29,684 bases of DNA from a virus. The translations under genes were made by a program, and so were the position numbers. Position 1 is the first letter of the stretch. Each line of letters begins with the position of its first letter. The stretch covers positions 1 through 29,684 of IMG/VR virus record IMGVR_UViG_3300034104_003388. One strand, given 5' to 3'. Below are positions 1 through 29,684 of the stretch, in pieces. Under the pieces are notes generated by a model, which worked only from the letters and a program-made list of their open reading frames with translations, did not search any database and was not told where the DNA came from.

Positions 1-134
1 ATATTTGGGAGTTTTCCTTCAGGGGTTATTGATATTAGTTGTTGATATTTTTCATCACCTATTATACCATCAATAGTCCATTTGGTTTTAATACCATTCT
101 CATAAATCGGTATTGAATATGTTTCTTTACTCAT
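1..134 (-). CDS. Partial hypothetical protein (N-terminal 44 residues)
   Basis: An ATG at 134 opens a frame that runs off the left edge of the window, so only 44 residues are seen. The segment begins MSKETYSIPIYENG and shows no motif that I recognise. Its start overlaps the stop of the next gene upstream by 8 bases, the usual packing here. It has no promoter of its own, so it is probably translated from the same message as the genes at 127-1026. Function unknown. Confidence 0.6.
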   Translation of the reverse strand, partial: MSKETYSIPIYENGIKTKWTIDGIIGDEKYQQLISITPEGKLPN

Positions 135-258
135 CTTTGTTTAGTAATTTACGACCTTCTTCCCATATTGGTGATCCGTACATATAAGGATGTTCAATAA
201 CATTTTCAAGAAATTCCTCAAGTTCTTTTATTCTATTATCCTTTTCTTCTTCCGTCAT
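127..258 (-). CDS. Small acidic hypothetical protein (43 aa)
   Basis: A 43-residue frame, ATG at 258, stop TAA at 127-129. It is rich in Glu and Lys at the N-terminus (MTEEEKDNRIKELEEFLENV), suggesting an amphipathic helix, followed by a Pro/Gly/aromatic stretch. It overlaps the genes on both sides by a few bases (ATGA with the one upstream), which supports translation. Family not recognised. Confidence 0.55.
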   Translation of the reverse strand: MTEEEKDNRIKELEEFLENVIEHPYMYGSPIWEEGRKLLNKDE

Positions 259-341
259 CTTTTAAATTTTGATTTAATTTTCATCCAAACTATTTCTGGA
301 TAATTCCGTAACCACCAAAAAAATATATAAATTTTTTTCAT
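255..341 (-). CDS. Very small basic protein (28 aa)
   Basis: Short frame with ATG at 341 and TGA at 255-257 that shares ATGA with the next start. The product begins MKKIYIFFWWLRNYPE and ends in a run of Lys/Arg: an aromatic segment with a basic tail, as expected of a tiny membrane-associated phage peptide. The evidence is limited to the start-stop coupling and the lack of any other frame in 259-357. Confidence 0.35.
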   Translation of the reverse strand: MKKIYIFFWWLRNYPEIVWMKIKSKFKR

Positions 342-357
342 AATCTTTAATCGTTTA

Positions 358-513
358 CTACTCCTTTTCTATTTCTATTTCCGGTTTAACCTTACTTGAT
401 TTTTTAGTTGTTTCATCATCTGTATCGTCTTCAATAACAATCTTTACTGTTTCGGGGAATAACATATTCATCCCAACCCCTAAATTCACCTCAATTACTT
501 TTTCTTTTTTCAT
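358..513 (-). CDS. Small hypothetical protein (51 aa)
   Basis: ATG at 513, stop TAG at 358-360. The start is preceded by an A-rich stretch and lies inside the 3' end of the upstream zinc-binding gene (23-base overlap). The N-terminal half alternates hydrophobic residues (VIEVNLGVGMNMLF); the C-terminal half is Asp/Thr/Lys/Glu-rich and probably disordered. No family recognised. Confidence 0.5.
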   Translation of the reverse strand: MKKEKVIEVNLGVGMNMLFPETVKIVIEDDTDDETTKKSSKVKPEIEIEKE

Positions 514-772
514 TTTTTTTCTTTTTTTTATCTATTAATTCTTTTAAAGTTCCCAGACATTCATCACAGAAAGGACGATTAATTCTTAACGAATCCATTT
601 CTAATTCACAAACCAAACATTTTGGTGGATAACTAACCATAACATTTTTTTGTTTACCGGTATCAGTGTCACCATATTTTTTTATTAGGTATTCACTCCA
701 GGCTTCCTGTTTTCTACCGTTTACAAAGAACCAACCGCAGTTTAGTTCAAACCATCTTACAAATCTTTTCAT
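491..772 (-). CDS. Small zinc-binding protein with paired CxxC motifs
   Basis: 93 residues, ATG at 772. Cys52-x2-Cys55 and Cys69-x2-Cys72 form a probable zinc ribbon or treble clef; the C-terminus is a run of Lys and Glu. The N-terminus is aromatic and basic (MKRFVRWFELNCGWFF). Structural zinc binding is inferred from the paired CxxC; whether it binds nucleic acid or protein is unknown. It is one of at least five small Cys-pair proteins in the window. Confidence 0.6.
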   Translation of the reverse strand: MKRFVRWFELNCGWFFVNGRKQEAWSEYLIKKYGDTDTGKQKNVMVSYPPKCLVCELEMDSLRINRPFCDECLGTLKELIDKKKKKNEKRKSN

Positions 773-778
773 AGAAAA

Positions 779-919
779 TTATTTATTTAAATTATATGGA
801 TCAGGATCCAATGTGTCAGAAATCACCATCATACAAAGTGATGGTATACCAACAATAAGTGCTGGTATTGCAAGTACTACTGAAAGTACTCTTGTTGTGT
901 AGTAAAGTATTTTTTTCAT
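779..919 (-). CDS. Small single-pass membrane protein (46 aa)
   Basis: ATG at 919, stop TAA at 779-781. After MKKILYYTTR comes a long hydrophobic stretch (about residues 11-33, VLSVVLAIPALIVGIPSLCM), then a short polar tail with Asp/Pro. It looks like a one-helix inner-membrane peptide. The stop of the upstream gene overlaps its start (ATGA). Function unknown. Confidence 0.55.
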   Translation of the reverse strand: MKKILYYTTRVLSVVLAIPALIVGIPSLCMMVISDTLDPDPYNLNK

Positions 920-1026
920 TTTTTCTTATTTTTATATTCGTTATAAAAGTACTGGATTGTTAAGTTCAAAACAAACAATAAAGTTATTGTCCAACCAATT
1001 AATAAAATTTTAAAAATTGTTATCAT
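916..1026 (-). CDS. Small single-pass membrane protein (36 aa)
   Basis: ATG at 1026, TGA at 916-918 overlapping the next start as ATGA. Residues 4-22 are hydrophobic (IFKILLIGWTITLLFVLNL), followed by a Lys-rich tail ending KKK, consistent with an N-out/C-in single helix. Its start lies within the 3' end of the upstream gene. Function unknown. Confidence 0.5.
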   Translation of the reverse strand: MITIFKILLIGWTITLLFVLNLTIQYFYNEYKNKKK

Positions 1027-1207
1027 CTTTTATTTCATTAATACGGTTTATGATCTCTTCTTTTGTTTTTCCGGAATTAAACATTCTATAAATTTCTAAT
1101 GAAAATTTGTCTGTTAAGTATGCCGCATCAACATCCAGATATTCCATTATATTTTCAAGATTTGATAATATATTTTCTTTTTTAAAAAATCGTTTATTAA
1201 ACCCCAT
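1010..1207 (-). CDS. Small helical hypothetical protein (65 aa)
   Basis: The start is taken as ATG 1207 because a promoter lies at 1213-1243. A TTG at 1243 in the same frame belongs to the -33 element and would not be transcribed. The product begins MGFNKRFFKKEN and looks all-helical, with a C-terminal Lys/Glu/Asn-rich helix (EEIINRINEIKDDN). No family recognised. It is the first gene of the unit running to the left edge. Confidence 0.55.
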   Translation of the reverse strand: MGFNKRFFKKENILSNLENIMEYLDVDAAYLTDKFSLEIYRMFNSGKTKEEIINRINEIKDDNNF

Positions 1208-1212
1208 AATAC

Positions 1213-1243
1213 CAAAAATAAGAAATATTTTAAATAAATTCAA
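1213..1243 (-). promoter_or_regulatory. Bacteroidetes-type promoter for 1207 gene
   Basis: On the minus strand: TTG (1243-1241), 20 bases, then TATTTTTG (1220-1213), matching TTG-N19/20-TAnnTTTG. The ATG lies five bases further on, so the message should be leaderless or nearly so. Confidence 0.65.
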
Positions 1244-1246
1244 ATA

Positions 1247-2515
1247 TTATAAGAACATTTTTTTTGATTGTTTTTCTCTGTGAAATTTAATCGCAAAACG
1301 GTGAACTTCTTCCTGGATTTTACCAAACAAAGTAAAGTTTATATCATCTTTTATGTTAAACTCGGACCCATCAATTTTATGTATGATTGATGACTTGTGA
1401 TTTGAATCTTTTGAAATTGAAATAAGGTCAACCTGGTTTAAAATTCCAAGATTTTCAAATATTTTTCTGGCAACACCTAATTGACCTTTGCCACCATCAA
1501 TGATTACAAGATCCGGAAGTTTTTGTTTTTCATCAATCAATCTTTTGAATCTACGATTTAATACCTCATCAAATGATTGGTAGTCATCAACACCAGTAAA
1601 ACTTCTAATAATATATTTACGGTATTCTGATTTATCCGGAGTTTCATTTTTAAATCTAACTGATGCTGCAACATTTGAATCACCCTGGTTGTGTGAGTTA
1701 TCAAACGCTTCAATTGATGCCGGAATGTTTTTAAGACCCAGAATGTTTTTAATATCAAAAGCTTTTTTGTTATATTTCTGTAATCTTATAACATTCAACT
1801 TACTATCAATACTTTCCAAACTTGTAAGTTTTGATAATAAGTCTTGTGCTTTTTCAAACTCCAGATTGTCTGAATGATACTTCATAGACTTCTTCAACTT
1901 TGTTTTAAGACTGGAAATATCAAGTGATAGAACTTTTTTCACATCACGAATAATCTCATTGTAATAAAACTTTTTGATGTTATTCACGCAAGGAGCATTA
2001 CATCTTCCAAGGTGAAATTCCAAACAAGTCTTGAACTTTTCTTTTGCGATATTTTCTTCAGTTAAATCATAAGAACAACTACGAAGTTCAAAGACATCGT
2101 GAATAAGATTATAAATCTCACGACATAAGTTTCCAGATGTAAAATCAAGTGATAACCTATCGTCTTGTTTGTCTCTAACAATCTCTAGTTTTGGAAAATC
2201 TTCATCTGTGAAACACAAAGACCATTTTCTTGTCTTATCGTCTTTTCCTTTGATGTTGAACTTTGGTTTGTATAACTTGATTAGTTCTTCTTCTAGGATA
2301 ATTGCTTCTTGTTCCGATGATGTAATCTTGAACTCAACATCAACAATGTTTTCAACAAGAGTTTTTGTTTTACCAGTATGATTTTTTTGGAAATAAGATG
2401 TTACCCTTTTTGGTAAAAACTTGGACATACCAACATAGATGATTTGTTCTTTGTCGTTTTTGAACAAATAACATCCTGGATTTTTTGGTATGTCTTTAAG
2501 TTTATCGGAAATCAT
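1247..2515 (-). CDS. uvrC: UvrC-like excision endonuclease lacking the C-terminal HhH domain
   Basis: 422 residues. The order of parts follows UvrC: an N-terminal GIY-YIG nuclease (GCY at 14-16, YVG at 27-29, a Glu in AIILEEELIK near 75); four Cys at 147, 164, 172 and 176, with the final spacing of the UvrC Fe-S cluster; a UVR-type helix near 219-236 (UvrB contact in the family); and the RNase H-like nuclease with FDNSH at 271-275, GVDDY near 308-312, IIDGGKGQ at 338-345 and HRFAIKFHR at 405-413. All the expected acidic and His catalytic positions are present. The protein stops at 422, just where cellular UvrC (about 600 residues) continues into the DNA-binding helix-hairpin-helix pair. GIY is changed to GCY. 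It has its own promoter and is probably a phage repair or DNA-incision enzyme working with host UvrA/UvrB (inference). Confidence 0.9.
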   Translation of the reverse strand: MISDKLKDIPKNPGCYLFKNDKEQIIYVGMSKFLPKRVTSYFQKNHTGKTKTLVENIVDVEFKITSSEQEAIILEEELIKLYKPKFNIKGKDDKTRKWSLCFTDEDFPKLEIVRDKQDDRLSLDFTSGNLCREIYNLIHDVFELRSCSYDLTEENIAKEKFKTCLEFHLGRCNAPCVNNIKKFYYNEIIRDVKKVLSLDISSLKTKLKKSMKYHSDNLEFEKAQDLLSKLTSLESIDSKLNVIRLQKYNKKAFDIKNILGLKNIPASIEAFDNSHNQGDSNVAASVRFKNETPDKSEYRKYIIRSFTGVDDYQSFDEVLNRRFKRLIDEKQKLPDLVIIDGGKGQLGVARKIFENLGILNQVDLISISKDSNHKSSIIHKIDGSEFNIKDDINFTLFGKIQEEVHRFAIKFHREKQSKKMFL

Positions 2516-2519
2516 ATTA

Positions 2520-2549
2520 CAAAGATAAAATAAATTTGTTAATTTACAA
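2520..2549 (-). promoter_or_regulatory. Bacteroidetes-type promoter for uvrC-like gene
   Basis: TTG (2549-2547), 19 bases, TATCTTTG (2527-2520) on the minus strand, then four bases to the ATG at 2515. It matches the Bacteroidetes -33/-7 consensus and predicts a leaderless message. Confidence 0.75.
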
Positions 2550-2551
2550 CA

Positions 2552-2863
2552 TTATTTATCTTTTATAATTTTATAGTTATTAACTTCTAGCCACATCAAA
2601 AAATCAAGTGCGGTCCATTCATCTGGATCCAGTTCACCTAATGGGCCATCTCCAAACTGATCAATAAATCCCTGTAAATAATCACGTTCAATTTCAAATC
2701 CACCTTTTTCACTTTCAACTATTTTAGTTCTAACCATTTCAATAGCACAGGTTTCACATTGTGTAGCTCTTTTATCTCCGTGAAATTGTTCTTTACAGGT
2801 TACGCATTTACACATATAGTCACCAGGTGCAAAACCACCTATTGGATATTTTACTTCTTCCAT
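2552..2863 (-). CDS. Small zinc-binding hypothetical protein (103 aa)
   Basis: An N-terminal Cys cluster (C18, C20, C23, C36, C39 within YMCKCVTCKEQF and TQCETC) indicates a zinc ribbon. The rest is acidic, ending in a Trp/Leu-rich helix (WTALDFLMWLEVNNY). This composition is typical of conserved phage proteins of unknown role. The ATG at 2863 shares its A with the stop of the upstream gene, so the two are translationally coupled. Confidence 0.7.
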   Translation of the reverse strand: MEEVKYPIGGFAPGDYMCKCVTCKEQFHGDKRATQCETCAIEMVRTKIVESEKGGFEIERDYLQGFIDQFGDGPLGELDPDEWTALDFLMWLEVNNYKIIKDK

Positions 2864-3102
2864 TATTGATTAAGTTCTTTTTGTAGACTACTTCTTTTAT
2901 TATTTAATATGGTTTCAAGTGGCCAAATAATATCGTATTGGTAACTATACCAATATTTGTCCGGTGTGTTTTTCATCAATTGTTTTCTAAAATTTCTAAT
3001 TAAATTGTATGCCGTAATTGTTTGTTCGTATGTCTCACAAGAATCAATTACCTTTTCAATCCATTTTGATACGTCCCCGTAGTGTGCGCTTCTATTTTCC
3101 AT
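2863..3102 (-). CDS. Hypothetical protein (79 aa)
   Basis: ATG 3102. Begins MENRSAHYGDVSKWIEKVID and appears all-helical with many aromatic residues (DKYWYSYQYDIIWPLE). It sits between the 126-aa and 103-aa genes with a 1-base gap and a 1-base overlap, so it forms one message with them from the promoter at 3489-3519. No family recognised. Confidence 0.6.
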   Translation of the reverse strand: MENRSAHYGDVSKWIEKVIDSCETYEQTITAYNLIRNFRKQLMKNTPDKYWYSYQYDIIWPLETILNNKRSSLQKELNQ

Positions 3103-3103
3103 T

Positions 3104-3484
3104 TTATAGTTTTTTTAGTATTAAACATCCGTTTGAATCTAATTTTGGTTTATCACTAGGTATACAAACACCTTTCTTGTTTATACCATCACAATTAGGA
3201 TCCAGACATTCCATTTCAACTTCAACTTCTATTTCTGTTGGTTGGTATAACTTCATTGCTCTGTTGATACATTCTTTAGCAAATGCTTCAGTGAATGAAT
3301 CTATAACTCCATCAAATCCGTTTCTAACTTGTTTATATATAACATCAACTACTCCAAATATCTCATCACAGTTTTGTTTGGATAAACCGTTAATCCTTTC
3401 CTTTGTGGATGTTGATGCGACAACAACACCCTTATCGTCTTCTAATAGATAATTTACATCGGTTTTAATTAGTTTTCCTTTCAT
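3104..3484 (-). CDS. Hypothetical protein (126 aa) with Cys-containing C-terminus
   Basis: ATG 3484, four bases after a TATCTTTG box, which fixes the start. The first 85 residues read as an alpha/beta domain (MKGKLIKTDVNYLLEDDKG). The last 40 hold four Cys (CLDPNC, GVCIP, NGCLIL), a possible metal site or secreted-type segment. No family recognised. First gene of a three-gene unit. Confidence 0.6.
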   Translation of the reverse strand: MKGKLIKTDVNYLLEDDKGVVVASTSTKERINGLSKQNCDEIFGVVDVIYKQVRNGFDGVIDSFTEAFAKECINRAMKLYQPTEIEVEVEMECLDPNCDGINKKGVCIPSDKPKLDSNGCLILKKL

Positions 3485-3488
3485 AGGT

Positions 3489-3519
3489 CAAAGATACAAA
3501 ACTTTTTTTAAAAAAACAA
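3489..3519 (-). promoter_or_regulatory. Bacteroidetes-type promoter, fused to upstream terminator
   Basis: TTG (3519-3517), 20 bases, TATCTTTG (3496-3489), then four bases to ATG 3484. The -33 TTG lies at the base of the terminator hairpin 3518-3543, so termination of one unit and initiation of the next share bases. Confidence 0.75.
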
Positions 3520-3543
3520 ATCCCACCGATAAAGATGGGATTT
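3518..3543 (-). terminator. Intrinsic terminator after the SPFH operon
   Basis: Minus-strand hairpin with 8-bp stem AAATCCCA/TGGGATTT (3543-3536 with 3525-3518), 10-base loop, followed by TTTGTTTTTTT. It sits five bases after the stop of the 3548-3799 gene. Confidence 0.8.
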
Positions 3544-3547
3544 AATA

Positions 3548-3799
3548 TTACTTCTCAATAGGTTTGACCATCTTTATATTAACGGTTGGTGTGTCCATCC
3601 ATTGTCCGTTACACATTTTTATGGTACTCATTCCACTTTCATATGATAATACCTGTGTTGCTTCAATTTGTGATCCGTCATTTAATATTACTAACTCATC
3701 ACAAACTTTATCATTTTGGATTGAGATGTACACAAACCAACTAAATAATACAGATGTTAATATTATAAATAAAATTATAAAACTAAAATTTCTTATCAT
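3548..3799 (-). CDS. Membrane-anchored hypothetical protein (83 aa)
   Basis: One N-terminal hydrophobic segment (about residues 4-27, FSFIILFIILTSVLFSWFVY) with no lipobox, followed by a 55-residue soluble part containing two Cys (KVCDE, KMCNGQW) that could form a disulphide outside the cytoplasm. It is the last gene before a terminator and follows the SPFH gene by one base, suggesting a membrane-associated partner. Function unknown. Confidence 0.6.
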   Translation of the reverse strand: MIRNFSFIILFIILTSVLFSWFVYISIQNDKVCDELVILNDGSQIEATQVLSYESGMSTIKMCNGQWMDTPTVNIKMVKPIEK

Positions 3800-3800
3800 A

Positions 3801-4748
3801 TTATTTAATGTTTAAAAATGTTCCTGATCCACCCGCAACTGTTGTTGGTAAAACCCCATTCCAGGATTGTGCTTTCAAATATTCAACATAAAGAGGTGTT
3901 ATTTCTTTTTGTTTTAACTTCATTGCAAGGGCCAAAGCTTGTGCGTCAATTATAACTTTAGCGGAGTCTCCACGGGCAATCGCAATTTTTTCTTGAGCTT
4001 CAGCTTCAGCAACCAGTTTACGTTGTGTTGCGGCTTGTGCTTCCTGGACTGCTTTTGTTTTACCTTCAATTGCTTGTTGTAAAGATTTTGGTGGTATGAT
4101 ATTAGTTCTTAACTGTGATACTTCAAACCATTTAGATAATCTTTTATTACACTCGGCAACAATTGCTGCTTCAAATTCTTCTCGTTTATTAAAGATTGCA
4201 TCTACCTCCCACTTATTAGCTACGTCATTCACTGAACTAACAATCGCATTCATTAACCATCCTTGTTCAATTTGTTTAATATCCAATCTCAAGTTCTCAA
4301 ACATATTACCAATTGCTGTTGGTTTAAGTGAATAGTTGAATGACGGTTTAATTGTTGCCGCAAATCCACCTTTTGTAATCACAGTTTGATCCTTGTATTC
4401 AATATGTTGTTGGAATGTTGGAAACTCTAACATCTGTTCTGTCCAGGTATTATACATTACCCAACCAGTTTTATATTCATAACTTGACACACCTCTTTTG
4501 TCTCCAGTCAAATTAACTTTGATTCCAACGTGTCCTGCGTCAACTCTTTCAAGTGCGAATGGTTGGATACTAGAAATTATAATTCCTAATACAAAGATAC
4601 CAATTGGTTTGAGTATCCACATAGTATTAAACATTTTTTTACTATCACCCCATCTGTCTGTTCCTATTACATACATTCGGTCTCTTGTTGTGAATGCCGT
4701 AAATCCGGCAATTACCAATCCTAAAATAAAAATTAAAGTACTAATCAT
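3801..4748 (-). CDS. SPFH/Band 7 (prohibitin-type) membrane protein
   Basis: 315 residues from ATG 4748. A TTG at 4775 in frame is less likely because ATG 4748 overlaps the upstream stop in the usual way. Two hydrophobic segments (2-20 and 44-62) are followed by the Band 7 fold (about 65-220: VDAGHVGIKVNL, KDQTVITKGGF), then an Ala/Glu/Gln-rich coiled coil (about 210-285: KAVQEAQAATQRKLVAEAEA), the standard SPFH layout. The family forms membrane-bound oligomeric rings that organise membrane domains or regulate membrane proteases. It lies between two small membrane proteins in one operon (4932-3548), suggesting a membrane complex made during infection. Its role in a phage is unknown. Confidence 0.88.
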   Translation of the reverse strand: MISTLIFILGLVIAGFTAFTTRDRMYVIGTDRWGDSKKMFNTMWILKPIGIFVLGIIISSIQPFALERVDAGHVGIKVNLTGDKRGVSSYEYKTGWVMYNTWTEQMLEFPTFQQHIEYKDQTVITKGGFAATIKPSFNYSLKPTAIGNMFENLRLDIKQIEQGWLMNAIVSSVNDVANKWEVDAIFNKREEFEAAIVAECNKRLSKWFEVSQLRTNIIPPKSLQQAIEGKTKAVQEAQAATQRKLVAEAEAQEKIAIARGDSAKVIIDAQALALAMKLKQKEITPLYVEYLKAQSWNGVLPTTVAGGSGTFLNIK

Positions 4749-4932
4749 TTTGTTTTTTGTTTTTAAATAATTCAATTGTTTCGTTTATTACATATATTAG
4801 GATCCCTACAACACCAACGAAACTTAACAGTTGGAGGAATCCGTTTACTTCTCTACTCACCACATACTCACCAAAGAGTGTGTTTAACCAAATAAACAAC
4901 ACCCATAGCGAAACTACTCTGAAATACTTCAT
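4741..4932 (-). CDS. Small two-helix membrane protein (63 aa)
   Basis: ATG 4932 is chosen. The in-frame TTG at 4947 is part of the -7 promoter box and too far upstream to be useful. Two hydrophobic segments (about 6-20, VSLWVLFIWLNTLFG, and 31-50, LLSFVGVVGILIYVIN) are followed by a Lys/Asn tail. It overlaps the SPFH start by 8 bases. Function unknown; probable partner of the SPFH protein. Confidence 0.6.
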   Translation of the reverse strand: MKYFRVVSLWVLFIWLNTLFGEYVVSREVNGFLQLLSFVGVVGILIYVINETIELFKNKKQND

Positions 4933-4944
4933 TTTTTTTTTCTT

Positions 4945-4975
4945 CAAATTTACTAATTAATTTTCAAATAACCAA
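4945..4975 (-). promoter_or_regulatory. Bacteroidetes-type promoter for the SPFH operon
   Basis: TTG (4975-4973), 20 bases, TAAATTTG (4952-4945) on the minus strand. The ATG at 4932 follows after a 12-base A-rich stretch, so here a short leader is expected. Confidence 0.7.
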
Positions 4976-4976
4976 A

Positions 4977-5840
4977 TTATTTATTTATTTTAATTGATAA
5001 AAAATTTAAAACATTATCTAATTTTTGTTTATATTCTTCACCAATATTTTTTTCTTGATTACCAATCAATTGTATTTTTTTCATCAATTCTTCAAAATTT
5101 ATTGAGTTCAACGTATTGATAACAGTGTCAACATCTTTTTTAGTTTGATCAAAAACTGACATTTCGTATGAACGTGTTTTGATTGTTGTGAAAATTTCAA
5201 AAATTTCAAAGAAAGTCCATTGATTATTTATAACTGTTGATTCTTTAACCTCAACATCTGATTCATTCCAGATTTTAATATTACCTGTCATAATATTCTT
5301 TTTACCTTCTGTTAAAATAGCCAGTTTATTATAATTTTTATTTCTTTCTTTTTTTGATATAACATAATATAGATAATTTGCCGATGTGTAGTCTTTGAAG
5401 TAACAATAATTTTTCATCGTGGTACACCATTTAGTTCCAGAACCATATTTAATTGACCCTTCAATTGTTAATGGTCTAATAATAAAAAAATTCTCGTTTT
5501 CTAAAACTACTTCTACGTGGTCTTCTTTGACAAAAAGTTTTTCTTGTTTTGTTTCTTCAGCTTTTGTAACAACATCTCTTAAAAAAAACAAATCTAAATA
5601 GTCCTTACTATAAATGTCTTTATTTTCAATATACGGTAATAAACTATCAAATGCCATAACCCAAGTTGATAATTGTCTAGAAGACCAACTGAAATAGCTG
5701 ATTGATTTTCTTCTATTCCAGGTTTGGAATAGGTATGGTAAATATTTTTTTGTTGGTGTTGTGTCCAATTCATTAAAAATTCTTACAGTACTTTTAGATG
5801 TGTTTGGATATCTTTGGGTTAGCTCGTCTATTTTTGCCAT
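4977..5840 (-). CDS. TKWC-family phage protein, paralogue A
   Basis: 287 residues. One of three diverged paralogues in the window (others at 15911-17047 and 25571-26521). Shared features: an N-terminal helical part with DTTPTKKYLPYLFQ (26-39); a linker IYSKDYLDLF (76-85); then the core FFIIRPLTIEGSIKYGSGTKWCTT (start 118; T136 K137 W138 C139 T140), a strand YLYYVISKK near 156-164, and a Trp/Asn/Asp motif (IKIWNESDVEV). The invariant TKWC with nearby aromatic residues suggests a catalytic or binding site, but the biochemical role is unknown to me. It is the last gene of the unit that starts at 7477 and ends without an obvious terminator. Confidence 0.65.
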   Translation of the reverse strand: MAKIDELTQRYPNTSKSTVRIFNELDTTPTKKYLPYLFQTWNRRKSISYFSWSSRQLSTWVMAFDSLLPYIENKDIYSKDYLDLFFLRDVVTKAEETKQEKLFVKEDHVEVVLENENFFIIRPLTIEGSIKYGSGTKWCTTMKNYCYFKDYTSANYLYYVISKKERNKNYNKLAILTEGKKNIMTGNIKIWNESDVEVKESTVINNQWTFFEIFEIFTTIKTRSYEMSVFDQTKKDVDTVINTLNSINFEELMKKIQLIGNQEKNIGEEYKQKLDNVLNFLSIKINK

Positions 5841-5843
5841 AAT

Positions 5844-6218
5844 TTAATCTAATAAAAAAATACAATCATTAAAATCATAAACCTGGTTAGCTCTTGTGGA
5901 TCTTACAAGTAATTTATATGTATAACCATAAAGTTCTAATTTCTTTTTTGTTTGACTTTCAACATAAGGTTTAATTGGTAATTCAATATTTGTTTCTATA
6001 CCAAGAACATATTCTATGTTTTTTACTTTATCTGACCAATTAGAAATACCGTATTTACTCTTATATTTAAATTCTTTTCCAACTAACTTCGTCGTGTCAA
6101 ATGTGACAGTTTTTTTTTCATCAGAATTAATCAATGGATTTTTCTCACCGGTTAATTCTTCGTAGTAAGGATTTAACTCACCCGTTTGTGGATCGTGTGT
6201 TGGTATTTTATTTTTCAT
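5844..6218 (-). CDS. Hypothetical protein (124 aa)
   Basis: ATG 6218, overlapping the upstream gene by 11 bases. The N-terminus is proline/polar-rich (MKNKIPTHDPQTGELNPYYE) and probably extended. The remainder alternates charged and hydrophobic residues as in a small beta-rich fold. No Cys pairs, no membrane segment, no recognised family. It lies directly upstream of TKWC paralogue A. Confidence 0.55.
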   Translation of the reverse strand: MKNKIPTHDPQTGELNPYYEELTGEKNPLINSDEKKTVTFDTTKLVGKEFKYKSKYGISNWSDKVKNIEYVLGIETNIELPIKPYVESQTKKKLELYGYTYKLLVRSTRANQVYDFNDCIFLLD

Positions 6219-6462
6219 TCACAATTGCCTTTGTTAGTGTATTTATTAATGCTTGTACTTCTGCAAATTCGTAAAATCTTACAGATGGGTCCGTATTGAA
6301 AAATTCAACATACCAATTACCGTCTTTAATGTCTTCATTTGTTGGTGTTATAAATGTTAAACCATCAACAATATCTAAAACATAATAGTAAGATTCGTCT
6401 TCATCGTGCTCTTTAATTTCTTCACTTTTGAGACCCAAAAGTATTAATTCTCTTTCTGTCAT
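6208..6462 (-). CDS. Hypothetical protein (84 aa)
   Basis: ATG 6462. Acidic centre (EEIKEHDEDESYYYVLDIVDG) and a C-terminal helix (EVQALINTLTKAIVNEK). Looks like a small alpha/beta phage protein; no family recognised. Separated from the upstream lipoprotein gene by one base. Confidence 0.55.
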   Translation of the reverse strand: MTERELILLGLKSEEIKEHDEDESYYYVLDIVDGLTFITPTNEDIKDGNWYVEFFNTDPSVRFYEFAEVQALINTLTKAIVNEK

Positions 6463-6463
6463 A

Positions 6464-6727
6464 TTATTTTGTTTCTACAATGTTATAAGTTCCTTCAACT
6501 AAACCCCAAGATGATTCTTCTTGAAACTGATAAGTTTCAGCAACATCATTTGAGTCCATAGCTTTTGTTAAATACCAGACTTCAGTTTCCTTCCAGGTTA
6601 CATTAACTAATTTACGTCCTTTTGGTAAGTTGATTGTTCCTTCTCCACCCCAAGCTTTAACTCTTGAATTTTCTGTACAAGATGTTACCATAACACCCAT
6701 TAAAATTGCTAAAAATACTTTTTTCAT
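6464..6727 (-). CDS. Small lipoprotein (87 aa), conserved phage type
   Basis: A signal peptide MKKVFLAILMGVMVTSC ends in a lipobox (VTSC, Cys17). The mature part is beta-rich (WGGEGTINLPKGRKLVNVTW, ETEVWYLTK) and ends in EGTYNIVE. Proteins with this sequence pattern are common in phages of Bacteroidetes (from memory, not searched). A lipoprotein made early in infection might alter the cell surface, for example in superinfection exclusion; that is inference. It overlaps a second lipoprotein gene immediately upstream. Confidence 0.75.
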   Translation of the reverse strand: MKKVFLAILMGVMVTSCTENSRVKAWGGEGTINLPKGRKLVNVTWKETEVWYLTKAMDSNDVAETYQFQEESSWGLVEGTYNIVETK

Positions 6728-6972
6728 TTTATTAATTTTACTTTTTTTACTTTTCCTTTTTTATCTGTCTTATATTTTATTCTTGCCGTGTCAACAACAA
6801 TCCTATAATCATTATCCATATCCAAACAAACCCAGTCACAAGTTTCGTGATAATATAAATGGACGTGAATCCTTTCCATTTTTTTACATCTTAAATATGT
6901 AAATTCTTTATATTGCCAGTTAGAACAACTAACTAATAACATAATCACAAATATATATAACATTTTTCTCAT
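6724..6972 (-). CDS. Small lipoprotein (82 aa)
   Basis: The start is taken as ATG 6972 (an in-frame TTG at 6978 is weaker). The signal peptide MRKMLYIFVIMLLVSC ends in a lipobox (LVSC). The mature protein has Cys in KKM and DWVCLDMD contexts and a very basic C-terminus (KKGKVKKVKLIK). Its 3' end overlaps the next lipoprotein gene by four bases. Family unknown. Confidence 0.6.
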   Translation of the reverse strand: MRKMLYIFVIMLLVSCSNWQYKEFTYLRCKKMERIHVHLYYHETCDWVCLDMDNDYRIVVDTARIKYKTDKKGKVKKVKLIK

Positions 6973-6974
6973 AA

Positions 6975-7241
6975 TCAAATTCCTCTTGATGTAAATTCAT
7001 TTAGTACTTCGTCAACAATCTTCATATACTTTTTTTGTTTTTTTCTGTGATAAAGATATAACAAAAAACAAATTGGATATACAATTAAAAAACTAACTGC
7101 CCCAACAAAATTAAAAAATAATAATATAGACTGTATAAATGAAACAACTGTTAAAACTATTGTCGAGTACATATGTATATCTGCTTTTGCAAGATTTTTG
7201 TGAGCTAAACTTAAAAGTTCACAATCTGTTAAATTCTTCAT
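6975..7241 (-). CDS. Two-helix membrane protein (88 aa)
   Basis: ATG 7241. Two adjacent hydrophobic segments (about 24-47 and 49-65: TIVLTVVSFIQSILLFFNFV, SFLIVYPICFLLYLY), then a very basic stretch HRKKQKKYMK and an acidic helix. Probably an inner-membrane protein with a cytoplasmic tail. It sits among lipoprotein genes, so this operon appears to be devoted to the envelope. Function unknown. Confidence 0.6.
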   Translation of the reverse strand: MKNLTDCELLSLAHKNLAKADIHMYSTIVLTVVSFIQSILLFFNFVGAVSFLIVYPICFLLYLYHRKKQKKYMKIVDEVLNEFTSRGI

Positions 7242-7477
7242 TCTAATTCATTTGATTTGATTAACTTGTGTTTTGTATAAAATCTCATTAAAGTAGTGAC
7301 AAGTTCTGGTATATTATCAAAAGCCCATCTTTCTGTCTCAATAACAAAAAAATCACCACCACCACCATTTTGTGTTTTGATTGTGAGAAACTGGTCTTTA
7401 CTATCACAACAATCAGCATCTTGTGTAAATGTCATCTCAAAAGATTGGGCTAAAAGATATTGTTTTTTGTCTGTCAT
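7238..7477 (-). CDS. Hypothetical protein (79 aa)
   Basis: ATG 7477, 16 bases after a TATATTTG box. Contains a CC pair (QDADCCDSKD) and a run of Gly (QNGGGGDFF), then IETERWAFDNIPELVTTLMR. No family recognised. First gene of the 7477-4977 unit; its stop overlaps the next start. Confidence 0.6.
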   Translation of the reverse strand: MTDKKQYLLAQSFEMTFTQDADCCDSKDQFLTIKTQNGGGGDFFVIETERWAFDNIPELVTTLMRFYTKHKLIKSNELE

Positions 7478-7493
7478 TTTTAAATCTTTTTGA

Positions 7494-7524
7494 CAAATAT
7501 AAAAATAATATTTTAACTACACAA
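7494..7524 (-). promoter_or_regulatory. Bacteroidetes-type promoter for the lipoprotein operon
   Basis: TTG (7524-7522), 20 bases, TATATTTG (7501-7494) on the minus strand, 16 bases before ATG 7477. The -33 element lies inside the 3' end of the Smr-like gene. Not leaderless. Confidence 0.7.
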
Positions 7525-7738
7525 GTTTTATTATAAATTTTCCTGGATTTAAATATTCTTCTTGACAAATCATATTGTAATCATCAACACAATTTCTAAC
7601 AATATTTTTCATTTGGTCGCTAAGACCAGTAATGACCGCAACTTCTTTTTGATTTTTTTTTATATTTTCCCAGAGGAATTGGTCCAAAATTATTTGTACT
7701 TCAGAATGTTTAATCCCGTGAAGATCCAACTGTTTCAT
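7517..7738 (-). CDS. Smr-like (MutS2 C-terminal type) domain protein (73 aa)
   Basis: Start at ATG 7738 (an in-frame TTG at 7744 is rejected). LDLHGIKHSEVQIILDQFL at 4-22 carries the Smr signature DLHG (5-8) and the following helix. EVAVITGLSD at 32-41 aligns with the Smr strand and TGxG loop, although the second Gly is replaced. In the family, Smr domains bind or nick nucleic acid; some act on branched DNA, others on RNA. The protein is a stand-alone minimal domain. The altered loop makes catalysis uncertain. Confidence 0.7.
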   Translation of the reverse strand: MKQLDLHGIKHSEVQIILDQFLWENIKKNQKEVAVITGLSDQMKNIVRNCVDDYNMICQEEYLNPGKFIIKLV

Positions 7739-7913
7739 AAACAACTATTTGATTTGTGAATATGTTTACATCCACATTGTGTTTACCAAGGTTATAAGTT
7801 GTATAAGTCCCATCTAAATTGTTAATTCTTAACATTAGAAAACCTAAATCAGAGACATACGTGTTTTCAATTTCACCAACACCTTTTGGTGTTAAAATAT
7901 TAACCTTGTTCAT
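7710..7913 (-). CDS. Hypothetical protein (67 aa), beta-rich
   Basis: ATG 7913 gives MNKVNILTPKGVGEIENTYV. A TTG at 7952 in frame lies inside the upstream small gene and is unlikely. The product alternates beta strands (LGFLMLRINNLDGTYTTYNL, VDVNIFTNQIVVYE), resembling a small beta-barrel or Tudor/SH3-like fold. It overlaps the Smr-like gene by 29 bases. Family unknown. Confidence 0.55.
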   Translation of the reverse strand: MNKVNILTPKGVGEIENTYVSDLGFLMLRINNLDGTYTTYNLGKHNVDVNIFTNQIVVYETVGSSRD

Positions 7914-8013
7914 CTTTTTTACTTTTTTTATAACTTGAGTGTAATTGTACAAAAATCGTTACAACAGCAAATGTAACACCAATTACAATTACTATTGCTT
8001 CTAAATCTTTCAT
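7900..8013 (-). CDS. Single-pass membrane peptide (37 aa)
   Basis: ATG 8013, TAA at 7900-7902. One hydrophobic helix (about 6-24: AIVIVIGVTFAVVTIFVQL), then SSYKKSKKDEQG, a basic cytoplasmic tail. It overlaps the next gene by 14 bases and fills the gap that would otherwise be left at 7914-8016. Function unknown. Confidence 0.5.
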   Translation of the reverse strand: MKDLEAIVIVIGVTFAVVTIFVQLHSSYKKSKKDEQG

Positions 8014-8016
8014 TTT

Positions 8017-8322
8017 TTAAATATTATAAGTTATTACACCGTTTTCTTCCACAATTTCTAATACTCCATCACCTTCAGTGAGTTTATTTATTTGGTCTTC
8101 ATTTAATGTGATTTTATCTGGTTCCATAACTACCTTGAAAGGTTTTGTTAAAGTCAATTTACTGTTTGTTATTAACTCAAATATCTGTTCATTTTCACAT
8201 TTAACAATAGAGGGATATTGTCCACCGACAGTTACCACAACAGTATCACCCACAACAATTTGGTCAAGTGAAACCAAATAAGGTTTTTCATCTACGATGA
8301 ACAATTTTACTTTTCTTGTCAT
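8017..8322 (-). CDS. Hypothetical protein (101 aa), beta-rich
   Basis: ATG 8322, one base from the upstream HAD gene. Beta-rich sequence with GDTVVVTVGGQYPSIVKCEN near the middle and a C-terminal LTEGDGVLEIVEENGVITYNI-type ending. It resembles small phage proteins of the OB/beta-barrel kind, but no family can be named. Confidence 0.55.
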   Translation of the reverse strand: MTRKVKLFIVDEKPYLVSLDQIVVGDTVVVTVGGQYPSIVKCENEQIFELITNSKLTLTKPFKVVMEPDKITLNEDQINKLTEGDGVLEIVEENGVITYNI

Positions 8323-8323
8323 T

Positions 8324-8704
8324 TTAATTTTTAAAATTTAATAGTGTTTCAACTTCTTGGTTTTTTGTTTCAACAATTGGTGTCCACTCTCCTTTATATG
8401 TTATACCTCTTACAGGTTTATTATCAATCCACACATATTCTTCATCTTCCTCACATCTTGGTTTGTCTGTTATAAGATCGTGAAATTTGAATCCGTGTTT
8501 CCATAACCAAGCAAGTGTTGTTCCTTTATCTTTATATTCTCTGGCGGTGAAAAAAACTATTTTATTTCCATCGTCATAAAGTTTATTAATTTCATCTTTT
8601 GAACCCTCGTATGGTTTTGCTTCTTTATATAAATGACTGTCTTCATTTTTAATGTCGTCACATACGGTTCCATCAATATCTATTAAATAAACTCTTTTTT
8701 TCAT
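8324..8704 (-). CDS. HAD-superfamily phosphatase-like protein (126 aa)
   Basis: HAD motif I DIDGT (D9, D11), motif II FFTAR (T53), a Lys in TDKPR near 81, and motif IV as VWIDNKP (D94). It is a compact HAD without a large cap domain, the size of phage polynucleotide or nucleotide phosphatases. The substrate is unknown. It overlaps the upstream gene by four bases. It is one of three different HAD proteins in the window, the others being at 9497-10045 and 13909-14346. Confidence 0.8.
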   Translation of the reverse strand: MKKRVYLIDIDGTVCDDIKNEDSHLYKEAKPYEGSKDEINKLYDDGNKIVFFTAREYKDKGTTLAWLWKHGFKFHDLITDKPRCEEDEEYVWIDNKPVRGITYKGEWTPIVETKNQEVETLLNFKN

Positions 8705-9015
8705 AATCCTAAATTATTCATAAAATTCATATCTAAAATATAATCTTTTAAATTTTTAACTAAAGAATCCGCATCAACTTTTTCGTATGACTCCGGATAC
8801 CTATCTTGTAGTATCTTATTTTCTTCATATTCTCTACAACTTGTAAGTATGTCAGACAACATTAATTTTAACATATGTTCTTTATCATAGTTTTCTTCAA
8901 TCTTTTTTTCAAAGACTTCTCCTTCAAGTTCACGACAATAATCAATAAGTTCTTGGACTTCTGGTTTTTCAAGAAGTCCTGGATTTCTACGAAATAATTG
9001 TTTTATGTTTTTCAT
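8701..9015 (-). CDS. Helical hypothetical protein (104 aa)
   Basis: ATG 9015. Begins MKNIKQLFRRNPGLLEKPEV; predominantly helical and acidic, with two Cys (DYCREL, TSCREY) too far apart for a ribbon. No membrane segment. It is coupled to the HAD gene by an overlap. No family recognised. Confidence 0.55.
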   Translation of the reverse strand: MKNIKQLFRRNPGLLEKPEVQELIDYCRELEGEVFEKKIEENYDKEHMLKLMLSDILTSCREYEENKILQDRYPESYEKVDADSLVKNLKDYILDMNFMNNLGL

Positions 9016-9018
9016 ATA

Positions 9019-9492
9019 TCAAAAATTACCAAAATAATCATCTAATAACTCTTCACCCTTCTTAATATCTTTGAGGGCAATGCCTTGGTTATTTACATTT
9101 TGTTTTTCTAAATCTGGGTAACAACTATTAAAATAAACATTATTATATGTAACAAAATTTACATCTTTAATTAGTCTTACAAAGACATAGTCTGTAATAT
9201 CTTTAGATATAAAAAACCTATTGACGATTTCCTGGACTTTTTCATCAAAAGTATTAAATACTGACATTGGTATTGCATATAACATTGTATCTCCTTGCCA
9301 CAAAGGTAATACTTGTTCCCCTTTTTTTATATCTTTGATTGTAAAAACACCAATACCTTGGACTGGTGAACATTTTAATTCTGTTTTAATATTGTTCCTA
9401 ACGTGGTCAATTGCTTCTTCAGATATAACCGGATAATAACTTTGATTTCTAAATTTATCAAAAATTCTAATATCTATTGTTTTGTATTTCAT
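9019..9492 (-). CDS. SET-domain protein (157 aa)
   Basis: Two diagnostic SET segments are present: IGVFTIKDIKKGEQVLP (47-63), matching the N-terminal GxGvfa-xxdIkkGe strand, and FNSCYPDL (121-128) followed by NVNNQGIALKDIKKGEELLDDY (from 132), matching the NHSCdPN ... A-rdIkkGEEL-xDY end with the terminal Tyr at 153. SET domains transfer methyl groups from SAM to lysine. His of NHSC is replaced by Phe-Asn here, so activity is uncertain. A single SET domain of 157 residues without flanking pre/post-SET zinc clusters is what bacterial and viral members look like. The substrate could be a host or phage protein (inference). Confidence 0.75.
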   Translation of the reverse strand: MKYKTIDIRIFDKFRNQSYYPVISEEAIDHVRNNIKTELKCSPVQGIGVFTIKDIKKGEQVLPLWQGDTMLYAIPMSVFNTFDEKVQEIVNRFFISKDITDYVFVRLIKDVNFVTYNNVYFNSCYPDLEKQNVNNQGIALKDIKKGEELLDDYFGNF

Positions 9493-9496
9493 AATT

Positions 9497-10045
9497 TTAA
9501 TCTAATAAAAATTTTAATATTTTTTCTCTAATACCGGATTGTTTTATTCCTTCGTTGTATGGTCGTTTACAGTGAACAAAGTTTTCAAGTCCCCAACCAT
9601 CTCGTTTTGACATATCAAGATCATCAACAGTAACCCAATGTGTTACTTCAGGGTGTTCTTTCAACCAATTTAATATTTCAATATGTCGTTCATACTCTGT
9701 TTTATTAAAGTGTGGTAAAACAAAATCATCAGGTAATTTACCTTCACGAAATAAAACACTACAAAATGGTGTGATATCAATTGGTGGTTTAATTCCGCGA
9801 GTAACAAACATTTCTTTTATTTGTTCTAATGTTCCGTGTTTTTTCCAATCGGACGAAATAACTAATTCACAACCAGTTTTTTCTATGATTTCATTTAATA
9901 TTTTAACAGCTTTTTCATTGAAGTTGTCCATTCGTATATCCATAGGTGTTTCGGGATTTGAGTCAAACCCTTTTTTCTTGTACCGTCCTCCCCATTCAGA
10001 AGATAGACAAATAACTCCGTCGTGATCCAAAAATAATATTTTCAT
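9497..10045 (-). CDS. HAD phosphatase of the RNA-repair (Swiss Army Knife) type
   Basis: 182 residues. Motif I FLDHDGVI (D7, D9), motif II VISSDWKKH (S64/S65), and an acidic motif VTVDDLDM near 138-145. The pattern FLDxDGV ... ISSxW is typical of the HAD family that occurs in RNA-repair fusion proteins and as free-standing phage proteins. It may remove phosphates from nucleic-acid ends; the window also encodes an RNA ligase (19112-20248) and a P-loop kinase (26518-26922). Start ATG 10045, five bases after a TATATTTG box. Confidence 0.75.
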   Translation of the reverse strand: MKILFLDHDGVICLSSEWGGRYKKKGFDSNPETPMDIRMDNFNEKAVKILNEIIEKTGCELVISSDWKKHGTLEQIKEMFVTRGIKPPIDITPFCSVLFREGKLPDDFVLPHFNKTEYERHIEILNWLKEHPEVTHWVTVDDLDMSKRDGWGLENFVHCKRPYNEGIKQSGIREKILKFLLD

Positions 10046-10050
10046 AATTA

Positions 10051-10081
10051 CAAATATAAGATAAAAATTTTAAATAATCAT
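10051..10081 (-). promoter_or_regulatory. Probable Bacteroidetes-type promoter for the HAD/SET operon
   Basis: TATATTTG (10058-10051) is five bases before ATG 10045. At the expected 20-base distance the -33 element is ATG (10081-10079) instead of TTG, so the match is partial. Confidence 0.45.
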
Positions 10082-10372
10082 CTTGGCACCAATAATTTCT
10101 ACCGATTCTATATTATATTTTTCTAATAACCAATTTTTTACAAAATCATATGTTTCTGTGTAATCCGTATCAAACATATTTAAAATTGGGTCTATAACAA
10201 TTTTAGAATTTACATAAACCTCTTTTAGTTCTTTTTCTATTAAAAAAATATGAGTTTTACCTTTTTTTCTAGATAAAGTTTGATGTGTTTTTTTTCTAGT
10301 GTCATTAATTTCTAAATTAGAAAAATGAATATCTAAAAATTTTCTTACTAATGTTTTTTGTTTTTCAGTCAT
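10070..10372 (-). CDS. Hypothetical protein (100 aa)
   Basis: ATG 10372 is used. The longer frame would begin at a TTG at 10387, which lies inside the terminator hairpin 10381-10403. The product is basic (MTEKQKTLVRKFLDIHFSNL, RKKTHQTLSRKKGKTH) with a C-terminal alpha/beta part (WLLEKYNIESVEIIGAKMII). No family recognised. No promoter is visible between the terminator and the ATG (two bases after the T-tract), so expression should depend on read-through. Confidence 0.6.
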   Translation of the reverse strand: MTEKQKTLVRKFLDIHFSNLEINDTRKKTHQTLSRKKGKTHIFLIEKELKEVYVNSKIVIDPILNMFDTDYTETYDFVKNWLLEKYNIESVEIIGAKMII

Positions 10373-10374
10373 AT

Positions 10375-10569
10375 TAAAAAACCCCAACCATAACGATTGG
10401 GGTGGGTGGAAGTCAATGAATCAACTTTTATATATAATGAGTTTTGATATTTGACTTAAAATACTGTTGAGTGTTTCAATTTTGAATTTTTGAATACAAA
10501 TCATAATCTACCATCGTCTCAAGAATTTTGAAGTTGTATGTTAAAAGTATAATTCACTAACGTTCCACC
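10375..10569 (-). ncRNA. Candidate structured RNA ending in an intrinsic terminator
   Basis: This 190-base gap has no gene. In the minus-strand transcript GGTGGAA (10569-10563) pairs with TTCCACC (10411-10405). After one bulged C, ten further pairs join GTTAGTGAAT (10561-10552) to ATTCATTGAC (10421-10412), two of them G-U. After a small internal loop, six more join CTTTTA (10547-10542) to TAAAAG (10430-10425). The two G-U pairs would be A-C mismatches on the plus strand, so the fold fits the transcribed strand. The closing stem abuts the terminator at 10403-10381. About 110 bases lie inside the rod. No known RNA family could be assigned; a tRNA-like reading fails because no T-arm is present. 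It could be an independent RNA or the 3' end of the dnaK-DIP1984 message. Confidence 0.55.
10381..10403 (-). terminator. Intrinsic terminator after dnaK/DIP1984 unit
   Basis: Minus-strand hairpin with stem ACCCCAA/TTGGGGT (10403-10397 with 10387-10381), 9-base loop, followed by TTTTT and then AATATG. The ATG belongs to the 10070-10372 gene, so the T-tract is almost its entire leader. Confidence 0.82.
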
Positions 10570-10576
10570 ATTTAGT

Positions 10577-11020
10577 TTATTCCTCAATCACTGTTGTTGC
10601 GTTAAAGTGATCAAGTTCGTCCTGGATTTGGTCAATTCGGTTTTCCAAAAACTTAATCTCATTATCTCTTTCTACAACACTTATTTCAGAATGTTTAATA
10701 AGTGGGGATTCAGGTCTACGAGAATAATAATCAACAGCAGCACCGTTAGTACAATCAAGTCCTTTCATTTTTGAAACTAACGATTTTAATTCAGATAAAA
10801 GAAAGATTTTATCAAAAACTTCAAAATTAGCCTTTTGAATTTTAGTTTTGATGTAAGTTAATTCATCAACTTTTGTATAAATTTGGCTTAAAGTTTCTTT
10901 AGCCGAGTAATCTCTTGTATTACCCTCAATTATTGAATTGTTACTTTGTAACCTAACTGTTAGTTCATTTAACTCCTGGACTAATTTGTTTTTTAATTTT
11001 AAAGCTTGTTTTAGTGTCAT
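10577..11020 (-). CDS. DIP1984-family coiled-coil protein (147 aa)
   Basis: The N-terminus MTLKQALKLKNKLVQELNEL and the C-terminus RDNEIKFLENRIDQIQDELDHFNATT match the pattern of the DIP1984 (septicolysin-like) family: a helical hairpin starting with a LxEAL-type helix and ending in a coiled coil with 'NxTT'. The middle has RPESPLIKHSEISVV before the last helix, as in that family. Biochemical function is not established. It follows dnaK by 50 bases and is probably on the same message, which continues into the structured RNA and terminator. Confidence 0.65.
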   Translation of the reverse strand: MTLKQALKLKNKLVQELNELTVRLQSNNSIIEGNTRDYSAKETLSQIYTKVDELTYIKTKIQKANFEVFDKIFLLSELKSLVSKMKGLDCTNGAAVDYYSRRPESPLIKHSEISVVERDNEIKFLENRIDQIQDELDHFNATTVIEE

Positions 11021-11070
11021 ATTTTTTTTTAATTAATTATATAAAATTTATTTTAATAAGTCAAATTAAA

Positions 11071-12924
11071 TTACAAAACTTCTTCAAATTCTACATCAGA
11101 AAGATTGTCACCATCATTTTCTGTTGTCTGTGAATATAAATTTTGGGTAACTTCCTGGAATTTATTATTCAACTTATCAATGTTGGGTTGAATTTCATCC
11201 ATATTTTTACTTTCGTATGAAGTTTTTAAATTTGAGATTAACTCATTTAATTCATTTTTTTGTTCTTCGGTTAGTTTATCTTCCAAATCTTTCATTGACT
11301 TTTCAGATTGGAAAACTGTTGAGTCGGCTAAATTTAAAAGTTCGGCTTCTTCTTTCAATTTTTTATCTGATTCGGCATTTGCTTCAGCTTCTTGTCTCAT
11401 TCTTTCAATTTCTTCTTGTGAAAGACCAGAAGATGATTCAATTCTAATTGTTTGTTGTTTGTTTGTTCCTTTGTCAAGAGCTGACACGTTAATAATTCCG
11501 TTTGCGTCAATATCAAAGGTTACTTCAATTTGTGGTATACCTCTCATTGATGGTGGAATTCCGTCTAAATGGAATCTACCAATCGTTTTATTATCTCTAG
11601 CCATTGCACGTTCTCCCTGAAGTACGTGGATTTCAACTGATGGTTGATTGTCAACTGCCGTTGAGAATACTTGAGATTTTTTTGTTGGGATTGTTGTGTT
11701 TGCATCAATTAGTTTTGTAAATACTCCACCCATTGTTTCAATACCTAATGAAAGTGGTGTTACATCTAATAACAATACATCATTAACATCTCCAGCTAAA
11801 ACACCTCCTTGAATTGCGGCACCAAGAGCAACAACCTCATCTGGATTAACACCTTTAGATGGTTCTTTACCGAAGAACTTTTTTACGGCCTCTTGAATTG
11901 CAGGGATTCTTGTTGTACCACCAACTAAAATTATCTCATCCACATCATTTATTGTCATTTTTGCATTTTTCAATGCAGACTTACAAGGATCAATTGTTCT
12001 ATCAACAAGTGGTTGAATTAATTGTTCAAATTTAGATTTTGTAAGATTTCTAACCAAGTGTTTTGGAATACCATCAACTGGCATAAGATATGGTAAATTA
12101 ATTTCAGTAGATTGTGTTGATGATAGTTCAATTTTTGCTTTTTCTGCCGCTTCTTTTAGTCTTTGGAGTGCCATAGGGTCTTTAGCAACGTCAATGCCTT
12201 GTTCCTCTTTAAATTCACTAGCTAACCAGTCAATAATAACTTGGTCAAAATCATCACCGCCTAAATGTGTGTCTCCATCAGTTGATAAAACTTCAAAAAC
12301 ACCATCACCTAATTCAAGGATAGATACATCGTGAGTACCACCACCACAGTCAAATACAACAATTGTCATATCTTTTTGTTTTTTATCTAGACCATAAGCT
12401 AGAGCGGCCGCTGTAGGTTCGTTAATAATTCGCAAAACATTTAAACCAGCAATTTGACCTGCTTCTTTTGTTGCTTGTCTTTGAGAATCATTAAAGTACG
12501 CAGGTACTGTAATCACAGCATCTGTTACAGTCTCACCTAAATAATCTTCTGCTGTTTGTCTCATTTTTTGTAAAACCATAGCAGAAATTTCTTGAGGTGA
12601 AAAATCTTTTCCTTCAATTTCAACTTTAGTTGAGTTATTAGTTCCCTTTTTAACTTTGTAAGGTACTTTACCGGTTTCACTCTTTGTTTCATCATAGGAT
12701 GACCCCATAAATCTTTTAATTGAGTAAACCGTTTTTTCTGGATTAGTTACCGACTGTCTTTTAGCCGGATCTCCAATTTTTCTTTCACCATCTTTGATGA
12801 AAGCAACAACGGACGGTGTTGTTCTTTTTCCTTCATTGTTGGTAATAACCACAGGTTCTTTACCTTCCATCACTGCGACACAAGAGTTTGTTGTGCCTAA
12901 ATCAATTCCAATTACTTTTCCCAT
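11071..12924 (-). CDS. dnaK: Full-length DnaK (Hsp70) chaperone
   Basis: 617 residues, normal for DnaK. ATPase domain: [17 protein letters not shown] (5-21), [12 protein letters not shown] (167-178), the phosphate-2 loop [10 protein letters not shown] (192-201), and [10 protein letters not shown]. The interdomain linker [14 protein letters not shown] is intact. The substrate domain is complete ([22 protein letters not shown]), followed by the helical lid and a C-terminal [12 protein letters not shown] tail of the kind needed for co-chaperone docking. Oddity: the usual DLGGGTFDVS reads [10 protein letters not shown] (C193, H198). No dnaJ or grpE is visible here, so host co-chaperones would be needed. 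Close resemblance to Bacteroidetes DnaK suggests capture from a host. A palindrome and a TGGCACG box lie upstream (12959-13024). Confidence 0.96.
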
Positions 12925-12958
12925 TTATTTATTTTATTTTATTTATTATGACTTTAGT

Positions 12959-13024
12959 CGTGCCAGGTATTGCAAAATTTATACCTTTGAGTTTTTTTGT
13001 AGTAAATACTGACATTTTGTCAGT
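12959..13024 (-). promoter_or_regulatory. dnaK upstream control region: palindrome plus TGGCACG
   Basis: The 120-base gap before dnaK is unusually long here and lacks a TAnnTTTG box with a spaced -33. It holds a perfect inverted repeat ACTGACA-N3-TGTCAGT (13024-13008), with a second half-site TGTCAGTTAAT just upstream (13039-13049), and TGGCACG (12965-12959), which equals the -24 half of a sigma-54 promoter; the -12 GC is not conserved (GT at that position). I read this as an operator, possibly a host heat-shock type, with an uncertain promoter. Confidence 0.45.
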
Positions 13025-13044
13025 TTATCAAGTAAAAATGTCAG

Positions 13045-13365
13045 TTAATAGTCAACATCTTTTGTTAAATTAATTTCGGTTTCTGCTAAATCACTATAAA
13101 CCCAAATTTCATATCCTAATCCACCAGTAGATTTAAACTTATATTCAAAATTACCATACATACCATAAACACCATAAATATGTCCCATCCATTCGTTTAG
13201 TATTTTACTTTCTTTTGGATGAATAGTAAATGTCATCGGTTTGTAACCATCCTCACCCAAATCTTGTTTTGGTTCTTGTTTTGGTTTAAAATCTGGTTTA
13301 ATTTTTTCCGCTTTTTCTATTATTCGTTCACGCATTTTGTTTAATCTTTCAATTTCAGTTTCCAT
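13045..13365 (-). CDS. Hypothetical protein (106 aa)
   Basis: ATG 13365. A charged N-terminal helix (METEIERLNKMRERIIEKAE), a Lys/Pro/Gln linker (KPDFKPKQEPKQDLGEDG), then an aromatic Gly-rich domain (GHIYGVYGMYGNFEYKFKST). No family recognised. Last gene before the dnaK control region. Confidence 0.55.
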   Translation of the reverse strand: METEIERLNKMRERIIEKAEKIKPDFKPKQEPKQDLGEDGYKPMTFTIHPKESKILNEWMGHIYGVYGMYGNFEYKFKSTGGLGYEIWVYSDLAETEINLTKDVDY

Positions 13366-13373
13366 AACAAAAT

Positions 13374-13937
13374 TTAATCATTATTTTTTATAACTTCAAT
13401 AACTTTTAATGACCAAGGATCAAAAAAGTTATCAGTCTGACACGTTTCAATTGTATTTGTTAGTGCGTTAAAGTAAATGTCACCATTTTTAATTGGTTCC
13501 ATAAGTTTTTTTAAGTATCTTTTTCCTTCATATTCAACATAGAGTTTTTCATCTCTATGTTCAACACAAAGTGTATAAACCCAACCATTAATTTTGTGTT
13601 GTTCTCCAGGTTCACCACACACTTCACAAACCTGGAACGTTTCTCTTTCAGCTTCAATAACAAAATAAAATCCATTTTCAGGTAGATTATCCAAAAATAT
13701 ACTCATACCACCAAACTTTTCTTTTATATTAACAAAACTTTTATCCCAACCAAGGGTGATTAGTGTTTCAAACAACCTTTGGACTATACCCAACCAACCA
13801 TTACCAATATTGAGTTGATTTCGTTCAAGGATTGGTCCTTTATCAACTCTATATACCCTTTGAAGTCCTCCAATTTTTTTAAGGAAGCTTTCAAATTCTG
13901 CGTCCGTTCTATGATTGTTGTTCATCCTTATACCCAT
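13374..13937 (-). CDS. Conserved phage protein with C-terminal zinc finger (187 aa)
   Basis: ATG 13937 or 13925; both are possible because an A-rich tract precedes the first and AAGG precedes the second. The central NIKEKFGGMSIFLDN (70-84) and the metal site CEVCGEPG (C104, C107) with TLCVEH (C124, H127) follow a pattern common in conserved phage proteins (VKEKFGG ... CxxCGxPG ... GWxxTLCxxH). Zinc binding is therefore likely. The role is unknown. It overlaps the upstream HAD gene. Confidence 0.7.
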   Translation of the reverse strand: MGIRMNNNHRTDAEFESFLKKIGGLQRVYRVDKGPILERNQLNIGNGWLGIVQRLFETLITLGWDKSFVNIKEKFGGMSIFLDNLPENGFYFVIEAERETFQVCEVCGEPGEQHKINGWVYTLCVEHRDEKLYVEYEGKRYLKKLMEPIKNGDIYFNALTNTIETCQTDNFFDPWSLKVIEVIKNND

Positions 13938-14346
13938 TTTTTCTTTCTATTTTAACAATAGTTAATGCGTTTAGTAAAGTCCAGTAAGCATCCCAAAATC
14001 CACCACGGTCATCAAGGAAGATATTTGCATATAACTTTCCGTTAATACCATAAGGTCTATTCCATTCTGGGTGCATTTCATTTACTCCGTGGACCACAAT
14101 ACCAAGTTCTTCAACTTGTTCTTTTGCTTTAATTAATTGTTCTTTACTTCTTGCAGTATTTATCAAAAAGTATATACCTTCTTCTTGACACTCCAAAATT
14201 AAATCAACCATTTTTTTACAGTTGTCTTTAATTTCTTCGTTGTAAGGAATGATTGTATCGTCAAGATCACAAGCTATAATAATCTTACCGTTCTTCAACC
14301 ATTCCTTGGCTAATCTATTTGTATAAAAATTTGCGTGATGTCTCAT
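13909..14346 (-). CDS. HAD-superfamily hydrolase (145 aa)
   Basis: Motif I ACDLDDTI (D27, D29), motif II INTARS (T64), a Lys at 104 (INGKLYAN) and motif IV IFLDDRGG (D112, D113): a complete HAD active site in a minimal 145-residue protein. Probable phosphatase; substrate unknown. The start shares TAATG with the stop of the upstream membrane protein gene. Confidence 0.82.
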   Translation of the reverse strand: MRHHANFYTNRLAKEWLKNGKIIIACDLDDTIIPYNEEIKDNCKKMVDLILECQEEGIYFLINTARSKEQLIKAKEQVEELGIVVHGVNEMHPEWNRPYGINGKLYANIFLDDRGGFWDAYWTLLNALTIVKIERKNGYKDEQQS

Positions 14347-14510
14347 TATTCAAAAAATCCACCAGTTTTAAGTAATGCAAAATAAATTGCAACACTAACT
14401 AATGTAGCCCAAAAACTGTAATTCCCTGTTTTTTCTTTTCCGTGAAGATATGCACCCAATAGTAAGTTAGCACTTAACAATATTAACATTATAATCTGAC
14501 TTGTTCCCAT
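14346..14510 (-). CDS. Small holin-like membrane protein (54 aa)
   Basis: ATG 14510, stop 14346-14348. Two hydrophobic helices (about 5-22, QIIMLILLSANLLLGAYL, and 33-49, FWATLVSVAIYFALLKT) are separated by a short charged turn HGKEKTGNYS. This size and layout recall small phage membrane proteins sometimes labelled holin-like. No lysis enzyme is adjacent, so a lysis role is not supported. Confidence 0.65.
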   Translation of the reverse strand: MGTSQIIMLILLSANLLLGAYLHGKEKTGNYSFWATLVSVAIYFALLKTGGFFE

Positions 14511-14512
14511 TT

Positions 14513-14707
14513 TTATTTATTTAAAATTTCTTCTTTAATAATTCTAACATCACCCATAGTTCTTGAGTAGTGTTCTTCTAAATCGTAACCGCTTTGTCCA
14601 CAATCACAAACTTGCATATCCCATCTTTTGTTTGAAGCTGATTCGTGTACTTTGTTGCAATGTCCACACTCCCAGGTTACTTTTAATATTTTTTGTTCTT
14701 TATTCAT
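14513..14707 (-). CDS. Zinc-ribbon protein (64 aa)
   Basis: WECGHCNKVH (C14, C17) and VCDCGQSG (C34, C36) form a small zinc ribbon. The C-terminus is polar. ATG 14707 lies four bases after a TAATTTTG box, which fixes the start. First gene of the unit 14707-13045. Function unknown; such ribbons often bind nucleic acid. Confidence 0.65.
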   Translation of the reverse strand: MNKEQKILKVTWECGHCNKVHESASNKRWDMQVCDCGQSGYDLEEHYSRTMGDVRIIKEEILNK

Positions 14708-14711
14708 TTTA

Positions 14712-14742
14712 CAAAATTAATATTATTTTTTCTATTTTCCAA
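14712..14742 (-). promoter_or_regulatory. Bacteroidetes-type promoter for 14707 operon
   Basis: TTG (14742-14740), 20 bases, TAATTTTG (14719-14712), four bases to the ATG. The -33 element is inside the last codons of the AAA+ gene. Confidence 0.72.
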
Positions 14743-15751
14743 ATCCAACAGTACCGGATCCTTTAATTGTTGGTGTTTTTTTCAACCCTTCAAGATTATC
14801 AATTGTTTCTTCAAAAGTTCTACCCATAACAATAACTGAAATTACAACTTCTTTTAAGTGCGACAAAGACATCCCTTCAGTTTTTTTAATCCACTCTTCA
14901 ATATTAATACCTTTCAAATCTTCTTCACTTAATTTGTGTTCAATGTAAGCTCTTCTGATGTCTTCGTTTGGAAGTTCCACTTTATACCTTCTATCAAAAC
15001 GAGATGGTCTATTTGTAATTCTTTCCTGTAACTTCTCTGGGTAGTTTGTTGTTGCAATATAAACAACACCCTCAATTTGTTTTACACCATCAAGGATGTT
15101 TAATAATCTGGCGGTTTGATGTCTTCCTTCACCAGCAAGTGAATCAATATCTTCTAATAAAACAATTAATGGCCTATTAGGTTCAACTTTTCTAAATGTT
15201 GCAATAAATGATGTAAACCTTTCAACATCTTCTTCATCTTTAACATTGATTACAATACCATCTTTTTCAATTATTTGTTGCGATATTAGTTGAATGATAC
15301 CTGACTTACCACAACCTGGTTCACCATACATCAATATACCTCTTTTGTGGATATAGTTATACTTCTTATAGTTGTCCGCTCTATTCCAGAAATTATCAAT
15401 ATCTTTTAAAATGTCTGTAATTTCATATGACGGTAAATGGTATAACTCATCTGTCTTGAATGGTTGTTTCTTAACAGTATATGTTGATAGACTACTATTC
15501 CAACCTATTTCATAAACACCGGCAGGAACTTTTGGTACTGTTTGGTACGCAGGTGCATATTCATTATTTTTTAAATTACTCCAACAAGAAGGAATATCTA
15601 AATCTTTTTTTTCTTCTTCAACCGGTTTACTGACAATAGGATCATATATCTTATCATCATCAGTATATTCTACTGTTTCTTCAATATATTCTTCACTCAT
15701 ATTATTTTTTTTTAAAATTTCTCTTAATTCTTTTTTCCAGTTTCTTTCCAT
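14732..15751 (-). CDS. AAA+ ATPase (339 aa)
   Basis: ATG 15751 is preferred to an in-frame TTG at 15769. After about 130 residues of phage-specific N-terminus comes one AAA+ module: Walker A GEPGCGKS (143-150), Walker B IVLLEDID (196-203), sensor-1 ATTN (233-236) and the Arg-finger region RPSRFDRR (248-255), followed by the C-terminal lid helices. It resembles the classical FtsH/Bcs1-type AAA group with RPSRFDRR. No protease domain or zinc site, so it is a remodelling ATPase rather than FtsH itself. The gene overlaps the 67-aa gene, which in turn overlaps TKWC paralogue B, suggesting a functional set. Confidence 0.88.
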   Translation of the reverse strand: MERNWKKELREILKKNNMSEEYIEETVEYTDDDKIYDPIVSKPVEEEKKDLDIPSCWSNLKNNEYAPAYQTVPKVPAGVYEIGWNSSLSTYTVKKQPFKTDELYHLPSYEITDILKDIDNFWNRADNYKKYNYIHKRGILMYGEPGCGKSGIIQLISQQIIEKDGIVINVKDEEDVERFTSFIATFRKVEPNRPLIVLLEDIDSLAGEGRHQTARLLNILDGVKQIEGVVYIATTNYPEKLQERITNRPSRFDRRYKVELPNEDIRRAYIEHKLSEEDLKGINIEEWIKKTEGMSLSHLKEVVISVIVMGRTFEETIDNLEGLKKTPTIKGSGTVGFGK

Positions 15752-15927
15752 TGTTCTATTTTTTCCCAATCTTTTTTTCTTGTTGCCACTGTAATCCCAT
15801 CAATATTAAAGAATACCTCATCTGTAAAAATCCTTGGATTACTTATTTTGGAGGGGTCTACATTTATTTTATCGTAGTAAACCCCTTCATTTGCAAATCT
15901 AACATATATTTCAATCTTCTCTGTCAT
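15724..15927 (-). CDS. Hypothetical protein (67 aa)
   Basis: ATG 15927. Begins MTEKIEIYVRFANEGVYYDK; two or three beta strands followed by a Trp/Lys-rich helix (KKDWEKIEQWKETGKK). It overlaps the gene on each side (17 bases with TKWC paralogue B, 28 bases with AAA+), so it is an integral member of that cassette. No family recognised. Confidence 0.6.
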   Translation of the reverse strand: MTEKIEIYVRFANEGVYYDKINVDPSKISNPRIFTDEVFFNIDGITVATRKKDWEKIEQWKETGKKN

Positions 15928-17047
15928 AACTTCTATGAATGTGTTCGTGAATTTGTTTTTCTAATTCTTCTCTACAGATTTCTACAGAACTTTTAAGTTC
16001 TTCCAAATAGTCCTCACTAGCTTTTTCTTCTACTATTTCTTCCATTCCATCTTCTCCGTGTGGTTCAAGAGCGGGCATTGGTATTAATCTTGCTATGTTT
16101 CTTCTTAAACGACGAAGTGCTGGTGCTGGTGCGTCTATATATCCTGGTAATTCATCCGATACCTTCATTTCTTCCACACAAAGATTATCTTCCGGTAATG
16201 CTCCGTGGTATCTTCTCATTTGATTTTTTTCTTCTTCAGAAAATAATTTATAATTAGGAATTGTTGTTGGTGATTTTAAATCACATTCCATCAAAATAAT
16301 TTGAAGGATATTCATTGGGAGACCTGTCTGTATTGTATCTATTTGTTTATCCTCCTGGTTATATGTTTTAAATGCGTAATCTTCGTGACCATCTGAAATT
16401 TCATATTGGTTTAGGAAATGTTTATAAAAAGCAAACTTTGTATTTTCTTTCTTATCAATAAGATAAATTAAAATTCCTCTTGAATGGTTGTAAAAATACC
16501 CAGAGTCGTTAACCATTGCGGTACACCATTTTGTTTGATAACCATAAGAACAAGATGCGGCATAGGTCAATGGTTTAAAAATGATATAATTATCGTCTTC
16601 AAAAATCTTGTGAATTTCTTTTTTTGACCTTTTAAACATTTCACGGTTTTTAGCCTCAAAAAGTTGTATTTCCAACATATCCCAAGAATCATATTTACTA
16701 ATGTCTTTTTCATCAATCAAACCTTTTTCCATTAGTTCGGTAAATTCAATAAATTTTTCCATCCTATTCCAAGAAAATATATAATCACAAAATAGAGCTC
16801 TTGATAACATATTTTCAAAAGAATAAATTGGTACTGTTCTTTCAACTGGGTCAAGGTGTGCTATTTCTGATTGAATGACTGGTCTAAATTCATCTTGTTC
16901 TTTTTGCCACGATTCAATTCTTTTATTGAGCATCTTAACCAAGAACTGTGAATATTTTTTGGTTTTACTTGTATCAAATCTTTCCAACATATTGGCAAGA
17001 TTTAAATTTAAAATTTCATTTTCTTTTTTTAATTTCTTAATTCCCAT
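15911..17047 (-). CDS. TKWC-family phage protein, paralogue B
   Basis: 378 residues, the longest of the three paralogues. N-terminal helices with DTSKTKKYSQFLVKML (25-40); the linker DEKDISKYDSWDMLE (112-126); the core IFEDDNYIIFKPLTYAASCS (148-167) with YGYQTKWCTAM (168-178; T172 K173 W174 C175); a strand ILIYLIDKKENTKFAF; and a C-terminal extension with PAPALRRLRRN and Glu-rich helices not found in the others. The conserved core suggests a common enzymatic or binding role not described to my knowledge. It forms an overlapping cassette with a 67-aa protein and an AAA+ ATPase. Confidence 0.65.
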   Translation of the reverse strand: MGIKKLKKENEILNLNLANMLERFDTSKTKKYSQFLVKMLNKRIESWQKEQDEFRPVIQSEIAHLDPVERTVPIYSFENMLSRALFCDYIFSWNRMEKFIEFTELMEKGLIDEKDISKYDSWDMLEIQLFEAKNREMFKRSKKEIHKIFEDDNYIIFKPLTYAASCSYGYQTKWCTAMVNDSGYFYNHSRGILIYLIDKKENTKFAFYKHFLNQYEISDGHEDYAFKTYNQEDKQIDTIQTGLPMNILQIILMECDLKSPTTIPNYKLFSEEEKNQMRRYHGALPEDNLCVEEMKVSDELPGYIDAPAPALRRLRRNIARLIPMPALEPHGEDGMEEIVEEKASEDYLEELKSSVEICREELEKQIHEHIHRSYDRED

Positions 17048-17249
17048 TTTCTTCTTCTTTATTTTCTTTTAAACACGTACTAAATATAAAAAACTCAAAT
17101 ATAACAAACAATACCCCACCCCAAAAATATTGATAAATCCACCAGTCAGTTGGGTTAAATGATTTGTTAAAAAAAACCATAAGTGCATACCAGAACAAAT
17201 TCTTGGATATAAACTCAATAAAATTAACTTGTGGTGTTTTTTCTATCAT
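17037..17249 (-). CDS. Two-helix membrane protein (70 aa)
   Basis: ATG 17249. Hydrophobic segments near 13-28 (ISKNLFWYALMVFFNK) and 42-58 (YFWGGVLFVIFEFFIFS), then TCLKENKEEENGN. It overlaps the TKWC paralogue B start by 11 bases. Function unknown. Confidence 0.55.
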   Translation of the reverse strand: MIEKTPQVNFIEFISKNLFWYALMVFFNKSFNPTDWWIYQYFWGGVLFVIFEFFIFSTCLKENKEEENGN

Positions 17250-17488
17250 CTTAAAACAAAAGCATGAATAATAATTACAACTTCTTCTATTCTATCTGTT
17301 TTTGGAATAACAGCTCTATCGTCTTTGATAACTAGATCTAACATCCCTAGTTCATCTTTCATTCTGTCTGCTTGGATTTTAATTTCTTTTTTTGCGTCTT
17401 CTTCATTTTTAAAAAACCCAAAATACGAATCACAATTTCCGGTTTTATCACAAACACCAAAAATCACTTCTCTTGCTGGTTTTATCAT
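17246..17488 (-). CDS. Hypothetical protein (80 aa)
   Basis: ATG 17488, sharing ATGA with the stop of the upstream frameshifted gene. Begins MIKPAREVIFGVCDKTGNCD; the sequence VCDKTGNCDSYFGFFKNEED suggests a small alpha/beta fold that senses or binds a ligand, but no family is recognised. The C-terminus is hydrophobic (RIEEVVIIIHAFVLR). Confidence 0.55.
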   Translation of the reverse strand: MIKPAREVIFGVCDKTGNCDSYFGFFKNEEDAKKEIKIQADRMKDELGMLDLVIKDDRAVIPKTDRIEEVVIIIHAFVLR

Positions 17489-17629
17489 AATCTATTTGCT
17501 ATATTTTTAATTAATAATTCTTCTTCATTTGTTAGTTGGTAATAAGAGTTCCATATTTTACTTAAATCGTCTCTTAATTCTTTTTCTCCGTTTGATTCTT
17601 CATCACCTCTAACAATTTTTCTTATTCAT
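17485..17629 (-). pseudogene. Frameshifted small gene (47 codons after a 1-base correction)
   Basis: From ATG 17629 the frame reads MNKKNC and stops. If one A of the five-A run (17620-17616) is skipped, the frame stays open for 47 codons (MNKKIVRGDEESNGEKELRD ... NEEELLIKNIANRL) and ends in TGA sharing ATGA with the next gene, as real genes here do. It is therefore a gene with a one-base insertion, a sequencing error, or a +1 slippage site. The acidic helical product resembles other small phage proteins; function unknown. Confidence 0.5.
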
Positions 17630-17681
17630 CTTTAAAACCTTGTTTTTCAGTTGTTTTTAAATGGGTGTTGATATATATTAG

Positions 17682-18476
17682 TTAGTTGCAATACTGCGAA
17701 GCCCTCCGAACAGCAACATCGTAATATTGTTTTTCCTTTTCTATTCCAATTGATTTGCGATTTAATTTGATACAAGCCAAATTGGTAGTTCCTGAACCCA
17801 TTGTATTATCCAATACCATATCACCTTCGTTTGTGTATGATTTCACAAGCATTTCAAGTAAAGCAAGCGGCTTCTGAGTTGGATGTATCGTTCCATCAAG
17901 CTTTGTTTTTTGTTTATCTGAAGCAAAAACTTGTACACTTCTTGGGTATCTGTCAGTTTCTCCACCACCACTTACATCTTGCTTTACTTTCCCATACACT
18001 TCTGTTTTATTACAAACTTCGGCTTTCTTGGTATAGGTATTTACAGGCTTATGTCCTTCTGTTTTTTGTGGATTAAACTTTGGGGTTTTATTGTAAAATA
18101 CTAAAATATTTTCGTGTGCTTTCATAGGCATTTTCTTTGCATTAAAATATCCTGTTGCTTGTGTTTTCTCCCAAATCCATTCGTATTTTAACCATTCCAA
18201 ATTTGAGCAACCAAGCACTTTATCAAATGGTGTTTGTGCAAATAAAATTACCACTCCATTATCTTTTAGTATTCTTTTGTATTGCTCCCAAAGTTTATTT
18301 AAGTCTAAAACAGAATCCCATTTGCAGTTAGTAGTTCCATAAGGCAAATCGCAAATAATAGCATCAATTGATTTATCATCAATAAAAGGAAAAACATCAA
18401 AGCAATCAGCTTTCACAAAAGTACTGCCACTAACACGTGTTTGGCAAAATGGCTGTTCAGTAATTCTATCAATCAT
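17682..18476 (-). CDS. DNA N6/N4 methyltransferase, probably acquired
   Basis: 264 residues. The catalytic motif DLPYGT (43-48) comes first and the SAM-binding motif LDNTMGSGTT (222-231) near the C-terminus, the order of beta-class amino-methyltransferases. HPTQKPLALLEMLV precedes motif I as usual. No restriction enzyme is next to it, so it is an orphan enzyme that may protect phage DNA or alter expression. A hand count of 17701-17940 gives about 36% GC, higher than surrounding genes, and the gene is flanked by 52 and 98 non-coding bases rather than overlaps, suggesting recent transfer. Confidence 0.9.
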   Translation of the reverse strand: MIDRITEQPFCQTRVSGSTFVKADCFDVFPFIDDKSIDAIICDLPYGTTNCKWDSVLDLNKLWEQYKRILKDNGVVILFAQTPFDKVLGCSNLEWLKYEWIWEKTQATGYFNAKKMPMKAHENILVFYNKTPKFNPQKTEGHKPVNTYTKKAEVCNKTEVYGKVKQDVSGGGETDRYPRSVQVFASDKQKTKLDGTIHPTQKPLALLEMLVKSYTNEGDMVLDNTMGSGTTNLACIKLNRKSIGIEKEKQYYDVAVRRASQYCN

Positions 18477-18574
18477 TCGTTCTTAATTTTAAAGTTTAGT
18501 AATTCTATTTAAGTTCTGGTTCAGCCACTTCGCCAAGCCCGATAACGTTATGTGTAAGTGTTCCACCATTCCTT
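18477..18574. other. GC-richer non-coding spacer with palindrome
   Basis: 98 bases without a gene. The part 18519-18560 is clearly richer in G and C than the window and contains a 10-base palindrome ATAACGTTAT (18542-18551) inside flanks CACTT (18526-18530) and AAGTG (18556-18560). It accompanies the methyltransferase gene and may be a leftover of the donor DNA. I could not match it to an integron attC site (no RYYYAAC/GTTRRRY pair). Confidence 0.35.
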
Positions 18575-18883
18575 CTAATCAACATATATTTTGTCACCAA
18601 ATTTTGAATACATAAACATCATTAACAATTCCGCTTCCATATCAACAGAAGAATAGTGTGAGATAACCTCTTCACCGTTTTGATTTAATTGATGTTTTTT
18701 TTCAATGAACTCACCTAATTCATCACAGTAATCGGAAAAGATTTTTTTATCTAATACCACATCGCAAATATTTATCAATCGCCACATCAAATAAATTTGT
18801 AAACTACACCCATAACCATATTCAACTATATGTTCACAATCTTTTGGCACTTGACCATTTGTTTTAAATTCGTATTTTTTCAT
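18575..18883 (-). CDS. Hypothetical protein (102 aa)
   Basis: The start is taken as ATG 18883 (MKKYEFKTNGQVPKDCEHIV), preceded by an A-rich stretch. An in-frame GTG at 18922 is less likely. The product has a Gly/Cys segment (EYGYGCSLQIYLMWRL), then acidic helices. No membrane segment; no family recognised. Upstream lies a terminator, and no consensus promoter is seen between that and the ATG. Confidence 0.55.
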   Translation of the reverse strand: MKKYEFKTNGQVPKDCEHIVEYGYGCSLQIYLMWRLINICDVVLDKKIFSDYCDELGEFIEKKHQLNQNGEEVISHYSSVDMEAELLMMFMYSKFGDKIYVD

Positions 18884-18935
18884 ATTTTTTTCTTTTAAAA
18901 TTTTGTGATTAATAATCCACACCTACACATAACAA

Positions 18936-18968
18936 AGTGTAAAAAACATTAAAACGATTTTTTACACT
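18936..18968 (-). terminator. Intrinsic terminator after the 29-aa gene
   Basis: Stem AGTGTAAAAAA/TTTTTTACACT (11 bp, 18968-18958 with 18946-18936), 11-base loop, followed by TTGTTATG. Because A and T runs flank both arms it might work in both directions. Confidence 0.7.
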
Positions 18969-18974
18969 CAACCG

Positions 18975-19064
18975 TTATAACCATTCGGCCATATTATTTT
19001 TATCACTTCTACCCATTTGGTCATAAACCTCATCCAAATAAACATCTATTCTAACGTAACTCAT
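18975..19064 (-). CDS. Very small acidic protein (29 aa)
   Basis: ATG 19064, TAA at 18975-18977. Begins MSYVRIDVYLDEVYDQMGRS and ends MAEWL. The pattern 'DEVYDxM ... DKxxMAEWL' is familiar from small phage proteins. The case for a real gene is strong because it has its own promoter (19080-19110) upstream and a terminator directly downstream. Confidence 0.6.
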   Translation of the reverse strand: MSYVRIDVYLDEVYDQMGRSDKNNMAEWL

Positions 19065-19079
19065 TTTTTTATATTTTTA

Positions 19080-19110
19080 CAAAGTTAATAAAAAAAAGTG
19101 ACTCAACCAA
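19080..19110 (-). promoter_or_regulatory. Bacteroidetes-type promoter nested in a terminator
   Basis: TTG (19110-19108), 20 bases, TAACTTTG (19087-19080). The -33 element lies in the loop of the terminator 19098-19125 and the spacer includes its T-tract. The ATG of the 29-aa gene is 15 bases downstream, so a short leader is made. Confidence 0.7.
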
Positions 19111-19125
19111 ATTAATGGGAGTCAC
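19098..19125 (-). terminator. Intrinsic terminator of RNA ligase gene
   Basis: Stem GTGACTC/GAGTCAC (19125-19119 with 19104-19098), 14-base loop holding the stop codon of the ligase gene, followed by at least seven T. It overlaps the next promoter. Confidence 0.75.
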
Positions 19126-20248
19126 CTACGTTATTTTTTTCACCATATATCAAGTAGTCAGGGTTGATTACTTTTGATACTTTTCTACGGTCACCAGTAA
19201 CAGATTTAACAACAACACCTTCGTGTGGTATTTTGGTACCTTCTATGTTGTTATTAAACACAAAAGTATCTTGTATTTCTTTAACCCATATACCCTGGTA
19301 TAACAATTCAACCTGTGGTAATTGTAAACAATCAAAATGTACGGTTTCATTTATGTATGGTTGATACACTCCATCAACTTGGACATCAAAACCGGCAAAT
19401 TTAACATCAGTCAACCCATATTCGTAGTTTTTTTGTATACCGGCTCCGTATATCTCACCATATATTACAAAACCTTCGGTTAAATCAAGTGGCTCATAAG
19501 TATCTTTTACGTGATCCCACAACTTACCTCTTATATCGTATTGGTTTGCCACGGTTTTCCATACATCGGTGTCGTAGAATCCTTGAGAGTCGGATCCCTT
19601 TTCTACGTTATGAGAACCATAAACATATTCAAATGCTGCCCATTTATTTCCAAAGAACATTTTAACACGGTCCAATAAAGAAAGTTTTTTCTTTCTTACG
19701 ATTCCATATCTGGCATTTGTTCCGTGTAACTTACGAGTTATAACAACCTCATCTTCTTCATTGAACATATCTGGTACATTCTTCTGGTTAGGAAACTTGT
19801 AGTAAACGTGGAAGTTAGGATTTTGGTGGTATTTTATTTTTCTACCTCCAGATTGTAAAGTTATGGTTTTAACTGGTGGTTCGTATTTGTATATATTTAA
19901 TACTCCCATCATATCTTGTCCATCAAGAAAACCATTTTGAGCTGAAAATGATTTAAAGACATAATTTAAAGGTATTAAAAGACATTCAGAATAAACTCCA
20001 CGAAGTTTTACGGTTCTAACTCTTTGTCCTTTACGAAGGTAATTAGTAACACCCATATCATCAGATAATTCTTTTGGTATTACAGCATCAGTAGTCGCAA
20101 CAACAACCTTATCACCAACTTGATATTCACCTTTTTTGGTTATGGCGTTCCATCCACCAACAGTAACTAATTCTATGTTGTCAGCACCTGGTATTTCAGA
20201 CACAGAACCTATTATTCCTACGTATGCTACGCTATTTTGATTTTCCAT
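19112..20248 (-). CDS. RNA ligase with N-terminal OB domain (Rnl5/DraRnl-like)
   Basis: 378 residues. The N-terminal part (about 1-125: SEIPGADNIELVTVGGWNAI, GDKVVVATTDAVIP) resembles a tRNA-binding/OB fold. The nucleotidyltransferase domain has motif I RKLHGTNAR (AMP-accepting K173), motif III VIYGEIYG (261-268), motif IV HEGVVVKS (342-349) and motif V SKVINPDYLI (K359). An OB domain ahead of the ligase core matches the Deinococcus-type RNA ligase rather than T4 Rnl1/Rnl2. It would seal nicks or ends in RNA, and may counter host RNA cleavage. It is last in a unit with a coiled-coil protein and a membrane peptide; its stop codon is inside the terminator loop. Confidence 0.88.
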   Translation of the reverse strand: MENQNSVAYVGIIGSVSEIPGADNIELVTVGGWNAITKKGEYQVGDKVVVATTDAVIPKELSDDMGVTNYLRKGQRVRTVKLRGVYSECLLIPLNYVFKSFSAQNGFLDGQDMMGVLNIYKYEPPVKTITLQSGGRKIKYHQNPNFHVYYKFPNQKNVPDMFNEEDEVVITRKLHGTNARYGIVRKKKLSLLDRVKMFFGNKWAAFEYVYGSHNVEKGSDSQGFYDTDVWKTVANQYDIRGKLWDHVKDTYEPLDLTEGFVIYGEIYGAGIQKNYEYGLTDVKFAGFDVQVDGVYQPYINETVHFDCLQLPQVELLYQGIWVKEIQDTFVFNNNIEGTKIPHEGVVVKSVTGDRRKVSKVINPDYLIYGEKNNVGDSH

Positions 20249-20250
20249 TT

Positions 20251-20511
20251 TTATATATTTTCAAATTCTTCTTTTACTAAATCCATTTCTTCTTTCAATC
20301 TCTCAAGTTCTTTAGTTAACATCTCCCTAATTGATCCTGTGTTATAAATATTAACTTCACCTTTACTTCGGAATTCTCCACCTCTTGAGTATGCAATTGT
20401 TGCCCCCAAAGAACAAGATTTAAGTGCATATTCTAATTTAGATTTTTGTGTTTCCAACCTATCAAGGTTTTCTTTAACTTTTTTTGCTTTTTCAAATTTT
20501 TCTAATTCCAT
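20251..20511 (-). CDS. Coiled-coil hypothetical protein (86 aa)
   Basis: Two long charged helices (MELEKFEKAKKVKENLDRLE and TKELERLKEEMDLVKEEFEN) flank a Gly/Ser-rich centre (LGATIAYSRGGEFRSKGEVN). It is a helical hairpin of unknown function. Its ATG shares one base with the stop of the membrane peptide gene and its end is two bases from the ligase start, so it is translated with the ligase. Confidence 0.6.
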   Translation of the reverse strand: MELEKFEKAKKVKENLDRLETQKSKLEYALKSCSLGATIAYSRGGEFRSKGEVNIYNTGSIREMLTKELERLKEEMDLVKEEFENI

Positions 20512-20642
20512 CAGTCATTCATTTTTAAACTAGGTGTTAATAATAAAGCCCACAAACAATGTCCGCTTTGAGTAAAGTAAATCGCAGTTCCTATCAATCC
20601 AAAGAAACCTAAATAAATCAAACCAATTCCTAAATATTTCAT
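20511..20642 (-). CDS. Small membrane protein (43 aa)
   Basis: ATG 20642, four bases after TACCTTTG; TGA at 20511-20513. Hydrophobic segment near 3-23 (YLGIGLIYLGFFGLIGTAIY) and a second weaker one (CLWALLLTPSL). First gene of the RNA-ligase unit. Function unknown. Confidence 0.55.
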   Translation of the reverse strand: MKYLGIGLIYLGFFGLIGTAIYFTQSGHCLWALLLTPSLKMND

Positions 20643-20646
20643 ATCA

Positions 20647-20677
20647 CAAAGGTATATATAATTTTTTTAATTATCAC
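20647..20677 (-). promoter_or_regulatory. Probable Bacteroidetes-type promoter for RNA ligase operon
   Basis: TACCTTTG (20654-20647), four bases before ATG 20642. At the 20-base distance the -33 element is GTG (20677-20675) rather than TTG. It lies in the 3' end of the methyltransferase gene. Confidence 0.5.
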
Positions 20678-21452
20678 TATCTTCTTCAAAATTTATCAAT
20701 AAATCAAACTCTTTTTCTTTTCTTTTTTCTTCCACCCTCTTTAAAGAAATATTAAAATAATCCATACTATTCTCAATTCCTATAAAGTTTCGGTTAGTAT
20801 TTATACAAGCAATTCCTGTTGTACAACTACCAAATGTATTATCTAAAATAGTATCACCATCATTACTGTATGAGTTTATCAACCATTCAATCAATTCAAC
20901 AGGTTTTTGTGTGCTATGTAATTGGTCTTGTCTTCTCCATTTTTGTTGAAAAAATTGTACAGTTGAAGGATACCTAAATCCATCATTAATAGTTTCACTT
21001 TCAGAAATTACACCAAGTTTATGATTGTTTGGTTTATCTCCTTTATTCGCTTTTCGCTTTCTATAATATGGTTTGCCTTCTTCAAGTTGTGGATTATAAA
21101 CAACTTTACCTTTACCAAATATTAAAATGTTTTCGTGTTTTTGAACAGGTCTATATTTAGCGGTAAATGAACTACCACTTTTAGATTTGTGCCAAATTAT
21201 TTCATACTTATACATTTTTTCGTTTGATAGTGCTAATTTATAAGCAAAAAATCCTGTTCCAAATAAAGCAATAGCACCATCATCTTTTATAATCCTTTTA
21301 TATTGTTCCCAAAGTTGTTCAAATGGAATTACAATATCCCAATAGTTTTTAGTTGAGCCATAAGGTAAATCACAGCAAATAAAGTCAATACTTTTATCAG
21401 GTATCAATTTCATTTGTTCTATTGTGTCTCCGTATCTTAAATCTATTGTCAT
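20667..21452 (-). CDS. DNA N6/N4 methyltransferase (261 aa)
   Basis: Beta-class order: CDLPYGS (27-33) then LDNTFGSCTT (203-212), with HSTQKPVELIEWLI just before the latter. It is related to the methyltransferase at 17682-18476 but divergent, and its base composition fits the window. Motif I has Cys where Gly is usual (GSCTT for GSGTT). The acidic tail (LINFEEDSDN) is extra. It lies at the end of the seven-gene unit starting at 23610. Orphan enzyme; recognition site cannot be told. Confidence 0.88.
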   Translation of the reverse strand: MTIDLRYGDTIEQMKLIPDKSIDFICCDLPYGSTKNYWDIVIPFEQLWEQYKRIIKDDGAIALFGTGFFAYKLALSNEKMYKYEIIWHKSKSGSSFTAKYRPVQKHENILIFGKGKVVYNPQLEEGKPYYRKRKANKGDKPNNHKLGVISESETINDGFRYPSTVQFFQQKWRRQDQLHSTQKPVELIEWLINSYSNDGDTILDNTFGSCTTGIACINTNRNFIGIENSMDYFNISLKRVEEKRKEKEFDLLINFEEDSDN

Positions 21453-21454
21453 TT

Positions 21455-21976
21455 TTATTCTGTCTCGTCCTCAAGATAATTTATCTTCATAGATCTTGGT
21501 TCAGTAAAATCCCAGGTCTTACTTTCAAACTCTTTGGTCATATCATCAACCTCCTCTTTTGTCCAAATGGGTGCAAACATAGGACGGTATCTTAATGGTT
21601 TGTCTTTACATTCTTCCCACTCATTAACTCTTTTGGTTACATCTTCAACAAAGTTTTTTTCTTTATTGTATTTAACCCAGTCTCTGTAATCATCCTCGGA
21701 TTTAATAAACATAACATCACCATAGTTTTCAAACTCCATTTCAGGAAATTCTAAATTGGGATTATTGGTATAAACATCAACAATACCGTTGTCACCGTAA
21801 TATGAATCACAAAGTTCTCTTAAAGAATATAAACTACTTGGTCTTTCTTCCCAGACACTACCAAACTGACGAACAGAACAGATATACAAATACCCATCTT
21901 CGTATGATTGTATTTTATTCTCAATTTTATTTCGTAATGAAATAAGTTCGTCCATTGTTAGGTTATCTAAATTCAT
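21455..21976 (-). CDS. Hypothetical protein (173 aa)
   Basis: Begins MNLDNLTMDELISLRNKIEN, a helix typical of small phage regulators, followed by an alpha/beta region rich in Tyr and Glu (FPEMEFENYGDVMFIKSEDD) and a Pro/Trp stretch (RYRPMFAPIWTKEEVDDM). No recognised family. Overlaps the upstream gene by four bases. Confidence 0.6.
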   Translation of the reverse strand: MNLDNLTMDELISLRNKIENKIQSYEDGYLYICSVRQFGSVWEERPSSLYSLRELCDSYYGDNGIVDVYTNNPNLEFPEMEFENYGDVMFIKSEDDYRDWVKYNKEKNFVEDVTKRVNEWEECKDKPLRYRPMFAPIWTKEEVDDMTKEFESKTWDFTEPRSMKINYLEDETE

Positions 21977-22221
21977 ATTATTTGTGAGCTATTTGCGTTT
22001 CTAATTAATCTAATTTTTTCAATTATTTCTTCAGGTGTTTCTTTAACATTAAAACCATCATTATGTGTTTTAACACCAATTGTGGTAAATTTTTCCATTT
22101 TAAATCCACCACCCTTACAATTCATTTTAGGTTTTTCTCCTTCATAGATATGTCCAATTTCATTTATGTTAATGTAAATAAAACCATCATCATTGTGTGA
22201 TGTTAATTTAATTATTTTCAT
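21973..22221 (-). CDS. Hypothetical protein (82 aa), beta-rich
   Basis: MKIIKLTSHNDDGFIYININ, then FTTIGVKTHNDGFNVKETPEEIIEKI: strands followed by one helix. The pattern recalls small FlbD-like/phage proteins (KLT...I.IN...I...VKE....I), but this is a weak resemblance. Overlaps the upstream gene by 14 bases. Confidence 0.55.
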   Translation of the reverse strand: MKIIKLTSHNDDGFIYININEIGHIYEGEKPKMNCKGGGFKMEKFTTIGVKTHNDGFNVKETPEEIIEKIRLIRNANSSQII

Positions 22222-22720
22222 ATAACCCGTCTTTTTCGTCGTTTTTCATCATTTCAACTAACTTAGCTTCTCTAATATACTTTCGTATAAGTTTGAATAT
22301 TTCTGTAATATCTGTAAATTCAGATACCGGACTATCCGTTCTTCCTGGAAGAAATATCAAAGTAAACCCGTGATTTGCCTCAAACTTTTCGGTAACTCTA
22401 ATTCCACAGATTTCAGTAATATAAACCCAAGGAAAGTTCCCTGATAGTTTAACATCAATACCAATTTTTTTCAATCTTTCAACAAATCTTGTGATTTTAT
22501 CACTGGTTAGTTTTGTTGGACTTTCAGTTTCCACGTAAGTTCCAAATTTAGTTTCTTTTGTTTTCATACTAGAATTTTTCCATTCTTTCCAAGTATCAAA
22601 ATCTTTAAGTTTTTCTAAAAACTCATCATCCATTTTTTTTGCTTGTTTAATTACATCTTCATATTCGTGCAAATTTAATTGCTCAACCAACCATTCTAGT
22701 GTTGTCTGTTTTACTTCCAT
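22208..22720 (-). CDS. Hypothetical protein (170 aa)
   Basis: ATG 22720. The N-terminal half is helical (MEVKQTTLEWLVEQLNLHEY, KKMDDEFLEKLKDFDTWKEW). The C-terminal half is alpha/beta with WVYITEICGIRVTEKFEANH and LIFLPGRTDSP. No family recognised; no membrane segment. Confidence 0.55.
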   Translation of the reverse strand: MEVKQTTLEWLVEQLNLHEYEDVIKQAKKMDDEFLEKLKDFDTWKEWKNSSMKTKETKFGTYVETESPTKLTSDKITRFVERLKKIGIDVKLSGNFPWVYITEICGIRVTEKFEANHGFTLIFLPGRTDSPVSEFTDITEIFKLIRKYIREAKLVEMMKNDEKDGLYENN

Positions 22721-22726
22721 AATTTT

Positions 22727-22996
22727 TTATTTTAATAATTCCAAAAATATTATCACAATAATAGACCCTAACAAATATCCAAGTCCCGAAAATAGTGCTA
22801 ATGTTAATCTTTCTTTCCAAGTTTTTGATTCAACCATAAATCCAACAAATGGTAGTGACAAAAATGGTCCAATGAACGCAAAAAACATCATACCAGGATA
22901 GTGTTTATCTGCAACCACTGTTATATAAAAAGTACTACCAATCTCTAATATAAGAGCTGAAAAAAATACAATCAAATATTTTTTAAACATTAACAT
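22727..22996 (-). CDS. Three-helix membrane protein (89 aa)
   Basis: ATG 22996 (a second ATG six bases on is possible). Hydrophobic segments near 6-27, 36-55 and 66-87 (LIVFFSALILEIGSTFYITV, MMFFAFIGPFLSLPFVGFMV, LALFSGLGYLLGSIIVIIFL). The order suggests a small integral membrane protein. Overlaps the upstream gene by 14 bases. Function unknown. Confidence 0.6.
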   Translation of the reverse strand: MLMFKKYLIVFFSALILEIGSTFYITVVADKHYPGMMFFAFIGPFLSLPFVGFMVESKTWKERLTLALFSGLGYLLGSIIVIIFLELLK

Positions 22997-23171
22997 TACT
23001 TTTTATAGATCCATAACATTCTAACTTCGTATTTGTAACATTCCACAAATCTTTTTTTCCTTCCGTCATATGACAATTGTGTTTTTTACCGGTTCTGTCG
23101 GCAAAATCAACAATCATATCATTATGACGATTACGAATAAAGTGGGGACATTCTTTACAGGGTTTTGTCAT
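22983..23171 (-). CDS. Small Cys-rich protein, DUF6283-like
   Basis: 62 residues. KPCKECPHF (C5, C8) at the N-terminus, then HNCHMTEG (C33) and LECYGS (C52). The arrangement PCxxCP ... CHxT ... CxG resembles the DUF6283 group of small phage and bacterial proteins. A metal or Fe-S site is plausible. Function unknown. Confidence 0.6.
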   Translation of the reverse strand: MTKPCKECPHFIRNRHNDMIVDFADRTGKKHNCHMTEGKKDLWNVTNTKLECYGSIKSNVNV

Positions 23172-23610
23172 TCTCTACAATTTCAATTAGTTTTGTTAGA
23201 CAAGTAAGTTCTGCTTCTTCATATGACCTATATAGTTCAGAATATTGACCTATATTATTTTCCCAACCCCACTCTTGTTCTGTTAAATCTTTTGGGTTTC
23301 CATAAAATGTGTTATACGTATAAACAAATTTAGGTTCTGTAGTACAATCTGTTAATACTTCAGGAAATATTTGATACTTCTCTCTAAACCATCTAAATAC
23401 TTGTGAGAATGTTGGTGCTGAAATATAGTGTTCAGGTATCTCTGAATTTTTACAAGTTCTATATCCTGTTAACAAATATTGTTCATTATCATCAACCATA
23501 ATAGGTCTGATTTCGGCAGATTCTTTTTGATAAAAACCAAAACAAGGTTCATCAAATCTAATTGCTTTTAATCTTAATGCTCTATCATAAGGTACAAATT
23601 CTTTTTCCAT
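23155..23610 (-). CDS. Conserved hypothetical protein of Bacteroidetes phages (151 aa)
   Basis: EFVPYDRALRLKAIRFDEPC (4-23), then APTFSQVFRWFREKYQI and YEEAELTCLTKLIEIVEN at the C-terminus. I recognise this combination as a frequent protein of unknown function in Bacteroidetes phages and mobile elements. ATG 23610 is four bases after TACCTTTG, so the start is firm. First gene of the unit that ends with the methyltransferase at 20667. Confidence 0.75.
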   Translation of the reverse strand: MEKEFVPYDRALRLKAIRFDEPCFGFYQKESAEIRPIMVDDNEQYLLTGYRTCKNSEIPEHYISAPTFSQVFRWFREKYQIFPEVLTDCTTEPKFVYTYNTFYGNPKDLTEQEWGWENNIGQYSELYRSYEEAELTCLTKLIEIVENDKTL

Positions 23611-23614
23611 AAGA

Positions 23615-23645
23615 CAAAGGTAAGAAACTAATTTGAATTAAACAA
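23615..23645 (-). promoter_or_regulatory. Bacteroidetes-type promoter for 23610 operon
   Basis: TTG (23645-23643), 20 bases, TACCTTTG (23622-23615), four bases to the ATG: a leaderless configuration. Confidence 0.75.
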
Positions 23646-23646
23646 A

Positions 23647-24879
23647 TTATTTTTTGAAATTGTAGGAAGTTTCTATTGGTCTTTTACCATATCTTTTTTC
23701 TATAAGTTTCTGGTGTAAATCCCAATCTAATATAGATTCATTTGTTTGTTCTTTTTCATCTGGTATTAAAGAATAAACTTTTGATATTCTTTTAATTAGT
23801 TTTGTTGCAACATAATTAAATCTTTCGCATTCATCTTTGAAAAAGTCCATCTCTCTATCAGCGTATTTTGTAACGTGGTTCTGATATTTTTTAAGAAGTT
23901 TTGATTTATCTTCTGATGGTGCTCTTCCGCCAAAAAGTTGTGATAAAGGACCTATTTTTGAAAAAATCTTTTCTTCGTGTGACAAAATAAAACTTTCAAA
24001 AAATTCTAGTTTAAGATTTGATAAATTAATATAAACTAATTCTAAAACCATTTTTATATTTTCTTCAGGTGAGTTTTCTTTTGGGTTTTCTCCGGCATAT
24101 TCAAGTAGTGCAAATACTCTATCCATTTGATCATATAAACCTTGAATCAAGTATTCAAATGAAAAGTTTTGTATTCTTTTTAATTCTTTAATAACTTCGT
24201 CTTCCATCAAAAATTCATAAAACTTTTCTTTTGTTATCCCATTTTGTACCATTCTTGATGCCACTTCTGTTGGTCTAACAACATTTTCTTCGTTCTGGAT
24301 AAAATAACTATATCTCATAAATTCACTTATAATTGGTATTCCAAAATTTAACTTTCCAGAAGAATATGATTGATAATCGGCGGTATCACCGGCCAAACCT
24401 TTTGATTTTTTACTTCTTCTAAATCTGTGCATTAATTCGTGAGCCATTATAGAAGTATTATGTGTTTTCTGTTCAATAAAAACCATATATAAATCATTTG
24501 GTTGCCAACCTTCTGGCACAACAAAATTAATATATAAATCTATTGTTGATGTTTCTTTATTTAATTGCATCATTATTCCTTCATCAAATTCAAATTCATT
24601 TCCAACACCCATTGCGGCAATTACAGGTTCAGTACCTTCGTAATCTTCTAGTTCATCAACTTTAACAAAAAAATTTAAATTTGTAAAATTTATATCAGAA
24701 ACAGTTAAATCAATTTTAATATCTTTAAAAAAATATTCTTCTTTATCGGTTTGTTTTATTTCTTTTAATTTATCTTTAACAATGTTATACAATACTCTAG
24801 CTTCGTTTAGAATATTTTCTGGAACTCCAACGGCTTCTTTGATAAGTCTTAATTGATTTTCTGTGATAATGATTTTCAT
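23647..24879 (-). CDS. Putative zinc metallopeptidase (HELMH)
   Basis: 410 residues. MKIIITENQLRLIKEA at the N-terminus is a motif seen in many phage proteins. MAHELMHRFRRS contains the zinc-protease signature HExxH (H147, E148, H151), and a plausible third ligand E205 lies in VRPTEVASRM. The region after 220 is mainly helical. The zincin fold is inferred from these features. Target unknown: a virion-associated or intracellular protease is possible. It is the last gene of the unit starting at 26922. Confidence 0.7.
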   Translation of the reverse strand: MKIIITENQLRLIKEAVGVPENILNEARVLYNIVKDKLKEIKQTDKEEYFFKDIKIDLTVSDINFTNLNFFVKVDELEDYEGTEPVIAAMGVGNEFEFDEGIMMQLNKETSTIDLYINFVVPEGWQPNDLYMVFIEQKTHNTSIMAHELMHRFRRSKKSKGLAGDTADYQSYSSGKLNFGIPIISEFMRYSYFIQNEENVVRPTEVASRMVQNGITKEKFYEFLMEDEVIKELKRIQNFSFEYLIQGLYDQMDRVFALLEYAGENPKENSPEENIKMVLELVYINLSNLKLEFFESFILSHEEKIFSKIGPLSQLFGGRAPSEDKSKLLKKYQNHVTKYADREMDFFKDECERFNYVATKLIKRISKVYSLIPDEKEQTNESILDWDLHQKLIEKRYGKRPIETSYNFKK

Positions 24880-24905
24880 AATAATAAATATATTGGAGTT
24901 GTGAT

Positions 24906-25559
24906 TTAACCCACAACACCAACTAAATCATCTAGGTGGTGATCTCCAGACATATCTGACCCTACTGGTCTTTTATCCATAATTTTAATTATTTCATCAA
25001 TACTATATGGGTCTAGTCCGTTTCCATCAACACCAACATCCATTTTTTTACCATTACCAAATTTAGCTTCTCGTCCAAGATGTACGTGTCCGTGTAAATG
25101 GATAACACCTTTATTTAGACCGTGCCAGCTTTGTAATGGATAATGACATAATACGAAATTTTTCCCTTCAATATTCACTTCTAAATAGTGTTGAACACTT
25201 AAAAATCGTCCTTGAATAAAATCTCTATTTTTTTCTATACTTGTATCATGATTTCCTAATATAAGATGAATGTTTTGGCAAACCAATCTATCTAGGAATA
25301 ATCCGATATTCTCAAAACCCCCAAATGAAACATCACCTAACATTATTAGTGTGTCGTCTTGTCCTACCATATTGTTAATACCGTCAATAAGTCTTTCGTT
25401 CATTTGTTCAATAGTTTCAAAATCCCTTACCGAATCAATTGGTATTTCACCATCTTGAGTTCTCCAGTTTGTTACTCCTCGCACAATATTTTTGTGACCG
25501 TAGTGAGTATCACTTACTATGAATGCTTTTCCTTTTGTTTCTAATGTTTTAAATTTCAT
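24906..25559 (-). CDS. Calcineurin-like metallophosphoesterase
   Basis: 217 residues with all five metallophosphoesterase motifs: SDTHYGHKN (D17, H19), MLGDVSF (D76), LGNHD (N103-H104-D105), LCHYP (H139) and HGHVH (H158, H160). The length is that of small single-domain members that act on phosphodiesters or phosphomonoesters. The C-terminal 25 residues (GSDMSGDHHLDDLVGVVG) are an extra His/Asp-rich tail. It lies in one unit with a P-loop kinase and a TKWC protein; a role in nucleic-acid or nucleotide end processing is possible (inference). Confidence 0.88.
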   Translation of the reverse strand: MKFKTLETKGKAFIVSDTHYGHKNIVRGVTNWRTQDGEIPIDSVRDFETIEQMNERLIDGINNMVGQDDTLIMLGDVSFGGFENIGLFLDRLVCQNIHLILGNHDTSIEKNRDFIQGRFLSVQHYLEVNIEGKNFVLCHYPLQSWHGLNKGVIHLHGHVHLGREAKFGNGKKMDVGVDGNGLDPYSIDEIIKIMDKRPVGSDMSGDHHLDDLVGVVG

Positions 25560-25570
25560 AATTTTATTTT

Positions 25571-26521
25571 TTAAGGTAAATCATCACCATCATAATTAAT
25601 ACTTACTATTGGGTAATCACTAATTCTTCTTAGTGGAACATTTGTATCAATTACAATTTCATTACTTGGTTCTAATGGTAATCCATACGGTTCAGATGTC
25701 CACGTGCTATTATAACGATTGTTATCCATTAAACTTCTTATTCTGTCAACTACGTTTGAATAGTCAGTTGTTCCGCTATTGCCTTGGTGAATATTAATTA
25801 TATCTGAAATAGAAACCGGTTTATTTCTGGTTTCACCATAAATTAAATCAATGGTTCTTTCATTTTTTTGTAATTCTTTTCTAATCTTTAAAAAGATTTC
25901 ATCCGGAATCCAATCTATAAACATTGGACTAACCTCACTATCGTCTGCGGTCCAAGCTTGGAATTTATCATCACCGTAATCTCTTGAAAACGCAACTTTA
26001 GTATCAATTTTTTTATTAATACAATAAACTAACCTATGTGTTTTTAGATATCTATCCCAATATCTTTCTTGTGTTGTACACCATTTTGTATTTGATCCGT
26101 AAACTCTTGACGCCTCAAAACTTAAAGGTGTTAATACTAACCAGGTATCATCTTCGTGTATTTTCAAAATTTGTTTTTCAACTTCTTTTTGTTTTTCAAT
26201 ATCTTCAGCAATCTTAACTTGTTCGTGTAATTCAAGAAAATTGTTATATTTACTAATGTCTTTTTCTTTTATTCTGTTAGCTCTTGAATGTCTTTCAAAT
26301 TCATTTAAAACTTCAATTTCATTTGAACCGAACAAAGATACTCCAAGATAGCCTTTAAGTTCATCTAGGTTTGGACTGTAATATTGATTATCTCTTTTAA
26401 AATTTTTAATTAAAAAATCAGTATACTTGTAAGTACCGGTCGGGTCCAATGATGTTATAATATCAATTAACGATACATTCAAATCTGGATGTTGTTCTTT
26501 TAGTTTGTCTAATCTACTCAT
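25571..26521 (-). CDS. TKWC-family phage protein, paralogue C
   Basis: 316 residues. N-terminal DPTGTYKYTDFLIKNFK (26-42), linker KEKDISKYNNFLELHEQ (85-101), core IHEDDTWLVLTPLSFEASRV (121-140) followed by YGSNTKWCTTQ (141-151; T145 K146 W147 C148), strand LVYCINKKIDTKVAF and the acidic motif FQAWTADDSEV. The last 100 residues are unique. ATG 26521 shares ATGA with the stop of the P-loop kinase gene, so the two are co-translated. Enzyme class unknown. Confidence 0.65.
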   Translation of the reverse strand: MSRLDKLKEQHPDLNVSLIDIITSLDPTGTYKYTDFLIKNFKRDNQYYSPNLDELKGYLGVSLFGSNEIEVLNEFERHSRANRIKEKDISKYNNFLELHEQVKIAEDIEKQKEVEKQILKIHEDDTWLVLTPLSFEASRVYGSNTKWCTTQERYWDRYLKTHRLVYCINKKIDTKVAFSRDYGDDKFQAWTADDSEVSPMFIDWIPDEIFLKIRKELQKNERTIDLIYGETRNKPVSISDIINIHQGNSGTTDYSNVVDRIRSLMDNNRYNSTWTSEPYGLPLEPSNEIVIDTNVPLRRISDYPIVSINYDGDDLP

Positions 26522-26922
26522 AATTTATACTCAAAACGATTTTTCATTTGTTCTATTTTATCTTCTGGAACATTATGTTCGTTTGTTCCTCCGTGTCTGT
26601 TTTCAACAATTACAGTGAAAACTTTATATCCATATTTTTTTGCCAATTCAAAATATGGTTCCATTTCCCACTCCTGGGTAAACGTGTTTGAAACAACAAT
26701 CTTATCTACATTAACTTGTAATCCGTCTGATGACATCCAAGCACCAGTTTGTGCTCTACAATATTCGTGGGCCAATTTAATTTTTGAACCATCAAAATTA
26801 TAATTACCTTCACCATCCATAAAATACTGATCAGCTTCAATATGTATTCCACCCAATGTTTTAGCAAATGTTGATTTTCCAGATCCTGGGATTCCTCTAA
26901 CGATGTATAATATTTTTTCCAT
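26518..26922 (-). CDS. P-loop nucleotide/polynucleotide kinase-like protein
   Basis: 134 residues: Walker A GIPGSGKST (10-18), EADQYF near 29-34, and the C-terminal ENRHGGTNEHNVPEDKIEQM segment. This matches the small AAA_33/N4BP2-type kinase family, which is related to the 5'-kinase domain of T4 polynucleotide kinase. It would phosphorylate a nucleic-acid end or a small substrate; the substrate is not shown by the sequence. ATG 26922 is four bases after TAATTTTG, so the start is firm. Confidence 0.82.
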   Translation of the reverse strand: MEKILYIVRGIPGSGKSTFAKTLGGIHIEADQYFMDGEGNYNFDGSKIKLAHEYCRAQTGAWMSSDGLQVNVDKIVVSNTFTQEWEMEPYFELAKKYGYKVFTVIVENRHGGTNEHNVPEDKIEQMKNRFEYKL

Positions 26923-26926
26923 ATCA

Positions 26927-26957
26927 CAAAATTAAGAAATAAACTTTAATAAAACAA
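26927..26957 (-). promoter_or_regulatory. Bacteroidetes-type promoter for kinase/TKWC operon
   Basis: TTG (26957-26955), 20 bases, TAATTTTG (26934-26927), four bases to ATG 26922. The -33 box is in the T-rich tail of the terminator 26960-26985. Confidence 0.75.
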
Positions 26958-26959
26958 GA

Positions 26960-26985
26960 AAAAGGAACCATTTCTGATTCCTTTT
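26960..26985 (-). terminator. Intrinsic terminator after the 27047 gene
   Basis: Stem AAAAGGAA/TTCCTTTT (26985-26978 with 26967-26960), 10-base loop with two further possible pairs, T-rich tail. It precedes the kinase promoter directly. Confidence 0.72.
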
Positions 26986-26993
26986 AATTTGGG

Positions 26994-27010
26994 ACGACAT
27001 TGAATGTCGT
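26994..27010 (-). other. Small hairpin in 3' untranslated region
   Basis: ACGACAT/ATGTCGT with a 3-base loop (7 bp), between the stop of the 27047 gene and its terminator. It is not followed by a T-run, so it is not itself a terminator. It could be a protein-binding or stability element. Confidence 0.4.
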
Positions 27011-27046
27011 ATCTCTCCACCACCTTATTTTGATAGAACAAGGAAA

Positions 27047-27319
27047 CTACTTTGTAACCAACGCCTCAATTTTACTTTTAACCTGTTCGGTTATTGATAT
27101 CTCTTTTGTATTTGTAACTATTATACAATCACCCAAAACTTTAGCTGGTATATTAACATAAAATGTATCTCCATTGAAAAATGATAAACTGTTTTTTAGT
27201 TCAACACTTGCTTGAGTCATTTTTAAAAATAATTTAAACTGGACTTGGTCCATAAAAGTTTCGTTTAGTAACTCGCCAAAAGTCTCGTGAAGTATTCTAA
27301 TGTTAAATCCTTGTTTCAT
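27047..27319 (-). CDS. Hypothetical protein (90 aa)
   Basis: ATG 27319 is set by the TATATTTG box four bases upstream. A longer frame to 27364 would include promoter and terminator sequence. Begins MKQGFNIRILHETFGELLNE; later FLKMTQASVELKNSL and a beta hairpin GDTFYVNIPAKVLGDCIIV. No family recognised. It is a monocistronic unit with its own terminator. Confidence 0.6.
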   Translation of the reverse strand: MKQGFNIRILHETFGELLNETFMDQVQFKLFLKMTQASVELKNSLSFFNGDTFYVNIPAKVLGDCIIVTNTKEISITEQVKSKIEALVTK

Positions 27320-27323
27320 ATTA

Positions 27324-27354
27324 CAAATATAATAAACTTTTTTATATAAAACAA
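27324..27354 (-). promoter_or_regulatory. Bacteroidetes-type promoter for 27319 gene
   Basis: TTG (27354-27352), 20 bases, TATATTTG (27331-27324), four bases to the ATG. The -33 element is in the T-tract of terminator 27356-27391. Confidence 0.75.
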
Positions 27355-27355
27355 A

Positions 27356-27391
27356 AAATCCCAAAAATTATTCTACTAACTCTTGGGATTT
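27356..27391 (-). terminator. Intrinsic terminator after the Nudix gene
   Basis: Stem AAATCCCAA/TTGGGATTT (9 bp, 27391-27383 with 27364-27356), 18-base loop, followed by TTTGTTTTAT. It is separated from the Nudix stop by 73 bases in which I see no further gene. Confidence 0.78.
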
Positions 27392-27464
27392 AATTTTTAC
27401 CGACAAAATAAGAAGGATATGTGGTTTTTTTGTGTTTAATAAATACTATAAAATTTACAAAAAG

Positions 27465-27881
27465 TCAAAAATTTTTTAAAATTTCCATCATAGTTTTTGT
27501 TTTTTTTGACTCTGGTAACTGATTTTTACTAAAATACCTACATTCTATATGTTCTTTTCCGTCTTTTGCTTTTTTTAAATTAGGAATTAGTTCTTTATCA
27601 GAATTAATACCATATACAAATATAATTTTAGTTTTTTCTGTTTTATTATTGATATAACTACTTAAAATTCCAACAAGTTTTAATTCATCCTTATTAACTT
27701 TTAAGTTTGTTTCTTCTTTAAATTCTCTAATTGCCGCATCAATAGGTAATTCATTTTCATTCATATGTCCAGAAGGTATGGACCATTCCAATGGTAATGA
27801 CTCATTTTTTGATCTCTTACAAAGTAGTATTTTGTTTTTATGTTTAACAACAACACCGGCTATTTTCTTTAATTCAGACAT
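27465..27881 (-). CDS. Nudix hydrolase
   Basis: 138 residues. Nudix box GHMNENELPIDAAIREFKEE (38-57): G38, E44, R52-E53, E56-E57, with Asn in place of the last Gly (ETNL). The preceding LLCKRSKNESLPLEWSIPSG is typical of MutT-like NTP or dinucleotide hydrolases. The substrate is unknown; possible roles are cleaning nucleotide pools or removing RNA caps. The gene is divergent from the DUF192 gene, with only 19 bases between the two start codons. Confidence 0.9.
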   Translation of the reverse strand: MSELKKIAGVVVKHKNKILLCKRSKNESLPLEWSIPSGHMNENELPIDAAIREFKEETNLKVNKDELKLVGILSSYINNKTEKTKIIFVYGINSDKELIPNLKKAKDGKEHIECRYFSKNQLPESKKTKTMMEILKNF

Positions 27882-27900
27882 AACATATATTTATATAAAT

Positions 27901-28248
27901 ATGGAGATTATACTTAATAATAATTTATTGAATGTAAAATGTGTGATGAATTCAAAAGACATTCAAAAAGGTATGATGAATAGAAAGTTTTCAAAAAATT
28001 TTGACGGAATGTTATTTCTTATGGATAATAAAGAACATTCATTCTGGATGAAAGATTGTATAATACCTTTGGACATTATCTTTATAAAGGACGATAGGGT
28101 TTCAAAAATCCACCATAGCTGCAAACCTTGTAAAGAAGAACCTTGTAAAAGATACAAAGGAAGTGGTGATATGGTGTTAGAAGTAAAGGGTGGTTTTTGT
28201 AAAGAATACGAAATTGAAGGTGGTGATATTGTTGCCTTTAACGCTTAG
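27901..28248 (+). CDS. DUF192 protein, sole plus-strand gene
   Basis: 115 residues from ATG 27901. A DUF192 core is seen: GMMNRKF (24-30), GMLFLMDNKEHSFWMKDCII (36-55), PLDIIFIKDDRVSKI (56-70), and a C-terminal VLEVKGGFCKEYEIEGGDIV. Three Cys lie between (HHSCKPCKEEPC), not usual in the family, possibly a metal or disulphide loop. There is no signal peptide, although many cellular DUF192 proteins have one. It overlaps the end of the DUF3310 gene by 11 bases (convergent). Function of the family is unknown. Confidence 0.85.
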   Translation: MEIILNNNLLNVKCVMNSKDIQKGMMNRKFSKNFDGMLFLMDNKEHSFWMKDCIIPLDIIFIKDDRVSKIHHSCKPCKEEPCKRYKGSGDMVLEVKGGFCKEYEIEGGDIVAFNA

Positions 28249-28465
28249 ACTTAAGTATTTCTATGTGATGTTGTAAATACCACAAGGCTTTTTCCAAATC
28301 TTGTAATTCTTTATCTGAGTCTTTCTTTCCAGCTCTTGATATATATTTTACAGTATTACCTAATGCAAAACCTAGATTCCAAGCATCAATCACTTTTATC
28401 GCTTCATATGGATTATTTTCTCCACCATAATGACTAGGGTGATTTACCTGTTCTTTATTTTCCAT
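28238..28465 (-). CDS. DUF3310 protein (75 aa)
   Basis: VNHPSHYGG (7-15), FALGNTVKYISRAGKKDSDK and DLEKALWYLQHHIEIL form the complete DUF3310 domain. The same domain is found in phage T7 gp1.7, described as a nucleotide kinase; whether small stand-alone versions share that activity is uncertain. It overlaps the 36-aa gene upstream by 11 bases and the DUF192 gene at its 3' end. Confidence 0.9.
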   Translation of the reverse strand: MENKEQVNHPSHYGGENNPYEAIKVIDAWNLGFALGNTVKYISRAGKKDSDKELQDLEKALWYLQHHIEILKSKR

Positions 28466-28565
28466 TTTTTTCTTTGATTTTGTTTACAATTTTTCTAATT
28501 TCTTTTCCTAATTCTTGGTCATTAGGTAATTTTTTTACTAACTCAATAAGTTCTTTTTCAGTCAT
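28455..28565 (-). CDS. Small charged protein (36 aa)
   Basis: ATG 28565, TAA at 28455-28457. MTEKELIELVKKLPNDQELG followed by KEIRKIVNKIKEK: one or two amphipathic helices. It overlaps DUF3310 and lies one base after the upstream stop. Function unknown. Confidence 0.5.
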   Translation of the reverse strand: MTEKELIELVKKLPNDQELGKEIRKIVNKIKEKNGK

Positions 28566-28566
28566 A

Positions 28567-29334
28567 CTATTCAACATTTACATTTCTATAATAATCAACA
28601 ATTTTTTTCTGTTCAATATAAGAAATTAATTTTCTTTTAAATAACGGTAGTAATGTTTCTTCTAAAGGAAATTCACCATTACTTACCATTTCAACTATTG
28701 GTAATTTCTTTTTATCTTCCAGTTCACTAAATGTAGTAATTATTTTTGTTGGTGTCAAATTATTTTTTTCTCCATTGTATATTTGATTGACAATCAATTT
28801 GCTTTCAGGTGATCCCTTTGCTGCTGGTTTTTTTACATATTCCCAAACTATGATTTTTTTGTTTTTTTTGTCGTCAAAATAAAAGTATCCAATGTCGTTT
28901 ATAATATTTTCTTTATTTTTTTTGACAGTTAAATAAATTCTATCAAAAACTAATTCCCAAACTGATTTTGCTATATTAAAATATTCCATCATCCTTGGTG
29001 TTGTATATGATAAAATCTTTATAAATTCTTCATATTCTTCTTTGTCCATTTCTGGAACATCTTTAATTTTAAGGTCTTTTACTAAAAGTTCGTCATCTAT
29101 TGATGAAAATTTTTTGTTCGTATATAAAACCTTTTTATCCTTAACTAGTGTTTGGACATTTGCTAGATGTAATGCTAATTCAATAAATCCTGGATATAAT
29201 TCCATATTATCCAGTTTTTCACCCATTTTTTGAAAATATGAAAGAAGTTTGTATTCTTTGTGTTCTTTGTCAATTGGTTTCTCAAACATCCATTCGGTGT
29301 TCATTAAAAATTCTATTTTCTTTTTCTTTGCCAT
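28567..29334 (-). CDS. Conserved hypothetical phage protein (255 aa)
   Basis: Starts with MAKKKKIEFLMNTEWMFEKP; the segment YFQKMGEKLDNMELYPGFIE followed by LALHLANVQTLV appears typical of a phage-specific family, though I cannot name it. The rest is alpha-helical and Lys/Glu-rich with an internal YFYFDDKKNKKIIVWEYVKK strand region. No enzymatic motif is seen. It could be a structural or assembly protein, but this is not shown. ATG 29334. Confidence 0.65.
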   Translation of the reverse strand: MAKKKKIEFLMNTEWMFEKPIDKEHKEYKLLSYFQKMGEKLDNMELYPGFIELALHLANVQTLVKDKKVLYTNKKFSSIDDELLVKDLKIKDVPEMDKEEYEEFIKILSYTTPRMMEYFNIAKSVWELVFDRIYLTVKKNKENIINDIGYFYFDDKKNKKIIVWEYVKKPAAKGSPESKLIVNQIYNGEKNNLTPTKIITTFSELEDKKKLPIVEMVSNGEFPLEETLLPLFKRKLISYIEQKKIVDYYRNVNVE

Positions 29335-29372
29335 TTGACATAATAATAGTGATATAATATTACCTGTAAATA

Positions 29373-29684
29373 TTAATCGGTTCTCATTACAATATAATCG
29401 GTTCCATTAATATTAATTTGGTCATAGTTTCCGTCATACCCATTAAGTGCGGTACCATAATCTGAATCATTAATTAAACTTTCTAATAAATCATCTTTAT
29501 CAATAAAATCTATCATACTTCTAAAGTCATAACCCATGTCTTCTAAAAATGTAAGCGGATCTCTTCTTATACTATATAACCTATCTTCTACTTCTTCTTC
29601 AATTTGTTCTTCATTTGGGTCACCATCTGGATTATCTTTTATTTCTTCTATTTCATACTCAATATCTGAAATTCTACTATCACG
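29373..29684 (-). CDS. Partial acidic protein (C-terminal 103 residues)
   Basis: Open to the right edge of the window; stop TAA at 29373-29375. The visible part is very acidic (DNPDGDPNEEQIEEEVEDRL), then DPLTFLEDMGYDFRSMIDFI and a C-terminal NGYDGNYDQININGTDYIVM. No family recognised. A gap of 38 bases separates it from the 255-aa gene. Confidence 0.6.
   Translation of the reverse strand, partial: RDSRISDIEYEIEEIKDNPDGDPNEEQIEEEVEDRLYSIRRDPLTFLEDMGYDFRSMIDFIDKDDLLESLINDSDYGTALNGYDGNYDQININGTDYIVMRTD

Follow-up and report, generated by a model that had tools for sequence, protein, structure and literature searches.

The window (the whole stretch of DNA analysed, a 29.7-kb IMG/VR phage contig) contains a gap on its coding (minus) strand that encodes a real small structured RNA, absent from Rfam 15. 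The gene directly upstream (10577..11020, minus strand) specifies a 147-aa DUF6847/DIP1984-like protein, identified by Pfam, NCBIfam and AF2 fold, and is the constant upstream partner of the RNA, whose 5' start lies 7 nt past its stop codon. The preliminary description had placed the RNA downstream of dnaK (11071..12924, minus strand; PF00012, E 1e-261), which is not the adjoining gene; it is a neighbour in the window's lineage and has no general link with the RNA. The conserved body of the RNA occupies 10403..10572 (minus strand; covariance model R2, 77 bits, E 4e-12, the window being among the sequences from which R2 was built). No conserved ORF is found inside this RNA or its relatives.

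The minus strand of the gap (10569-10375) folds with an MFE of -48.7 kcal/mol, whereas 200 dinucleotide-shuffled versions give -31.0 +/- 3.5 kcal/mol and none reaches the native value (z -5.1, 0/200); the plus strand of the same gap gives z -2.9. The ends of the RNA are joined in a closing rod of 7+12+7 pairs, with its 5' arm at 10542..10569 and its 3' arm at 10405..10430 (both minus strand), present in the MFE and centroid structures and covarying in relatives. (The preliminary description had located the rod correctly, at 10569-10542 with 10430-10405, but had counted 7 + 10 + 6 pairs.) The two arms by themselves form a duplex with z -8.7 (0/200 shuffles). An intrinsic terminator, consisting of the 9-bp GGGGUUGG hairpin and a T run (10403-10375, minus strand), adjoins the rod. 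The original reading of the gap as a rod-like, terminator-ended minus-strand RNA is thus strongly supported by the fold and by covariation in relatives. Its sense had been deduced from G-U pairs, and the stem cells of relatives agree, containing G-U 65 times and A-C 28 times, a count that leans towards the sense strand by virtue of having been made on an alignment fitted by an RNA model.

Between the arms lie a conserved GAUGGUAGAUUAUGAUUUG segment (10497..10515, minus strand), defined by the family alignment and corresponding to the family consensus GAU...GAU..UGAU, and, 3' to it, the conserved core of UYAAA units, UUCAAAAAUUCAAAA...GUCAAAUAUCAAAACUC (10439..10494, minus strand). The latter is the window's copy of a 7-nt-spaced array, and is less regular than in most relatives.

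Phage relatives and the heptad core

The RNA is conserved in large Bacteroidota-type phages, and is always located directly behind a gene of the DIP1984 family. Scans of viral contigs by protein and DNA pattern yield ~40 distinct phage loci in which a closing stem and usually a terminator follow a DIP1984-like gene (the terminator is present after most of the relatives' RNAs and absent in the L144-L156 group). The sequences of the closing stems are unrelated among relatives, while their pairing is kept: for 22 of the 30 families, no more than 2 of 200 shuffles pair end to end as well as the native sequence, and most of the weakest families were added late, with only approximate boundaries. In a single lineage of 12 sequences, 93% of cells are paired vs 84% in shuffled alignments and 35-51% in slid controls, and double-sided changes number 27 vs 10. 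The corresponding values for an alignment of 52 sequences are 86% of cells paired vs 56% shuffled (33-47% in slid controls), and 355 cells with double-sided changes vs 113. The larger alignment was fitted to the structure, making the single-lineage covariation and the per-sequence duplex test the cleaner evidence. The preliminary description had looked to compensating stem changes in related phages for confirmation, and they are present. Plain MAFFT and RNAalifold analysis of the diverged RNAs does not show the stem, and structure is carried by the covariance model instead.

Covariance model R1, built from one lineage only, locates the RNA at its expected place in other lineages, including the window, which is outside the R1 lineage (23 bits, E 0.1-0.2, at the same place as the R2 match). 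R2 finds the RNA in 52/52 phage DIP1984 loci tested, including held-out loci L109 (E 6e-8), L113 (7e-7), L136 (5e-5), L133 and L189 (3e-4 each), L158 and L160 (within 6e-8 to 3e-4), L184 (0.005) and L185 (0.18). Many of these loci were obtained by searching for the gene. (What the 52/52 count means operationally, then, is that the gene predicts the RNA; that the RNA predicts the gene rests on DNA-pattern scans and absence tests.) Every pattern-found RNA with enough flanking sequence lies behind a DIP1984-like gene, mostly with no dnaK, which is upstream in only some RNA-bearing contigs. The RNA is absent from 13 dnaK phages that lack DIP1984 (several of these are fragments), and is single-copy in each of 13 large RNA-bearing contigs searched in their entirety. 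Downstream genes fall into 19 unrelated clusters among 39 loci, and upstream genes into 18 clusters (37-39 loci). Because flanking genes are unrelated across lineages and dnaK phages without DIP1984 are also without the RNA, the conserved unit is the DIP1984-like gene together with the RNA. Linkage to dnaK is rejected, and with it the earlier suggestion of a chaperone-linked RNA. The variety of downstream genes and the usually intervening terminator also count against a cis-regulatory leader (riboswitch or thermometer).

Sequence conservation is concentrated in the unpaired part of the RNA and is far lower in the stems; the unpaired part comprises the GAU..UGAU segment followed by 5-7 UYAAA units on a 7-nt grid, ending in UUAAAACUC. 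There are on average 5.3 UYAA[ACG] units per RNA vs 2.2 in shuffled sequence, and the spacing of neighbouring units is exactly 7 nt in 60 cases vs 2.3 expected. The 1.9 Mb of these phage loci contain 32 chains of at least 5 units in this 7-nt register, of which 31 belong to the RNA and the remaining one is antisense to one of those 31. The units vary between lineages with retention of the register, L185 using GUUAAAA. Scanning bacterial genomes for the core pattern turns up only chance or low-complexity heptads (the L246 match, for example, falls within a coding gene). Cyanobacterial and other intergenic regions (L221-L300) have tandem TCAAAAC/TTAAAACTC heptads that look like the phage core.

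The DIP1984-like protein and RNAs at other DIP1984 loci

The 147-aa protein of the window scores below the curated family cut-offs, with 24.6 bits (E 2.7e-5) against the cut-off of 27 for Pfam PF20935, and 34.1 bits (E 2.6e-8) against the cut-off of 70 for NCBIfam NF038048. Its AF2 model, made from an alignment of 25 sequences (mean pLDDT 90), is helical, and Foldseek matches it to PDB 3kdq, DIP1984 of C. diphtheriae, with TM 0.77-0.79 and probability 1.00. The protein is a diverged DIP1984 relative by its fold. A search of the PDB by sequence gives no match, nor does PADLOC; a type III toxin-antitoxin RNA is not supported, on the latter ground and because the phage RNA lies downstream of the protein gene.

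In one lineage (L128, L190, L196), a small Cys-rich ORF (MSGDVEFDKCDFCHV...) is situated between the DIP1984 gene and the RNA. The window itself encodes an RNA ligase (19112-20248; PF09414 with a PHA02142 OB fold) and a HAD domain of the 'Swiss Army Knife' RNA-repair type (9497-10045), which suggests an RNA-repair module. Its unusual phage cargo includes a UvrC-like GIY-YIG/RNase H protein (1247-2515) and a Band 7/SPFH protein (3801-4775).

Vibrio phages, outside this phage group, provide further candidate loci. In Vp_R1, a 215-nt gap behind a 173-aa gene folds at z -3.3. We take this gene, from its length alone, to be the fold match A0A2H5BQ40, an assignment to which sequence profile comparison lends no support. 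Another Vp_R1 gap scores z -4.2, and Vp_R1 by itself is weak evidence. In its relative SJSY21, G-C replaces A-U in the closing stem, and PG07, whose protein is 31% identical, has an unrelated 16-bp closing stem at the same place (duplex z -6.5, 0/500). In PG07, a GOLLD RNA (L336, 248-665) lies just upstream of the DIP1984-fold gene, with tRNAs downstream.

Among cellular genomes, DUF6847 genes are found in 27/398 sampled from the phylum of a Lachnospiraceae genome and in 3/395 Bacteroidota. A conserved ~200-nt RNA directly follows the gene in nearly all of 24 Bacillota loci, and is also found behind one Bacteroidota gene (L313) and behind a DIP1984 gene on a cyanobacterial plasmid (the full set being L338-L359, L313 and L368). 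Its consensus is GGUAGCU...GGCGAGUAC...ACUACCNNGUACUGA...GUGAGGGUGGG, and the pairs of its consensus structure contain 67 double-sided changes vs 25 in shuffled alignments (maximum 39). Rfam 15 has no match for it. Model R3 of this cellular RNA recovers held-out cellular copies at E 6.6e-24 to 1e-5. Some copies contain GGTTCGATTCC, which resembles a tRNA T arm. In Bacteroidota L312 and L314, a variant closed element, GAATGGTC...GGCCATTC and then a T run, comes right after DIP1984 and also carries GGCGAGTAC and TTACTACC; R3 detects it only in L314, marginally (E 0.11).

The cellular and phage RNAs have in common their place directly after a DIP1984-family gene, their similar length and a conserved structure, but the cellular RNA has its own conserved sequence elements, and R3 finds no phage RNA at its place. 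Given this failure of R3, they may be analogues rather than homologues, or may neighbour these genes only by coincidence. In the open literature searched, DIP1984 and DUF6847 are not linked to any RNA, although the cellular RNA may be reported in subscription papers.

Comparison with known RNA systems

An Rfam 15 scan of the window and 12 relatives yields no RNA family other than tRNAs, none of them in the window gap, and permissive Rfam scans of the window RNA and that of L152 generate only sub-threshold noise. The 6S RNA covariance models do not match the window RNA. The preliminary description's alternative of an RNA-polymerase-linked, 6S-like RNA is not sustained by these scans, nor by the architecture of the RNA: its conserved part is an unpaired heptad array and there is no promoter-like bubble.

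Y RNAs are small RNAs whose two ends pair and enclose a large internal loop, and their bacterial copies are encoded beside their protein partner, Ro60 (Rsr). The phage RNA is comparable in its paired ends, its large internal loop and its adjoining protein gene; the difference is in the partner, which has the unrelated DIP1984 fold. The Ro60 system itself is rejected: the TROVE domain (PF05731) is found in 0/15 contigs, with a control genome positive. GOLLD and other ornate RNAs of phages or bacteria are likewise orphan structured RNAs and often phage-borne, but are much larger, and the phage RNA has no Rfam match to any of them.

A candidate RNA-protein complex

The favoured and most economical explanation is that the phage RNA forms a complex with a DIP1984-family protein, its 7-nt array loading several copies of the protein, a reading that we judge to have an even chance of being correct. 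A stable, non-coding RNA of ~165 nt would act with the protein encoded directly before it. The long covarying stem would lock the ends of the RNA, and the terminator would set a defined 3' end; one or two small hairpins would be followed by an exposed strand in which 5-7 UYAAA(A/C) units recur every 7 nt, and along which several copies of one protein would dock in register, one per heptad. The docking protein would most likely be the DIP1984-like helical protein, which is the first candidate binder because it is the constant genetic partner, and the resulting particle would be used during infection. That the protein and the RNA bind each other, the stoichiometry of binding and the biological role of the pair are what we infer from these loci. 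The net charge of the phage DIP1984-like protein is near zero (-3 to +2), which is unusual for an RNA binder and counts against binding.

The main rival is a trans-acting sink or sensor for a phage single-stranded DNA-binding protein of the gp32 type, loading cooperatively on the UYAAA heptads; we consider it unlikely. The footprint of gp32 is ~7 nt, which would suit the heptad spacing. Sixteen large contigs, all but one of them RNA-bearing, were searched for gp32 (PF08804), and 11 encode the protein. This reading leads the rivals because T4 gp32 uses UUAAA repeats, in its own mRNA (PMC535899). The T4 gene 32 operator has a similar architecture, a folded element and an unstructured stretch of more than 40 nt in which gp32 binds cooperatively to several UUAAA/UAAA repeats (PMC535899; PMC3014915); the phage RNA shares the several repeats in an unstructured stretch (mean 5.3 units), and most of these phages encode gp32. 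On the other hand, the T4 repeats are in the gene 32 leader, overlapping the start, whereas those of the phage RNA are inside a closed, free-standing RNA behind DIP1984, as UYAAA units in a strictly 7-nt register, with the gp32 genes elsewhere in the contigs. Moreover, 3 of the 13 phages without the RNA have gp32 too and no gp32 is found in some RNA-bearing ones, UUAA[AC] is not clearly enriched in the gp32 leaders of these phages (0-3 sites, the average over 1153 control leaders being 0.62 per 45 nt), and the tie to DIP1984 is left unexplained.

Next in rank, and also improbable, is a purely cis-acting 3'-end element of the DIP1984 mRNA, its rod and terminator serving to protect the message or to define where it ends. 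The RNA does begin at or just past the stop codon and finish in a terminator, and no conserved promoter is found directly upstream of it. Against this, the core is far better conserved than the stems, a strict 7-nt register is useless for end protection, a separate ORF intervenes between gene and RNA in L128 and L190, and other lineages lack the terminator.

We think it quite unlikely that the RNA is a decoy for a host RNA-binding factor, such as Rho, a Bacteroidota RRM-type protein or, in the manner of 6S RNA, RNA polymerase. A rigid stem that displays one single-strand motif several times is well suited to multivalent sequestration, and Rho prefers UC-type dinucleotides, which many units contain, but the C is not conserved (as the L185 units show), Rfam provides no 6S match, and the tie to DIP1984 is again unaccounted for. 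An antisense small RNA, with the conserved and mostly unpaired core base pairing with phage or host messages, is very improbable: units differ among lineages while the register is kept, and low-complexity A/U heptads are poor specific seeds.

Returning to the RNA-protein complex, its wider form is that DIP1984/DUF6847 proteins supply the protein component of a widespread RNA-protein system that has gone unrecognised, extending over at least three bacterial phyla and several phage lineages, with the phage heptad array loading multiple copies. We hold this to be evenly poised between true and false. With an uncatalogued RNA class whose covariation is very strong, whose register is strictly 7 nt and whose protein partner is constant, the function of the large orphan DIP1984 family, which has a solved structure and no assigned role, becomes directly testable. 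If cellular DIP1984 genes do work with their own RNA, a general RNA-protein machine would have been missed by annotation, and phages would carry a remodelled version of it.
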